Below are positions 1 to 64,000 of a stretch of 64,000 nt of DNA, in pieces. The translations under genes and the position numbers were made by a program. The notes below the pieces were generated by a model. That model was given only the letters and a program-made list of their open reading frames with translations, did not search any database and was not told where the DNA came from. The stretch is from an uncultured Gammaproteobacteria bacterium (GTDB lineage Bacteria; Pseudomonadota; Gammaproteobacteria; PS1; Pseudothioglobaceae). Positions within the stretch are counted from its first letter, which is position 1, and each line of letters opens with the position of its first letter. The stretch spans positions 1 through 64,000 of the forward strand of contig CAJXOB010000003.1 in NCBI GenBank assembly GCA_913057955.1, given 5' to 3'.

Positions 1-7
1 ATTAAAA

Positions 8-484
8 ATGAATACTACTATTGACAGTAAAGATTTAAGCATTTTATCTATTCTTCAGAGCAAGGGAAGAATGGCTATTTCAGAGTTAGCAACGAAATTG
101 AATATGTCAGATACGCCTTGCCTTAGAAGGGTTAAGAAACTTGAAGAGGCTGGTGTAATTAGTGGTTATAGTGCAAATATAAATCCAGAAGCGATGGGCT
201 TTAATGCAATGGTCTATGTCTTTATAAGGCTAACTGAGAATTCAAATATCAGCGCTGATTTATTTGAAAATGCAATGAAAAAATTACCAGAAGTGCTTGA
301 GTGCTCTGTCATAACTGGCTCACATGATTATCTCTTAAAGATTATTGCAAATGATTTACTTGGTTATGAAAGTTTTGTTAAAAAATCGCTTGGTAGTTTG
401 ACGTGTATTGCCAGTATTGAATCAACGGTAGTATTAAAGCAGACATTTGTTAGAGGTGAGCTTCCAATAGAGATAATAAATTAA
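8..484 (+). CDS. Lrp/AsnC family transcriptional regulator
   Basis: A 158-residue protein with the two-part Lrp/AsnC layout. An N-terminal winged helix-turn-helix covers about residues 8-55 (LSILQSKGRMAISELATKLN, then CLRRVKKLEEAGVISGY). A C-terminal RAM-type ligand-binding and oligomerisation domain follows (about 65-150, including VLECSVITGSHDYLLKI). The length is normal for the family. Such proteins usually sense amino acids and control their metabolism; the effector here cannot be read from sequence. Only seven bases precede the ATG, so the promoter lies outside the window. Three very small ORFs follow directly on the same strand and may be co-transcribed. Confidence 0.93.
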   Translation: MNTTIDSKDLSILSILQSKGRMAISELATKLNMSDTPCLRRVKKLEEAGVISGYSANINPEAMGFNAMVYVFIRLTENSNISADLFENAMKKLPEVLECSVITGSHDYLLKIIANDLLGYESFVKKSLGSLTCIASIESTVVLKQTFVRGELPIEIIN

Positions 485-509
485 TGAGAAAACTAAGAGA
501 GGAGATAAA

Positions 510-683
510 ATGGAAATACAACAACTAGAACCACGCTTAGAAAATATGCAGGAAGAATATGTAAAGGCTCAAAAATTTAAAGAATATGTTCAAGGTATCT
601 TCATAGAGAATAACTCCCAAGAGGATTTTAAAAGAAGAGTTGATGCAATCTTTAATGAGACATTTAAGGATGCGCGTTTATGA
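510..683 (+). CDS. hypothetical small protein (57 aa)
   Basis: This ORF is too short for the supplied track. It begins with ATG at 510 after a good ribosome binding site (GGAG at 501-504, 5-nt spacing) and encodes MEIQQLEPRLENMQEEYVKA and so on, ending KDARL. The product is charged, probably helical, and has no signal peptide or membrane segment. Its stop overlaps the start of the next small ORF (ATGA), which supports real, coupled translation. I do not recognise the family. It follows the Lrp-type regulator by 25 bases and may be in its transcript. Confidence 0.6.
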   Translation: MEIQQLEPRLENMQEEYVKAQKFKEYVQGIFIENNSQEDFKRRVDAIFNETFKDARL

Positions 684-841
684 CACTTGCCAAATATAAT
701 ACAAAAAATGGCTCTCCAAATGATAGGCGAAAGAGAAAGAGAGTTTTAGAGCAGGAGTTAGAAGAACTGCGTATTAAGAGTCGCAGTGATAAAGACCTTC
801 ATCAAGAGTTTGATATTCTTGAAGATGAAGAGAGTGAGTAA
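680..841 (+). CDS. hypothetical small basic/acidic protein (53 aa)
   Basis: The ATG at 680 overlaps the stop of the preceding 57-residue ORF in an ATGA arrangement. The protein (MTLAKYNTKNGSPNDRRKRK...) has a basic segment (DRRKRKRVLEQ) followed by an acidic C-terminus ending EDEESE. A short charged helix of this kind could bind nucleic acid or a partner protein, but no family is recognised. It is unlikely to be chance because the overlap, the spacing and the codon use resemble the neighbouring genes. Confidence 0.55.
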   Translation: MTLAKYNTKNGSPNDRRKRKRVLEQELEELRIKSRSDKDLHQEFDILEDEESE

Positions 842-917
842 AAATAACTTTTACCTCTTTCTCTGGAGTCTATTTAACGTAATAATTAGTGTTGTCTTTT
901 TGGCTTTAATCTTCTAG
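825..917 (+). CDS. putative single-pass membrane micropeptide (30 aa)
   Basis: This ORF overlaps the end of the 53-residue ORF in another frame and encodes MKRVSKNNFYLFLWSLFNVI followed by a hydrophobic stretch ending ALIF. A positively charged N-terminus before about 20 hydrophobic residues is the usual layout of a one-helix membrane peptide with its N-terminus inside. A GTG at 834 is an alternative start. The ORF is short enough that chance cannot be excluded, so the call is tentative. No function is assigned. Confidence 0.35.
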   Translation: MKRVSKNNFYLFLWSLFNVIISVVFLALIF

Positions 918-961
918 TCAAATTATATTGAGTATGAGGTAGTAATAATTTTTTCTTAATA

Positions 962-1672
962 CTAATTTATAGCAGTTACTAATCCACAACTTTGATTTGC
1001 TGGAACCGATACTTTTATTTTTTTCGGCATGCTTAACTTTAAATTGTTTACATTTTTAATAAATGTTTGTTGATCAAAGGATTCCCTAACCATTGTGTTA
1101 AACTTCTTCTCTTCGCCAATGGTACTAACTGATAATCCGTTGTAATCATGTGCTGGATATACTTCCGTAGTATCTGGAAATTTAAAAAGCTTATGAATTG
1201 ATTCATAAAGAGTTATGGCTGAACCTCCTTGAAAATCACATCTTCCAGTACTTCTTATAAATAAAGCATCACCAGTGAGGACCTTATTACCAATCTTATA
1301 AGACATGCACCCTATGGTGTGCCCTGGCGTTTCTATTGCAGTAATCTCATAATTACCAATCGAAAGAATGTGGCCTTCACCAGCCATAATGTCTGAACAT
1401 GCTTCTGCGTCAACATTCTCCATGCCGATAACAATTTTAGCTTTAGGATAGAATTTTTTTAGAGGGCATGCGCTGGTTATATGGTCAGCATGGATATGTG
1501 TTTCAATAATAAATTTTAAGTCTAGATCTAGCTCTTTTAGCAAAGCTGTATCTCTATCAATCATGATGTCTACGGCATCAACAATTGCAGCTTCTCTAGA
1601 ATCACTGTCTGCTATAAGATAGGTATAAGTACAACTTTCTCTTTCAAATAGTTGTTTGAAAATTAAACTCAT
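962..1672 (-). CDS. persulfide dioxygenase, ETHE1-type MBL-fold
   Basis: A 236-residue metallo-beta-lactamase-fold enzyme. The iron-site motif THIHADHIT is at about residues 57-65, followed by GHTIGCMSY, GDALFIRSTGRCDFQGGS and PAHDYNG. The GDALFIRSTGRCDFQGG block is the hallmark separating ETHE1-like persulfide dioxygenases from glyoxalase II. The reaction oxidises glutathione persulfide to sulfite in the cytoplasm. No rhodanese domain is fused. It follows nagB on the same strand by 39 bases but has no metabolic link to amino sugars, so the tandem position may be incidental. It fits a sulfur-metabolising organism. Confidence 0.9.
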   Translation of the reverse strand: MSLIFKQLFERESCTYTYLIADSDSREAAIVDAVDIMIDRDTALLKELDLDLKFIIETHIHADHITSACPLKKFYPKAKIVIGMENVDAEACSDIMAGEGHILSIGNYEITAIETPGHTIGCMSYKIGNKVLTGDALFIRSTGRCDFQGGSAITLYESIHKLFKFPDTTEVYPAHDYNGLSVSTIGEEKKFNTMVRESFDQQTFIKNVNNLKLSMPKKIKVSVPANQSCGLVTAIN

Positions 1673-1711
1673 ATTAGTAAACTCATTAAATTATTAAATA
1701 AATATTAACAC

Positions 1712-2491
1712 TCAACGCATAAATTTAAGGTGCATTTTTTCAGCGTGTTTATAGTAATCATACAACTTTAGATCAAATGCTGCAAGATTATCTAAAACAA
1801 TAACAACATTTTGATGATTTTGAAGGATGCTTCCAGGACAGAAAGATGATATAGGCCCCTCAACCAAATCTGCAACTGCCTTGCTTTTGTGTTTACCTAG
1901 GCCAATGAGAATAATATTGTCAGCATCCATAATTGTTCCAATACCCATGGTCACCGCAATGGATGGTTGAAACTCATTATCATTAAAGAAGCGCGCATTG
2001 TTTAAAATCGTATTCTCAGTTAGCGTTTTTACTCTGGTCCTTGAGCTAAGGCTAGAAGTAGGTTCATTAAAGCCAATATGCCCATTACTACCTAGACCTA
2101 ATAATTGAAGGTCTACACCACCAATCGATTTAATCTTAGACTCATAATTTTCACAACAAAGCTCATAATCCGTATTAAAACACTCAGGAATATAAGTATT
2201 TTTTTTATCAATATCAATATGATTAAATAGTTTATTGTTCATATAATGACGATAGCTTTGAGTATGGCCTGGCTTTAAGCCAATGTACTCATCCAAATTA
2301 AAAGTAGTAGTATTTTTAAAAGTTAAGCCATTAGAGCGATACTTCCTAATTAATGCCTCATAAGTTAAAAGAACTGAGCTTCCAGTTGCAAGTCCAAGAG
2401 TAACATTTTCTTTTTCGACAATAAAATTTTCAATAAATTCTGCAGCAAAATTGCTCGCCTCATTTTCATTTGGAAGAATAACGATTCTCAT
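1712..2491 (-). CDS. nagB: glucosamine-6-phosphate deaminase NagB
   Basis: A 259-residue enzyme converting glucosamine-6-phosphate to fructose-6-phosphate and ammonium. Family landmarks are LGLATGSS near residue 33 (phosphate loop), FNLDEYIGL, and LGLGSNGHIGFNEP at about residues 131-144, which contains the catalytic Asn-Gly-His region. The length matches short bacterial NagB proteins. Its start overlaps the nagA stop by four bases, so translation is probably coupled in a gntR-nagA-nagB operon. The product would feed glycolysis genes found later in the window. Confidence 0.96.
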   Translation of the reverse strand: MRIVILPNENEASNFAAEFIENFIVEKENVTLGLATGSSVLLTYEALIRKYRSNGLTFKNTTTFNLDEYIGLKPGHTQSYRHYMNNKLFNHIDIDKKNTYIPECFNTDYELCCENYESKIKSIGGVDLQLLGLGSNGHIGFNEPTSSLSSRTRVKTLTENTILNNARFFNDNEFQPSIAVTMGIGTIMDADNIILIGLGKHKSKAVADLVEGPISSFCPGSILQNHQNVVIVLDNLAAFDLKLYDYYKHAEKMHLKFMR

Positions 2492-3636
2492 AGCGTTGCT
2501 TGTTTTAGATGTTTTCCAGCAACCCAGACATTTTGAATATTAAAGTCAAGGTCAAAGTGAGCAAGGTCAGCTCGATAACCTGATTTCAATGAACCAAGAT
2601 AACTTCCAACACCTAGGTATTCTGCAGGATAACGTGTTGCCATTTCAATAGCTTCATTTAATGGGATATTACAACTAATATAGGCATTCTTAATGGCATC
2701 AATCTGTGTTATTGAGGAACCAGCTAATTTACCTTCTGAATTAATAAGACGTCCATTGGATTCGCTCACTACTTCATCATAAAGCTCAAAAGAAGGCTCA
2801 CCATGATTAATTGTAGCCATAGAATCTGAAACAAAAAATAGCTTGCCTTTAGGTTTTTGATTGTAAGACATCTCAATTAATGATGGATGAACATGATGCA
2901 GGTCAGCAATAATACTTGCCGAGGTATTATCAAAATTTAATGCTGAACCAACAACACCAGGTTCACGTGCTGAGATTTGCCCCATCGCGTTAAACAGATG
3001 TGTAAAGCCATCAAGACCATATTTAATTGCCTCTTCTAGCTGATCATAGTTCGCATCAGTATGGCCCGCTAGAATTTTAAAGCCAAGTGATTTCAGATGC
3101 TTTAACTGTTTGATAGAGATGCATTCTGGAGCTAATGTAAGCATCATTGGAAAGCCTTCTAGGCTTTCAAATAAGTTTAAATAATCATTATTTATTGTGT
3201 TGATATATTGCTTTTGATGAACCCCTCGATATTTAACATTAAAGAAAGGACCTTCAATATGAAGCCCTAAAAGGGATTTGTTATTATTAACCTCATTAGA
3301 TATTGTTGAAGCACATCTTTTAAGAACATTCAATGAGTCACTAATAACAGTTGGCATCATGCTGGTTGTGCCAAAGTGCTGATGAGCTTTTATTATTTCA
3401 TCTAAGCTTTCTTTATCAGGCGAGTTATTAAACAATTTTCCACCACCACCGTTTACCTGAAGATCAATAAATCCTGGAGAGAGAATGCCACCATTTAATT
3501 TTTGAATTTTGAAGCTATCTTGAACAGCATTCTCATTAACGATATCAATAATTTTTTCACCATCAATTAGAAGTGCTTTATGATCAAATAGTTTATTATC
3601 AGAAAAGATTTTAGCGCCTAAGATTGCTTGTTTCAT
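2488..3636 (-). CDS. nagA: N-acetylglucosamine-6-phosphate deacetylase NagA
   Basis: A 382-residue amidohydrolase removing acetate from GlcNAc-6-phosphate. Visible features are GGILSPGFIDLQVNGGGG near residue 50, LGLHIEGPFF (metal-binding Glu), LAGHTDANYDQ, GFTHLFNAM (metal-binding His) and FVSDSMA (catalytic Asp). Length and motif order are typical. It overlaps both neighbours by four bases, to gntR upstream and nagB downstream. Its substrate needs a GlcNAc kinase or PTS transporter, and neither is encoded in the window. Confidence 0.96.
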   Translation of the reverse strand: MKQAILGAKIFSDNKLFDHKALLIDGEKIIDIVNENAVQDSFKIQKLNGGILSPGFIDLQVNGGGGKLFNNSPDKESLDEIIKAHQHFGTTSMMPTVISDSLNVLKRCASTISNEVNNNKSLLGLHIEGPFFNVKYRGVHQKQYINTINNDYLNLFESLEGFPMMLTLAPECISIKQLKHLKSLGFKILAGHTDANYDQLEEAIKYGLDGFTHLFNAMGQISAREPGVVGSALNFDNTSASIIADLHHVHPSLIEMSYNQKPKGKLFFVSDSMATINHGEPSFELYDEVVSESNGRLINSEGKLAGSSITQIDAIKNAYISCNIPLNEAIEMATRYPAEYLGVGSYLGSLKSGYRADLAHFDLDFNIQNVWVAGKHLKQATL

Positions 3637-4385
3637 CCTAGCTCCACCACATAGTCATAGCGATCACCACGATAATAAGATTGAGTATATTCAACAACCC
3701 TCCCACTAGAATCCTTGCCTCTTCTTTCCACAAACAATACTGCACTTCCTGGCTTGATTTCAAGTTTATCTGACAGATTATCATCTGCAATGATGGCATG
3801 AATGTTTTGTTTTGCAGTAACTGGATTCATATTCTTGGATTCAAGAAGTTCATAAAGCGAATCATCAATTGCAGAGGTTATAGATATGATTGCTGCAGGC
3901 ATAACAGCAATTTCATAAAGCAATGGCTCATTAACTAAATACCTAACTCTATTAAGACGATGCACATATTCATCCTCATCTAAATTTAAAATCAAAGCTT
4001 CTTTAGCGCTTGCTTTACCTTCTTCACGCAAGATGGTTCTAGAGTAAGATTCCAGACCTCTTTTTTTCATATCAGCTGTGAAGCTATTAAGCGATGAAAG
4101 GCTCTTATGAAGAACTAGATCAACACTTTCAGCAACAACTGTTCCAGCGCCTTGACGTTTATTTAATAGGCCTAATTCAACAAGCTGATCAATTGCCTTA
4201 CGAACGGTAATTCTAGACATATTAAGCTTAGATGCCAATTCCCTCTCTGGCATTAAAGCATCTCCAGGGGCTAAAAGACCTTGTTGAATTGCTCTATTAA
4301 GTGATCTAGATAATTGTTTATATAGTGATTCTGGCCTGTCATTAGAAGGCATTAAAAAATTAATCAGATTGTTGATATCATCCAT
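3633..4385 (-). CDS. GntR-family regulator (HutC/NagR type, UTRA domain)
   Basis: A 250-residue repressor-type protein. An N-terminal winged helix (about 15-85) contains GDALMPERELASKLNMSRIT and VRKAIDQLVELGLL, typical of GntR. A C-terminal UTRA effector domain (about 100-245) ends with GSAVLFVERRGKDSSGRVVEYTQ-like sequence. Members next to nagA/nagB (NagR, DasR) usually sense glucosamine-6-phosphate or GlcNAc-6-phosphate. It is the first gene of the gntR-nagA-nagB operon and is divergent from the hexosaminidase-transporter operon. Matching 17-bp sites beside both promoters (4407-4423 and 4623-4639) are its likely operators. Confidence 0.92.
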   Translation of the reverse strand: MDDINNLINFLMPSNDRPESLYKQLSRSLNRAIQQGLLAPGDALMPERELASKLNMSRITVRKAIDQLVELGLLNKRQGAGTVVAESVDLVLHKSLSSLNSFTADMKKRGLESYSRTILREEGKASAKEALILNLDEDEYVHRLNRVRYLVNEPLLYEIAVMPAAIISITSAIDDSLYELLESKNMNPVTAKQNIHAIIADDNLSDKLEIKPGSAVLFVERRGKDSSGRVVEYTQSYYRGDRYDYVVELG

Positions 4386-4406
4386 CGGATTGAAATGAAA
4401 TATAAT

Positions 4407-4423
4407 ATTGGTATTAAATTGGT
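4407..4423 (-). promoter_or_regulatory. putative GntR operator, nag side
   Basis: Read on the minus strand this is ACCAATTTAATACCAAT, a perfect ACCAAT direct repeat with an 11-bp period. It lies three bases past the minus-strand -10 candidate TATAAT (4427-4432), where a bound repressor would block initiation. A near copy (15 of 17 identical) sits at the same relative place by the divergent promoter. Assignment to the adjacent GntR protein is inference. Confidence 0.5.
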
Positions 4424-4426
4424 TCT

Positions 4427-4455
4427 ATTATATTCTATCTTAATTTAAAAAGTAA
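4427..4455 (-). promoter_or_regulatory. putative promoter of gntR-nagA-nagB
   Basis: On the minus strand a perfect -10 hexamer TATAAT (4427-4432) is preceded, at 17-nt spacing, by a weak -35 (TTACTT, 4450-4455). It is followed at once by the candidate operator. The weak -35 lowers confidence. Confidence 0.4.
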
Positions 4456-4591
4456 ATTTTTTATAATAAATCCAATACTGATTGAAAAAACTAAATTTTT
4501 TTTCTTTTTTTCTTTAATAGCTGACTTATAGACATATTTACACGATTACTAGTATTTAAATAATTACTAATTGTGGAAATTATAAAACTTA

Positions 4592-4622
4592 TTCACTTTT
4601 TAATAAATACCTGTTATATAAT
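4592..4622 (+). promoter_or_regulatory. putative promoter of the hexosaminidase-transporter operon
   Basis: A perfect TATAAT at 4617-4622 lies about 100 bases before the gene start. The -35 is not clear; TTCACT at 4592-4597 is the best candidate, with a long 19-nt spacer. The candidate operator starts one base past the -10. The rest of the 334-base gap (4386-4719) is AT-rich with no gene seen. Confidence 0.4.
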
Positions 4623-4639
4623 ACCATTTTATTACCAAT
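4623..4639 (+). promoter_or_regulatory. putative GntR operator, hexosaminidase side
   Basis: ACCATTTTATTACCAAT matches the nag-side site at 15 of 17 positions and is in the opposite orientation, so each copy points away from its own -10 box. This mirrored arrangement around a divergent promoter pair suggests common control by the adjacent GntR protein. Confidence 0.5.
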
Positions 4640-4659
4640 TTTTTAAATACACTAGTGTC

Positions 4660-4675
4660 CATACTCAGCAGTATG
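4660..4675 (+). other. small leader hairpin before hexosaminidase gene
   Basis: CATACT-CAGC-AGTATG forms a perfect 6-bp stem with a 4-nt loop in the presumed 5' leader, about 45 bases before the start codon. It lacks a U-run, so it is not a terminator. It could be an mRNA stability element or chance. Confidence 0.25.
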
Positions 4676-4719
4676 TAGTCTTTTGTTTGAGCTAATGCTA
4701 ATCAGTGAGGAGAAAGATA

Positions 4720-6711
4720 TTGAGTTCCACAGAATTTTCTTTGAAAACATCTATAAATTCAGATAATTACTTTTGCTCAACGCTAATTAATAACTCTAAT
4801 GAGTCAATTGAGAATTTTATGTTCTGTTTCAGTGTGCTTGCGCCCATTAAGGCTATTGAAAATTGCAGTATTTTTAATAGTGTTGGTGGTTATACAGAGT
4901 TGACGCACCTTAAAGAGTTTTCTTTGAAACCAGGTGAGGAATGGAATTTCAAATATGCCTACAATGAATCTAGACATAAACCAATGAATCATAGATGGGC
5001 CCCTCAGGGCGCTTTTTTAAAAAATAATATCGATGAAATAATTGATCTTGAGATGATTGATTTGGATCTTAAAAGAATCTCCTCCGTGGCATCAATACCC
5101 AATTTTACGGGTAATAAGTTAAATCATGAATCACTAAGATTGGTGCCACATCCTTACTCCTGGAAATCTAGTGCAGGTGTTTGCAACTTATGTGTGCCTA
5201 TTAATGTAGTATTTAATGATAGTGAGATAATCAATAATGCCTATAAATCAGCCTCTGAATTAGGCAGTCGATTAAATCTTAATCTTTTTTCTGGTCATGT
5301 GAATGAAGAGAATGAAAAAGCATCCACCTCTGTAAAGCTTAAACTTCAAAGCCTTACAAGTGAATCTTCATATCAAATTACTATCACCAGTGACGATATC
5401 GAAATTACTGCTGGAGATGAGTCGGGTTTTTATTATGGCCTTATTTCTTTGATGCAATTAAATCAAACATATCATCAATTAATTCCATGTGGCTCTATCG
5501 TTGATAAGCCTCGATTTAGTTGGAGAGGCCAGCATTTGGATACTGTTAGACATTTTTATTCAGTAGATAGTTTATTAAAATTACTTGATTTGATGAGCCT
5601 CTTTAAGCTTAATAAGTTTCATTGGCATGGGGCAGATGATGAGGCCTTTCGTTTCAAATTTGATAGAAACACCGAAGTTGCAACTGCAACTTCTAAAAGA
5701 GGAAATAATTTGTTAGTACCGCCTGTTTTTGGCTCTGGACCAGATGCAACTGGTGGTTGTTATGATAGAGAAGATATGCATAAAGTTATCAATAGGGCAT
5801 CTGCTAACTTTATTGAAGTAATGCCTGAGTTTGACTTACCTGGCCATAATATGGCTTTAATTAATCTCTTCCCAGGTCTACGGGACCCTGAAGACCAAAG
5901 TTGTGAAGTCTCAGTGCAAGGCTACTCAGAAAATACACTGAACCCAGCAATGCCAGAAACATTTTCGCTTGTTGAATCTTTAATTGATGACTTATGTGAC
6001 ATGTTTCCAGGTGATTATATTCATTTGGGAGGTGATGAGGTTGCACCAGAATCGTGGACAAAATCTCCTGCAATTGATGTATTAAAGGCAAAACATAGGC
6101 TTAATAATGGAAAAGATGTTGCTTCATGGTTTATTAATAAGCTTTCTAAGAGAGTAGAGCTTAATAATAAAAAAACGGCCTCTTGGCAGGAGGCAGAAGA
6201 TGGTCACCACCATGATGATAAGTCAGAAAAGCTATTATTTTCTTGGCAGGACCTGGAGTCTGGTTTTAATTTAGCAAGAGAAGGTTATAAAGTCGTCTTA
6301 TGCCCTGCTGAGCACATTTATTTTGATATGGCTCAGAGTAGAAATTATGCCGATCGTGGGGCAAATTGGGCAGCAGTAATACCTTTTGAGAAGGTTGTTG
6401 ATTGGCCTATTATTCCTAACAGTGAGCCAGAACTTGAGGCCAATATCCAAGGAATTCAAGGACATCTTTGGTGCGAAACGATTCTTAAGGATAGCGAAAT
6501 GGAATCAATGCTATGCCCAAGAATTCTTGGGCTTGCAGAAAGCGGCTGGTCGAATGAATCAAACAGACGAAAAGGCTCTGAGTTGGGTGATTTAGCTGAA
6601 ACTAGCTATCGAGAATTGTTTGATAGAATTGAATGGGACTACTATAAAGCTGAGAATTTTGATATCATGTCCGATCCATCAACAGATAAGGAGGCTTTGG
6701 CCAGTGAGTAG
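4720..6711 (+). CDS. beta-N-acetylhexosaminidase, GH20
   Basis: A family-20 glycoside hydrolase that removes terminal GlcNAc/GalNAc by substrate-assisted catalysis. The catalytic Asp-Glu pair is visible in YIHLGGDEV at about residues 434-442, with WHGADDEAFRF and EFDLPGHN upstream as barrel motifs. The N-terminal third resembles the accessory domain of GH20 enzymes. The ORF track begins at GTG 4705, but AGGAGA at 4708-4713 is a ribosome binding site for TTG 4720, which I prefer (663 aa). No signal peptide is visible, so the enzyme is probably cytoplasmic and acts on sugars imported by the downstream ABC transporter. It overlaps the first permease gene by eight bases. Confidence 0.92.
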   Translation: MSSTEFSLKTSINSDNYFCSTLINNSNESIENFMFCFSVLAPIKAIENCSIFNSVGGYTELTHLKEFSLKPGEEWNFKYAYNESRHKPMNHRWAPQGAFLKNNIDEIIDLEMIDLDLKRISSVASIPNFTGNKLNHESLRLVPHPYSWKSSAGVCNLCVPINVVFNDSEIINNAYKSASELGSRLNLNLFSGHVNEENEKASTSVKLKLQSLTSESSYQITITSDDIEITAGDESGFYYGLISLMQLNQTYHQLIPCGSIVDKPRFSWRGQHLDTVRHFYSVDSLLKLLDLMSLFKLNKFHWHGADDEAFRFKFDRNTEVATATSKRGNNLLVPPVFGSGPDATGGCYDREDMHKVINRASANFIEVMPEFDLPGHNMALINLFPGLRDPEDQSCEVSVQGYSENTLNPAMPETFSLVESLIDDLCDMFPGDYIHLGGDEVAPESWTKSPAIDVLKAKHRLNNGKDVASWFINKLSKRVELNNKKTASWQEAEDGHHHDDKSEKLLFSWQDLESGFNLAREGYKVVLCPAEHIYFDMAQSRNYADRGANWAAVIPFEKVVDWPIIPNSEPELEANIQGIQGHLWCETILKDSEMESMLCPRILGLAESGWSNESNRRKGSELGDLAETSYRELFDRIEWDYYKAENFDIMSDPSTDKEALASE

Positions 6712-7645
6712 CTTGCTAAAAATGTTTAAACCCAAGACTAAAGCTCAAACCACTACACTTTTTGCTTGGGCTTTGATTGCGCCTGCGGCTCTAGTTATGT
6801 TTTGGATAGTTGTTTGGCCTCTGTATGAAACATTTCGGCTTTCTTTTACAAATGCAAACCTTGGTACTTTGATGAGCGGTTCAGATTATATTGGTTGGGA
6901 AAACTATGAAAAAGTACTAGGTGGGCGTAAATTTCCTGCAATTGTTGGTCGCACCTTTTATTGGATGTTTCTTTCTGTTGGTTTTAAAATGATACTAGGC
7001 CTTATTGGAGCAGCTTTGTTGGCAAGTAATATTAGAGCTCGAGGTGTCATTAGAGCATTAGTGATGCCGCCATGGATTGTTCCAATCGCAATTGGCTGCT
7101 TTGGCTGGTTATGGATGTACAACGGGCATTTTGGATTACTCTCAAATTTTGCAGAGATGGCTGGCATAACAGATGGACCATTTAGTTTTTTGGCCTATAA
7201 GCAGAGTGCGTTTTATTCAGCAGTTGTGACCGACGTTTGGATCGGAACGCCAATGGTTACTTTATTCTTTCTCGCTGCAATGCAAGGCGTGCCGAAAGAT
7301 TTATATGAAGCTGCGTATGTTGATGGCGCTTCACGTTGGTATCGCTTTAGAAGAATTACATTGCCTCAAATTATGCCTACTATAGTCTCTATGGCATTAC
7401 TTTCAGCAATTTGGACATTTAATTCATTTGAAATTATTTGGATTTTGACTGAAGGTGGCCCACGAGGTGCAACTACTACACTAATTATTGACACATTTAA
7501 GACCGCTATATTTAGCTATAAATTCGGTGCTGGCGCAACTAGGGCAGTCCTTGTTGTTCTGATATTGGGAGTTTTCTCGGTAATTTATTTAACTGTATTG
7601 GGAAGACTTAGCAAAAAATATAGCTATTCAGGAGCGCAAAAATGA
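6704..7645 (+). CDS. sugar ABC transporter permease (MalF/UgpA type)
   Basis: An inner-membrane permease of the CUT1 carbohydrate family with about six hydrophobic segments. The EAA loop LYEAAYVDGASRWYRFRRIT contacts the ATPase. The track start at 6620 lies inside the hexosaminidase gene. AAGGAGG at 6688-6694 places the true start at GTG 6704 (MSSLLKMFKPK..., 313 aa), a normal length. It overlaps the hexosaminidase by 8 bases and the next permease by 4, so all are co-translated in one operon. With the hexosaminidase it suggests import of short amino-sugar oligomers. Confidence 0.92.
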   Translation: MSSLLKMFKPKTKAQTTTLFAWALIAPAALVMFWIVVWPLYETFRLSFTNANLGTLMSGSDYIGWENYEKVLGGRKFPAIVGRTFYWMFLSVGFKMILGLIGAALLASNIRARGVIRALVMPPWIVPIAIGCFGWLWMYNGHFGLLSNFAEMAGITDGPFSFLAYKQSAFYSAVVTDVWIGTPMVTLFFLAAMQGVPKDLYEAAYVDGASRWYRFRRITLPQIMPTIVSMALLSAIWTFNSFEIIWILTEGGPRGATTTLIIDTFKTAIFSYKFGAGATRAVLVVLILGVFSVIYLTVLGRLSKKYSYSGAQK

Positions 7646-8526
7646 TGGATAAATACTCACTCCTCCACAAGATAGGAATTTATTTTTCGATCGCACTATT
7701 TTTATTATTCATGCTGCTTCCCTTTGTTGAAATGTTTATTGCATCTTTAAGGCCAATAACACACCTATTCAGCCGCCCTCAACTTGAGGTAGGTGAGACT
7801 CTAAGTTTTGTTGACTTTATGAGTAGGTTCTGGTCAGACAAAATGAGCTTTCAGGCTTATAGAGATATGTGGGTAACGGTCCCTCAATTACCGCGTTATA
7901 TATTTAATAGCGTATTTTTATCGACCGCCGTTACTTTGATTTCGCTATGTTTTGTAGTGCCTGCTGCGTATGCATATGCTCGTTTTAATTTTCGCGGCAA
8001 ATCACTTAGTCTTACTCTTTTTCTTGCAGTCAATATGTTTTCGGGTGCTGTACTTTTGATACCTTTGTATAAATTATTACGCTCTTATGGATTATTAAAT
8101 ACATACTGGGCAATGATTATTCCTGGTGTTGCATTTCTTGTGCCAACTGGAATATGGCTACTTAAGTCTTTTTTGGAAAAAATACCTTACGAGCTTGAGG
8201 AGGCTGCATTTGTTGATGGTGCATCAAGGCTTTATACATTACGAAGAGTGATCCTGCCACTTGCAGTTCCAGGCCTAGTGGTTGTGGGTGTTGCAATATT
8301 TATTGGCGCTTATGCACAGCAATTTTTATTTGCGATCACATTTAATCAAAATAGAGATTACATGCCACTTCCAGCTGGCATATTTGAGTTTATTGGATAT
8401 CAGACAGTGCTGTGGAATGAAATGATGGCAGCCAGTCTTGTAGGAATTCTGCCCGTGTTGTTAATTTTCCTGTTTATGCAGAAACATCTTATAGCAGGTT
8501 TAACTTCAGGTGCAGTAAAGGAGTGA
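7642..8526 (+). CDS. sugar ABC transporter permease (MalG/UgpE type)
   Basis: Second CUT1-family permease (294 aa), pairing with the preceding one to form the membrane channel. It has a hydrophobic N-terminal helix, several more membrane segments, and the EAA loop LEEAAFVDGASRLYTLRRVI at about residue 190. Its ATG overlaps the previous stop in an ATGA junction. The stop codon is inside a 20-bp inverted repeat (8523-8542) that separates the permease genes from the binding-protein gene. Confidence 0.93.
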   Translation: MMDKYSLLHKIGIYFSIALFLLFMLLPFVEMFIASLRPITHLFSRPQLEVGETLSFVDFMSRFWSDKMSFQAYRDMWVTVPQLPRYIFNSVFLSTAVTLISLCFVVPAAYAYARFNFRGKSLSLTLFLAVNMFSGAVLLIPLYKLLRSYGLLNTYWAMIIPGVAFLVPTGIWLLKSFLEKIPYELEEAAFVDGASRLYTLRRVILPLAVPGLVVVGVAIFIGAYAQQFLFAITFNQNRDYMPLPAGIFEFIGYQTVLWNEMMAASLVGILPVLLIFLFMQKHLIAGLTSGAVKE

Positions 8527-8542
8527 GTATTAAAATACTCAC
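8523..8542 (+). other. perfect inverted repeat between permease and binding-protein genes
   Basis: GTGAGTATT-AA-AATACTCAC includes the permease stop codon. In RNA it would form an 8-bp stem with a 4-nt loop. No U-run follows, so it is not a standard terminator. Stem-loops at such junctions can protect mRNA ends and raise binding-protein levels relative to the permeases; here that is inference. Confidence 0.45.
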
Positions 8543-8607
8543 ATAAAGTGTTGCTAGATATTTAGTTCAATCTGGTAACTTGATGTTACAAAATAAAGGA
8601 GAAATAA

Positions 8608-9813
8608 ATGAAAAATATAAAAAAAGCACTCTTCTTGGCTTTTATTGGCGCAGGATTAATGGCTCCAGTTCAAGCAGAAGAAGTTCACATGATAATGTGT
8701 GGCGGTGAAATCCGTGAAGCTGATCAAGTAGTAATTGCTGCTTTTGAAGCAAAGTACTCTGGCGTTACTGTTAATGCTGAAGCGCTTCCTTGGGGAACAT
8801 GCCAAGATAAATCAATGACACTTGCAGCCGCTGGTGATCCAGCAGGCTTAGCTTACATGGGTTCACGAACTCTTAAGCAACTAGCTCGAAGTGGACTGAT
8901 TGTTCCAGTAACTATTCCAGAAGATCAACAGGAAATGTATCAGCCAGGTATTTTGAATACTGTATCTGATGGTGGAAAAACTTGGGGATTCCCTCATGCC
9001 TTTTCTACTAAGGCCCTATTCATCAACTGTGGTTTGGTTGAAGAGGCAGGCTTGGCTTGTGTAGCTCCTAAGACTTGGACAGGAATGTACAATATGGCTA
9101 AGGCTATTAATGATAATACATCAGCTGCAGGTGTTGGCATAACTGGAAAGGACTTTGATAACACAATGCACCAATTTCTAAATTACTTATATAGTAATGG
9201 CGGTACTGTAAATGATGCAGCTACTGGTGAGATAACTTTTAATAGTCCTGAGACTATTGAGACGCTTGAGTTCTATGGTAAGTTAGCTACTGTTGCGCAG
9301 GAAGGCCCGTTGGGTTATGAGCGCTCTCAGTTAGTTCAGTTATATAACGATGGTCAAATTGGAATGTACATCGATGGTCCATGGGGTGCAGGCAGTCATA
9401 ATGCAAATATCTCTGAGATAGTTGTGCCTATTCCAGCGGGTCCTAGTGGCTCAAGTGGAACGTTATTAATTACTGACTCAATCGCAGTTTTTAAAGGTTC
9501 TGCTAATGAAGATCTAGCAATGGAGTTAGCTTCTATGCTTTCATCTGGTGAAGCACAGTATGATCTTGATATGAGCTGGGGCTTAACGCCAATCATGCAG
9601 TATGAGAAAATGATGGATGACGTTTACTACGATACTGACTACTGGCAGACGTTTGTCGCGCCAATTGGAAGTGGTGGTCCAGAGCCAATGTTTGAAGACT
9701 TTAAAGCATTGCAAGCTGGTATTAACGGCGCCATTCAAGGTATGATTTTGGGCGATGGTTCTGCTGCTGATTTAGTTGCAGAAGCTGCTGAAATTCTAGC
9801 TGAAGGTAACTAA
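8608..9813 (+). CDS. sugar ABC transporter substrate-binding protein
   Basis: A 401-residue extracellular solute-binding protein of the CUT1 (MalE-like) class. A Sec signal peptide is visible (MKNIKKALFLAFIGAGLMAP, likely cut after VQA at about residue 23), so the mature form is periplasmic. GGAG at 8598-8601 serves the ATG. The body shows typical elements such as KTWGFPHAFSTKALFIN and IGMYIDGPWGAG. The likely ligand is an amino-sugar or chito-oligosaccharide, judged from the hexosaminidase and nag genes, but binding cannot be read from sequence. A strong hairpin terminator follows, so it may be more abundant than the downstream ATPase. Confidence 0.92.
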   Translation: MKNIKKALFLAFIGAGLMAPVQAEEVHMIMCGGEIREADQVVIAAFEAKYSGVTVNAEALPWGTCQDKSMTLAAAGDPAGLAYMGSRTLKQLARSGLIVPVTIPEDQQEMYQPGILNTVSDGGKTWGFPHAFSTKALFINCGLVEEAGLACVAPKTWTGMYNMAKAINDNTSAAGVGITGKDFDNTMHQFLNYLYSNGGTVNDAATGEITFNSPETIETLEFYGKLATVAQEGPLGYERSQLVQLYNDGQIGMYIDGPWGAGSHNANISEIVVPIPAGPSGSSGTLLITDSIAVFKGSANEDLAMELASMLSSGEAQYDLDMSWGLTPIMQYEKMMDDVYYDTDYWQTFVAPIGSGGPEPMFEDFKALQAGINGAIQGMILGDGSAADLVAEAAEILAEGN

Positions 9814-9830
9814 GTCAATTAATTGACTAT

Positions 9831-9864
9831 TTCAGGGGTAGCGTAATGCTACCCCTGAATTTTT
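9831..9864 (+). terminator. rho-independent terminator after binding-protein gene
   Basis: TTCAGGGGTAGC pairs perfectly with GCTACCCCTGAA (12 bp, 5-nt loop), followed by TTTTT. It lies inside the transporter operon, before the ATPase gene, so it probably sets differential expression by partial read-through, or the ATPase set has its own promoter. Confidence 0.85.
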
Positions 9865-9973
9865 AAGGCTAACTCTGAAAGAGTGTTTAACGAGCTTTTT
9901 TTTAAAGTTTGCTTTAATTAGATAATAATATCTAAATGCATGCAGATTGTATGTTTCTATTAAGGAAGAAAGT

Positions 9974-11089
9974 ATGGCTACAGTAAAACTTGAAAATATT
10001 TATAAAAGTTTTGGTGAAACAGAAGTTTTATTTGATATTAATCTTGAAATAGATGACAAAGAGTTTGTTGTCTTTGTGGGACCCTCAGGCTGTGGAAAAA
10101 CCACATTATTAAGAATTATCTCTGGCTTAGAAGAGGTTACCAGTGGTAAGGTGGTTATTGATGACAAGGATGTTTCTAATGCTCCTCCAGTTGAGCGAGG
10201 TATTTCCATGGTTTTTCAGTCTTACGCATTGTATCCTCACTTATCTGTTTTTGAAAATATTGCCTTTCCTTTGAGGGTAGCAAAACTTAAAGAGAAAGAA
10301 CTAGAAGAAAAGGTTTTTAAAGCTGCAGATATCTTGCAGTTAAGAGATCGTTTGGATTTTAAGCCAGGACAGCTTTCTGGAGGACAACGTCAAAGAGTAG
10401 CTATTGGAAGATCAATTGTAAGAGATCCTAAGGTGTTTTTATTTGATGAACCATTATCTAACTTAGATGCAGCGCTTCGAGGCGACATGAGGGTTGAGTT
10501 AGCCAAGCTGCATCAAAACTTAAAGACAACAATGATCTACGTTACACATGACCAGATTGAAGCGATGACTATGGCTGATAAAATCGTAGTTTTGCGTGAT
10601 GGCATTATTGAGCAGGTTGGCTCCCCAATGGATCTTTATCACCATCCTATGACAAAATTTGTGGCTGGATTTATTGGCCAGCCAAAAATGAATTTCTTGA
10701 AAACAACAAATGTCATAGTGCAGAATAAAAAATTAACCACTAATGTTACTGATTCTAATAGCGTAACTTTAGTAGTCGAAGTTGAAGAAACAAAGTCAGG
10801 TGACGTAGTTGAAATTGGAATCAGACCTGAAGATCTTGAGATTACTTCGGATAAAAAAGGGCTACTAATGAATGTTGAAGTCGTTGAGCACCTTGGAGCA
10901 ACTGTAATACTTTACGGCTCAGTCCAGGAAGATGGTGATTTTTGCGCCGTGTTACCAAGCGATGTAGATGTGAAGCCAGGACAGGATATACGTTTAAAGC
11001 TAGACCCAGCTAAGTGCCATGCTTTTAAAGAAAATGGCCAAGCACTTTATCGTATAGTGGGGAATGATTTAACTAAAGAGCAACCATGA
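9974..11089 (+). CDS. sugar ABC transporter ATP-binding protein (UgpC/MsmK type)
   Basis: An ATPase for CUT1 transporters. It has Walker A GPSGCGKTT at about residue 38, the Q-loop MVFQSYALYPHLSV, signature LSGGQRQRVAIGRS, Walker B VFLFDEPLSNLDA and the H-loop VTHDQIEAM. The C-terminal third is the TOBE/regulatory domain typical of this class. The track begins at ATG 9947, but AAGGAAG at 9962-9968 points to ATG 9974 (MATVKLENIYKSFG), which matches the family N-terminus (371 aa). It overlaps the following oxidoreductase by four bases. Confidence 0.93.
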   Translation: MATVKLENIYKSFGETEVLFDINLEIDDKEFVVFVGPSGCGKTTLLRIISGLEEVTSGKVVIDDKDVSNAPPVERGISMVFQSYALYPHLSVFENIAFPLRVAKLKEKELEEKVFKAADILQLRDRLDFKPGQLSGGQRQRVAIGRSIVRDPKVFLFDEPLSNLDAALRGDMRVELAKLHQNLKTTMIYVTHDQIEAMTMADKIVVLRDGIIEQVGSPMDLYHHPMTKFVAGFIGQPKMNFLKTTNVIVQNKKLTTNVTDSNSVTLVVEVEETKSGDVVEIGIRPEDLEITSDKKGLLMNVEVVEHLGATVILYGSVQEDGDFCAVLPSDVDVKPGQDIRLKLDPAKCHAFKENGQALYRIVGNDLTKEQP

Positions 11090-12240
11090 GAATAGCAATT
11101 GTTGGTTTAGGTCTAAGAGCTGGGAATGTCTTAAAGATGATGAAGGAAGATATGCCAGAAATAGAGATTGTGGGGTACGTCGACCCTGATCCATGTGGCC
11201 TCACAATTCTGACGGATAATTCAAGTGATTTAACTCAATATAAAAATCTTAAGCAGATGATTGATGAGTGCAGCCTCGATTTGCTTTGGGTGGCATCACC
11301 AAATCACCTTCATTTAGAGCATATAAAAGCAGGACTTGAAGCAGGCCTAAAGGTTTTTTCAGAAAAACCAATTGTTACTTCAAAAGAGGACAGCTTTGCT
11401 CTTGCCAAACTGATAAAAAAATATGGGGAAAGCCAGCTAATTGTTGGCCTTGTCTTGCGCTATTCAGTTCATATGAGAGAAATGAGGCGAATCCTAGATG
11501 CTGGGACTTTAGGTAACATCACCTCTCTTGAGGCAAATGAGCATATTGCACCTTATCATGGCTCATTTTTTATGAGAGATTGGCGTAGGCTGGAAAAATA
11601 CTCAGGCGGGTTTATGTTAGAAAAGTGCTGTCATGACATTGATCTTTACAACAGCATTGTCGGTGAGAGACCAACAAGAGTAGTTAGTTTTGGAGGGCGA
11701 AATAATTTTATTCCCTCTGAAGCGCCTCCTGGCAAAAAACATGATGATGTATACCAAATAAAAAAATCTTACTGGGAAAGTGCTGATGATCCATTTACGA
11801 GTGATGCGGATATTATTGATCATCAAAATGCCTTACTAGAATATCCAAATAATGTTAGTTTCTCTTTCCATACAAGCCTTAATGTTCCTGATGAGCAGAG
11901 ACGTTTTTGCATTATAGGAAGTAGAGGAATGGCCGAGGGAGATTTTGGCCGTGGTGGTCTTCGTATTACAGATGCTAGAACTGGTAAGTGTCTTGAAGAC
12001 CATGATTTCAGCTTTCCAACTGAGCCAGGGTCAGGAAACTACCCTTCACATTATGGTGCAGACAAGTTAATGTGTGAGGATATAGTTAGTTTTCTCAGAG
12101 GTGATTTGAAATCATTACCTGTTGGCCCTAAAGAGGCAGTAGTGGCTGGCTTAGTTGCAATGGCAATTGATGAAAGTATGGCCTCAGGTCAAGTTGTGGA
12201 TATGGCTGAAACTTGGCATGAGCTTGATGCTCTTTATTAA
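11086..12240 (+). CDS. Gfo/Idh/MocA family oxidoreductase
   Basis: A 384-residue NAD(P)-dependent sugar oxidoreductase-like protein. An N-terminal Rossmann fold starts at IAIVGLGLRAGNVLKMM, and the family EKP motif is in VFSEKPIVTS at about residue 100. A substrate-side segment has GGFMLEKCCHDIDLYN (Lys and His typical of the active site). The start overlaps the transporter ATPase gene in an ATGA junction. Placement in an amino-sugar uptake operon suggests oxidation or epimerisation of an imported sugar; the exact substrate is unknown. Confidence 0.88.
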   Translation: MRIAIVGLGLRAGNVLKMMKEDMPEIEIVGYVDPDPCGLTILTDNSSDLTQYKNLKQMIDECSLDLLWVASPNHLHLEHIKAGLEAGLKVFSEKPIVTSKEDSFALAKLIKKYGESQLIVGLVLRYSVHMREMRRILDAGTLGNITSLEANEHIAPYHGSFFMRDWRRLEKYSGGFMLEKCCHDIDLYNSIVGERPTRVVSFGGRNNFIPSEAPPGKKHDDVYQIKKSYWESADDPFTSDADIIDHQNALLEYPNNVSFSFHTSLNVPDEQRRFCIIGSRGMAEGDFGRGGLRITDARTGKCLEDHDFSFPTEPGSGNYPSHYGADKLMCEDIVSFLRGDLKSLPVGPKEAVVAGLVAMAIDESMASGQVVDMAETWHELDALY

Positions 12241-12251
12241 AGGAGTGGGTT

Positions 12252-13106
12252 TTGATTAAAGGAATAAGTTATCTTTCGTTTGAAAAAGGCCTCGCTAACA
12301 ATGAGTCTATAGAGTCAGCACTACTTCAAACAAAAGCCAATGGATTTGATGCGCTAGAACTTTCAGTTTCTAACGATGGCGTTATAAATACTAAAACCTC
12401 AAAAGTAGAATGTGAAATTATTCGTCAAAAAATTAATGACTCTGGCATTTTTGTAGACAGTATAGCTACTGGAATGAGTTGGGGCGTTAGCCCTACAAGT
12501 GATGATGAGTCTATACGAAAGAACTCTATAAGTCTTCATCAAGATGCGCTCAAAGTAGCAAGTAATCTTGGATGTAAGGCGCTATTGTTTGTTCCAGGAG
12601 TAGTTAAGAGTCCAATTTCTCCTGAAATAGTTCGATACGACAGGGCTTTAGATAGAATTAGAGAGGCTATTGATCAACTATTACCAATTGCAGAAGATTT
12701 AGATGTGGATTTATGTATGGAAAATGTTTGGAATGGTTTTTTCTACTCTCCTATTGAGCTTAGAGATTTTGTGGATTCGTTTGATTCAAATAAATTAGGA
12801 GTCTATCTAGATGTTGGAAATTTAATTGGTTATCAGCAACACCCCCCTCACTGGATTGAGCTTCTTAACTCTAGAATAAAAAGAGTTCAAATTAAAGATT
12901 TCCAAGAAAATTTTGACTGGACTGGTAGTTTTAGCTTTTGCGATATTGGTGCGGGAGATGTGCCCTGGAAAGAAACGATCGCTGCCTTAAATTCGATTAA
13001 CTACCAAAATACAATAATTGCTGAAATGCTTCCATGGGACGAGGCAGTTTTGGCTCGAACATCTGTAGCTATGGATCAATTATTTGACTTTGATTCAACA
13101 CCTTAA
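12252..13106 (+). CDS. sugar phosphate isomerase/epimerase-like TIM barrel
   Basis: A 284-residue protein of the xylose isomerase-like TIM-barrel (AP endonuclease 2) superfamily. Metal-site elements visible are CMENVWNGFF (Glu at about 157), GVYLDVGN (Asp), VQIKDF (Lys/Asp) and a late Glu in IIAEMLPW. It starts at TTG 12252 after AGGAGTG. Proteins of this group paired with Gfo/Idh/MocA dehydrogenases often act on keto- or inositol-type sugars. Here it is sandwiched between two such dehydrogenases, so the three probably form one pathway. Confidence 0.8.
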   Translation: MIKGISYLSFEKGLANNESIESALLQTKANGFDALELSVSNDGVINTKTSKVECEIIRQKINDSGIFVDSIATGMSWGVSPTSDDESIRKNSISLHQDALKVASNLGCKALLFVPGVVKSPISPEIVRYDRALDRIREAIDQLLPIAEDLDVDLCMENVWNGFFYSPIELRDFVDSFDSNKLGVYLDVGNLIGYQQHPPHWIELLNSRIKRVQIKDFQENFDWTGSFSFCDIGAGDVPWKETIAALNSINYQNTIIAEMLPWDEAVLARTSVAMDQLFDFDSTP

Positions 13107-13117
13107 ATTATAAAATT

Positions 13118-14152
13118 ATGACTAAAAAACTTAAAGTCGTAGTAATCGGCCTGGGAAGTATGGGCTCAACGCATTTAGATATTTATGCACAATTAAGTAA
13201 TGTCGAAGTCATTGCTATTGCTGACTCGATACAAAGTAGGCTTGATGGCTCAAGTAAAGCAGAGGGTAATATTAGTGGACAAGCTCAAGGAGGTGTAATG
13301 AGTATGAATACTAAAAAATATCTTGATGGAATGGATCTGATTAATGACCCAGAAATAGAATTAGTTGATATTTGTGTTGGAACAGACCTTCATTTCATTT
13401 TTGTTGAAGCTGCATTAGCTAAAGGCAAGCATGTGTTAGTAGAAAAACCACTTGCAAGAACGTATGAAGAGGCTAGAAAAATAGTTCAATTAGCGAAAAA
13501 TTCATCCTCTAATATTATGTCTGCAATGTGTCTTCGTTATTGGCCCGCATGGGTTTGGCTAAAAGAGGCTATAGAAAGTAAAGAGTATGGTAAGTGCTTA
13601 TCTTTAAATTGCAAGCGCCAAACGAGTTTTCCTGGTGGCTCTTTTTATTTAAGTGATGAGCAATGTGGTGGTGCATTGCTGGATTTACATGTACACGATA
13701 CTGACTTTATTAACTACTGCTTTGGATTGCCAGATGCAGTTTTTAGCCAAGGCTATAGTGGACCGAGTGGCGGGATAGACCATGTTGTTACAAATTATAT
13801 TTTTGATAAGACAAAACTTTCGCCATTAATTAGCGCTGAAGGTACATGGACAATGCAAGATGGATATGGGTTTGATATGTCTTATACGGCTAATTTTGAA
13901 AATGGAACAGCTACTTACCTTTTGAGTGAGGATGAGACACTTAAACTTTTCAGAGCAGGCTTTGAGCCAGAAACTATAGAATTAAAGTCAGGCATGGGCT
14001 ATGAGTTTGAAATTCGCTCTTTTGTAGACGAAATTTTAAGTGGAAAGATAACTAATATAGATTTACTGAATCAAGCTGCAGAGACAATTGCAATTATTGA
14101 AGCTGAAAAAGTTAGTATCGAAACTTGCTCGGTTATCAACATAAAAGTTTAA
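13118..14152 (+). CDS. Gfo/Idh/MocA family oxidoreductase
   Basis: A second, divergent 344-residue member of the family. The Rossmann motif is VVVIGLGSMGSTHLDIYAQ, the EKP motif is LVEKPLART at about residue 108, and GGALLDLHVHDTDFINY near residue 185 carries the likely catalytic Asp/His. It lies 11 bases after the isomerase-like gene and lacks a clear ribosome binding site. It is the last gene of the amino-sugar operon. It shares only the family framework with the first oxidoreductase, so the two probably act on different intermediates. Confidence 0.87.
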   Translation: MTKKLKVVVIGLGSMGSTHLDIYAQLSNVEVIAIADSIQSRLDGSSKAEGNISGQAQGGVMSMNTKKYLDGMDLINDPEIELVDICVGTDLHFIFVEAALAKGKHVLVEKPLARTYEEARKIVQLAKNSSSNIMSAMCLRYWPAWVWLKEAIESKEYGKCLSLNCKRQTSFPGGSFYLSDEQCGGALLDLHVHDTDFINYCFGLPDAVFSQGYSGPSGGIDHVVTNYIFDKTKLSPLISAEGTWTMQDGYGFDMSYTANFENGTATYLLSEDETLKLFRAGFEPETIELKSGMGYEFEIRSFVDEILSGKITNIDLLNQAAETIAIIEAEKVSIETCSVINIKV

Positions 14153-14189
14153 TCAAAAAACAATCATTTTTTTTGACAATATTCTTTAA

Positions 14190-14726
14190 TTAGTATGTCC
14201 CAAGTTTAAAGTCATCCCATACTTGTTGTGCTAGGGCACCAATGTATTCGTCATTATTTTCTAGAGCCTGTTTAATCCAAAATCTTGCCTCTAAAATATT
14301 TTTATCATCACCCTTACCAAGAAGATACATTCTGCCAAGGTTGTATTGTGCAGGCGCATCACCTTGCTCAGCAGCTTTAATAAACCAACTAAAAGCAAGT
14401 TTATCATTTTGGGAAGCCCCTTGGCCTCTTAAGTAGAGGTTACCTAGGTTGTATTGAGCATTAACATTGCCCTGTTTCGCAGATTTTGTATACCAATCAA
14501 CTGCTTCCATAAAATCTTGATTAGTCCCTCTTCCATTTGCGCTCATCCACCCAAGGTTATATTGGGCTCTTGCATCTCCATCTTCAGCAACTGGAGTCCA
14601 TTCAATTACAGCATCCTCATAGTCACCATTGGCGTATGCTCTCTGGCCATCTAGATAATCAGCTTGAGCATTAAATGTAAAACTTAATGAACATAAAACA
14701 GCTAATAAAATATGATTTTTTGACAT
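14190..14726 (-). CDS. Sel1-repeat protein, exported
   Basis: A 178-residue protein with an N-terminal signal peptide (HILLAVLCSLSFTFNAQA, cut near residue 22) and at least three Sel1-like (TPR-related) repeats. Each repeat has the pattern AQYNLGxMxxxGxG, seen near residues 56, 92 and 128. Such periplasmic repeat proteins usually mediate protein-protein contact; no enzymatic role is implied. The gene is alone on its strand, convergent with the oxidoreductase gene and divergent from modA. Confidence 0.9.
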   Translation of the reverse strand: MSKNHILLAVLCSLSFTFNAQADYLDGQRAYANGDYEDAVIEWTPVAEDGDARAQYNLGWMSANGRGTNQDFMEAVDWYTKSAKQGNVNAQYNLGNLYLRGQGASQNDKLAFSWFIKAAEQGDAPAQYNLGRMYLLGKGDDKNILEARFWIKQALENNDEYIGALAQQVWDDFKLGTY

Positions 14727-14841
14727 TATTTTCCTTGTTAATTCTAGTTATTATTAAGCCATAAGCCTAATGTGCAATATACTAACATATATGCATTAAA
14801 ATTTGCAGCTTTGAATGACACCAATTGTTTTAATTAATTGG

Positions 14842-14861
14842 GATATTCAATATAGAATATC
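14842..14861. promoter_or_regulatory. inverted repeat upstream of modA, possible operator
   Basis: GATATTC-AATATA-GAATATC is a perfect 20-bp inverted repeat ending 18 bases before the modA start. The placement fits a repressor site such as one for a molybdate-sensing ModE protein, but it does not match the ModE consensus as I know it. It could be chance in AT-rich DNA. Confidence 0.35.
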
Positions 14862-14879
14862 TTTAATAATTTTTCTAAT

Positions 14880-15659
14880 ATGCCAAGAAATATGTTCAAT
14901 GAAAAATTTAAGGTTTTTACTTTTTTACTCGTCTTTTTTGGGTTAAGCGCTACGCAAGCTTTTGCAGGTGAGATTAGGGTTGCAGTTGCAAGTAATTTTT
15001 ATCCAGCAATGAAAGAAATTGCACTTCAATACGAACTAAAAAAATCCACAACTTCTGAAAATCACAAGATAGTTCTTATTCCAGGCTCTTCGGGTAAGCA
15101 CTATGCACAAATTATTAATGGCGCTCCTTATGACCTATTCTTTTCAGCTGATAAGGTCAGGCCAGCCTTACTAGAAAAAAATGGAATATCTGATAATGGG
15201 TCAAGATTCACATATGCATTAGGAAAGCTTGTTCTATGGAGTTCTCTAGATGGTTTTGTAGAAAAAGATGAGCGGCTTTATGACAAAGGTTTAAGATTTA
15301 TAGCAATAGCTAATCCTAAAATTTCTCCTTATGGGGAGGCAGCTAAAGAGGCACTGATATCAATTAATCTATGGGAAGGTATGAAAAATAATTTGATACG
15401 AGGTGAAAATATTGCTCAGACATTTCAATTTGTTAATAGTGGAAATGCTAAACTAGGATTTGTTTCTTATTCACAACTTATGAACCCTAGTTATCCTGTT
15501 GGTGGCTCATTTTGGGAAGTGCCTCAATCACTTTATAAACCAATAGAGCAGCAAGCAGTTCTCCTTAGGGAAAGTTTGCTGGCGAAAGATTTTTTGTCGT
15601 TTATGCGAACCGATCAATCTTTAAAGATTATTTCAAAATTTGGATACGATTTGCCATAA
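14880..15659 (+). CDS. modA: molybdate ABC transporter substrate-binding protein ModA
   Basis: A 259-residue periplasmic binding protein with a signal peptide ending near QAFA (about residue 29). Typical ModA elements are RVAVASNFYPAMKEIA, PGSSGKHYAQIINGAPYDLF (oxyanion-binding Ser and the family FFSADK), and NPKISPYGEAAKEAL. ATG 14880 and ATG 14892 are both possible starts; neither has a clear ribosome binding site. It is the first gene of modABC. Molybdate is needed by the molybdenum formate dehydrogenase encoded downstream in this window. Confidence 0.93.
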   Translation: MPRNMFNEKFKVFTFLLVFFGLSATQAFAGEIRVAVASNFYPAMKEIALQYELKKSTTSENHKIVLIPGSSGKHYAQIINGAPYDLFFSADKVRPALLEKNGISDNGSRFTYALGKLVLWSSLDGFVEKDERLYDKGLRFIAIANPKISPYGEAAKEALISINLWEGMKNNLIRGENIAQTFQFVNSGNAKLGFVSYSQLMNPSYPVGGSFWEVPQSLYKPIEQQAVLLRESLLAKDFLSFMRTDQSLKIISKFGYDLP

Positions 15660-16345
15660 TGTTAAATGAGTATGATATTTCAGCTCTTCTAGTCACCATA
15701 AAGTTGGCTTCGGTAACTACGGCTATTCTAATTTTAATTGGAACCCCAATTGCCTGGTGGCTTTCACAAACTCGTTTTAAATTTAAAGCTGTAATTGAGG
15801 CGATTATTGCGTTACCGCTAATACTTCCGCCAACCGTTTTGGGTTTTTATTTGCTCATGACATTGGGCACTAATGGGCCACTAGGAAATCTCCTAGAATC
15901 GTTAGGTGGAAGTTCAATTGCTTTCACATTTACGGGTCTTGTTGTAGGCTCCGTTATTTACTCACTTCCTTTTGTGGTTCAGCCACTTCAAAATGCTTTT
16001 AGTTCTGTTGGCAAACAGGCCATGGAGGTGGCGGCAACCCTTGGCGCGTCAAAGCTGGACCGTTTTTTTACAGTTGCCGTTCCACTAGCTCGTTCTGGCT
16101 TTATCACGGCTACTGTTTTAGGCTTTGCTCATACGGTAGGAGAATTTGGCGTTGTGCTGATGATAGGTGGAAACATACCGGGTGAAACGGGAGTTCTATC
16201 AATAGCAATTTATGATCATGTTGAATCTATGGAATATGCACAAGCGCACTTATTAGCAGGGGGCTTGCTTGTTTTATCTTTTATCATGCTTCTTATTGTG
16301 TATGTTTTTAATCGCCGCTTTTCGATTATGAGGAGTGATTCGTGA
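15659..16345 (+). CDS. modB: molybdate ABC transporter permease ModB
   Basis: A 228-residue inner-membrane permease with five or so hydrophobic helices. Family motifs are ALPLILPPTVLGFYLL near residue 45 and the ATPase-contact loop MEVAATLGASKLDRFFTVAVP at about 120. The ending GEFGVVLMIGGNIPGETG is characteristic of ModB. Its ATG overlaps the modA stop by one base (TAATG), and its own stop overlaps modC. Confidence 0.95.
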   Translation: MLNEYDISALLVTIKLASVTTAILILIGTPIAWWLSQTRFKFKAVIEAIIALPLILPPTVLGFYLLMTLGTNGPLGNLLESLGGSSIAFTFTGLVVGSVIYSLPFVVQPLQNAFSSVGKQAMEVAATLGASKLDRFFTVAVPLARSGFITATVLGFAHTVGEFGVVLMIGGNIPGETGVLSIAIYDHVESMEYAQAHLLAGGLLVLSFIMLLIVYVFNRRFSIMRSDS

Positions 16346-17403
16346 TTGAATGCAAGATAAAGATTAAATTAGATAGCTTCATTCTTGATGCTAATTTTAG
16401 TATTCCGGATCGAGGCGTAACTGTTATTTTTGGTCCTTCAGGATCTGGCAAGACAACCTTATTGAGAGCGCTTGCCGGGCTAGAGGAAAATCAAAATGGC
16501 TATTTAAAGATGGGTGATTCAATTTGGCAAGATGGAGAAAATTTTGTTTTAACGCACAAACGCCGAATTGGATATGTTTTTCAAGATGCCGCTCTATTTG
16601 ACCATCTTAATGTCCAGGATAATCTCGATTATGGGATTAAAAGGTCGCCAAATATAGAAAAAGCATTTATAGAATCTATAATTAACTTATTAGATATAAA
16701 AATATTACTTAATAGAACTACATCGCAACTTTCGGGCGGTGAAAGACAGCGAATTGCAATTGCTAGAGCCTTGCTTATTAAGCCTAAAATTTTATTAATG
16801 GACGAGCCATTATCTGCACTTGATATGAAGCGTAAACAAGAAATTTTGCCTTACCTTGATGCCCTACATAATGATTTAGACATTCCAGTTATCTATGTAA
16901 CTCACTCAGCGGAAGAGGCTTCAAGGTTGGCCGATCATTTATTACTTCTTGATAATGGAAAGGTCATCGGATCTGGACCAATAAACACTATGCTCACTAG
17001 GTTTGATCTTCCAATGTCACATGGAAAAGAGGCAACCTCATTAATTGATGCTATAGTAGTGGGACGTGAAAAAGAGTTTGACCTAATGCAGCTTGACTTT
17101 CCAGGTGGCCAATTCACCGTTCCAGATAATAGTTTGGAGGTTAATTCTAGTGTTCGCCTGAGAGTTTCAGCGCGCGACGTCAGTCTCACAAAAGAAAAAC
17201 AGATTGGAACGAGTATTTTGAATATCTTTCCAGCAATAGTTGACGAATTGTCAGTTGAAGGAGGGGCTCAAATTATGGTTCGACTTAAAATAAAAGAGGT
17301 CACTTTACTAGCCCTTATAACAAGAAAGTCAGCTGAAATGTTAAATCTGCAAAATGGAGTAAAGGTTTTTGCACAAATTAAAAGTGTTGCAATACTTTCA
17401 TAG
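16342..17403 (+). CDS. modC: molybdate ABC transporter ATP-binding protein ModC
   Basis: A 353-residue ATPase beginning at GTG 16342. It has Walker A GPSGSGKTT near residue 31, signature LSGGERQRIAIARA, Walker B ILLMDEPLSALD and the H-loop VTHSAEEA. The C-terminal part (about 285-350) is a Mop/TOBE molybdate-binding domain, typical of ModC and absent from general importers. It overlaps modB by four bases. It converges with an MFS gene, leaving only five bases between stops and no hairpin terminator. Confidence 0.95.
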   Translation: MIECKIKIKLDSFILDANFSIPDRGVTVIFGPSGSGKTTLLRALAGLEENQNGYLKMGDSIWQDGENFVLTHKRRIGYVFQDAALFDHLNVQDNLDYGIKRSPNIEKAFIESIINLLDIKILLNRTTSQLSGGERQRIAIARALLIKPKILLMDEPLSALDMKRKQEILPYLDALHNDLDIPVIYVTHSAEEASRLADHLLLLDNGKVIGSGPINTMLTRFDLPMSHGKEATSLIDAIVVGREKEFDLMQLDFPGGQFTVPDNSLEVNSSVRLRVSARDVSLTKEKQIGTSILNIFPAIVDELSVEGGAQIMVRLKIKEVTLLALITRKSAEMLNLQNGVKVFAQIKSVAILS

Positions 17404-17408
17404 CAACT

Positions 17409-18629
17409 TTATTGAGTTACTTCAGCAGCCCTTAATCGTTTAATTGGTCTTTCGTCTATAAAGACATGGATAAGCGCTGTGACAGCTGCAATAATGGCTG
17501 CCCACCACCACACTTGGTTGTATGAGCCCGTTGTATCAAAAAGGTATCCACCAAGCCACACCCCTGTAAACGATCCAATTTGATGATTTAAGAAAACAAT
17601 CCCGTACAAGGTTCCCATAAATCTTAATCCAAACATCTGAGCAACCAAGCCCGAAGTGGGGGGAACAGTTGCAAGCCAAAGTAGCCCTGTTGCAAGCGAA
17701 AATGCGTAAATTGTAAAAGTAGAAATTGGAATTATCAGGAATAAAACAATCACTATGGACCTTGCGCCATATATGAAAGCGAGTATCCATTTTTTTGAAT
17801 AAATACCTGAAAGATGGCCAGAAGCTAAAGAGCCAAAAATATTACTAAGGCCAATAATTGCTAGGCTTGCCGCAGCAATTGAGCTATCAAAACCTTTATC
17901 AGCTAGATAAGATGGCATATGGACTGTAATAAATGCAAGCTGAAAGCCACAAACAAAAAAACCAGCAATCAACAGCCAATAATGAATATGGCCCGTCGCT
18001 TCACTAATGGCTTCTTTGAAGTTTTGAGTAGGTCCATTGTCAATATTGTTATTCTTTTTTTCATCCCCTTTAAAAACTGGTGAGAAAAGAAGCATTGACA
18101 GTGCGCCAATTGCCATAATTATGAGAGCTGTTTGCCACCCGTAAGCGACAAGAAATTCTCGGGCAACAGGAATGAAAAGGAATTGCCCGGCAGATCCTGC
18201 AGCGGTCCCAACTCCGAGGGCCAGCGCTCTTTTTTCAGGTCGAACCATTCTTGCCATTGCTGGAAGAATAACCCCCAGTCCAGTTCCAGCAATACCCATA
18301 CCTATAAGTATTCCAGCACCTATATGAAGACTTACAAAGCTGTCTGCAGTGGCCGTGACATAAAGGCCTAATGAATACAGAATAGTTCCTACTACAATAA
18401 CTCTGGCCGTTCCAAACTTATCTGCAAAGGCTCCTGCGAGAGGTTGAGATAAGCCCCAAAATAGATTTTGTAATGCTAATGAGAAGGCAAACACTTCACG
18501 CCCATAGCCAAAGGTTTCAGAGACTGGCTTTAGAAAAAGTCCAAGTGAGGATCGGAAGCCAAAATTTATCGCTAAAAGGATGCAGGATAATGCAATAGCG
18601 ATGCTTAATATTTTTTTATGTTGCTTCAT
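17409..18629 (-). CDS. MFS transporter
   Basis: A 406-residue major facilitator with about 12 hydrophobic segments. The loop GAFADKFGTARVIVVG between helices 2 and 3 is the MFS signature. The overall pattern resembles oxalate/formate- or monocarboxylate-type carriers, but the substrate is not evident. It is divergent from the glutamine amidotransferase and near the C1 island, so a methylated substrate or formate is conceivable; this is inference. No signal for a specific regulator is visible. Confidence 0.88.
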   Translation of the reverse strand: MKQHKKILSIAIALSCILLAINFGFRSSLGLFLKPVSETFGYGREVFAFSLALQNLFWGLSQPLAGAFADKFGTARVIVVGTILYSLGLYVTATADSFVSLHIGAGILIGMGIAGTGLGVILPAMARMVRPEKRALALGVGTAAGSAGQFLFIPVAREFLVAYGWQTALIIMAIGALSMLLFSPVFKGDEKKNNNIDNGPTQNFKEAISEATGHIHYWLLIAGFFVCGFQLAFITVHMPSYLADKGFDSSIAAASLAIIGLSNIFGSLASGHLSGIYSKKWILAFIYGARSIVIVLFLIIPISTFTIYAFSLATGLLWLATVPPTSGLVAQMFGLRFMGTLYGIVFLNHQIGSFTGVWLGGYLFDTTGSYNQVWWWAAIIAAVTALIHVFIDERPIKRLRAAEVTQ

Positions 18630-18737
18630 CTCTATACTGCTTGTAAAGTTTTGACAGTATAACTAAATTAATTGACGAGCTTAAATAATAGTATTAATAT
18701 ACTGACCACCTGTTTTATTTTTATTGAGGAGCTAGTT

Positions 18738-19451
18738 TTGCGAATACTTGTATTTCAACATGAAGACTGTGAGCATCCTGGCTCTTTAAGGCAATTTTTA
18801 GCTAAAGATGGAGTTGAGTGGGATGCCATCTATTTGCATCGAGGAGATAAGATTCCTAGTTTTGATAATTATGATGCGCTTTGGGTTATGGGCGGTCCTA
18901 TGGATGTTTGGGATGTCGAGGAAAATCCTTGGTTAGTCGAGGAAAAAGTTGCAATTAGGCGCTGGGTTAAGGACTTAGGTAAGCCATATTTGGGCTTATG
19001 CTTAGGCCACCAACTTCTTGCAGATGCTCTTGGTGGCACATGTGGCCCTCAACAAATACCCGAAATTGGTGTGCTTGAAATTGAATTGACAGAAGAGGGA
19101 AAGTCAGAGCCTCTTTTTAAGGGCACTGCTAATAAGCAACGATGTCTTCAGTGGCACTCGGTTAGGGTAGCGCAAGCGCCGGAAGGCGCCGTTATTCTAG
19201 CTAAGTCGGATGTTTGCTCTATTCAGGCAATGCGGATAGGGGTTAATGCTTGGTCTATGCAATATCATGTTGAAATAGAACCAGATACTGTAGAAAACTG
19301 GGGCGCAATTCCTGCTTATGCAGAAGCTTTAACTAGCACACTTGGAGAAGGCGCATTATTGGACCTTAAAAAAAATAGCGATGAAAACATGAGCCAATGC
19401 CTCAGTTGTGCAAGGCAAATATATGAAAATTTTATGCGACTAATAGTTTAA
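18738..19451 (+). CDS. class I glutamine amidotransferase domain protein
   Basis: A stand-alone class I glutamine amidotransferase. The nucleophile Cys is in LGLCLGHQLLADALGG and the catalytic His-Glu pair in MQYHVEIEP near the C-terminal third. The track starts at 18672, but GAGGAG at 18726-18731 precedes TTG 18738 (LRILVFQHEDCEHPG), which matches the usual N-terminus and gives 237 aa. No synthase domain is fused, so the ammonia acceptor is unknown. Possible roles include gamma-glutamyl compound hydrolysis. It sits just upstream of the C1 operon, separated by a promoter region. Confidence 0.85.
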   Translation: MRILVFQHEDCEHPGSLRQFLAKDGVEWDAIYLHRGDKIPSFDNYDALWVMGGPMDVWDVEENPWLVEEKVAIRRWVKDLGKPYLGLCLGHQLLADALGGTCGPQQIPEIGVLEIELTEEGKSEPLFKGTANKQRCLQWHSVRVAQAPEGAVILAKSDVCSIQAMRIGVNAWSMQYHVEIEPDTVENWGAIPAYAEALTSTLGEGALLDLKKNSDENMSQCLSCARQIYENFMRLIV

Positions 19452-19468
19452 TTAATTTCAAGTTTTTT

Positions 19469-19484
19469 TGTGATTTATTTCACA
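19469..19484. promoter_or_regulatory. perfect CRP-type palindrome upstream of the C1 operon
   Basis: TGTGA-TTTATT-TCACA matches the CRP core consensus (TGTGA-N6-TCACA) exactly. It lies in the 209-base gap before the corrinoid-protein gene, about 110 bases above the best sigma70 promoter. A related Crp/Fnr-family regulator could use it instead. Confidence 0.6.
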
Positions 19485-19587
19485 TATTACGTGCATTGAA
19501 ATATCCATTAAGTTCAATAACTTAGAGGCGTAAATGCTATAAATATTTTGCAGATTAGGAAATTTTAATAAAATGTAAATTTAATGA

Positions 19588-19616
19588 TTGACATCGAAAT
19601 TAATTCAAGGTATCTT
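19588..19616 (+). promoter_or_regulatory. sigma70-type promoter of the C1 operon
   Basis: TTGACA (19588-19593), a 17-nt spacer and TATCTT (19611-19616) make a near-consensus promoter. The predicted start near 19623 gives a leader of about 40 bases before the corrinoid-protein ATG at 19661, with AAGGGG as ribosome binding site. Confidence 0.7.
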
Positions 19617-19660
19617 TCCGTTTTTTAAGTGTTTAATATTGCTTCCTACCTAAGGGGAAA

Positions 19661-20368
19661 ATGATGAGTGAAGAAGACGATTTTGACCTAAATGATTTAG
19701 ATGATAAAGAGTTAGTCGAGCAGATTCAAGACGACCTTTATGATGGTCTTGACGCAGAGGTTACAGAGGGCACAGAAATATTGCTTGCGAGAGGTTGGGA
19801 TGCTAATGACGTTCTAGGCGAGGCTTTGGTCGGCGGTATGAAAATTGTAGGCGTAGACTTTAGGGACGGCATTTTATTTGTTCCTGAGGTTCTCAAGTGT
19901 GCTGGCGCAATGAAGGGCGGCATGAAAATCTTACGACCCATTCTTGCAGAATCGGCAGAAGACACCTCTTTAGGTAAGTTTGTGATTGGAACCGTTAAGG
20001 GTGATATTCACGATATTGGTAAAAACTTAGTTGCTATGATGTGTGAAGGGGCTGGGTTTGAGGTTATTAACTTAGGTATTAATAATCCAGTAGAAAATTA
20101 TCTTGAAGCTATTGATGAGCATGAACCAGTAATTGTTGGTATGTCTGCTTTACTTACAACAACTATGCCTTATATGGGAGTTGTTGTTGAAGAGATGGAA
20201 AAAAGAGGGATGCGTAAAGATACTCATATAATGTGTGGTGGCGCGCCACTAAACCAAGAATTTGCTGATGCAATTGGAGTGCCTGCGTATGGCCGCGATG
20301 CTGCGAGAAGCGCTGAAATGGCTGAGGAGCATGTTCTGAGTTTGCGTAAAAAGCGTGATCATCGATAA
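19661..20368 (+). CDS. corrinoid (B12-binding) methyl-carrier protein, MttC/MtgC type
   Basis: A 235-residue methyl carrier for corrinoid-dependent methyltransferases. A helical cap domain (about 35-100) precedes a Rossmann-like B12 domain with the DxHxxG motif in GDIHDIGKNLVAMM at about residue 112; the His is the lower cobalt ligand. SALLTTTMPYM and GGAPL complete the fold. The N-terminus is unusually acidic: 13 Asp/Glu against one Lys in the first 28 residues (SEEDDFDLNDLDDKE). It is the first gene of the C1 operon. It should accept a methyl group from the MttB-family protein and pass it to tetrahydrofolate. Confidence 0.95.
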   Translation: MMSEEDDFDLNDLDDKELVEQIQDDLYDGLDAEVTEGTEILLARGWDANDVLGEALVGGMKIVGVDFRDGILFVPEVLKCAGAMKGGMKILRPILAESAEDTSLGKFVIGTVKGDIHDIGKNLVAMMCEGAGFEVINLGINNPVENYLEAIDEHEPVIVGMSALLTTTMPYMGVVVEEMEKRGMRKDTHIMCGGAPLNQEFADAIGVPAYGRDAARSAEMAEEHVLSLRKKRDHR

Positions 20369-20999
20369 GAAAAATACTGATAAGACGAAAAAAAGATTAG
20401 TTTTAGGCTGTGGTGCATTAGTATACGATCTTCTAAGGTTAATCAAACAAAATCCATCGCTCTCAGATAAAGTAAATTTGCAATGTTTGCCAGCCAGCTG
20501 GCATAACAGCCCTCAATTAATTGCTCCTGGTGTTGAAGAATATTTGTCTGAGAATTCTCATCTTTACGAAGATATATATATTGCGTATGCAGACTGCGGA
20601 ACTGGAGGCGCGCTTGATAGAGTTCTAGAAAAGTTTGATGCAAAACGTATAGAGGGGGCGCATTGCTATGAGTTTTTTGCTGGAACAGATGTCTTTGAGC
20701 AGTTATCAGAAGAAGAGCTGGGTACTTTTTATTTAACAGATTATTTGGTTAAAAATTTTAATAGAATCATGATTAAGGGCCTAGGACTTGATAAGCACCC
20801 TGAGCTTTTTGAGGTGTATTTTAAGCATTATAAAAAATTAGTGTATTTGGCTCAAACTGAAAATGAGCAGTGGCAAAAAGATGCTCAGCAGTATGCTAAA
20901 GATTTTGGCTTTGAGTATGAATATCGACTTGTAGGAACAGGAAGTCTTGATGTTGTTTTTGAAGAGATTGATATCCAGCCATTGGAAATAAAAGATTAA
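20355..20999 (+). CDS. DUF1638 family protein
   Basis: A 214-residue cytoplasmic protein starting at GTG 20355, overlapping the corrinoid-protein gene by 14 bases. It has the family hallmarks LVLGCGALVYDLLRLI near residue 15, YADCGTGGALDRVL near 75 and GAHCYEFFAG near 97, with conserved Cys and His that could bind metal or corrinoid. DUF1638 proteins recur in MttB-type methyltransferase clusters, but the biochemical role is unknown to me. Co-translation with the carrier suggests a role in carrier loading, assembly or activation. Confidence 0.85.
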   Translation: MIIDKKNTDKTKKRLVLGCGALVYDLLRLIKQNPSLSDKVNLQCLPASWHNSPQLIAPGVEEYLSENSHLYEDIYIAYADCGTGGALDRVLEKFDAKRIEGAHCYEFFAGTDVFEQLSEEELGTFYLTDYLVKNFNRIMIKGLGLDKHPELFEVYFKHYKKLVYLAQTENEQWQKDAQQYAKDFGFEYEYRLVGTGSLDVVFEEIDIQPLEIKD

Positions 21000-21005
21000 T
21001 GGAGT

Positions 21006-21068
21006 ATGAAAAAAATGTTTAAAGAAGTAGCTATAAAAAATCGCTGGAAAGCTGGGCTGGTTAAATAA
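21006..21068 (+). CDS. possible 20-residue overlapping mini-ORF
   Basis: A very short ORF (MKKMFKEVAIKN..., ending LVK) fills the gap between the DUF1638 and MetF-like genes. Its stop overlaps the MetF-like start as TAATG, so it could couple translation. It is basic, with six Lys and one Arg in 20 residues. It may be a leader peptide, a remnant of a lost gene or chance. Confidence 0.25.
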   Translation: MKKMFKEVAIKNRWKAGLVK

Positions 21069-21973
21069 TGTCATTATTAAATCTCTTTTCTTCTAAAACA
21101 GAAAATCAAAAAGTGAGTGATCACCTTAAAGAGTTTTTAACAGATTTTTCAATTGAGGTTATGCCTCGTACCGCGGCCAAAATTGAAAGCTTTAAAGAAA
21201 TACTTCCAAAAAATACTAGAGTTTATATTGCGCATATTGAAGGCACTCCTATTGAAGAAATGGTTCAAACAGCTAAACGGATAAGCAGTGAAGGTTTTAA
21301 TGTTATGCCGCACTTCCCTGCTCGGATTATAAAAGATAAGAGTACTTTAGAAGAGTGGATAAATATGTACCAAGTTGAGGCGGGCATCAATCAAGCCCTG
21401 CTTTTAGCTGGTGGCGTAGATAAACCTCATGGTACGTTTGAAAGCTCAATGCAGTTGGTGGAAACAGAGTTATTTGAACGATATAATTTCAAAAACCTAC
21501 ATTTTGCTGGTCACCCTGAAGGCAATAAAGATATTGATAAGGATGGCTCAAATAAAAATGTTGATGAAGCGCTGCTTTGGAAACAAAAATTTAACGAACG
21601 CTCAGATATAGATATAGCAATAACAACCCAGTTTTGTTTTGAAGCAGAGCCTGTAATTGAATGGGCAAACTCATTGACTAATAATGGAATAAACATACCC
21701 ATACACATCGGCGTTGCTGGGCCTGCAAAACTTCAAACTCTAATTAAGTTTTCAATTGCTTGCGGTGTTGGGCCATCTTTAAGAGTATTACAAAAAAGAG
21801 CAAAAGATGTCAAGAAGCTACTCCTTCCATTTGATCCAAATGACTTTTTAGAAACTTTAGCTAAACATAAAAAAGAAAATCCAAAATTTAATATCAGTAA
21901 TATTCATTTTTTCCCTTTGGGCGGTATAAAAACTAATGCCTCATGGATTAAAAATGCGAAAAATAATTCATAG
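21068..21973 (+). CDS. methylenetetrahydrofolate reductase-like protein (MetF family)
   Basis: A 301-residue TIM-barrel protein of the MTHFR family. FAGHPEGNKDID near residue 143 matches the family AGHPEG flavin/folate motif, and ITTQFCFEAEP (near 200) with PIHIGVAGPAK are also typical. In this operon it would run in the oxidative direction, turning methyl-THF into methylene-THF. It differs from classical MetF in its N-terminus and may be a paralogue specific to methyl oxidation. It starts at the TAATG junction with the preceding mini-ORF. Confidence 0.85.
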   Translation: MSLLNLFSSKTENQKVSDHLKEFLTDFSIEVMPRTAAKIESFKEILPKNTRVYIAHIEGTPIEEMVQTAKRISSEGFNVMPHFPARIIKDKSTLEEWINMYQVEAGINQALLLAGGVDKPHGTFESSMQLVETELFERYNFKNLHFAGHPEGNKDIDKDGSNKNVDEALLWKQKFNERSDIDIAITTQFCFEAEPVIEWANSLTNNGINIPIHIGVAGPAKLQTLIKFSIACGVGPSLRVLQKRAKDVKKLLLPFDPNDFLETLAKHKKENPKFNISNIHFFPLGGIKTNASWIKNAKNNS

Positions 21974-21987
21974 AAGGAGTAAGTAAA

Positions 21988-22884
21988 TTGACAACAACCA
22001 CATTATCATCGGCATCAAAAGAAGTAACTATTGGTTTTGGGCATCCATTCGTAATGATTGGTGAAAGAATAAACCCAACTGGAAGAAAAATTTTAGCAGC
22101 TGAAATGAAGGTGGGTGACTACTCTCGTGTAGTTTCTGACGCCCTTGCTCAGGTTGCTGCAGGCGCGCAAATGTTAGATATCAATGCAGGCATCCCTCTT
22201 GCGGATGAGCCAGCTATTCTTGCCGAAGCAATAAGGCGCGTTCAAGCTGTTGTGGACGTCCCTATTTCAATTGACTCTTCAATTATAGAGGCGCTCGCAT
22301 CTGGACTAGAGGCATACCAGGGAAGAGCGCTGGTAAATTCTGTGACAGGTGAAACTGAAAATTTGGAGCGCGTGCTGCCGCTAGTTAAAAAGTATGGCGC
22401 AGCAGTTGTAGCAATCTCCAATGACGAGACGGGTATTAGTGAAGACCCAAACGAACGTTTTAAAGTAGCTAAAAAAATTGTTGAACACGCTGCAGACTAT
22501 GGAATTAAACCGGAAGATGTTGTTGTTGACCCATTAGTTATGCCAATTGGTGCGATTTCTCAAGCGGGTAACCAAGTTTTTGAGTTAGTCAGGAAGCTTC
22601 GAAGCGAACTAAAAGTTAATACAACTTGCGGCGCATCTAATGTTAGTTTTGGATTGCCTCAGCGAAATGGCATTAATAATGCTTTCCTTCCGATGTTGAT
22701 TGCAGCAGGAATGACTTCTGCAATTGTTAATCCATTACACCCAGAGTTAGTTCAAGCAATTAGAGCAGGAGATGTTTTAACAGGTGTTGATGATGGTTGT
22801 GGCAGTTGGATTAAAGCCTATAGAGAGCCGACTGCTGATGGAAGTGATGTTAGGGATGGGAGACGTCGCAGAAAACGTGCGTAA
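21988..22884 (+). CDS. methyltetrahydrofolate:corrinoid methyltransferase (MtgA/AcsE/MtvA type)
   Basis: A 298-residue pterin-binding TIM-barrel enzyme starting at TTG 21988 after AAGGAG. Motifs are MIGERINPTGRKIL (residue 21 onward), QMLDINAGIPLADEP, PISIDSS, ALVNSVTGE and TTCGASNVSFGLPQR, all typical of methyl-THF:corrinoid methyltransferases. It should move the methyl group between methyl-corrinoid and THF. The protein ends in a basic tail (DGRRRRKRA). The MttB-family protein and the reactivase also carry basic tails, whereas the corrinoid protein carries an acidic one. Confidence 0.92.
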   Translation: MTTTTLSSASKEVTIGFGHPFVMIGERINPTGRKILAAEMKVGDYSRVVSDALAQVAAGAQMLDINAGIPLADEPAILAEAIRRVQAVVDVPISIDSSIIEALASGLEAYQGRALVNSVTGETENLERVLPLVKKYGAAVVAISNDETGISEDPNERFKVAKKIVEHAADYGIKPEDVVVDPLVMPIGAISQAGNQVFELVRKLRSELKVNTTCGASNVSFGLPQRNGINNAFLPMLIAAGMTSAIVNPLHPELVQAIRAGDVLTGVDDGCGSWIKAYREPTADGSDVRDGRRRRKRA

Positions 22885-22889
22885 TAATA

Positions 22890-23291
22890 ATGACCCGTAT
22901 TGAATATAAAGGATCTTGCGTTTGCGGCCAAACAAGCTATAGCGCCTTTGATTTGGCTGATGTGTCCTATTGCCACTGCGTGCAGTGCCGAAAAATGACT
23001 GGTCACTATATGGCTGCATGCCAAGCCAAAAGGGATAAAATTAAAATTATTGGAAAAATTAAATGGTTTTATACTCACGAGGACTCAAGGCATGGTTTTT
23101 GTGACAATTGTGGAGCGCATATGTTTTGGCAAAATGACAGTATGCCGACTATAAGCGTAACTGCCGGTAGTTTACAAGATACAAAAAATTTGACTGTAAA
23201 ACATAATATTTTTACTGAAGAGAAAGGGTGTTATTACACAATTAGCCCTAACGAGCCTCAAAGTGAAGGCTATGGTGATAGCCGTGTATAG
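22890..23291 (+). CDS. GFA/CENP-V family zinc protein
   Basis: A 133-residue protein with the glutathione-dependent formaldehyde-activating (GFA) fold. Zinc ligands are visible as CVCG near residue 9, CHCVQCRKMTG near 31-41 and FCDNCGAHMFW near 71. It lies five bases after the methyltransferase gene and 14 before the reactivase, inside the operon. A formaldehyde- or glutathione-adduct role would suit one-carbon metabolism, but catalysis by this family is doubtful. Its presence here suggests handling of formaldehyde released from methylene-THF. Confidence 0.88.
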   Translation: MTRIEYKGSCVCGQTSYSAFDLADVSYCHCVQCRKMTGHYMAACQAKRDKIKIIGKIKWFYTHEDSRHGFCDNCGAHMFWQNDSMPTISVTAGSLQDTKNLTVKHNIFTEEKGCYYTISPNEPQSEGYGDSRV

Positions 23292-23305
23292 TAAGGAGTA
23301 GTATT

Positions 23306-25246
23306 TTGGAAGATGTTCAGCAAGTTTGTTTTACCCCGTCAGGCCGCCAATTCAAGGGTGAGGCTGGAGACACGTTGCTGCAAGTTGCGCAAGATGCAGG
23401 GGTAGCAATACGTTCATTATGTGGCGGGTATGGACAGTGTCACCAGTGCTGGATTGAGGTTTCTGAGGGCTCACACCCTAAATTTAACGTTGAATGTAAA
23501 GCTGAAAATGTTAGCGGAATTACCAGTCTGGAAAAACAATTAATCATCGACAATCCGAGTTATAAAGGTAAGCGATTAGCATGTCAAACCTGTATCCAAG
23601 GTGACTTAGTAATAGATGTTCCTGAGGATAGCCAAGAGCATAAAGCCTACATAAGCAAAAAAAATGCCAAACAAGATTATTCAATTTCAAGTGCAATAAC
23701 TCTTTTAGATTGCACGCTCGAAGAGTCAACATTAGATGAAAATCCCTCTGCCTCAGAAAACCTTTTGGCACAACTTGAAAAACAAGGGATCAAAGCAAGC
23801 ATTGACTTTAATCTACTAAGAGGACTGCAGCCTTTAATTCATGAAACCAAGGGCAGCCTTACTGTTGCAGTTCGTGATAAAAATCAAATTGTTGCAGCCT
23901 ACCCTCAAGGTAATCATAAGGTATTTGGGGGTGCTATCGATATTGGTTCTACCACTTTAGCACTTTATGTCTACGATTTGAAAGATGGTAAATTGGTGTT
24001 TGAATCTTCAGCAATGAACCCACAGATTCGATTTGGTGAAGACTTGATGAGCAGAGTTTCTTATGTAATGATGAATAAGGGTGGTGATGAAAAATTGACT
24101 ACTGCAGTAAGGACTAAGGTGACAGAGATGCTCCATGAAGCTTGCGAATATCTAGAAATTGAATGGGATAAGTTATTGGAGGTTGTTTTAGTTGGCAACC
24201 CAATTATGCATCATATATTTTTTGGAATTTCTCCTGTTGAGTTAGGGCAAGCTCCATTTACATTGGCAATCCGGGGCTGGCTTGATGTTGATGCGAAAGA
24301 TTTGGGGTTTGATTTATATCCCAAAACTAGACTCTCATTTTTGCCGTTAATTGCTGGCCATGTAGGGGCTGATACTGCTGCTGCTTATCTCAGTCAAATG
24401 GATACAATGCATTCTGAAACTACCTTGTTGGTTGATATTGGAACAAATGCAGAAATTATGCTAGCTAAAGGTGGGCGAGTATATGCTACATCCTCCCCAA
24501 CAGGGCCTGCATTTGAAGGAGCTGAAATTAGTTCTGGGGTGAGGGCAACTTATGGCGCTATTGAAAGAGTAAGGGTTGATAAAGATACTTTGAAGGTGCG
24601 ATTTAAAGTAATAGGTTGTGATGCATGGTCAGATGAGCCAGATTATGAAATGCTTAAAATGCATGCAGTAGGTATTTGTGGAAGTGGTATTATTGAGGCA
24701 ATTGTGGCCCTTGCTGAGGCTGGAGTTATTGATCAAAGCGGACTTTTTGTTGAGTCAACTGCACCAGAGCTTTTCTCAAAGAAAGGAAATACATCTCGTT
24801 TTTTATTGGTTGATCAAGGTGATAAATCGATTTATGTAGAGCAAGTAGATATTCGCTCTATTCAATTAGCTAAGGCTGCATTATCTGCGGGCGTTTCTAT
24901 ATTGATGGATTATCTCGAATGCACTGAGTTTGATAAAGTATTGTTAGCAGGTGCTTTTGGTGCGCACCTTGACGCAAGGTATGTTGCTCTTTTGGATATA
25001 ATTCCAACGTCAACAGCAGAAAAAATTATTTCAGTAGGCAATGCTGCAGGTGTTGGCGCTAGTGCCGCCTTGCTAGATATAAATAAACGTCAAATAATTA
25101 TTGATGCAGTAGATAGAGTTACTAAAATTGAAACTGCTACTGAGCCAAAATTCCAAGAGTATTTTGTTGATGCAATGAAGTTTAGTGTTTCACCTGTTAA
25201 GCAACAACAAACCAACAAAGTTAGGCGCCGAAAAAGAGCGCCTTAG
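23306..25246 (+). CDS. corrinoid protein reductive activator (RACo/RamA-like, DUF4445)
   Basis: A 646-residue protein, starting at TTG 23306 after AAGGAG. The N-terminal [2Fe-2S] ferredoxin domain has LCGGYGQCHQCW (C-x5-C-x2-C) and a fourth Cys in LACQTC near residue 98. The rest is an ASKHA-type ATPase with GGAIDIGSTTLALYVYD, VDIGTNAEIMLA and LAGAFGAHLD. Such proteins use ATP and an electron to rescue corrinoids oxidised to Co(II). It is expected to serve the corrinoid protein of this operon, especially under oxygen. The C-terminus is basic (KVRRRKRAP). Confidence 0.92.
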   Translation: MEDVQQVCFTPSGRQFKGEAGDTLLQVAQDAGVAIRSLCGGYGQCHQCWIEVSEGSHPKFNVECKAENVSGITSLEKQLIIDNPSYKGKRLACQTCIQGDLVIDVPEDSQEHKAYISKKNAKQDYSISSAITLLDCTLEESTLDENPSASENLLAQLEKQGIKASIDFNLLRGLQPLIHETKGSLTVAVRDKNQIVAAYPQGNHKVFGGAIDIGSTTLALYVYDLKDGKLVFESSAMNPQIRFGEDLMSRVSYVMMNKGGDEKLTTAVRTKVTEMLHEACEYLEIEWDKLLEVVLVGNPIMHHIFFGISPVELGQAPFTLAIRGWLDVDAKDLGFDLYPKTRLSFLPLIAGHVGADTAAAYLSQMDTMHSETTLLVDIGTNAEIMLAKGGRVYATSSPTGPAFEGAEISSGVRATYGAIERVRVDKDTLKVRFKVIGCDAWSDEPDYEMLKMHAVGICGSGIIEAIVALAEAGVIDQSGLFVESTAPELFSKKGNTSRFLLVDQGDKSIYVEQVDIRSIQLAKAALSAGVSILMDYLECTEFDKVLLAGAFGAHLDARYVALLDIIPTSTAEKIISVGNAAGVGASAALLDINKRQIIIDAVDRVTKIETATEPKFQEYFVDAMKFSVSPVKQQQTNKVRRRKRAP

Positions 25247-25268
25247 TTATAAATTAGGAGAAATTGTA

Positions 25269-26810
25269 ATGGCTAGAGAAAGAAGAAGACGTAGAGGGGG
25301 AGATGATTCTGATGCACAAGAAATCCCTAAAGCGCCCGCTTACATAAAACGAAAAATACCTCACTATAGTATTCTTAGTGATGACGATCTTAGTATTATT
25401 GAAGAAAATGCAGATACTATTTTAGAAGAGATTGGGATAGTATTTTCTGAAGATCAAGAAGCTCTTGATATACTTGAAAAAGCTGGCGCCAGCGTTGATG
25501 GAGAGCGGGTTAGGTTTCCAAAAGGAATGTGCCGAAAATTAATACAAGATAACGCTCCAAAGCAGTTTACTCAATTCGCTCGAAATCCTGAGAGAAATGT
25601 TGAAATTGGTGGTGATAATATGGTTTTAGTTCCTGCTTATGGTCCTCCGTTTGTTCATGATCTTGACAAAGGTAGGCGCTATGCAACAATAGAAGATTTT
25701 AGGAATTTTATAAAACTTGCTTATATGTCAGATAATATTCACCACTCTGGCGGAACTATTTGTGAGCCAGTAGACCTCCCAGTTAATAAGCGTCACTTTG
25801 ATATGGTTTACAGTCATATCAAGTACTCAGATAAAGCCTTTATGGGCTCTGTTACTTCAGCTGAGAGAGCTCAGGACACGGTTGATATGGCCAAAATATT
25901 ATTTGGCGATGATTTTGTTGATAAAAATTGTGTACTCATAAGTTTAATCAATGCAAGCTCACCAATGTCGTTTGATGCCACTATGCTTGGGGCGCTTAAG
26001 GTCTATGCAAAAAACAACCAGGCAACAATTGTAACCCCGTTTATTGTCGCTGGCGCGATGGCTCCAACAACTGCAGTAGGTGTTGCAGCTCAAAGTCTTG
26101 CAGAAGGGTTGGCGGGTATGGCATTTGCTCAACTCATTAGGCCCGGAACACCTGTTATTTATGGAAATTTTGTTACTGCAATGTCTATGAAATCTGGCGC
26201 TCCAACTTTTGGAACTCCTGAGGCTGGTCATATGATGAATATTTCTGGAGCTTTAGCTCGGAGATTAGGCGTTCCATTTAGGAGTGGCGGCGGCTTTAAT
26301 GGCGCTAAGATGCCAGATGCACAAGCTGGCTATGAGGCTGCGAATACTATGCAAGCAACTTTAAACGCAAGTGTTAATTTTAATTTACATACTGCCGGTT
26401 GGTTAGAAGGTGGCCTATGTATGAGCTATGAGAAATTCATAATGGATGCAGATCAAGCGGGAATGATGAGAGTATCCGCAGAGGGAATTGATATGTCTGA
26501 AAATGGGCAGGCAATGGACGCAATTCGTGAAATTGGAAGTATGTCGGATGATGTGCCCAAGCACTTTTTAGGGTGTGAGCATACTAAGAAGAATTTCAAG
26601 AGCGCTTTTTATATGTCAGATGTTCTTGACGATAATAGTTTTGAGCAATGGGTCCAAGACGGCTCAAGAGATACAGCAATGATTGCTAATGGAATCTACA
26701 AAAAAATGCTTTCTGAGTATGAACTTCCCCCACTTGACCCAGCTATAGATGAAGCTTTATTAAAATACATTAAAGACCGGAAAGATAGCTTTGAAGATTC
26801 AAATATTTAA
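25269..26810 (+). CDS. MttB-family methylamine/betaine:corrinoid methyltransferase, non-pyrrolysine
   Basis: A 513-residue protein of the trimethylamine methyltransferase (MttB) superfamily. AGGAG at 25256-25260 sets ATG 25269, shorter than the track ORF. It has no in-frame TAG within the gene, so pyrrolysine is not used; it belongs with glycine betaine-type members such as MtgB. Visible elements include GGTICEPVDLPVNKRHFDMVY, GTPVIYGNFVTAMSMKSGAP and GAKMPDAQAGYEA. It should transfer a methyl from a quaternary amine to the corrinoid protein; the substrate is not determinable. The N-terminus is a basic tail (ARERRRRRGG). Confidence 0.92.
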   Translation: MARERRRRRGGDDSDAQEIPKAPAYIKRKIPHYSILSDDDLSIIEENADTILEEIGIVFSEDQEALDILEKAGASVDGERVRFPKGMCRKLIQDNAPKQFTQFARNPERNVEIGGDNMVLVPAYGPPFVHDLDKGRRYATIEDFRNFIKLAYMSDNIHHSGGTICEPVDLPVNKRHFDMVYSHIKYSDKAFMGSVTSAERAQDTVDMAKILFGDDFVDKNCVLISLINASSPMSFDATMLGALKVYAKNNQATIVTPFIVAGAMAPTTAVGVAAQSLAEGLAGMAFAQLIRPGTPVIYGNFVTAMSMKSGAPTFGTPEAGHMMNISGALARRLGVPFRSGGGFNGAKMPDAQAGYEAANTMQATLNASVNFNLHTAGWLEGGLCMSYEKFIMDADQAGMMRVSAEGIDMSENGQAMDAIREIGSMSDDVPKHFLGCEHTKKNFKSAFYMSDVLDDNSFEQWVQDGSRDTAMIANGIYKKMLSEYELPPLDPAIDEALLKYIKDRKDSFEDSNI

Positions 26811-26929
26811 TGAGTTTTTAATTTCGTATTTATTATAATTCACGCAGTTATGAATTTAATTATTAAAGTGTGATTGATTTTGTAAGATAATGTTCCAACT
26901 ATAATATATATAAACCTAAAGAGCTATTT

Positions 26930-26950
26930 GCACTTGAAAATTACAGGTGC
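26930..26950 (+). other. leader hairpin before fhs
   Basis: GCACTTG-AAAATTA-CAGGTGC forms a 7-bp stem with one G-U pair in the 185-base gap between the mttB-like gene and fhs. A loose T-rich stretch follows about ten bases later, so it could act as a weak terminator or attenuator. A TATAAT-like box (about 26900) also occurs. No known riboswitch is recognised. Confidence 0.3.
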
Positions 26951-26995
26951 TATTGTTCTTTATTTTTTTACTTTCGTGAGTATTTAGGAGAAAAA

Positions 26996-28675
26996 ATGAG
27001 CGAGTATAAAACAGATATTGATATTGCTAGAGAAGTTACCGGTGAACACATTAATGACATTGGCGCAAAACTCAATATTGATCAGGCTGACTTGGTGCCT
27101 TTTGGGCATGATAAAGCCAAGATTTCATGGAGCGCTATTGATGCGGTTCAAAAGAATAAAGATGGCAAGCTCATTCTAGTAACTGCTGTAACACCTACGC
27201 CAGCTGGTGAAGGTAAAACTACTACATCTGTTGGTCTCACAGATGGTCTGAATAAGATTGGCAGGCAAACAACAGTTTGTCTTCGTGAGCCAAGTTTAGG
27301 CCCATGTTTTGGCATGAAGGGTGGAGCTGCCGGCGGTGGTTATGCTCAAGTAATTCCGATGGAAGATATTAATCTTCATTTTACAGGTGACTTTCACGCA
27401 ATCACTTCAGCACATAGCTTGCTATCTGCAATGATTGATAACCATATTTACTGGGGAAATTCAACAAACATAGATAGCAGAAAAGTAGTATTTCGTCGTG
27501 TGGTTGACATGAATGACCGTTCCCTTCGGACAATTACTTCTTCTTTGGGTGGCTCAACAAATGGTTATCCGCGTGAAGATGGTTTTGATATTACAGTTGC
27601 CTCTGAAGTCATGGCTATTTTCTGCTTGTCCCAAAACTTGACAGAGCTTGAAGAGAGATTGGGGAATATCATCATTGCCTATACTCGTGATTTGACACCC
27701 GTAAGAGCAAAACAAATTAATGCTCACCATGCAATGACAGTTCTGCTAAAGGATGCATTTAGACCAAATTTAGTTCAAACTTTAGAGGGTAATCCTGCGC
27801 TGATTCATGGCGGTCCATTTGCAAATATTGCTCACGGTTGCAATTCAGTGATTGCTACGAAGACAGCACTTAAATTATCTGATTATGTTGTAACAGAGGC
27901 TGGGTTTGGAGCGGATTTAGGTGCAGAAAAATTCTTTGATATTAAATGTCGTAAAGCTGGACTTGCGCCAGATGCTGTTGTTTTGGTTGCAACTGTTAGG
28001 GCCTTAAAACATCAAGGTGGCGTTGCTAAGGCAGATTTAAATAATGAAAATACTGACGCGCTTGAAAAAGGCTGTGTGAATCTTGGAAGACATATTCGCA
28101 ACCTGAGCCAGTTTGGAGTCCCACTTGTTGTTGGTATAAATAAATTTGTATCCGATACAGAGGCTGAATTTCAAGTAATCAGAGATTATTGTGTGCAGTT
28201 TAATGTAGAAGTTAGCGTCACTAGCCATTGGGAACATGGCGGCGAAGGTGCAATTGACCTAGCAGAAAAAGTGGTTAAGTTGGCTGACTCAGGTACTGCA
28301 CAATTTAAAACATTATATGATGATGAGCTTCCTCTTCTAGAGAAAGTAGAAACTATTGCCAAAAAACTCTATGGTGCAGATGAGGTTTTAGCCGACAAAG
28401 TTATTAGAGCAGAGCTCACTAGATATCAAGATAACGGTTTTGGGCATTTACCAGTCTGTATTGCTAAGACGCAATATAGTTTTTCTACCGACCCACAATT
28501 ATTGGGCGCTCCTAGTGGGCACTCAATGTCGATTCGAGAAGTTAGACTTTCAGCAGGTGCTGAGTTTGTTGTTGTGGTTTGCGGTGCAATTATGACCATG
28601 CCAGGATTACCAAGAGTTCCAGCTGCAGATAAGATTAAACTGGATGAGAATGGACTAGTTCAAGGACTTTTTTAA
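26996..28675 (+). CDS. fhs: formate-tetrahydrofolate ligase
   Basis: A 559-residue enzyme, normal family length. The ATP loop is [20 protein letters not shown] near residue 63; [33 protein letters not shown] and [19 protein letters not shown] are family blocks. It interconverts formate, ATP and THF with formyl-THF. Placed after a methyl-THF-producing system and before formate dehydrogenase, it most likely runs in reverse, giving ATP and formate. AGGAG precedes the ATG. FolD, needed between methylene- and formyl-THF, is not in the window. Confidence 0.97.
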
Positions 28676-28678
28676 ACT

Positions 28679-29524
28679 ATGACTATTAGCGATACTGTTG
28701 ACTATGACATACATAGGGTTGAAAATTCGACCCTAGAAGAGTCAAGTGACTGTATTGCTATTGAAGAGCCACTAGAAATTGCTATCCGTTATTTTAAGGA
28801 TGATGAGTGGATTGTAGATCCACTTATGGTTACAATGAGAACGCCAGGGGATGACAATGCCTTGGTAAGTGGGTTACTTTTTTCTGAAGGAATTATTCAA
28901 GATAAGGATGCTATTGATGCGATAGATGTTAATGGTGAAAATAAGGGTAAATATGATGTTGATAACTCACTAATTGTTACTTTAACAAAAGGTAACCAAT
29001 TAGATTTGAAGAATTTACAGCGTCATTTTATGGTTAATTCGAGTTGTGGAGTTTGTGGGAAAGGCACTTTAAACGCTATTGAAATTGCCTATGAGCCAAA
29101 TATTGATAAAGCTGGCCCAATTGTAAATATTGATTTGATTACAGAGCTGCCTGATATATTAAGAGCGAGGCAGGAACAGTTTGCTAATACTGGAGGGGTT
29201 CATGCCAGTGCTTTGTTGACTGAGAGTGGGAGAGTTCTCCATTTGGCAGAAGATGTGGGTAGACATAATGCGCTTGATAAATTGATAGGCCATGTAAGGT
29301 GTAATGATATGTTAAAGCCGCTCGAACAATTTGTTATGTGTTCTGGTCGCTTAGGGTTCGACATCATACAAAAAGCTGTAATGTCTAGAATAGGAATGAT
29401 TGTTGGTATCGGAGCACCGACTTCATTAGCACTTGATTTAGCGAAAAAATTTGATATTACTTTGATAGGTTTCATCAAAAAAAATAAATATAATATATAT
29501 ACCGGCGCTTGGCGCATTAGTTAA
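28679..29524 (+). CDS. fdhD: formate dehydrogenase accessory sulfurtransferase FdhD
   Basis: A 281-residue sulfur carrier that delivers sulfur to the molybdenum cofactor of formate dehydrogenase. The essential Cys pair is in NSSCGVCGKG at about residue 121. TGGVHASAL and EDVGRHNALDKLIG are further family motifs. It begins three bases after the fhs stop and is followed by the formate dehydrogenase genes, so fhs-fdhD-fdsB-fdsA is one transcription unit. Confidence 0.95.
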   Translation: MTISDTVDYDIHRVENSTLEESSDCIAIEEPLEIAIRYFKDDEWIVDPLMVTMRTPGDDNALVSGLLFSEGIIQDKDAIDAIDVNGENKGKYDVDNSLIVTLTKGNQLDLKNLQRHFMVNSSCGVCGKGTLNAIEIAYEPNIDKAGPIVNIDLITELPDILRARQEQFANTGGVHASALLTESGRVLHLAEDVGRHNALDKLIGHVRCNDMLKPLEQFVMCSGRLGFDIIQKAVMSRIGMIVGIGAPTSLALDLAKKFDITLIGFIKKNKYNIYTGAWRIS

Positions 29525-29541
29525 AGATTTTAGGAGATTAA

Positions 29542-31182
29542 ATGTCTAGAAATATCAGTTTATTGTCAGGAAAAAAAGACGATAAAAATAGCTTGTTTGG
29601 GAAGATTTCGGTTAGTCCAACAGATGCTAGTGACTCAAAGCTTGCAGCTGAATACAATTTAGGTGTTTCTACGGTTCATAGTACTAAAAGCTTCTATGAC
29701 TTTCTGAGTGAAGACTTTAAAAGTAAAAAAGCCTATGTATGTTCTGGAAGTGCCTGTCTTTGCAGGGGCACCCAAGATGTTGTTTCTGATAAGCTGAATC
29801 AAAAATTTGGAGAAGAGAACGTTGGTGAGATGATTTGCCTTGGAAGGTGTTATGAAAATAGTGCGTTTAACTTTAACGGTGAAAACTATTCAGGCGATGA
29901 CATTAATAAATTAGATCAAATCATTGCTGGAAAGCACACTAGTCCCGCTTACACAATGAAATCATTTTCAAATACTCCATTCTTAGTGGAAGAGAGTGTT
30001 TTCTCTACTTATGACCACTTTAAAGATTTACTTGAAGTATGTTTTGCAACGGATAAAGACGATTTAATAGCGTCTTTAAAAGACTCAGGGCTTCGTGGAC
30101 GAGGTGGCGCAGGATTTCCAACTGGAATGAAATGGGAGTTTTGTAAAGACCAAGAAGTTGCAACGAAGTATGTTGTGTGTAATGCTGATGAAGGGGACCC
30201 TGGAGCATTTTCTGATAGATATTTGATGGAAGAACAGCCACTTAAAGTTTTATTTGGTATGGTAATCTGCGCCTATATCATTGGCTCGAAACAAGGTTTT
30301 TTATATATTCGTGGTGAGTATCCTGAGTCAATTACTATTACGAACGATACGTTAGCAAAGCTTCGTGAACTAGGACTACTTGGCGATAATATTTTAGGCA
30401 CTGGGTTTGACTTTGATATGAATGTTGTTGAAGGTCAAGGTGCTTATATTTGTGGTGAAGAAACGGCACTAATTGCTTCGATAGAAGGTCGACGTGCAGA
30501 AGTTGATGTACGACCTCCTTTCCCAGTTGTTGAGGGTTTATACAAAAAACCAACTGTCGTTAATAATGTTGAAAGCTTAGCAGCGGTCGCTGCAATATTC
30601 AAACTTGGAAGCGAGGCTTACAAAACTATTGGAAACGGAAGATCATTAGGGACCAAATTAATTTCTCTAGATGGTTATTTCAATAATCCAGGCCTCTATG
30701 AAGTTGACTTGGGAACCCCAATTAGTTTTATTATCGATGAGATTGGCGGTGGTTTCAATGATGACATCAAAGCTTTACAGATTGGTGGCCCCCTAGGTGG
30801 GATTGTTCCAGTGGATATCTTAAAAACTCTAACGTTAGATTTTGAAGCTTTCTCTGAGGGCGGATTCTTACTTGGACATGCTAGTTTTGTATGCATTCCT
30901 AAGTCATTCTCTGCGGTCGAGTACGCGAAACACTTGTTTGCTTTTACTGCACATGAGTCATGTGGCAAATGCTTTCCTTGCAGATTAGGCTCTGTTCGTG
31001 GCAAAGAAATGCTAGAATCAGCTATAGAAGGTAAACAAAAATTTTCCGAAGAATTGATTTATGATTTATTAGAAACAATGGAGGTGGGATCGCTATGTGC
31101 ATTAGGTGGCGGCCTTCCTCTTGCAATTAAAAATTTACTCGAGCACTGTGGTGACGAGTTCCAACCTTTGATGGAGAAATAG
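29542..31182 (+). CDS. fdsB: NAD-dependent formate dehydrogenase beta subunit (FdsB/NuoF-like)
   Basis: A 546-residue flavo-iron-sulfur subunit. The N-terminal thioredoxin-like domain has Cys pairs CSGSAC and CLGRC (C-x4-C, C-x3-C), typical of the NuoE type. The main NuoF-like part has RGRGGAGFPTGMKW (FMN/NADH glycine loop, about residue 190), GAYICGEETALIASIEG and the 4Fe-4S site ESCGKCFPCRLG near 475. It passes electrons from formate oxidation to NAD+. A separate FdsG gene is absent here, so the fused thioredoxin-like domain may take that role. It is two bases from fdsA. Confidence 0.93.
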   Translation: MSRNISLLSGKKDDKNSLFGKISVSPTDASDSKLAAEYNLGVSTVHSTKSFYDFLSEDFKSKKAYVCSGSACLCRGTQDVVSDKLNQKFGEENVGEMICLGRCYENSAFNFNGENYSGDDINKLDQIIAGKHTSPAYTMKSFSNTPFLVEESVFSTYDHFKDLLEVCFATDKDDLIASLKDSGLRGRGGAGFPTGMKWEFCKDQEVATKYVVCNADEGDPGAFSDRYLMEEQPLKVLFGMVICAYIIGSKQGFLYIRGEYPESITITNDTLAKLRELGLLGDNILGTGFDFDMNVVEGQGAYICGEETALIASIEGRRAEVDVRPPFPVVEGLYKKPTVVNNVESLAAVAAIFKLGSEAYKTIGNGRSLGTKLISLDGYFNNPGLYEVDLGTPISFIIDEIGGGFNDDIKALQIGGPLGGIVPVDILKTLTLDFEAFSEGGFLLGHASFVCIPKSFSAVEYAKHLFAFTAHESCGKCFPCRLGSVRGKEMLESAIEGKQKFSEELIYDLLETMEVGSLCALGGGLPLAIKNLLEHCGDEFQPLMEK

Positions 31183-31183
31183 T

Positions 31184-33898
31184 ATGTCAGAAAACCCGCA
31201 AGGTGTGTTTATTGATGATGTTGAGTTTCCGTTTGATGACTCATCATCTATTTTAGCGTTTACTGATAAGGCTCTTGGGGACAAGATTATTCCAACCCTT
31301 TGTAATGATGATAATCTTCAGCCATATGGAGCTTGCAGGGTTTGTTCTGTTGAGGTTCAACAATCAGAAGATGGACCAAAGAGAACAGTAGCATCTTGTC
31401 ATACGCCAATTGTTCCTGGTATGCGAATTCATACAAATTCTACAAGTATTAAAAAACTTCGTAAGAATATTGTTGAGCTGGTTTTAAGTGACCATCCACC
31501 CGATTGTTTGACTTGTGAGGTAAATGGTAACTGTGAATTACAAGATGTAGCAGCAAGTGTAGGCGTTCGCCAAATACGTTATGCAAAAGGTGAAAACCAT
31601 TGTGATCGTGAAAAAGATTTGTCCCATGCTTATATGAGGATGGATCTATCGAAGTGTATCAATTGCTCTAGATGTGTTCGTGCTTGTGACGAAGTTCAAG
31701 GTCAATTTACGTTGACGATGACAGGAAGAGGTTTTGAGTCACGTATCACAACAGATAATGACATGCTCTTTGGAGACTCTTCATGTGTCTCTTGTGGCGC
31801 TTGCGCACAAACTTGCCCAACATCAGCAATATCTGATGTATTCCAGTCAAAATCAGTTGAATCAGACAAAACTGTTAGAACGACATGTTCATATTGCGGC
31901 GTAGGTTGTAACCTAGAGGTTGCTGTAAAAAATGATGAAGTGCTATCAATTCGAGCACCACAAGATTCGGTTAATGCAGGGCATACTTGTTTAAAGGGGC
32001 GTTATGCATTTAAATTTTATAACCACGAAGACAGGCTAACATCGCCACTTATTAGAAAAAATGGAGAGTTGGTCCCTTGTTCTTGGGATGAAGCTTTAGA
32101 TTTCATTAAAGATAAATTTGAATCAATTAAAGAAAACCATGGTTCTGATGCGATCGCTGGTATTTCTTCGGCACGCTGTACTAATGAAGAAAACTATATG
32201 TTTCAAAAAATGATTCGTCAATTAGTTGGTACTAATAATATTGACTGTTGTGCTCGTGTTTGTCACTCGCCAACTGCTTGGGGAATGCAGCAAAGTTTTG
32301 GTACGGGTGCTGGGACTAACTCAACAGCCGATATACCTTTGGCTGACTGTATGATTGTTATTGGTGCAAATCCAACTTCCGCGCATCCTGTAACTGGCGC
32401 AAAAATTAAGCAGCAAGCCATGTCTGGGGCAACACTTATCGTGATTGATCCAGTTCGTACTGAGTTAGCTCGTATGGCAGATCATCACTTGCAGCTCAAA
32501 CCTGGAACAAATGTTGCAGTGTTAAATATGTTTCAGTATTTCATAGTAGAGGCTGGTCTTCTAGATCAAGAATTTATTACAGAGAGATGTGAGGGCGGTG
32601 AAGAGTTTATTGAGCAAATTAAAAAGCTTGATGTTGATGCAATGGCTGAAATCAGTGGCCTGGATAAACAAGACGTTAAAGCCGCGGCCCTAGCTTACGC
32701 TTCTGCAAAAAATGCTATGGAGTTCCATGGTTTAGGTGTTACTGAGCATTCTCAAGGCACAAAGACAGTTATGTTAATTTCAAATCTGGCAATGATGACA
32801 GGCAATCTTGGCCGTCCTGGTGTGGGCGTTAATCCACTTCGTGGTCAAAATAATGTTCAAGGTGCAGCTGATATGGGGTGTCAGCCACATCACGGACCAG
32901 GATACTTATGGATGGATCAAAAAGAAGTCCAAGATTTTTATGAAGATAAGCTCGGCCTCCCTTCTCCAACAACGGAAGGCAGAAAGATTCCTGAGATGTT
33001 TGATGGCGCAATAGATGGCTCCCTTAAAGCCTTATGGATTTTTGCTGAAGATGTTGTTCAGACCGATCCAAATACCCATCACGTGGTTAAAGCTATGCAA
33101 AGTCTTGACTTGTTAGTTGTTCAAGAAATCTTTATGAGTGAAACTGCCAAAATGGCTGACGTGGTTTTACCTGGCACAACTTTTCTTGAAAAAAGTGGCA
33201 CTTTTACAAATACCGAGAGACGAATTCAGCAGGTTAATGCAGCAGTTAAGCCTCTTCCAGGAACAAAAACAGATGGCCAAATAATTGTAGAAATGATGCG
33301 TAAGTTGGGCCTTGATCAGCCTGATTTCAGTGCTGAGCTTGTTTTAAAAGAAATAGCCAGTGTAGTTTCATTTTTTGAAGGTGTAACCTGGGAAGGTTTG
33401 GGCGCAAGTCCAATGGGCTTACAGTGGCCTGTTAATAAAAAAGGCGAAGATACTCAAATACTACACATTGGTGAATTTAAGCGTGGTAAGGGTAAATTTC
33501 ATTATCATGATTGGAAAGAAAGTGAAGAGCTTACTAAGCATAAGAACGAATATCCATTTATTCTCACTACCAGCCGTGAACTTCAACACTACAATTGTGC
33601 AACTATGACTAGGCGAACATCTAACGTAGAAATCTTGACAAAAGATGTGATTATGCTAAACCCAAAAGATGCAAGAGCGAAAGATCTTGCAACTGGTGAT
33701 CGTGCAACTTTGAAGTCTGATCGAGGTGAAATCACTCTTGACGTTGAGGTTACAGATCGGGTCAAAAAAGGCGTTATAAGAACCACTTTTCATTTTCCTG
33801 AAGTATTAATTAATGAAGTAACGAGCGCCGTTACTGATGAAGAAACTAAGTGTCCAGAATACAAAATTGTAGCTGTAGACATCTTAAAAGCTTCTTAG
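31184..33898 (+). CDS. fdsA: NAD-dependent formate dehydrogenase alpha subunit (molybdopterin, FdsA)
   Basis: A 904-residue catalytic subunit. From the N-terminus: a [2Fe-2S] domain (PYGACRVCSVEV), a NuoG-type cluster site (CLTCEVNGNCELQD), two 4Fe-4S sites (CINCSRCVRACDEV and CVSCGACAQTCPTS), then the molybdenum domain with TTCSYCGVGCNLEV. The Mo ligand is Cys, not selenocysteine, in CARVCHSPTAWGM at about residue 361. It oxidises formate to CO2 in the cytoplasm with FdsB. It is the last gene of the C1 operon and is followed by a hairpin terminator. Supply of Mo by the nearby modABC fits. Confidence 0.94.
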   Translation: MSENPQGVFIDDVEFPFDDSSSILAFTDKALGDKIIPTLCNDDNLQPYGACRVCSVEVQQSEDGPKRTVASCHTPIVPGMRIHTNSTSIKKLRKNIVELVLSDHPPDCLTCEVNGNCELQDVAASVGVRQIRYAKGENHCDREKDLSHAYMRMDLSKCINCSRCVRACDEVQGQFTLTMTGRGFESRITTDNDMLFGDSSCVSCGACAQTCPTSAISDVFQSKSVESDKTVRTTCSYCGVGCNLEVAVKNDEVLSIRAPQDSVNAGHTCLKGRYAFKFYNHEDRLTSPLIRKNGELVPCSWDEALDFIKDKFESIKENHGSDAIAGISSARCTNEENYMFQKMIRQLVGTNNIDCCARVCHSPTAWGMQQSFGTGAGTNSTADIPLADCMIVIGANPTSAHPVTGAKIKQQAMSGATLIVIDPVRTELARMADHHLQLKPGTNVAVLNMFQYFIVEAGLLDQEFITERCEGGEEFIEQIKKLDVDAMAEISGLDKQDVKAAALAYASAKNAMEFHGLGVTEHSQGTKTVMLISNLAMMTGNLGRPGVGVNPLRGQNNVQGAADMGCQPHHGPGYLWMDQKEVQDFYEDKLGLPSPTTEGRKIPEMFDGAIDGSLKALWIFAEDVVQTDPNTHHVVKAMQSLDLLVVQEIFMSETAKMADVVLPGTTFLEKSGTFTNTERRIQQVNAAVKPLPGTKTDGQIIVEMMRKLGLDQPDFSAELVLKEIASVVSFFEGVTWEGLGASPMGLQWPVNKKGEDTQILHIGEFKRGKGKFHYHDWKESEELTKHKNEYPFILTTSRELQHYNCATMTRRTSNVEILTKDVIMLNPKDARAKDLATGDRATLKSDRGEITLDVEVTDRVKKGVIRTTFHFPEVLINEVTSAVTDEETKCPEYKIVAVDILKAS

Positions 33899-33910
33899 TA
33901 GATTATATGA

Positions 33911-33933
33911 AGTGAGCCTTTATGGCTCACTTT
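33911..33933 (+). terminator. rho-independent terminator after fdsA
   Basis: AGTGAGCC-TTTAT-GGCTCACT forms an 8-bp stem 13 bases after the fdsA stop, followed by a short T-run. It closes the formate dehydrogenase operon. A second hairpin follows immediately. Confidence 0.7.
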
Positions 33934-33956
33934 AAGGCGCTTAATAGCGCCTTTCC
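33934..33956. terminator. bidirectional hairpin between fdsA and ppsR
   Basis: AAGGCGC-TTAATA-GCGCCTT includes the ppsR stop codon. Both flanks have short A/T-runs, so it may end transcripts from either side. Confidence 0.5.
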
Positions 33957-34753
33957 AGCTTACTTTTTTGTAGTATCCGGCCCGCGATTTCTTCAATCGA
34001 GATGTGACTTGTGTCTATAAAAGGCACAGCATTTTGAACATACATATCTTCTGCTCTTCTAACTTCCCTTTGACACTGTTCAATAGAGGCATAGCCACTG
34101 TTAGATCTCCTCTCATCTCTTATGTTCTGAAGTCGAATCGGATTGATGCTTAACCCGTAAAGCTTGTTTTTAAATGGTTTTAAAACACTCGGAAGTTTAA
34201 CTGAATCTAAGTCCTCATCTATTAATGGGTAATTAGCAGCATATATTCCATATTGAAGCGCTAAAAAAAGACATGTAGGTGTCTTACCTGATCTTGATAC
34301 ACCAGTAAGAATTATGTCGGCATGCTCATAGTTTTTTGTGGATAACCCGTCATCATTGTTGAGTGCAAAATTGATACTATCAATTCGACCTGAGTATGTA
34401 TTTTTATTTCCTACCCCATGAGAAAGTCCCATTTCATGAGATGATTTAGTCTCTAGAGTATTTTCCATTTTTGAGATAAAGGTTTCAAAAAAATCAAAAA
34501 TAATTCCTCCACTATTTTCAAGCAGATGCGCATATTCAGCTGATACTTGGGTACTGAAAATCAAAGCAGGCACGCCATCAGTTTCTGAGGCTTCTTTAAT
34601 TAATAAGGCAGCTGTCTGAGCTTTTTTGTGTGTATCTATAAATGCGAGATTAACCCTCTTAAAATTTATTTCAGGAAATTGTGTAAGAAGGCTGTTGCCA
34701 AGTGCTTCAGCTGTAATACCAGTTCTATCTGAAATAAAAAATACAGTTCTCAT
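33941..34753 (-). CDS. ppsR: PEP synthase regulatory protein PpsR (DUF299)
   Basis: A 270-residue bifunctional kinase/pyrophosphorylase that switches PEP synthase off and on by phosphorylating a Thr beside the catalytic His. The P-loop is TGVSRSGKTPTCLFLA at about residue 153, and the N-terminus FISDRTGITAEALGNSLL is typical. It lies nine bases after ppsA on the same strand, consistent with a regulator-target pair. Confidence 0.95.
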   Translation of the reverse strand: MRTVFFISDRTGITAEALGNSLLTQFPEINFKRVNLAFIDTHKKAQTAALLIKEASETDGVPALIFSTQVSAEYAHLLENSGGIIFDFFETFISKMENTLETKSSHEMGLSHGVGNKNTYSGRIDSINFALNNDDGLSTKNYEHADIILTGVSRSGKTPTCLFLALQYGIYAANYPLIDEDLDSVKLPSVLKPFKNKLYGLSINPIRLQNIRDERRSNSGYASIEQCQREVRRAEDMYVQNAVPFIDTSHISIEEIAGRILQKSKLERRY

Positions 34754-34762
34754 ATTGATGTT

Positions 34763-37126
34763 TTAAAGCTTGCCAAGTTTATTCCAAGTTTCAACCACAG
34801 TATCAGGGTTGAGTGAGATGCTAGTTATCTCTTGTTTTAGCAGCCACTCTGCAAAATCAATATGATCTGAAGGTCCTTGACCGCATATACCAATATACTT
34901 TCCCTGACGATGACATGCCTCAATGGCCATAGTAATCAATTTTTTAACTGCATCATTTCTTTCATCAAATCCTTCGGCTATTAGGCCGGAGTCTCTATCC
35001 ATACCAAGTGTTAATTGTGTTAAATCATTTGAGCCAATAGAGAAGCCATCAAAATATTGTAAAAAATCTTCGGCTATAATAGCATTTGATGGAAGTTCAC
35101 ACATCATGATTATTCTTAAACCATCTTTTCCTCGCTCCAGTCCATTCTCTTTTAAGAGTTCAATTACTTTTGAAGCTTCAGAGGTTGTTCGAACGAAAGG
35201 AATCATTATTTCAACATTTTTAAAACCCATTTCATTTCTAACATTTTTAATTGCAAGACACTCTAGTTCAAAGCACTCTCTAAAATCTGAAGAGATATAT
35301 CGTGATGCACCCCGAAAGCCAATCATTGGATTTTCTTCATGTGGCTCATATAGCTCACCTGCAAATAAATTTGAATATTCATTAGATTTAAAATCAGACA
35401 TTCTAATAATTACTGGCGACTTGGAAAAGCTCGCAGCAATTGTTGAAATGCCTTCTGTTAATTTCTGAATATAAAAATCTATAGGAGATTTATAGCAAGC
35501 GGTTCTTTTTTGAATTTCATCTTTGAGATCTTCTGGAAGTTTGTCAAATTCAAGTAAGGCTTTCGGGTGAATACCGATTGTATTATTAATAATAAATTCG
35601 AGTCTAGCAAGACCTACTCCCGCATTTGGAATACTTGAAAAATCAAATGCTCTTGAGGGATTACCCACATTCATCATAATTTTTACAGGAATCTCTGGCA
35701 GTCTACTTACTTCAGAATATGTGTGCTCAAATTTTAAGCTTCCTTTATAAACTTTTCCTGTATCCCCTTCAGCACAAGATGCCGTAATCACTTCAGAATC
35801 TTTAAGTATTTCAGTTGCATTGCCTGTACCAACAATTGCCGGCACTCCAAGTTCCCTTGCGATAATTGCTGCATGACATGTTCTTCCGCCGCGGTTTGTA
35901 ATAATTGCAGAAGCTAGTTTCATCACAGGCTCCCAGTCTGGGTCCGTCATATCAGTTACTAGAACATCACCCTTACTAACCAAGTTCATTTCAGATAAGC
36001 TGTTGATTATTCTGATTTTACCGGTTCCAATTTTCTGACCAATTGCGCGACCTTCTATAAGAATTTCAGAGGTTTCAAGAAGCTTATAACGCTCAATTTT
36101 CTGAGAACTTTGTCGACTTTTAACAGTTTCAGGTCTTGCTTGAACAATATAGATTTTTCCATCAGATCCATCAAGAGCCCATTCAATATCCATTGCCCTT
36201 CCATAATGCGTCTCAATTTTCATTGCATATTCAGCAAGCTCTTCAATTTGAGCATCATTTAAACTAAATTTTAGGCGTTCTTGAGCGCCCACTTCAGTAG
36301 TTGTAACTGGTGAGCTTGATTTTGCATCTGAATAAATCATTTTTATTGACTTAGAGCCAAGACTTCTAGACAAAATGGCTGGCTTTCCTGATTTTAGTGT
36401 TGGTTTATGAACATAAAATTCATCTGGGTTTACAGAGCCCTGAACGACAGTTTCGCCCAATCCATAAGCAGAGGTAATAAATACAACATCATCGAATCCA
36501 GATTCAGTATCAAGAGTAAACATGACACCGCTTGCTCCGATGTCACTTCTAACCATTTGCTGGACTCCGGCAGAAAGGGAAACCATTTCATGTTCAAAAC
36601 CCTGGTGAACTCTATAAGAAATGGCTCTATCGTTGTAGAGTGATGCAAATACTTTTTTGATAGAGCTTAAAATATCATCGATACCGCTAACATTCAGATA
36701 AGTTTCCTGTTGACCGGCAAAAGACGCTTCAGGCAAGTCTTCTGCAGTTGCCGATGAGCGAACCGCAAAAGTTACAGAAGGGCCATATTTCTCAGTTAAT
36801 TTTTGATAACTTTCAACAATAGATTTGTGAAGATCTTCGGGAAATGGAGACTCTTCAACCCACTGACGAATTAATGCGCCAGTTTTGGTGAGTTCTTTAA
36901 TGTTAGTTATATCAAGCGAAACTAGAAGCTTATTAATTTTAATTTTTAAATTTGAATGATGTAAAAAGGATTCAAACGCCTCAGCCGTTGTCGCAAAGCC
37001 TCCAGGAACTCTAACGCCTTGAGAGCTAAGTCCACTAATCATTTCACCTAGAGAAGCATTTTTGCCTCCAACTTTTTCAACATCGGACATGCCAACATCA
37101 TCCAGCCAGATTACGTTTTCAAACAT
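34763..37126 (-). CDS. ppsA: phosphoenolpyruvate synthase
   Basis: A 787-residue enzyme converting pyruvate and ATP to PEP, AMP and phosphate. Domains in order: N-terminal ATP-grasp ([24 protein letters not shown]), central swivelling domain with the phosphohistidine in [13 protein letters not shown] at about residue 413, and C-terminal PEP-binding barrel ([20 protein letters not shown]). It is divergent from tkt-gap-pgk-pyk-fba across a 290-base AT-rich gap with no gene. With PpsR it controls gluconeogenic flux. Confidence 0.96.
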
Positions 37127-37416
37127 TAAAATCCTTATATATTAGTTTATTAGCTCAAGGTTTGATGAAGTAGCATCCATTTTGACACAAAATGTAATAC
37201 AAGAGTTTTTCATCAAAAGTATAATTTTAATACATTAAAAATGAAGTGGATTATAGATTGTTAAGTATTTCATTTTTTAATCATAATTTGATAATGATAC
37301 TATATTGCAATTGAATATTATTCCTTCTAATTGCTTTAATGCCGGCTTTTTGACGATAGAAAAGTACAAAAAAAATGTATAATTTATGGTTCACAATATT
37401 TTCAGGGGTTTAAATA

Positions 37417-39405
37417 ATGGCGACACAAATTGAATTAGCAAATGCTATCCGAGCCTTGAGCATGGATGCTGTGCAAAAAGCAAACTCCGGACACCCCGGT
37501 GCACCAATGGGGATGGCTGATATTGCTGAGGTTTTATGGAATAAACATTTAAAGTTTAATCCATCAAATTCAAATTGGTCAGACAGAGATCGATTTGTTC
37601 TTTCAAATGGCCATGGATCAATGCTTATCTACTCTTTGTTGCATTTGACTGGTTTCGATTTAAGTATTGATGATCTTAAGGGTTTTCGTCAACTTCACTC
37701 CAAAACACCTGGACATCCAGAATATGGTTATGCAGATGGAGTAGAAACAACAACAGGCCCATTAGGACAAGGTATTTGTAATGCTGTTGGCATGGCAATT
37801 GCGGAAAGAACTCTTGCTGCTCAGTTTAATAAGCCAGGGCATTCTATTGTAGATCATCATACGTACGCTTTTATGGGTGATGGCTGCCTTATGGAGGGAT
37901 TGTCGCATGAATCTTGCGCAATGGCTGGAACCCTTGGATTGGGGAAATTAATAGCGTTCTGGGATGACAATGATATTTCAATTGATGGACATATTGGTGA
38001 TTGGATGGAAAAAGGCGTTTCTGGCCGGTTTAAGTCATACAATTGGCATGTTATATCTGACGTTGATGGCCATGATCCTGAGGCAATCAATGCTGCTATA
38101 GTTGAAGCTAAAGCAATGAATGATAGGCCTTCGTTAATTTGTACTCGCACTGTAATTGGTTTTGGCTCTCCTAATCTAGCAGGGTCTCATAACGTCCATG
38201 GCGCAGCTTTGGGTGAAGAGGAGGTCGCAAAAACACGAGAAAAACTTGGTTGGAATTATGGGCCATTCGAGATTCCTGATGAGATTTATGAGGGGTGGAA
38301 TCATAAAACTGAAGGTGCGGAAGCAGAAGATGAGTGGAATGAAAGATTTAAAGCTTACAGCGTTGCCTTTCCGAGTGAAGCCGCTGAATTTGAACGTCGA
38401 ATTTCTGGGAAGCTGCCCGATAATTTTGGCTCAAAAATGGATGATTATATTGCCAAAACACAGCAAGATATGCCTAATATAGCATCAAGAAAAGCATCAC
38501 AAAATACAATCGAAGCTATGGGCCCTATAGTCCCTGAATTATTTGGTGGATCTGCCGATTTAACTGGCTCAAATTTGACCAATTGGTCTGGAAGTGTTGT
38601 AGTCAATGCTGAAAATGCAAATGGAAACTATATTTCCTGGGGAGTCCGTGAATTTGGTATGGCGGCAATGATGAATGGAATGGTTTTGCATGGCGGCCTT
38701 AAAGTTTATGGCGCAACATTTCTTATGTTTATGGAATATATGAGAAATGCCCTTCGAATGTCTGCAATGATGAAGATTGGAACAATTTTTGTTTATACAC
38801 ATGATTCAATTGGTCTTGGTGAAGATGGTCCAACGCATCAAGCAGTCGAGCAGATAGCAACTATGCGGGTTATACCTAACTTTCAAACTTGGCGGGCATG
38901 CGATGCCATTGAGTCTGCAGTATCATGGAAGGTTGCTATGTTAAGAGGTGATGCGCCTACAGCATTAATTTTCTCCAGACAAAACTTAACTCCAATGGAG
39001 CGAACTATTGATCAGGTTAACAATATTGAGAAAGGCGGATATATACTTAAAGATTGTAGTGGAGATGCTGACATAATTTTAATTGCTACTGGCTCAGAGG
39101 TTTCGTTGGCAGTTGATGCGGCAACAATGATGAGCGATAAAAAAGTTCGTGTTGTGTCAATGCCTTCAACAAATGCGTTTGATGACCAAGATCAAGGATA
39201 TAAGGATTCAGTATTAACGCCTGGAGTTAAGCGTGTTGCTATAGAAGCTGGCGTTGCAGAGTCATGGTACAAATATGTAGGTCTTGAGGGAGGCATAGTT
39301 TCGATGACCACTTACGGGGAGTCAGCGCCTGCTGGAGAGCTATTTAAACATTTTGGGTTTACTGTAGATAACGTAATTTCCACTGTTGATAGAGTTTTAA
39401 GTTAA
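37417..39405 (+). CDS. tkt: transketolase
   Basis: A 662-residue thiamine-diphosphate enzyme of the pentose phosphate and Calvin-type pathways. Motifs are [15 protein letters not shown] near residue 24, [30 protein letters not shown] (ThDP site) and later [14 protein letters not shown] and RPCD-equivalent WRACDA. Length and domain order are normal. It opens the carbon-metabolism operon and ends 21 bases before gap. A TATAAT box at 37378-37383 is a possible -10, though no good -35 is visible. Confidence 0.96.
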
Positions 39406-39426
39406 TTTTTTTTATAGGAGTTTGAT

Positions 39427-40425
39427 ATGACAATAAAAGTTGGAATTAATGGTTTTGGTCGAATTGGTCGAATGGTTTTTCGTGCAATTGATAAGGACTT
39501 TGATAATTTAGAAGTAGTCGGAATTAACGACCTACTTGATAATGATTATCTATCTTATATGCTGAAATATGATTCAGTGCATGGAAGGTTTGGTAAAGAT
39601 GTCGAAGTAGAGGGAAATAATTTTGTCATTGATGGAAAAAAAATTCGATTAACTGCCGAGCGAAATCCTGCAGATTTAAAGTGGGGTGATATTGGAGCAG
39701 ACTTAGTTATTGACTGTACTGGTTTTTTCTTAACGGAAGAGGGTTGTCAGGCACATATTGATGCAGGCGCTAAAAAAGTAATACAGTCAGCCCCTTCTAA
39801 AGACGCTACGCCAATGTTTGTGTATGGCGTTAACCATGAATTATATGATGGTCAGTCCATAATATCAGCTGCATCATGCACTACAAATTGCTTGGCTCCA
39901 ATTGCCAAGGTACTTAATGATGCATGGGGTATTAAGCGCGGTTTGATGACTACGGTCCACGCTGCAACTGCCACTCAAAAAGCTGTTGATAGCCCTTCTA
40001 TGAAAGACTGGCGAGGTGGTCGAGGTATATTAGAGAATATTATTCCTTCATCAACGGGCGCTGCTAAAGCGGTTGGTAAGGTACTACCGGAACTTAACGG
40101 TAAGTTGACTGGGATGGCTTTTAGAGTGCCTACTTCCGATGTTTCAGTTGTGGATTTAACTGCTGAGTTGAATAATGAGTCTGATTATGAAGCAATTTGC
40201 GCTGCAATGAAGGTGGCTTCTGAGGGCTCAATGAAAGGCGTTTTAGGCTATACAGATGAAAAAGTTGTTTCGACAGATTTTGTTGGCAGTACTTACGCTT
40301 CAATCTTTGATGCAGAGGCAGGCATGTCAATGGACTCTACATTTGTTAAAATAGTCTCTTGGTATGATAATGAGTATAGTTATACTTGCAACTTGTTGCG
40401 TTTAGCTGGACACATTTCACAATAG
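39427..40425 (+). CDS. gap: glyceraldehyde-3-phosphate dehydrogenase, type I
   Basis: A 332-residue enzyme. The NAD-binding loop [15 protein letters not shown] is at the N-terminus. The catalytic Cys is in [12 protein letters not shown] at about residue 152, and the substrate site includes [22 protein letters not shown]. An Asp in GINDLLD near residue 34 suggests NAD specificity. AGGAG precedes the ATG. It sits between tkt and pgk, serving glycolysis, gluconeogenesis or a Calvin-type cycle. Confidence 0.97.
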
Positions 40426-40449
40426 TTTAAATTTGATTTGGGGTATTTA

Positions 40450-41625
40450 ATGAATTTACTTAAGATGACTGATCTTGATTTAAGTGGAAAGAGAGTTTTA
40501 ATTAGGCAAGATTTAAATGTCCCAATAAAGAATGGCGAGGTAACAAGTGATAAGCGAATTTTAGCCTCATTGCCAACTATTATTCATGCGCTTAAAGCTG
40601 GCGCTAAGGTTATGATAATGTCACACCTTGGAAGACCAAATGCTGGAGAGTTTGATGAAAAATATTCACTTAAGCCAGTAGCTAAGCATCTCTCTGTTTT
40701 ACTAGGGCAGCCAGTAACTCTTGAGTCAAACTGGCTTGATGGTGTTGAGATGAATTTCGGTGAAGTTATCCTTTGTGAAAATGTCAGATTTAATGAAGGT
40801 GAAAAAGAAAATGATGAGTCCTTGTCAAGACAAATGGCATCTTTGTGCGACGTTTGTGTTCAAGATGCTTTTGGGACTGCACATAGAGCACACGCTTCAA
40901 CCTATGGTGTTGCTGAGTTTGCGCCGATTGCTTGCGCCGGACCTCTACTCGTAGGTGAGCTTGAAGCCCTTGGGAAAGCGCTTGAAAACCCAAAAAGACC
41001 AATGGTTGCAATTGTTGGAGGATCAAAAGTGTCAACTAAATTAACGGTACTAGACGCGCTTTCTAAGATTGTTGATCAGTTAGTGGTTGGTGGCGGTATT
41101 GCGAATACATTTATTGCAGCTCAAGGTCATAGTGTTGGTCAGTCTTTGTGTGAGCATGACCTCATTCCTACAGCCCAAGCATTAATGCAGCATTGTGAAA
41201 TTCCAATCCCTGGTGATGTAATTTGTGGAAAAGAATTCTCTGAATTTTCAGTCGCAGAAACTAAAAATTCAAGCGGCATTGCTTCTGATGATATGATTTT
41301 TGATATTGGTCCTAATTCCACTGCTGAGTTATGTGAAATTATGAAAAATGCTGGAACAATTGTTTGGAATGGACCTGTAGGTGTATTTGAATTTGATCAG
41401 TTTGCAAATGGTACTGAGAAAATAGCACATGCGATTGCAGAGTCAGATGCTTTTTCAATTGCTGGTGGCGGTGATACCTTGGCCGCTGTTAGTAAATTTA
41501 ATATCGAAGATAAAATATCCTATATTTCAACAGGCGGAGGCGCATTTTTAGAGTTTTTAGAGGGCAAAAAACTTCCAGTTGTTGAAGTATTAGAGAAAAG
41601 AATGCAGGAGCAAAATAATCAATAG
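40450..41625 (+). CDS. pgk: phosphoglycerate kinase
   Basis: The track starts at TTG 40438, but GGGG at 40440-40443 serves ATG 40450 ([20 protein letters not shown]), which matches the family N-terminus and gives 391 aa. Motifs are [21 protein letters not shown], a late [12 protein letters not shown] and the C-terminal [17 protein letters not shown]. It transfers phosphate from 1,3-bisphosphoglycerate to ADP. Its last codons contain the ribosome binding site and presumed start of pyk. Confidence 0.96.
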
Positions 41626-43063
41626 AAGAACAAAAATTGTAGCCACTCTCGGACCGTCAACTGATGATCCTGAAGTTTTAAAAGGAATTTTAGATGCTGG
41701 GGTAAACGTCGTTCGAATTAATTTTTCGCATAATAATGAAAAAGAGCACCTAGAGCGAATTGCTCAAGTCAGGAAATACGAAAAAGAAAATGATATGTTT
41801 ATTGGAATTTTGATGGACCTTCAGGGTCCAAAAATTCGAATTTCTTCGTTTGTAAATGACAAGATAGAGCTTAATAAGGGTGATCAATTTACTCTTGATG
41901 CTGAGCTTCCAAAATCTGAAGGAAGTCAGACATGTGTTGGTATAGCTTATAAAGAGCTTCCAAATGACTTAAAAGTTGGAAACACCTTGCTGCTAGATGA
42001 TGGAAAAATTATTCTTAAAGTACTACAGATAGTGGGACCAAAAATTTTAACTGAAGTCCTACAAGCCGGAATTCTATCTAATAATAAAGGAATAAATTTA
42101 CGTGGCGGTGGTTTAAGTGCAAGCGCTTTAACAGAAAAAGATAAGCGAGATATTTTGACTGCAGCTAAGGCAGATGCGGATTATGTTGCTATTTCTTTTC
42201 CTATTCATGCAGACGATATTCGTGAGACTAAGAGACTCCTTAAGGAGGCTGGCTCTAGCGCAAGTGTTATAGCAAAAATTGAGCGAGCTGAAGCACTACA
42301 AGAGGATGTGATTAATGAAATTATTCAAGAATCCGCAGGAATTATGGTTGCACGTGGAGATTTAGGTGTTGAAATTGGTGATCCTCAGTTGCCAGCACAG
42401 CAAAAACGTTTAATCTTATTAGCCAGAGCCAATGATAGATTTGTTATAACCGCAACTCAAATGTTGGAGTCGATGATTACTAGTCCTATTCCAACTAGAG
42501 CTGAGGTTTTTGACGTTGCAAACGCAGTTTTAGATGGTACTGATGCAGTTATGCTTTCTGCAGAAACTGCAGTAGGAAAGCACCCTGTAGAGGCAGTAAA
42601 AACAATGAGTGATGTTTGTTTGGAAACAGAAAAAAGTCCAACCGCAAAAGTATCTCATCATAGACTTCATGAGCATTTTGAAGGTATTGATGAGACAATC
42701 GCTATGAGCTCTATGTACGCTGCAAACCATTTGGGTGCAAAGGTTGTAGCAACTTTAACTCAAACTGGAAAAACAGCGCTCTGGATGTCAAGAATTAGTT
42801 CAAATATTGCAATTTTTGCAATGTCTGATAATTACAAAACTTTAAAGAAAGTTACTATCTATAGAGGCGTCTATCCTTGTTATATAGATAAAACAAGTAC
42901 TGATGACTGGAATGATGTTAATAGTCATGTTATAGAAAATCTTGAGGATAAGTCCCAAGTTGAAAAAGGTGATATTGTTATTTTAACAAAGGGGATGCAT
43001 AAAGATAAGTCAGGCGGCACAAACCTGATGAAAATTTTGCGTGTGGGCGATGGAAATTATTAA
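41618..43063 (+). CDS. pyk: pyruvate kinase with presumed non-canonical start codon
   Basis: The track ORF (from ATG 41795) lacks the first 59 residues, including the conserved RINFSH motif. The frame is open back to 41594 and encodes [12 protein letters not shown], the standard pyruvate kinase N-terminus, but contains no ATG, GTG, TTG or CTG there. AGGAG at 41606-41610 points to ATC 41618 (or ATA 41615) as start, giving 481 aa, a normal length. Later motifs are [33 protein letters not shown] and TATQMLESM. It overlaps pgk by eight bases. Product identity is certain; the start codon is inferred. Confidence 0.9.
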
Positions 43064-43087
43064 AAGTAAAATATAAGGGTGAAAATT

Positions 43088-44149
43088 ATGATAAACAATC
43101 AAGAAGAATTAAGACAAACTGCCAATCAATTGGCTTCTAGAGGTAAAGGATTACTTGCAGTAGATGAGTCTACTCCAACCATAGGGAAGCGTCTTGCTGG
43201 GATTAATGTAGACAACACAGAAGAAAATCGCCAAGCCTATCGTGGAATGCTCTTTACTGCAGAAGGTATTGGTGAATATATTAGCGGAGTCATCCTTTTT
43301 GAAGAAACGCTTTATCAAAACCACCTTGACGGTGAAACTATGGTTTCAAAAATTAATAAGCTGGGAATAATTCCTGGTATTAAGGTAGACAAAGGCTTGA
43401 GCCCATTAGCTGGCGGGCATGAAGTAGAGACATGGTGTAAAGGTCTAGAAGGTCTTGCTGAAAGAACTGCTGAGTATTATAAACAAGGAGCACGTTTTGC
43501 AAAATGGCGTGCCGTGCTTCAAATTACTGCTGATGGATGCCCTACAGATCTTGCAATTAGAGAGAATGCTTGGGGCCTTGCAAGATATGCAAAAATTTGT
43601 CAAGAGTCAGGACTTGTTCCTATTATTGAGCCTGAAATTTTAATGGACGGTGATCATACTATTGAGAAGACCGCAGAAGTGCAAGAGAAGGTCTTAGTTG
43701 AAGTTTACAAAGCTTGCTCAGAAAATAACGTTTTCTTAGAAGGAACATTGTTAAAGCCTTCAATGACTGTTTCTGGTGCTGATAATTCTAATAAAGCTGA
43801 CTCAGAAGAAGTCGCTAAGATGACAGTTCGCACAATGAATCGTTGCGTGCCAGCAGCAGTTCCTGGAATTATGTTTCTTTCAGGCGGGTTAACGGAAGAA
43901 GATGCTTCTGTTTATCTTAATACTATGAATAGTATTGAACATAAAAGCGCTACAAGCTTGACATTTTCTTATGGAAGAGCTTTGCAGCAATCGTGTCTAC
44001 AGGCTTGGAAAGGCAATGATATTGAAGCAGGCCAAAAGGCCTTAATGGCAAGATGCCAAGCTAATTCAGAGTCATCTACTGGGGATTATGTTGCTGGATC
44101 TCAGCCCTCTTCTCAAGACACATTATTCGAAGCTGGCTATAAGTATTAA
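43088..44149 (+). CDS. fructose-bisphosphate aldolase, class I
   Basis: A class I (Schiff-base) aldolase rather than the metal-dependent class II more usual in bacteria. The Schiff-base Lys is in LEGTLLKPSMTV at about residue 222, and the N-terminus GKGLLAVDESTPTIGKRL is typical. The track starts at GTG 43079, but AAGGG at 43075-43079 fits ATG 43088 better (353 aa). It is the last gene of tkt-gap-pgk-pyk-fba and is followed by a strong terminator. Confidence 0.94.
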   Translation: MINNQEELRQTANQLASRGKGLLAVDESTPTIGKRLAGINVDNTEENRQAYRGMLFTAEGIGEYISGVILFEETLYQNHLDGETMVSKINKLGIIPGIKVDKGLSPLAGGHEVETWCKGLEGLAERTAEYYKQGARFAKWRAVLQITADGCPTDLAIRENAWGLARYAKICQESGLVPIIEPEILMDGDHTIEKTAEVQEKVLVEVYKACSENNVFLEGTLLKPSMTVSGADNSNKADSEEVAKMTVRTMNRCVPAAVPGIMFLSGGLTEEDASVYLNTMNSIEHKSATSLTFSYGRALQQSCLQAWKGNDIEAGQKALMARCQANSESSTGDYVAGSQPSSQDTLFEAGYKY

Positions 44150-44210
44150 TCTTTGATTTTTTATCAGATTTAGACTTAAGAATTTAGTCTAAAGCTTAAA
44201 GCGTATAATG

Positions 44211-44237
44211 AAAGGCCCGAATTATTTCGGGCCTTTT
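44211..44237 (+). terminator. rho-independent terminator after the aldolase gene
   Basis: AAAGGCCCGAA-TTAT-TTCGGGCCTTT is an 11-bp perfect stem with a 4-nt loop followed by T. A TATAAT (44204-44209) lies directly before it, so a transcript from that box would start inside the hairpin. Confidence 0.9.
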
Positions 44238-44256
44238 GTATTGAAAAACAAAAAGA

Positions 44257-46128
44257 ATGAATAAAAGTAAATATTATCCTGTAATTGTTGTTGGCGGCGG
44301 GCATGCCGGAACAGAGGCAGCTCTGGCGTCAGCTAGAATGGGTGTCGATACATTGCTAATAACTCATAATGTTGAGACGCTAGGCCAGATGAGTTGTAAT
44401 CCGGCGATTGGTGGGATTGGTAAGGGTCATCTTGTCAAAGAGATTGATGCGATGGGTGGCATAATGGCCAAAGCTATTGACTTATCTGGTATTCAGTTTA
44501 GAACACTCAACGCATCTAAAGGTCCAGCTGTTAGAGCTACCAGAGCCCAAGCAGACAGAATATTGTATAAAGCAGCCATAAGAAGAAAAATTGAAAATCA
44601 GGAGTATCTAAGTTTATTTCAGCAGCCAGTTGACGATTTAATTATTGAAAATAATAGAGTTAAGGGCGTTATAACGCAAATGGGCTTGGAATTTTTTGCA
44701 GATAAAGTGATCTTAACTTCAGGCACTTTTTTAGGCGGCATTATTCATATTGGTAAGCAACACTATCAAGGAGGAAGGGCTGGAGATGCACCTGCTAACG
44801 TTTTGTCTGAGAGGTTGCGATCATATGATTTAGGAGTAGGAAGGCTAAAAACAGGAACCCCTCCTCGTCTTGATGGAAGAACAATTAACTTTAATGTATT
44901 ACAAAAACAAGAGGGTGACACTCCACTACCAAGCTTTTCATTTATGGGGAAGTCAGCAGATCATCCTCAACAAATTCCATGTTTTATTACGCATACGAAC
45001 GCCAAAACTCATGAATATATTACTAATGGCCTAAAAGACTCACCACTCTATAGTGGAAAAATTGAAGGTGTCGGCCCTAGGTATTGCCCTTCTATTGAGG
45101 ATAAGGTTGTGAGATTTGCAGAAAGAGATTCGCATCAAATATTTGTTGAGCCAGAAGGCTTAACAACTCATGAGGTATATCCAAATGGCATCTCTACTTC
45201 ACTGGCATACGAAGTTCAGGAGGATTTTGTAAACTCAATTAAAGGCTTTGAAGATGCAAAAATTATTCGGCCAGGCTACGCTATTGAATATGATTTTTTT
45301 GATCCTAGAGGATTGAAACAAACACTCGAAGTTAAGAAAATATCAGGCCTGTTTTTTGCAGGACAAATTAATGGCACTACAGGTTATGAAGAGGCTGCTG
45401 CGCAAGGTTTGCTAGCTGGAATTAATGCCGCTTTACAGGTTCAAGAGAAAGATCCCTGGACACCTAAACGCGATGAGTCTTATATCGGCGTTATGGTTGA
45501 TGATTTGACTACCAAAGGAGCAACAGAGCCATATCGAATGTTTACCTCTAGGGCAGAATACCGACTTTTACTTCGAGAAGATAATGCTGATGAAAGACTC
45601 ACACCACAGGCTAGAGAAATGGGACTTGTCGATGATCTTCGTTGGCTTTCTTTCAATGGAAAATACGAACAAGTAGCGAATGAAAAAAAACGTTTAAAGT
45701 CTTTTTGGATCCAGTCAGGAGATGTCCAAGCCGAAGAAGTTTTGGGGATAAATCTTAGTCATGAATACAGCTTAGAAGCCTTATTAAAAAGACCAAATAT
45801 TGATTACAAGTTGCTGAGTAAAATTGAAAAAGCGAAACCATTCTTGGAAGATAGAATGATTATCGAGCAAGTTGAAAATCAAATTAAATATGAGGGATAT
45901 ATAAAGCGACAGTTAGATGAAATTGAAAAATATCGAAAAAATGAAAACACTAAGCTTTCATCAGATATCGATTACAGTGAGATTAAAGCTCTATCAAATG
46001 AGGTTAGGCAAAAGTTGGATGAATTCAAGCCTGAAACAATTGGCCAAGCTAGTAGAATCCAAGGCGTCACTCCAGCATCAATTTCTATATTATTGGTTTT
46101 TTTGAAAACTTACAAAGCGCTGTCGTGA
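44257..46128 (+). CDS. mnmG: tRNA uridine 5-carboxymethylaminomethyl modification enzyme MnmG
   Basis: A 623-residue FAD protein that, with MnmE, modifies U34 of certain tRNAs. The FAD loop is [19 protein letters not shown] at the N-terminus. [28 protein letters not shown]-type sequence and the C-terminal [11 protein letters not shown] are family marks. The length is typical. It overlaps rsmG by four bases, the classic gidA-gidB arrangement often found near replication origins, although no parAB or origin is seen here. Confidence 0.97.
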
Positions 46129-46736
46129 GTGAAAACGAGAGATTACTTTGTGAAGGCGCAGAGTTGATGAGTATAAGTCTTTCAGAGTTTCAAGTGCAAC
46201 AACTACTTAAGTACCACGCACTTATTATTAAATGGAATAAAGTATACAATTTAAGTGCAATACGCGACCCTATAGAGTCAATTAAAAAACACTTCTTGGA
46301 TAGCCTATCAATATTAAATTTTATAAAGCCAGGATTATTATTAGATATTGGCTCTGGAGCTGGATTACCCGGTATTATTATTGCAATTATGAGGCCAGAA
46401 ACTAGTGTGTTTGTAATTGATAGTGTTGGTAAAAAATGTCGATTTATGCAAACGGTAAAAACGGAACTATCTTTGAATAATTTAACAGTAGTTAATAGCA
46501 GGGTCGAGTCATTTAGTTATCATGACTCTTTTCCTCAAATAACTTCTCGCGCCTTTTCAGATTCAGTTAGTACTATTAAAAAAACACAACATTTAATATC
46601 AACTGATGGGCGTTACTTAATGATGAAAGGCGATAATATCGATGAAGAAAATGTTGAAAAAATGAAGTTAAAAATACATACTTTAAAAGTACCATTTGTG
46701 TCAGATAATCGTTCACTTTTAGAAATTCAGCTATAA
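46125..46736 (+). CDS. rsmG: 16S rRNA (guanine-N7) methyltransferase RsmG
   Basis: A 203-residue SAM-dependent enzyme methylating G527 of 16S rRNA. The SAM loop is [17 protein letters not shown] at about residue 70, preceded by [20 protein letters not shown], both typical. It starts at GTG 46125, overlapping mnmG. The product is slightly short but complete. Confidence 0.95.
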
Positions 46737-46746
46737 TTTTTTGACT

Positions 46747-47517
46747 ATGGAAATAATAGATTCTCATTGCCATATAGACCGCGTGGATTTAGATGCTTTT
46801 GGAGGAAGTATTGAGTCAATGCTCAAGCATGCCAGTGAGCTCTCTGTAACTAAATTTCTATGCGTCTGTATTGATTTGGAGCATTTTGATCAAGTACACG
46901 ATCTCGCGTTAGCTCATTCTAATATTTATTCATCAGTCGGCGTTCACCCTACAGAAACTAATTGTAAGGATCCGACCACTGAAGAATTATTAGTCTATGC
47001 ACAAAGCGATAGAATCATCGCAATTGGTGAAACCGGTTTAGATTATTTTCATGTCAAGGAAGATCAAGCTGATTGGCAAAGAGATCGCTTTCGTCGACAT
47101 ATTAAGGCATCCAATATTTCGGGTAAACCCCTTATTATCCATACCAGAGAAGCTAAATCTGATACTATCAAAATTCTCTCTGAAGAGAAGGCTGAATCAG
47201 CTGTTATGCATTGCTTTTCTGAAGATTGGGAAACTGCCAAAGCAGCATTAGACCTTGGTTTTTATATTTCTTTTTCAGGTATTTTGACGTTTAAAAGCGC
47301 ACAATCTTTGCGTGATGTTGCAAAAAAAATACCTTCCGATCGTCTGTTAGTTGAGACAGATTCGCCATATTTAACTCCTGTCCCTAATAGAGGCAGACCT
47401 AATAGTCCAGCATATACATACTATGTAGCAGAGAAACTTGCAGAAATTCGTAATACGAGTATTTCTGAGATTGCTAAAGTTACCACTGAGAACTTTAATC
47501 GGTTATTTTTTTCGTGA
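46747..47517 (+). CDS. TatD family metal-dependent DNase/hydrolase
   Basis: A TIM-barrel hydrolase of the TatD/YcfH group. Metal ligands are visible in IDSHCHIDRVDL (first His pair), AIGETGLDY (Glu), LIIHTREA, VMHCFSE and LVETDSPYLTP. The track starts at TTG 46741; I prefer ATG 46747 (MEIIDSHCHIDRVD, 256 aa), which is closer to the family. Neither has a clear ribosome binding site. Located between rsmG and rluC; members act as 3'-5' DNases or D-aminoacyl-type hydrolases. Confidence 0.9.
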   Translation: MEIIDSHCHIDRVDLDAFGGSIESMLKHASELSVTKFLCVCIDLEHFDQVHDLALAHSNIYSSVGVHPTETNCKDPTTEELLVYAQSDRIIAIGETGLDYFHVKEDQADWQRDRFRRHIKASNISGKPLIIHTREAKSDTIKILSEEKAESAVMHCFSEDWETAKAALDLGFYISFSGILTFKSAQSLRDVAKKIPSDRLLVETDSPYLTPVPNRGRPNSPAYTYYVAEKLAEIRNTSISEIAKVTTENFNRLFFS

Positions 47518-47521
47518 TCTT

Positions 47522-48445
47522 ATGACTATTCATGATGCTCCAAAGTATATAACAGTTGATGAGTTTTCAATTGGGCAGCGCCTGGATAATTATCTAATTA
47601 AGCAGCTTAAAGGTGTCCCAAAGTCTCGCATTTACCGAATTATCAGAAAAGGCGAAGTTCGCGTTAATAAAGGTAGAAAAAAAGCAGACTATAAGCTTGT
47701 GTCTGAAGATATTATTCGAATTCCACCTATTAGAACCTCTACTGAAAAGGATATTAAGCCATCTGATGGACTTCTTAAGTTGCTTAATTCTTCAATTCTT
47801 TATGAGGATAAAGGCTTATTGGTGCTAAATAAGACCCATGGAATGGCAGTTCATGGGGGGAGTGGCGTCACTATTGGGATTATTGAGGCACTTAAAAGCC
47901 AATATAAAGAACCTATTGAACTTGTTCATCGACTTGATAGGGGAACATCAGGGTGCCTGATTCTTGCAAAAAAACGATCGGTCTTAAAATCATTTCATGA
48001 GCAGTTATTTCATCATCAACTGGAAAAGCGCTATATTGCACTTGTTAAAAATAGCTGGAGCAAGAAAAAACATACTATTGACGCGCCAATTTATCAAAAT
48101 TCAAGAAACAGTGTTATTGATGCAAAAGGAAAAGACTCATTAAGTCATTTCCACCCGATCAAAAATTTTCTTATGGATGATGAAAGTGCTTCATTGGTTG
48201 AAGTGGCTATAGAAACTGGAAGGACCCATCAAATTAGGGTTCACGCAAAACATGCTGGTCATCCAGTAGCCCAAGATGATAAGTATGGTGATCATAGTTT
48301 CGATCAGTTAATGAAAAAGAAGGGGTTGAATCGACTTTTTTTGCACGCTAAATCAATTGTTTTTACAAACCCAATTACTAATGAAATTCAAAAGGTAACA
48401 GCCCCACTGCCAAATGATCTTGAAGAATTTTTAAATAAACTATGA
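47522..48445 (+). CDS. rluC: 23S rRNA pseudouridine synthase RluC-type
   Basis: An S4 RNA-binding domain (QRLDNYLIKQLKGVPKSRI, about residues 20-80) precedes a RluA-family catalytic domain with the Asp in HRLDRGTSGCLILAK at about residue 140, and GRTHQIRVHAKHAGHPV. The track start at 47438 lies inside tatD; ATG 47522, four bases after the tatD stop, gives 307 aa and a normal N-terminus. The family modifies 955/2504/2580 in 23S rRNA (RluC) or related sites. Confidence 0.92.
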   Translation: MTIHDAPKYITVDEFSIGQRLDNYLIKQLKGVPKSRIYRIIRKGEVRVNKGRKKADYKLVSEDIIRIPPIRTSTEKDIKPSDGLLKLLNSSILYEDKGLLVLNKTHGMAVHGGSGVTIGIIEALKSQYKEPIELVHRLDRGTSGCLILAKKRSVLKSFHEQLFHHQLEKRYIALVKNSWSKKKHTIDAPIYQNSRNSVIDAKGKDSLSHFHPIKNFLMDDESASLVEVAIETGRTHQIRVHAKHAGHPVAQDDKYGDHSFDQLMKKKGLNRLFLHAKSIVFTNPITNEIQKVTAPLPNDLEEFLNKL

Positions 48446-49284
48446 ATGCATATATTCGCTTAATGAGGCTTGATAAGCCTATTGGGTCATTATTACTTCT
48501 ATGGCCAACCTATTGGGCTCTATTTCTAAGTGCAGATGGATGGCCTGATGTAGATATATTGGTCATTTTTACTTTGGGAGTTTTTATAATGAGATCTGCT
48601 GGGTGTGTTATTAATGATTTTGCAGATCGAAAAATTGATATGCACATTATAAGAACACAGGGAAGACCTCTTGCTACTGGAGAAATTTCGTCCAATTCCG
48701 CATTAGTATTATTTGGTCTATTATTACTGATTGCATTAGGCTTAGTTCTGCAAACTAATATCTTAACTATTAAACTGTCTTTAATTGCCCTTATGCTAGC
48801 AACTTTATATCCATTTACAAAGCGCTGGACTAATTTACCCCAACTAGTTCTAGGCGCTGCATTCGGAATGAGCGTGCCTATGGCTTTTAGTGCTCAAACT
48901 GGTGTGATACCTTTAACAGCTTGGCTAGTTTTTATTGCAACTCTAGTTTGGACTTTGATTTATGACACTTTTTATGCGATGGCAGATCGAGATGAGGATT
49001 TAAAGGTTGGAGTAAAATCAACGGCAATTCTGTTTGCAAAATACGATCAAATTATTATCACTTTATTGCAAATTTTACTAATTATTGTGTTTGTATTAAT
49101 TGGCAATACTTTCGATTTAGGGCTAATTTATGACTTTTCTTTGGTTGTTATTTTATTTTTTATGATTTACCATCAACTTTTACTAAAAAAACGCCAAAAA
49201 GAAGAATATTTTAAGGCGTTTCTTAGCAATAATTTCATTGGTATGACTGTATTCTTGGGGATTTTTCTTTCGGTAATCATCTAG
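48442..49284 (+). CDS. ubiA: 4-hydroxybenzoate polyprenyltransferase UbiA
   Basis: A 280-residue membrane prenyltransferase of ubiquinone synthesis. It has the Asp-rich motif NDFADRKIDMHIIRTQGRPL near residue 54 and the second Asp-rich region YDTFYAMADRDEDLKVGVKS near 174, with several hydrophobic helices. It attaches the polyprenyl chain to 4-hydroxybenzoate. It overlaps rluC by four bases. Ubiquinone points to aerobic respiration. Confidence 0.95.
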   Translation: MNAYIRLMRLDKPIGSLLLLWPTYWALFLSADGWPDVDILVIFTLGVFIMRSAGCVINDFADRKIDMHIIRTQGRPLATGEISSNSALVLFGLLLLIALGLVLQTNILTIKLSLIALMLATLYPFTKRWTNLPQLVLGAAFGMSVPMAFSAQTGVIPLTAWLVFIATLVWTLIYDTFYAMADRDEDLKVGVKSTAILFAKYDQIIITLLQILLIIVFVLIGNTFDLGLIYDFSLVVILFFMIYHQLLLKKRQKEEYFKAFLSNNFIGMTVFLGIFLSVII

Positions 49285-49369
49285 GCTTAAGTTCTGTTGT
49301 TTTTTTGCAACAATTAACTATTTTTACGTCATTTTGGCCTATTTTTTCGCTTTTTTTCATCAATAAAAC

Positions 49370-49396
49370 TTGACACCCTGTTTTTGTTACTATAAA
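49370..49396 (+). promoter_or_regulatory. promoter of first 72-aa membrane protein gene
   Basis: TTGACA (49370-49375) is followed at 15-nt spacing by TATAAA (49391-49396). The same pair at the same spacing precedes the paralogous gene, which supports function. The leader is about 50 bases with GGAGAG as ribosome binding site. Confidence 0.7.
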
Positions 49397-49405
49397 AAGT
49401 CCATC

Positions 49406-49425
49406 AATCAGCAAAAATGTTGATT
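49406..49425 (+). other. 5' UTR hairpin, first copy
   Basis: AATCAGC-AAAAAT-GTTGATT forms a 7-bp stem (one G-U pair) in the leader. A different but equally placed hairpin exists in the second copy, so structure rather than sequence may be kept. Confidence 0.4.
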
Positions 49426-49451
49426 ATCTTAAAAACAAATGGAGAGAAAAT

Positions 49452-49670
49452 ATGTTAAGTAATGTAACTGGTTGGATAAAAAAATTAACTGAAGCTGGTG
49501 TTGGTCTTGTAGCACTTGCAGTTGTTGTTCAAGTAATATTTGGTTCAAGTGCTTCATTCCTACCTGGTGATGTTGTTGCTAGGCTTACTGATATGATCGG
49601 CGCACTTGGTGGTGCTGGCTTAGTTGGTTTAATTACAGCAGGATTGTTGTATACGATCTTTTCTAAGTAA
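49452..49670 (+). CDS. 72-aa hydrophobic membrane protein, tandem copy 1
   Basis: A small protein of unknown family. A short amphipathic start (SNVTGWIKKLTEAG) is followed by a hydrophobic helix (about 16-32, VGLVALAVVVQVIFG), a polar turn (FLPGDVVARLTD) and a second hydrophobic segment (about 46-69), ending SK. No signal cleavage site is seen. Strong promoter, GGAGAG ribosome binding site and strong terminator suggest high expression as a monocistron. It is about 71% identical to the copy 206 bases downstream. It could be a membrane-organising or pore-forming peptide, but no function is assigned. Confidence 0.85.
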   Translation: MLSNVTGWIKKLTEAGVGLVALAVVVQVIFGSSASFLPGDVVARLTDMIGALGGAGLVGLITAGLLYTIFSK

Positions 49671-49686
49671 TACGTATTAACTCAAT

Positions 49687-49714
49687 AAAAAACCCGCCTT
49701 ATGGCGGGTTTTTT
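49687..49714. terminator. terminator of first 72-aa gene
   Basis: AAAAAACCCGCC-TTAT-GGCGGGTTTTTT, a perfect 12-bp stem with U-run, 16 bases after the stop. An identical copy follows the paralogue. Confidence 0.93.
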
Positions 49715-49791
49715 ATTATTTGAATCAATATTGGTAAATACATGTGTCTGTTGTACTAAAGCTAATTTTAGTTATCACGCACCTAGAAAAC

Positions 49792-49818
49792 TTGACATAG
49801 TGTTTTTGATACTATAAA
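49792..49818 (+). promoter_or_regulatory. promoter of second 72-aa membrane protein gene
   Basis: TTGACA (49792-49797) and TATAAA (49813-49818) with a 15-nt spacer repeat the layout before the first copy. The spacer shares GTTTTTG with it. The 90-odd bases upstream of the -35 differ, so the duplicated unit starts close to the promoter. Confidence 0.7.
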
Positions 49819-49830
49819 AAGTTTATTAAT

Positions 49831-49851
49831 CAGCCAGAGAGATTCTGGTTG
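49831..49851 (+). other. 5' UTR hairpin, second copy
   Basis: CAGCCAGA-GAGAT-TCTGGTTG forms an 8-bp stem with one G-U pair at the same place as the hairpin of the first copy, but with different sequence. Confidence 0.4.
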
Positions 49852-49875
49852 TCTTAAAACAAATGGAGAGAAAAT

Positions 49876-50094
49876 ATGTTAGATAATGTAATTGGATGGG
49901 TAAAAAAATTAACTGAAGTAGGCGTAAGTTTTATTGCGCTTGCAGTTGTTGTTCAAATAATTTTTGGAAGCCAGGCTGCATTCTTACCTGGCGATATTAT
50001 CGCTAGACTTACTGATATTATTGTTGGACTTGGAGCAGCAAACTTGGTTGGTCTAATTGCCGTTGGTTTGCTATATAAAATCTTTACTAAGTAA
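49876..50094 (+). CDS. 72-aa hydrophobic membrane protein, tandem copy 2
   Basis: Paralogue of the preceding small protein, with the same length and layout and about 51 of 72 identical residues. Most changes are conservative (Val/Ile, Leu/Phe, Ala/Val) in the hydrophobic parts. GWxKKLTE, ALAVVVQ and FLPGD are unchanged. The same leader end (CAAATGGAGAGAAAATATG) and terminator show a whole-unit duplication kept under selection. Function unknown; differing residues such as SQAA versus SSAS may affect assembly of a mixed oligomer. Confidence 0.85.
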   Translation: MLDNVIGWVKKLTEVGVSFIALAVVVQIIFGSQAAFLPGDIIARLTDIIVGLGAANLVGLIAVGLLYKIFTK

Positions 50095-50110
50095 TACATA
50101 TTAACTCAAT

Positions 50111-50138
50111 AAAAAACCCGCCTTATGGCGGGTTTTTT
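50111..50138. terminator. terminator of second 72-aa gene, shared with dapD
   Basis: Same perfect 12-bp stem as the first copy. A- and T-runs on both sides make it bidirectional, so it probably also ends the dapD transcript arriving on the other strand. Confidence 0.93.
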
Positions 50139-50158
50139 ATTTTTTGAAATAGATTGAG

Positions 50159-50974
50159 TTAAATTCCTCGAAGAAGTTCATTAATTCCAACTTTAGATCT
50201 TGTTTTGGCATCAACTTGTTTAACAATCACGGCACAATAAAGTGAATAGCTTCCATCTGCTGATGGAAGGTTGCCAGAAACTACAACTGAGCCTGCCGGT
50301 ATTCGACCATAGGTAACTTCACCTGTCATCCTATTGAAGATTTTTGTTGATTGACCAATATAAACGCCCATTGATATAACAGCGCCTTCTTCAACGATAA
50401 CGCCTTCAACTACTTCTGATCTAGCTCCAATAAAGCAGTTATCCTCTATTATTGTTGGACTTGCTTGTAAAGGCTCAAGAACTCCACCAATACCTACGCC
50501 ACCTGAAAGGTGAACATTTTTGCCAATTTGAGCACAAGACCCTACAGTAGCCCATGTATCAACCATTGTTCCAGAATCAACATATGCACCAATATTAACA
50601 TAAGATGGCATTAAAACCGTATTTGAGGCAATATAAGATCCTCTTCTAGCAGTTGCTGGAGGAACTACTCTAACACCTGACGCTTGAAACTCTTCAGCTG
50701 TGGTGTTTGCATACTTGGACGGAACTTTGTCATAGTACTGCGTAAAGCCAGATTGCAAGGGTACGTTATCTGCAAGCCTAAATGAAAGCAATACCGCCTT
50801 CTTTAACCATTCATTAACCTGCCAGTCACCGATACCTCTTTGTTCTGCCACTCTAGCTTTTCCTGAGTCGAGGAGATGGATAGCTTCATCAACAGCTTCT
50901 TTAAGTTCTTTGCTTGCAGAGTCAGGAGTAATGTGCGCGCGATCTTCAAATGCGGCTTCAATAATATCTTTCAT
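50159..50974 (-). CDS. dapD: 2,3,4,5-tetrahydropyridine-2,6-dicarboxylate N-succinyltransferase
   Basis: A 271-residue acyltransferase of lysine and peptidoglycan diaminopimelate synthesis. It has a left-handed beta-helix of hexapeptide repeats (about 95-230) with [23 protein letters not shown] and [22 protein letters not shown], both DapD hallmarks. The length is normal. It lies 55 bases after the ZnuC-like gene on the same strand. Confidence 0.96.
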
Positions 50975-51029
50975 AATCTTATTAATAAAAAAAAGTTAAT
51001 TATATCATTTAGAGCCCATTTGGACTCCT

Positions 51030-51749
51030 TTAATGTTCGTGCTGATGGTTATGATGATGCTCATAAGTAGCCATTAAATCATGGATTTGATCAGCAAATA
51101 AATCATTGAATTGAGCATCTTTTAATATAGATTCAGGGAGCCCTTCACAGCAGATATGGTGATAAAGGCATAGAACTTGAGTTGACTCCTTCATGACTCT
51201 GTGAAGATCATGAGAAACCATTAGTACAGCACAGTTTTGTTTTTGATGAATATCCTGAATTAATTTATAGAGCTGCATTTGACCATCAACATCAAGGTTT
51301 TGTGCTGGCTCATCCAAAATCAATACATTGGGTTTATTAAGAAGCGCCCTAGTTAATAAAACTTTTTGTAATTCACCACCCGAAAGATTTTTGAGTGGCA
51401 TTTCAAGTAAATCTTCAATACCAGTAAGTTCACAAGTTTGACTTGTAAACTTTTGATCGAATTTTTGATTTAAAGTCAAAAAATCTATAACAGATATAGG
51501 AATATATGGATTTGCAGTAAATGATTGAGGTGTATACCCAAGTTTTAAGTTATCACTATGAATAATTTCTCCAGCATCCTGCTTAATAACACCTAATAGA
51601 ATCTTAATTAATGAGCTTTTTCCAGCACCATTAGGGCCAATTAAAGTAATAAATTCACCCGGATGAAGTTTAAAACTGACATCATCAAGGATATTTTTCC
51701 CATTATGGCTAAGGCTAATATTGTTTAGAGTTATGAGGGCATCTGACAT
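51030..51749 (-). CDS. znuC: zinc ABC transporter ATP-binding protein ZnuC-type
   Basis: A 239-residue ATPase with Walker A GPNGAGKSSLIK near residue 38, signature LSGGELQKVLLTRALL, Walker B VLILDEPAQNLDVDGQ and H-loop MVSHDLHRVMK, matching ZnuC. The C-terminus is His-rich (HHNHQHEH), as in zinc-handling proteins. The partner genes znuA and znuB are not adjacent. It may be controlled by Zur, but no site was identified. Confidence 0.85.
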   Translation of the reverse strand: MSDALITLNNISLSHNGKNILDDVSFKLHPGEFITLIGPNGAGKSSLIKILLGVIKQDAGEIIHSDNLKLGYTPQSFTANPYIPISVIDFLTLNQKFDQKFTSQTCELTGIEDLLEMPLKNLSGGELQKVLLTRALLNKPNVLILDEPAQNLDVDGQMQLYKLIQDIHQKQNCAVLMVSHDLHRVMKESTQVLCLYHHICCEGLPESILKDAQFNDLFADQIHDLMATYEHHHNHQHEH

Positions 51750-51855
51750 TGTTATATTTTATCTAACAATTCATGCGAAAGCTCAAAATATAAAGTCTGA
51801 AAGTATTAATTCCTCAAATAGTTTCCAATAAAAAAACTTGGTTTAGAGGTAAAAT

Positions 51856-54594
51856 TTGAGAATGAATCAGCAACTTATTTTAGTAGACGGATCAGCGTTT
51901 TTATTCCGCTCATATTTCTCAACGCTATCTCAAAATTTGACAAATGAAAGTGGTTTTCCTACTGGAGCTATGTTTGGCGTTGTAAATGCGATAAAACATT
52001 TGCAAAGAAAGTATCAGGGCGCAAAGATTATTATGATTTTTGATGCAAAAGGCTCGAATTTTCGTCATGAGATGTATCCTGACTACAAAGCAAATAGGAG
52101 TCCTGCTGAGGATGATTTAGTTATTCAGATTGAACCCCTTTATAAAATAGTTAGAGCAATGGGCTTTCATTTTTTATGTGAAAAAGGAGTTGAAGCCGAC
52201 GATGTTATTGCAACACTAGCTAAGCTTGCTCGTGAAGAAGGCATTGAAACAATTATTGCGAGTGGTGACAAAGACCTTTTCCAATTAGTCGGTGGCAATA
52301 TTAAGCAACTTGATATGAAGGGTAAGCTCTATGGAGAAGACGAGGTTAAAGAGAAGATGGGTGTTAATCCCCACCAAATATTAGATTTATTAGCGTTAAG
52401 TGGCGACTCAGCTGACAATATACCTGGAGTGCCTAGTGTTGGTCCGAAAACCGCTTCAAAGTGGCTTGAGCTTTATGGAGACATCGAAGGCGTTAAGGCC
52501 AATGCAGAAAAAATAGGTGGGAAGGTTGGTGAAAAATTAAGGGAATCTTTTGAAATACTGGATCTTTCTTATAGATTAGTGCAGCTTAAGTTTGACGTTC
52601 AGCTACCGTTAAATATTTTATTGGAAGAGCCTGGTGAAAACAAAGAGGAGTTATTAAAGCTTTTTAGAGAATATGGTTTTTCTATGTGGCTTAAGCAATT
52701 AGGTGAAAAGGAAGGTTCTAAAGTTGCTGAGGTTGAGGAGCATGAGAGTGATGAAACTCCAAGTCCTGTTTCTACTATTTCTCTTGAAGGGTACTCTCAA
52801 AATTTAATACTCACAGAAGAAGATTTTTCTGGATTGCTTACTAAGCTGACGAATAGTAAATCTTTTGTGTTTGATTTGGAGACTAATAGTCTTGACTATA
52901 TGGAAGCTGAGATTGTTGGTCTTGTTTTTCTTGTTGAGAAAGATAGTTATTATGTGCCAGTTGCTCATGACTACTTAGATGCGCCAGTTCAGTTAGCGAG
53001 GCATAAGGTAATGTCATCTTTAAAGCCCTTACTTGAGAATGACACTATTGGCAAAGTTGGACAAAACTTAAAATATGATGCTCATGTTCTTGCTAATATT
53101 GATATTAGTTTAAATGGCATTATTGATGACACCATGTTGAAATCTTATTGTTTAAACTCAGTAGCAAGCCGACATAATATGGATGATTTAGCATTGCACT
53201 ATTTAGGGTACAAAACAATTCATTATGCAGATGTGGCCGGTAGTGGAAAAAAGCAACTAACCTTTAATCAGGTTAACATCGATGAAGCAATGCCTTATGC
53301 GTGCGAAGATGTTATTGTAACTAATGAACTGAATATTATTTTAGACTCAAAGCTTCAAGACTATCCTAAATTGATGCTCCTTTATAAAAGCGTAGAGATT
53401 CCATTAATAAAAATTATGTTGAAATTAGAGAGAAATGGTGCTTTTGTAGACGAAAAATCACTCTTTAACCAGCAGATTGAGGTTAAAGCTGAAATGTTGA
53501 AAATTCAGGCTGAAGCATTTAAGGTTGCAGGTGATGAGTTTAATCTTGAGTCACCGAAGCAAATTCAGCAAATTTTATTTAGTGAAGAGGGTTTTGGCTT
53601 AGAACCAAAAAAGAAAACAGCAAAGGGTCAGCCTTCAACAAATGAAGAGGCTCTAAAGTTGCTCGACCACCCATTAGTTGACTTGATAATGTCTTATCGA
53701 ACTTTAACAAAATTAAATTCTACTTATTTAGAGGCTTTGCCTAAACAAATTAATAGAAAGACTGGTCGACTTCATACTTCTTACCACCAAGCAGTGACTG
53801 CAACAGGAAGGCTTTCTTCTTCGAAACCTAATTTTCAAAATATTCCAATTAGAACGGAGCGAGGTGCCCAAATTAGATCAGCATTTATTGCAAATAAAAA
53901 TAATGTAATACTTGCAGCGGACTATTCTCAAATTGAGCTCAGAATCATGGCACATATTTCACAGGATAAAAACTTAATTGAGGCTTTTAATAATAATATT
54001 GATGTTCATAGCGCAACCGCTTCTCAAGTTTTTGATACCGAGCTTTCAAATGTTACTAAAGATCAGCGCCGAAAGGCTAAGGCAATAAACTTTGGCTTAA
54101 TTTATGGTATGAGTGCGTTTGGTCTGGCTAAACAAATAGATGTCTCTAGAACTGAAGCTAAGCAATATATTGATGGTTATTTTGAGAACTACCCTGGCGT
54201 CTTAAGATTTATGGACGAAACTAAAGAAAGAGCTAAAGAACAGGGATTTGTAGAAACAATTCTAGGTAGGAGGCTGTACTTGCCTCAAGTCAATTCAAAA
54301 AATAAAATGTTACAACAACACGCATTAAGGACTGCGATTAATGCCCCTATGCAAGGCTCATCAGCAGACATCATAAAAAAAGCTATGCTTGATATTCAGT
54401 CTTGGATTGATAGAGAACATAATGGAGTTAAGATGATTATGCAAGTTCATGATGAGCTTGTATTTGAACTTCAATCTGATAAAGCTAAAGAGTATGGTGA
54501 AGTTGTAAGGTCTATGATGTCAGATACTTTGAAGTTAAGTATTCCTTTAGAGGTTGATGTAGGAATTGGCTTAAACTGGCAAGAGGCTCACTAA
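51856..54594 (+). CDS. polA: DNA polymerase I
   Basis: A 912-residue enzyme for repair and Okazaki fragment processing. The N-terminal 5'-3' exonuclease (1-290; GVEADDVIATLA, SGDKDLFQL) is followed by a 3'-5' exonuclease that keeps its catalytic acids (VFDLETNSLDYM near 340), so proofreading is probably intact. Last comes the polymerase domain with AADYSQIELRIMAH and QVHDELVFEL. TTG 51856 fits AGAGG at 51845-51849; ATG 51862 is the alternative start. Confidence 0.96.
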   Translation: MRMNQQLILVDGSAFLFRSYFSTLSQNLTNESGFPTGAMFGVVNAIKHLQRKYQGAKIIMIFDAKGSNFRHEMYPDYKANRSPAEDDLVIQIEPLYKIVRAMGFHFLCEKGVEADDVIATLAKLAREEGIETIIASGDKDLFQLVGGNIKQLDMKGKLYGEDEVKEKMGVNPHQILDLLALSGDSADNIPGVPSVGPKTASKWLELYGDIEGVKANAEKIGGKVGEKLRESFEILDLSYRLVQLKFDVQLPLNILLEEPGENKEELLKLFREYGFSMWLKQLGEKEGSKVAEVEEHESDETPSPVSTISLEGYSQNLILTEEDFSGLLTKLTNSKSFVFDLETNSLDYMEAEIVGLVFLVEKDSYYVPVAHDYLDAPVQLARHKVMSSLKPLLENDTIGKVGQNLKYDAHVLANIDISLNGIIDDTMLKSYCLNSVASRHNMDDLALHYLGYKTIHYADVAGSGKKQLTFNQVNIDEAMPYACEDVIVTNELNIILDSKLQDYPKLMLLYKSVEIPLIKIMLKLERNGAFVDEKSLFNQQIEVKAEMLKIQAEAFKVAGDEFNLESPKQIQQILFSEEGFGLEPKKKTAKGQPSTNEEALKLLDHPLVDLIMSYRTLTKLNSTYLEALPKQINRKTGRLHTSYHQAVTATGRLSSSKPNFQNIPIRTERGAQIRSAFIANKNNVILAADYSQIELRIMAHISQDKNLIEAFNNNIDVHSATASQVFDTELSNVTKDQRRKAKAINFGLIYGMSAFGLAKQIDVSRTEAKQYIDGYFENYPGVLRFMDETKERAKEQGFVETILGRRLYLPQVNSKNKMLQQHALRTAINAPMQGSSADIIKKAMLDIQSWIDREHNGVKMIMQVHDELVFELQSDKAKEYGEVVRSMMSDTLKLSIPLEVDVGIGLNWQEAH

Positions 54595-54683
54595 ATCTTA
54601 AGTATAGAATTTGAGTATGAGTTTGTTGATGTGTTAAATTAAAATAGGTTATAAAATCAAAAAAGTAATAACGAGTTAATTAT

Positions 54684-56432
54684 ATGAAAGAGCAACTGCA
54701 AAATCTTCTGACTAAATGCATCCATGATTTAATTGATCAAGGGTTGCTTAGTGAGATGCCTTCAAAAGTTCGGCTAGACCATACCAAAGATAAAAGTCAT
54801 GGTGACTATGCGACAAATATAGCCTTAATGTTGGCAAAGCAGGCTAAAACCAGCCCACTTAAACTAGCCCAAGCTATTGTCGAGCAATTAGACGGCGCTG
54901 ATTTTATTGAAAAAACAGAAATTGCTGGCCCTGGGTTTATTAATTTCTTTTTGTCAGATAAGTCAAGTGTCGCGGTTGTTAATGAAATTATTCAAGGCGG
55001 AGATGGGTATGGAATCTCTAATATAGGGGCAGGCAAAAGTATTCTTTTGGAGTACGTTTCAGCGAACCCAACAGGACCCCTCCATGTTGGTCACGGAAGA
55101 GGAGCCGCTTATGGGGCAACTGTTTCTAACCTACTAAGATCTATTGGCTATAAAGTTGATAATGAGTACTATGTAAACGATGCAGGAAGGCAGATGGACA
55201 TCTTATCTGTAAGTATTTTCTTGCGATATTTAACGCTCTGTGGAGAAACAATAAGGTTTCCTGATAATGGCTATCAAGGAAAGTATATTAATGATATTGC
55301 CAGTAATATTATGGAAACACATAGTAATGCTTTTCACAAAGATTCGGCATTAGTTTTTGAGGGCATCTGTAAAGATGGGCTTGATGGAGGCAATAAAGAG
55401 TCTCATATTGATGAGTTAATTTCAAGATCAAAAGAGTTATTAGGTGAAGGTTTTAAATCTATTTTTGCAGTCGGTATTGAAAGTATTCTTAGCGGTATCA
55501 AAAAAGATCTAGCTGAGTTTGGAGTGGTGTTTGAAAAATGGTTTTCCGAGCAATCTTTGATTGATAATGGACTTTCTGAGGCTAGCATTAAACGACTTGA
55601 AGACAGTAAGCACGTTTATAAGAAGGATGGCGCTTTGTGGTTTAAAACAACAGATTATGGAGATGAAAAAGATCGTGTTGTAGTCCGTGATAATGGAAAT
55701 CATACTTACTTTGCTTCAGATATTGCCTATCACCTTGAAAAATTTGAGCGAGGCTATGATAAAGTAATCAATGTTTGGGGGGCAGATCATCATGGTTATA
55801 TTGCGAGAGTTAAGGCCTCTATAGCTGCATTTAATCATGACCCTGAAAAATTAGAAATTCTTTTGGTTCAATTTGCCAACCTTTATAGAGGTGGGAAAAA
55901 AGTACAAATGTCAACTAGAAGTGGCTCTTTTGTGACCCTAGAGGATTTAAGAAATGAGGTAGGAAATGATGCTGCACGTTTTTTTTATATCCTTAGAAAG
56001 TCAGAGCAGCATATGGATTTTGATCTAGACCTAGCAAAATCAAAGACAAATGAGAATCCAGTTTTCTATATTCAATATGCCTATGCTCGTATTAACTCTG
56101 TTTTCAAGCAAGCACGAGAAAAGGGCGTAGTGTTTAATTATAAAGATGCTGATTTAGGGTTATTAACAGAAGAAAGTGAAAAAACAATTCTAAGAGAGTT
56201 GAGTCGTTATAAAGGCGTTATAGAGTCCTCTGCAGTTCAGTACGAACCTCACCAGCTTGCTTACTATTTACGTGAATTGGCATCTCAATTTCACAGTTAC
56301 TATAATGCCTGTCCTTTTATATTGGATGATCAAGGTCTTACGCAAGCAAGGTTGACAGTAATCCACGCAACGAAACAAGTCCTCTTTAATGGACTATCTA
56401 TTTTAGGGGTTAGCGCGCCAGAGTCAATGTGA
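54684..56432 (+). CDS. argS: arginyl-tRNA synthetase
   Basis: A 582-residue class I synthetase. The HIGH-type motif is [11 protein letters not shown] at about residue 132, preceded by [11 protein letters not shown], and the KMSKS equivalent is [10 protein letters not shown] near 411. An N-terminal Arg-S domain and a C-terminal DALR anticodon-binding domain complete it. The start is ATG; the stop overlaps the start of the helicase gene by four bases. Confidence 0.96.
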
Positions 56433-59400
56433 ATGATCAGAAGCAAAGAGATCAAGCACTAAATATAAGTGATTCTTTCATTGTTCAGGCTCCGGCTGGC
56501 TCTGGAAAAACTGAACTTATAACGCAGCGTTATTTAAAATTACTCGGCTCTGCAGATGTACCCGAAAATATTTTAGTTATGACATTTACCAACAGAGCGG
56601 TAGAGGAATTAAAGCATCGAATAATTAGCTCACTTAATCGAGCAAAGTTGCCACCACCTGAGGAGCTACATAAGCTCAAAACCTTCGATCTCGCCAAGAA
56701 AGTTTTAGAACAATCAAATCTGAAAGAGTGGGATTTACTTAACCATCCCTCTCGAATAAAAATACTTACTATTGACTCGCTTTCAAGTTTAATTGTTTCA
56801 AGGTATCCATCTATTGATCAATTAATTCTCCCACGAACCATGATTAATACTTATGAGTATGAGAAAATTTATCAAGAAGCAGCAGAAAACACACTGTTAC
56901 TGATTGAGGAGAGTGAGTATCAAGCTAGCATCTCATCTGTTTTATTGTATCTTGATAATCATGTAGACAGGTTCTATAGGCTTATAGTGCAGATGCTCTC
57001 AAAGCGAGAGCAATGGCTACCAAAACTATATATTGAGGGCGCTCTTGATATTAATTTATTAGAAATGCTAGCGCAAGAGTTAATTGTTGAATATCTTGAA
57101 ACCTTAAGAGATACTGCTTCAGGACTACTTGGTAAACCTTTTTTTAATTTATTGAAAATTAATACCAGGGATGATGTTTCTAAGATTCATAAGTTACCAG
57201 GCTCAACTATCGAAGACTTAAGTGATTGGCAAACTATTTCTGAGTTACTTGTAACAAAAAGTAGTGGAAACTGGAGAAAAAAAATTGATGCCAACATTGG
57301 ATTTCCAGCTGAACTTAAGGAAGAAAAATTGGTATTTAAAGAAATACTAGAGGGTTTAGATTCTGAAGTTGAATTCAAAAAAATACTTAATAATTTATCC
57401 AACTTACCGAGTGCATATTTTCCAGAGTCAACGAGTAAAAGTATCAATGATATTGCACAAGTTCTAAAGTTAAGTGTTGCAGAGTTGAAGATGATCTTTA
57501 GAGAAAAAAGTTTGCAAGATTTCTCAGAAGTTGGGATGCAAGCAATTAATGCGCTTGATAGTCGTGAAGAGGTAAGTGATATTGCTCTATTGTTAGACTA
57601 TCAAGTTAAGCATCTATTAATTGATGAGTTTCAAGACACTTCATATTCACAATTAAGCTTAATTGAGAAGCTAGTAGATGGCTGGCAAGAGGGAGATGGA
57701 AAGTCAATATTTTTTGTGGGTGATCCAATGCAATCAATTTATAAATTTCGTGAATCTCAAGTTGGAATATTTCTTGAAGTAATGAAAAGTGGCATAGGTA
57801 ATCTTAAAATTAAGTCATTAATATTAAGCTCTAACTTTAGGTCAAATAAAAGTATTGTTGAGAAAAATAATCAGATTTTTTCTCAAATATTTCCAAATCA
57901 AGATAATTTATTACTGGGCGCAATTCATTATTCTGAATCTAAATCTGCTTCACAGGTTGAGCAAAATGATGCAGTCACTTTTTATCCATTTGGTGCGGAT
58001 CAAGATTTTGAAGAAGCTGAAATGGTAGTTAGTATTATTAAAAACTCTATTTCAAATAATCCAAATCATGAGATTGCAGTCCTTGTAAGGTCTAGATCTC
58101 ATTTAAATGCCATTACATTATTACTGCTGGAAGGTAATATCAATTTTGAAGCTTTAAAAACGGAACCCCTAAGATCCAATCTTTTTACTAGAGACCTTCT
58201 AAGTTTAACCAGAGCATTGCTTAGTTTGGCTGATCGCTTGGCTTGGTTTTCTATGCTTAGAGCGCCTTGGTGTGGGCTAAAGCTGGAAGATTTGTTGGTT
58301 TTTAGTGATTCAATTGATAAGCCAATTTTTAGTCAGTTAATTGATGACGATGTAGTTAAAGATTTGAGCGCCGATGGTGCTGTACGTTCTAGGCATTTAT
58401 TCCTAGCGATCGAAGAGGCTATTTATAGTGAAGGTAAGTTTTCTTTTGTAGATCGTTTTTCTTATGCCTTGAATCAGTTATGTGATGAGACTGAATTAAG
58501 TGAGCAAGAAAAAAGTATCAGATTTCAATTTCTCTCATTACTAAATCATTGTGAATTAAACCAAGGTTTAGATATCAAGACAATTGAGATGATGGTTAAA
58601 GATTTATTTGCTCCTTCCAAGTCTGCTCCCATTAAGTTAATGACAATTCATCAAGCCAAAGGGCTAGAGTTTGATACTGTAATTATTCCTGGACTTGGTA
58701 AAAAAGGCAAAAGTGACTCACTAGCGTTAATTCAAATTCAAGAATTTTCAAATAAGAATATCTTGCTAGCACCTATAAAATCTTCTTACGAAAACTCTGA
58801 GAGTAAAACTTATCTTTATTTGCAGTATTTACAAAAACAACAGACACACTTTGAATTAATGAGAGTGCTGTATGTTGCGATGAGTCGAGCAAAATATAAG
58901 GTTCATTTGCTAGGTGGCGTTTCAAAAACTGGCAAGGCAGTTAGTGGTTCATTACTTTCATTTTTAAGTCATTGTTTTCAAAAATCTGTTGATGACATTC
59001 CGGTTCAAGGTGCAAGCGTTCCAGTAGAGACCTCCCTGCCGAAACTTCAGCGTAATAAAACACTCTCAACTCTCTCCATTAGGAGCGGGAATGACATTGC
59101 ACAATCCAAAAATTTGCCTAGCAATGTTGATTTGATTTACCAGAGTGCGTTAGGGTCAATAGTTCATTACTTTTTAGAGCATTCTTTATTTGAGCCTTCA
59201 TTCGAAAGTATTGATGCAAGATTTAGAGAGTTTGGATTGCCCCCAAAGCTAATTCAGTCATACTCCAAAACTGCCTCTCTTTTGCTTCTTAATACAAAGC
59301 GTGACAAAGATTTTGAGTGGCTATTTAAATATAGAGACTCTACCGAAGTGGAGGCTGAGTACAGTAATTCAACCAAAACGGTAATAATTGATCGATTATT

Positions 59401-59605
59401 TATTGAAGATGGCACTCTTTGGATTATTGACTTCAAGACGGCATCTCTTAATGAGGGCGAATCTATTGATTCATTTACTGAACGGCAAAAACTGTCGCAC
59501 CAAAAACAAATCAAAACATATCAGGAGGTTCTTGAAGATTTTTTTAAGATTCCTTCGAAGATTGCTCTTTACTGCCCAGCTGTTAGCCAAATAATATTGC
59601 TTTGA
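56429..59605 (+). CDS. UvrD/RecB-family helicase-nuclease (AddA-like)
   Basis: A 1058-residue protein starting at GTG 56429. Helicase motif I is [18 protein letters not shown] at about residue 20, motif [15 protein letters not shown] near 390, and later motifs include [17 protein letters not shown] and [11 protein letters not shown]. The C-terminal RecB/Cas4-type nuclease has WIIDFKTA and [12 protein letters not shown] near 1005-1040. The architecture suggests AddA of AddAB double-strand break repair. The normal partner gene (addB) is not adjacent; argS lies upstream instead. Cytoplasmic; likely processes broken DNA ends. Confidence 0.88.
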
Positions 59606-59684
59606 TTTTTTGTATTGAAAAATTGCTGGACAAAGGCTGCAATTCCACCTATGATGATTTCCAATTCGTTAAACCTGTAAATAT

Positions 59685-60851
59685 ATGACTAAGAAAAATG
59701 ATACCGTCGGATGGATTGATTACACCCAAAAATATGGTGATCGAAAAATAAGAACCATTAATCCAGATGTCCAGAGCGGTTCAACGGTCCTATTTAATCA
59801 TTTTGAAGATATGCAGTTGGCTTTGGATGGGAATTATCCTGGCGTTGACTATGGAACTCATGGGCTGTCAACTCAGAAGGCTTTTGAAGAGGCGATGTGT
59901 AAGCTTGAAAATGGCCACACTTCTTATGCCTTTCCTTCTGGCATTAGCGCTATTACAAATACCCTAATGGCATTTACGAAGAGTGGGGATGAGGTTTTAT
60001 TGTGTGATAATGTTTATAGCCCCACTGCAAGTTTTTGCCACAATATTCTTAAAAAATATAACGTCAAAATTACGCATATAGAATCGAATATAGGCGCTGA
60101 AATTAGCAACTATATTAACGAAAAAACGAAATTAATTTTTTTAGAATCCCCAGGTTCAAATACGTTTGAAATACAAGATATTTCTGCAATTGTTAAAGAA
60201 GCAAAAAAAGAAAATGTACTATCAATTTTAGATAATTCCTGGGCTACACCTCTTTTTTTAAAGCCTTTGAACCTTGGTATCGACATCACAATTCAATCTG
60301 TAACTAAATATATTTGTGGTCATTCAGATGTCTTGCTTGGGTGCGTAACGGTCAATAAAAAATATGCGAATGAGTTTTCTAAATATTTTGATACTGTTGA
60401 AAACTACGCCAACCCACAAGATTGTTACCTCGCTTTGAGAGGTCTAAGATCACTAAGGGTTCGTCTAGAGGCGCACCAAAAAACAGCCTTTGAGGTTGCA
60501 AGATGGCTTGAGAAGAATGATATTGTTGAAACTGTAATTCATCCTGGTCTTGAGTCACACCCTCAGCATGATTTATGGAAGAGAGATTTTAGTGGTGCGT
60601 CAGGATTATTTGCTTTCACATTCAAAAAGTCATACTCACCAGAAAAAATTGCTATATTTGCAAATTCACTTGAAATGTTCGCCCTTGGTTTTAGCTGGGG
60701 CGGCTATAAAAGCCTCCTAACTGCTAGGCCATACAAGCGTGATGGAAAATGGGTTCATGATGGAAAGTATCTAATACGTCTCAGTATAGGGCTTGAAGAG
60801 TCAAGTGAGTTAATTGATGACCTAAAGCAAGGCTTTAGTTTGCTTGGGTAG
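59685..60851 (+). CDS. metC: cystathionine beta-lyase-type PLP enzyme
   Basis: A 388-residue trans-sulfuration enzyme of the Cys/Met metabolism PLP family. The PLP Lys is in TIQSVTKYICGHSDVLLG at about residue 208, and SILDNSWATPLF binds the cofactor. LGFSWGGYKSLL near 330 resembles cystathionine beta-lyase rather than gamma-synthase, so MetC is favoured. It would split cystathionine to homocysteine, pyruvate and ammonia. It converges with the TauD-like gene, leaving three bases between stops. Confidence 0.85.
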   Translation: MTKKNDTVGWIDYTQKYGDRKIRTINPDVQSGSTVLFNHFEDMQLALDGNYPGVDYGTHGLSTQKAFEEAMCKLENGHTSYAFPSGISAITNTLMAFTKSGDEVLLCDNVYSPTASFCHNILKKYNVKITHIESNIGAEISNYINEKTKLIFLESPGSNTFEIQDISAIVKEAKKENVLSILDNSWATPLFLKPLNLGIDITIQSVTKYICGHSDVLLGCVTVNKKYANEFSKYFDTVENYANPQDCYLALRGLRSLRVRLEAHQKTAFEVARWLEKNDIVETVIHPGLESHPQHDLWKRDFSGASGLFAFTFKKSYSPEKIAIFANSLEMFALGFSWGGYKSLLTARPYKRDGKWVHDGKYLIRLSIGLEESSELIDDLKQGFSLLG

Positions 60852-60854
60852 AAT

Positions 60855-61688
60855 TTAGGACTTATCCCTTTTATCGTTTATAACCGTAACTCGTTGCATG
60901 TGCCTGAGTTCTGGCAAGTAGTCACAAACTGCATAATGTTGAGTAATCCGATTATCCCAAATAGCGATAGAATTATCTTCCCAGTGAAATCTAACTTGGA
61001 ATTCAGGCTTAGAAATATGCTGGTATAAGAATTGTAGTATATGATCACTTGGGCCTTGGCTTTCATTGATAATATTCCGGGTAAAGGATTGATTAACATT
61101 TAAATATTTGAGTCCTGAAATAGGATGTGTTTCAATAATTTTATGAACCGCTGAGCCAACTTTCTTTAGAGCACTGTTAACCGAATCGATGCCACCTTCT
61201 TTATAAAAGTCATTTCTAAATGTGCCCATGTCATGAATTGCTTCAAGTCCTTCTAATTGCTCTTTCCATCCATTAGGCAGAGCATCATAGGCAGCACTCA
61301 TGCTAGCCCAGAGCGTATCACCGCCAACTTTTGGAACCTTGACGCCATGTAGTATGCTAGCAAAGGGAGGGTTTGATTTAAAAGTAAGATCTTTATGCCA
61401 GTCATTTGTGTCTGGCCTATTATTTACATCATTTTTAAGTAAGACAATGCTTTGGTACCCCTCAACATGAGGGTAGACAGGATGACCTGGATCAATTTCC
61501 CCAAGACTTTCTGCTAATTTCAGGTGATTTTCTGGGGAAATATCTTGGCCCCTAAAAAAAATAACTTGATGCTTAATTAGAGCGCTGTATATTTGCTCAA
61601 TAGTTTCACTATTTAAATCCTTATTAAGTGAAATTTCAGAGATTGTTGCGCCAATTGAAGGGGTAAGCTGTATGACTTTCAATATCAT
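60855..61688 (-). CDS. TauD/TfdA family alpha-ketoglutarate dioxygenase
   Basis: A non-heme iron dioxygenase. The facial triad is visible as NDWHKDLTF (His and Asp at about residues 96-98) and a late His in NRITQHYAVCDY near 254, with an Arg in RHMQRVTV. Family enzymes hydroxylate taurine, sulfonates or similar small molecules, often to release sulfite. The track starts at 61709 (TTG); I prefer ATG at 61688 (277 aa). It is followed on the same strand by no further gene but preceded by an MFS transporter, so uptake and oxidation of one substrate is plausible. Confidence 0.88.
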   Translation of the reverse strand: MILKVIQLTPSIGATISEISLNKDLNSETIEQIYSALIKHQVIFFRGQDISPENHLKLAESLGEIDPGHPVYPHVEGYQSIVLLKNDVNNRPDTNDWHKDLTFKSNPPFASILHGVKVPKVGGDTLWASMSAAYDALPNGWKEQLEGLEAIHDMGTFRNDFYKEGGIDSVNSALKKVGSAVHKIIETHPISGLKYLNVNQSFTRNIINESQGPSDHILQFLYQHISKPEFQVRFHWEDNSIAIWDNRITQHYAVCDYLPELRHMQRVTVINDKRDKS

Positions 61689-61743
61689 TCGGTCCAATAG
61701 AATTTTCAAACATTGTAATACAAAAATAATCGATAAGCATTAA

Positions 61744-62907
61744 TTATTTTTTGTATAGCCACCATAACAGAATAAATAATTGAAAAAACAATAATGGGAT
61801 AACTGATAAAAGAACTACTTCCCAGCTAAAATTAAAAACAAACCATCCTGCTGATAGAGCTGCAAAAGCCTGGAGGCCAAAAACTAAAAAATCATTGATT
61901 GATTGAACTTTAAATTTTTCGTTTTCATTGTAGGACCTTGGGAGCAGGTTTGTTCCTCCTATAAATAGGAGGTTCCATCCAAGACCAAGGAAAGCTAAAG
62001 ACCACCAATAGTTGCTAAGAGCATGACTACTAAATGCAATAATAATAGAGGCAAAGAAAAATATAACCCCAAGTATCATCATTCGAGTAAGCCCTAAATA
62101 TTTCACTATGAAAGCTGTAAATAGTGACGGAAGAAACATTGCAATGACGTGAGCCTGTAAGACTGATTTTGTATCATCAAGTGAAAAGCCATCCATTATG
62201 TGCATACTCACAGGCGTTGCAGTCATAACAAAACTCATAACAACATAGCCTGTTGTAGCGGCACATACTGCAACTATAAAAGATCCTTGCTTAACAATAT
62301 CCATCAAAGATCTTTTAGAGTTGTCAATCTGCTGCTTAAACTTTTCAGCTGGTTTAAAGAAGCACATTAATATAAATGCTATAATAAATAAAAAAGAAAG
62401 AATGACAAAAGAGCCAACAAAATCTGCATCAAAGTAATCTTTACCTAAAGTTGCAATTTCAGTTCCGAGAAAAGCCGAAACTAGTCCACCTAAAAGAACA
62501 ACTGCAGTTGCCTTTGGTCTTTGTTCAAACTCCACGCTTTCAATTGCTGCAAACCTAAACTGCTGCATAACGGCAACGCTTCCGCCCAAACAGAAAGATG
62601 CAAAACAAAATAAATAAAATGATTTATTGATGATTGAGAAAATGCAGAGACCAATTAGTAATATTGTATAAATACATGAGCTTAAAAAAACTTTCTTTCG
62701 ACCAAAAATTGACATCAACCGAATGGCTGGAATGACGCTAAACGCAGTACCTACAACAATAGTTGCAACTGGCAAGGTGGATAAACTTTTTAAGGGTGCA
62801 AGGTCGCTTCCAATAATACCTCCCACAAATAGCATAAAAACGCTAAGTGACATAAAGAGTGCTAGACATGCAGTCAATATCCAGACATTCTTAGGAAGAT
62901 TTAACAT
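61744..62907 (-). CDS. MFS transporter
   Basis: A 387-residue protein with about 12 hydrophobic segments and a conserved loop (AIRLMSIFGRKKVFLSSCIY) after helix 2. The substrate is not evident. It lies 55 bases upstream of the TauD-like dioxygenase on the same strand, so the two may form a small uptake-oxidation operon for a sulfonate or similar compound. It follows glmU by 27 bases on the same strand. Confidence 0.85.
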   Translation of the reverse strand: MLNLPKNVWILTACLALFMSLSVFMLFVGGIIGSDLAPLKSLSTLPVATIVVGTAFSVIPAIRLMSIFGRKKVFLSSCIYTILLIGLCIFSIINKSFYLFCFASFCLGGSVAVMQQFRFAAIESVEFEQRPKATAVVLLGGLVSAFLGTEIATLGKDYFDADFVGSFVILSFLFIIAFILMCFFKPAEKFKQQIDNSKRSLMDIVKQGSFIVAVCAATTGYVVMSFVMTATPVSMHIMDGFSLDDTKSVLQAHVIAMFLPSLFTAFIVKYLGLTRMMILGVIFFFASIIIAFSSHALSNYWWSLAFLGLGWNLLFIGGTNLLPRSYNENEKFKVQSINDFLVFGLQAFAALSAGWFVFNFSWEVVLLSVIPLLFFQLFILLWWLYKK

Positions 62908-62934
62908 TGAGCTGTTATCCTATGAGTGGAAAAT

Positions 62935-64000
62935 TTATTTCTTCTGAGGCCGCTTCCATTTGCTAATCGTTGATTGTTTATGACGACTCAACGTAAGTTT
63001 GTCATCGGGAGCATTTTGAGTGATAGTTGAGCCAGCTCCAATGGTTGCATTTTTACCAATTGAGACTGGCGCAATTAATTGGCTATTTGAGCCAATAAAT
63101 GCTCCATCTCCAATTGTTGTTTGACTTTTATTTACACCGTCGTAATTACAAGTTATTACTCCAGCACCAATATTGGCGCTCTTACCAACTTGACTATCCC
63201 CAATGTAGCTTAAATGTGATACCTTTGAGTTGTCACCAATTGTTGATTTTTTTACTTCAACAAAATTGCCAATCTTTGCGTGATTACCAATCTTGGTTTC
63301 TGGACGAATGCGAGCAAAAGGTCCAATATTCGCATGACTTCCAATAACAGAATCCTCAATAATGGAATTTGGCATGATGTTCGCATTATCACCGATTTTA
63401 GAGTTTTTTATAATGCAGTTCGGAGAAATTAATACATTTTTTCCTAGCTGAACCTCACCCTCAAAGACAACATTTACGTCGATAATACAGTCATTTCCAA
63501 AAATTAAGTTACCTCGACAATCAAAACGACTAGGATCTTTAATAGTGAGACCATCCTTCATTAGCTCGTCTGCAATTTTTAACTGGTAAGCTCTTTCAGC
63601 CTTTGCTAAGTTATTTTTATCATTTATCCCCATTACTTCTGTTGCATTCTCACATATAAATGAAGCAATATTAACATTATCTTTGACTGCTTTTTCAACA
63701 ATATCAGTAAGATATAACTCGCCTTGTGAATTATTTGGCTCGAGCTGGTTTAAGTACTTTGTTAATAAGGCTCCAGTAATAGCCATAATGCCCGTATTGA
63801 CTTCATCAATTTCAAGTTCTTCAGTATTTGCATCTTTGTGCTCAATAATTGATTGAATGGATTTTGAAGAGTCTCTTATTATTCGGCCATACCCTGAAGG
63901 GTCATTCGCAATTACAGTTAAAAGAGAGAAGCCAGTCTTATTTGCTTTTTCAAGCAGCTTTAGTAATGTTTGAGTTTGAATTAAAGGAACATCACCATAT
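62935..64000 (-). CDS. glmU: bifunctional GlmU, partial (5' end beyond window)
   Basis: The track ORF starts at an internal Met (63786), but the frame stays open to the window end. The upstream part encodes GYGRIIRD and EVNTGIMA, typical of the GlmU uridyltransferase domain. The C-terminal part has left-handed beta-helix repeats (GPFARIRPETKIGNHAKIGN, VEVKKSTIG, CNYDGVNKSQTTIGDGAFIG), the glucosamine-1-phosphate acetyltransferase. About 355 of the usual 455 residues are present. The enzyme makes UDP-GlcNAc for cell wall synthesis. Confidence 0.95.
   Translation of the reverse strand, partial: YGDVPLIQTQTLLKLLEKANKTGFSLLTVIANDPSGYGRIIRDSSKSIQSIIEHKDANTEELEIDEVNTGIMAITGALLTKYLNQLEPNNSQGELYLTDIVEKAVKDNVNIASFICENATEVMGINDKNNLAKAERAYQLKIADELMKDGLTIKDPSRFDCRGNLIFGNDCIIDVNVVFEGEVQLGKNVLISPNCIIKNSKIGDNANIMPNSIIEDSVIGSHANIGPFARIRPETKIGNHAKIGNFVEVKKSTIGDNSKVSHLSYIGDSQVGKSANIGAGVITCNYDGVNKSQTTIGDGAFIGSNSQLIAPVSIGKNATIGAGSTITQNAPDDKLTLSRHKQSTISKWKRPQKK

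Follow-up and report, generated by a model that had tools for sequence, protein, structure and literature searches.

Introduction

Cyanophages carry hli and psbA to keep host function going. As is generally known, these genes are extra units between core genes of T4-like marine viruses and encode small or short-lived host membrane proteins that are multicopy in the hosts. The family of 72-aa membrane proteins described here is likewise a small host protein, multicopy in some hosts, whose gene stands as an extra unit between core genes of such viruses; it differs from hli and psbA in that its sequence is unrelated and its hosts are not known to be photosynthetic. T4 Imm (83 aa), whose gene is located near gp43 in T4, also belongs to a T4-like virus and is a small membrane protein. 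However, Imm has no sequence or profile similarity to the 72-aa family (hhalign probability 0.1 over 13 columns), its gene position differs, and to our knowledge it has not been described as a chromosomal gene with strong expression. Class II holins are similar to the family in size and in their two membrane helices, but no family match rose above noise, and the 72-aa family, unlike them, is a conserved cellular gene. Permuted (two-piece) tmRNA, which accompanies the gene in viral loci described below, is likewise encoded by Melnitz-like and other marine phages (PMC9004378). That paper describes a glutamine-riboswitch tmRNA, and searching its text for the terms "membrane protein" and "holin" gave nothing.

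Here, we compare these systems with a locus in the window, by which we mean the whole 64,000-nucleotide stretch of DNA that was analysed. Our tentative reading is that the 72-aa family is common to aquatic bacteria and T4-like viruses, is strongly expressed in cells, forms in viruses a mobile cassette with a gene-specific leader and a permuted tmRNA, and serves either membrane upkeep or phage exclusion. If this is right, a small membrane protein without a name or an assigned function is widely carried by marine viruses and is also present in ordinary bacterial genomes.

Two complete transcription units between ubiA and dapD

The window genome (1.57 Mb, 79 contigs; G000:C3) belongs to the Thioglobaceae (SUP05/PS1-type). 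Among named organisms, Candidatus Pseudothioglobus aerophilus is the closest relative, with 100% identity for CDS 1. The locus consists of two monocistronic units (49370–49716 and 49792–50140), each with one gene for a 72-aa membrane protein, and has the following features.

48442–49284, + strand: ubiA-like prenyltransferase, upstream neighbour (name read from sequence)
49370–49396, + strand: promoter 1 (TTGACA 49370–49375, 15-nt spacer, TATAAA 49391–49396)
49398–49451, + strand: leader 1 (5′ stem-loop 49406–49413/49418–49425; Shine–Dalgarno (SD) sequence GGAGAG 49441–49446)
49452–49670, + strand: CDS 1, 72-aa membrane protein P0001 (open reading frame (ORF), family HMM and AF2 model)
49685–49716, + strand: terminator 1 (14-bp stem with A/T flanks; −20.9 kcal/mol, z −6.6)
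49792–49818, + strand: promoter 2 (TTGACA 49792–49797, 15-nt spacer, TATAAA 49813–49818)
49820–49875, + strand: leader 2 (5′ stem-loop 49831–49838/49844–49851; SD GGAGAG 49865–49870)
49876–50094, + strand: CDS 2, 72-aa paralogue P0002 (ORF; BLASTP against CDS 1)
50109–50140, + strand: terminator 2 (identical to terminator 1; −20.9 kcal/mol, z −5.8), facing the convergent dapD
50159–50974, − strand: dapD-like acyltransferase, convergent downstream neighbour (ORF; synteny with relatives)

An earlier note on this DNA had described a tandem duplicate with strong expression signals. The duplicate is real, with 51 of 72 residues identical between the two CDSs (71%; BLASTP E = 4e-37), and both units have the TTGACA-15-TATAAA promoter, the GGAGAG SD and the same terminator. 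The units align over their full length, promoter to terminator; therefore, the whole transcription unit was copied in the duplication. Terminator 1 is likely bidirectional, given its A/T flanks. The note's description of the unit thus stands; what it lacked was the leader stem-loop, the wide bacterial spread and the presence in T4-like viruses.

The promoter pattern TTGACA-N14..19-TATAA has three matches in the 64-kb window, two of which are promoters 1 and 2, and in the relatives analysed, 49 of 54 family genes have the same 15-nt spacer. A promoter scan found none in the window because it demands a 16–18-nt spacer. Each leader is about 55 nt long with the stem-loop at its start (folding z −4.2 for leader 1 and −3.4 for leader 2). 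Across 39 leaders of relatives, 97.4% of the stem cells were paired, with 12 double changes and two base pairs changed on both sides, and sliding one partner by 1–3 columns lowered the pairing to 14–58%. A model of this leader matched only these two genes in their own genome (leader 1, E = 7.5e-13; next match, E = 0.31). The Rfam scan of the window yielded only sub-threshold matches, mostly terminator-like. From this anatomy, we infer that each gene is transcribed on its own, is expressed at a high level and has an mRNA that is stabilised. A literature search on the expression or sequence of the 72-aa protein returned nothing; in the Thioglobus EF1 study, the most expressed protein was an S-layer protein (PMC6509183).

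A predicted two-helix inner-membrane family

The AF2 model, built from a 31-sequence alignment, has helices at residues 2–30, 41–54 and 57–71 (pLDDT 88, pTM 0.56). Segments 2–14 and 40–53 are amphipathic (muH about 0.5) and segments 15–31 and 54–71 are hydrophobic, as the earlier note had read for the amphipathic N-terminus and the two hydrophobic segments. Over distinct family sequences, the net charge is −1.1 in the loop, +1.2 at the C-terminus and about zero at the N-terminus, so that a positive-inside topology draws its support from the loop and the C-terminus; these charges suggest that both ends are cytoplasmic. Residues Q27, F30, F36, G59 and L60 are invariant across 31 diverse members.

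Scans of 31 members against the Pfam-A, NCBIfam, PHROGs v4 and PADLOC 2.0 HMMs found no family that fits. The best matches were weak and disagreed from member to member (Pfam PMP1_2, E = 6e-4; NCBIfam PRK13852, E = 1.4e-4; PHROG, E = 0.009; PADLOC, none). A PDB sequence search gave no consistent match, and Foldseek of the model against PDB and BFVD returned nothing. In agreement with the earlier note, which could not place the protein, the 72-aa protein represents a previously undescribed family of small, probably inner-membrane proteins. A match to the PH75 inovirus coat protein (E = 0.16–0.24) was rejected as a generic amphipathic-plus-hydrophobic similarity.

Distribution in cells and repeated doubling

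Homologues were sought in related genomes, as the earlier note had proposed, and the family HMM was positive in 49 of the 83 genomes of the order of the window organism. It was also positive in 7 of 77 genomes of the Nitrospina phylum (Nitrospinaceae) and in 40 of 385 sampled Alphaproteobacteria (~10%), and the family is present in some Opitutales and in an Oceanospirillaceae MAG. Only 1 of 399 drawn Pseudomonadota was positive, namely the window genome itself; such patchiness argues against a general membrane need. By the same HMM, no member of genus group g2 and one member only of g4 have the gene; we take these small-genome groups to be mostly intracellular bivalve symbionts.

In Thioglobaceae, the gene order is tatD-rluC-ubiA-[gene]-dapD-(znuC)-polA (neighbour names read from sequence), and it is kept in L047, L048, L064 and L069. 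The ubiA and dapD flanks are also kept in L052 (a Bathymodiolus symbiont) and L074, where dapD is preceded by an additional ORF. At the ubiA/dapD locus of two g1 genomes with one copy (L029:1501–1719 and L031:1501–1731), a normal Thioglobus leader is followed by the gene for a divergent GGD/GGN-type protein; possibly, a foreign allele replaced the resident gene in place.

Two or three copies occur in 21 of the 25 positive genomes of g1, and the other genera have one. Single copies are found in the g1 members G001, G019 and G026, in the other Thioglobaceae and in most Alphaproteobacteria and viruses. In G028 (L010:1501–2554), there are three tandem copies, the third of which is a near-copy of the first. 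The g1 paralogues are under purifying selection (mean pN 0.10/pS 0.39 and pN 0.13/pS 0.54), with pN/pS about 0.25 for both copies, and each copy has residues of its own that the genus conserves (NVTGW/QVIFG/AGLVGL versus NVIGW/QIIFG/ANLVGL). In the family tree (96 tips, 73 columns, with weak deep nodes), the pairs of g1, Nitrospinaceae and Reyranella-type Alphaproteobacteria cluster by lineage and not by copy; therefore, the doubling arose independently at least three times in bacteria. Cellular and viral branches interleave in this tree, and there are several viral branches.

Homologues in T4-like viruses

The family gene is present on at least 516 IMG/VR contigs. Because the viral loci were picked by similarity to the query and the contigs are fragments, the viral counts are minimum values and should not be read as frequencies. 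The contigs examined were mostly T4-like (gp43, regA, gp62, gp18, gp19 and nrdA/B; gp18, nrdA and nrdB named by reading of the genes). The neighbours of the 72-aa gene include clamp loader, RegA, Hsp20, tail tube, head closure and PhoH, and the DNA polymerase was closest to Synechococcus T4-like phages (51%). The gene occupies at least four slots: (i) gp19/gp18; (ii) regA/hsp20; (iii) nrdA/nrdB; and (iv) before an RNase H-like gene (queE/RNase H-like). On the largest viral contig (322,647 bases), the gene occurs twice.

A cultured relative lacks the extra unit at one slot: L177 reads regA-[gene-tmRNA-tRNA]-hsp20, whereas in Sf-CH5 regA is followed immediately by hsp20 with no insert. The family HMM had no match in Sf-CH5, Pelagibacter phage HTVC008M or T4. 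Searches by tblastn of cultured phages and a plasmid set gave no match, in most cases not even at E 10; low-complexity filtering probably masks queries of this kind, and the tblastn result was therefore not counted as absence. The three-phage HMM search was used instead. The viral gene thus shares two features with virus-carried auxiliary genes, namely cellular homologues and an extra unit without counterpart at the slot of a related phage; a third, the support of a host process during infection, is proposed below. Viruses took up the family gene repeatedly.

Two contigs assigned to bacterial MAGs look like T4-like phage: L093:2179–7834 (SP335 Gammaproteobacteria MAG), with the order nrdA-[72 aa]-permuted tmRNA-nrdB-glutaredoxin, and L089:293–898 (Rhodobacteraceae Water_Bin34 MAG).

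Viral leader RNA and permuted tmRNA

One viral clade has another hairpin ahead of the gene, with AAACTAWTTTT and the SD after it (L108:2911–2966, L149:4945–5000, L181:4140–4195 and others). Its stem shows strong covariation, being 91.6% paired versus 68% in shuffles, with 22 double-change cells versus 8. We modelled this leader together with the SD, using 19 of the later matches for training; of the 52 matches of the model across 645 kb of viral loci, 50 lie directly upstream of a 72-aa gene. The AAACTAWTTTTWWAAYAAYA pattern alone may not be specific. The viral leader had no match in Rfam, and its model did not match the cellular leaders, so that the two leader hairpins may not be homologous.

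A permuted tmRNA is located 52–452 nt downstream of the gene on the same strand in 21 of 106 viral loci (L149:5318–5635, L177:5320–5645, L108:3237–3554, L119:4105–4437, L121:5372–5681 and others). Many of the 106 loci come from contigs that are nearly identical to one another, and the counts should therefore not be taken as independent events. Only two tmRNAs were predicted elsewhere in the viral loci. Of the loci tested with Rfam RF04321, eleven had their tmRNA confirmed, the MAG contig L093 among them, and the tmRNA is sometimes followed by tRNA-Met. Permuted tmRNA is typical of Alphaproteobacteria, which hints at Alphaproteobacteria as the viral hosts. Marine phages are known to encode it (PMC9004378).

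Proposed function

We propose, short of firm confidence, that the 72-aa protein is a self-associating, high-copy inner-membrane protein with a membrane or energy role that viruses sustain in infection. The protein would form a hairpin. Its amphipathic N-terminal helix would continue into the first of two membrane helices; beyond a periplasmic turn (F-x-G/P-G-D), another amphipathic helix would lead to the other membrane helix, which is short and rich in glycine, and both termini would lie in the cytoplasm. The stand-alone unit, with its promoter, 5′ stem-loop, strong SD and terminator, would give a large output of stable mRNA. The protein may then self-associate at high copy through contacts made by Gln27, which is invariant, and by the glycine face, and may support a membrane or energy function for which free-living aquatic cells have a large demand. 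Marine T4-like viruses would bring their own copy so that this function continues after host expression stops. The strong-looking cellular units, the repeated viral uptake and the dedicated viral leader together fit a sustained host function or phage exclusion. If so, the family would be either a non-photosynthetic counterpart to hli and psbA or a new superinfection-exclusion protein, and the gene-specific leader RNA and the tmRNA cassette offer two further experimental handles.

Between these two, we favour the host function, though guardedly, and regard superinfection exclusion as its main rival, itself unlikely. In an exclusion or immunity role, the protein would block the entry of competing phage DNA, and bacteria would keep it as constitutive protection. 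Such a role suits a small, stand-alone two-helix membrane protein of T4-like viruses that moves between slots, is encoded on so many viral contigs and has several viral branches in the tree, and it also suits the absence of the gene from g2 and nearly all g4. However, the dissimilarity to T4 Imm argues against it, neither a Pfam superinfection family nor a PADLOC model matched, and the Thioglobaceae gene is located at a conserved chromosomal locus and not in a defence island.

The earlier note had also suggested a two-subunit assembly, in which the two copies would form an obligate membrane complex. The copy-specific residues held across the genus and the recurrence of pairs in Nitrospinaceae and Reyranella speak for it, but the many single-copy relatives, even within g1 (G001, G019 and G026), make an obligate two-subunit complex improbable, and the independent origin of pairs in three bacterial lineages weakens it further. 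Dosage or subfunctional divergence fits the pairs at least as well.

Capture by bacteria of a class II holin-like lysis protein is very improbable. Size, the two hydrophobic helices and a single weak match to a holin in PHROGs (E = 0.36, one member) recall a holin, but a strongly promoted, doubled holin would kill the cell, no Pfam holin family matched, the cellular genes are under purifying selection and in synteny, and the viral slots seen lie in replication, nucleotide or tail regions and not beside recognised lysis genes, although many neighbours are unannotated. A tandemly repeated type I toxin–antitoxin membrane toxin, which the small hydrophobic protein, the tandem arrangement and the structured leader might recall, is the least credible reading, given that promoter scans of the window showed nothing like an antisense promoter opposing the genes in their vicinity and that the protein has 72 residues, two helices and conserved polar residues, and is conserved over phyla.

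One further viral neighbourhood was observed on a T4-like contig, L142:6033–9044, where three consecutive DNA-methyltransferase-like genes adjoin the 72-aa gene.
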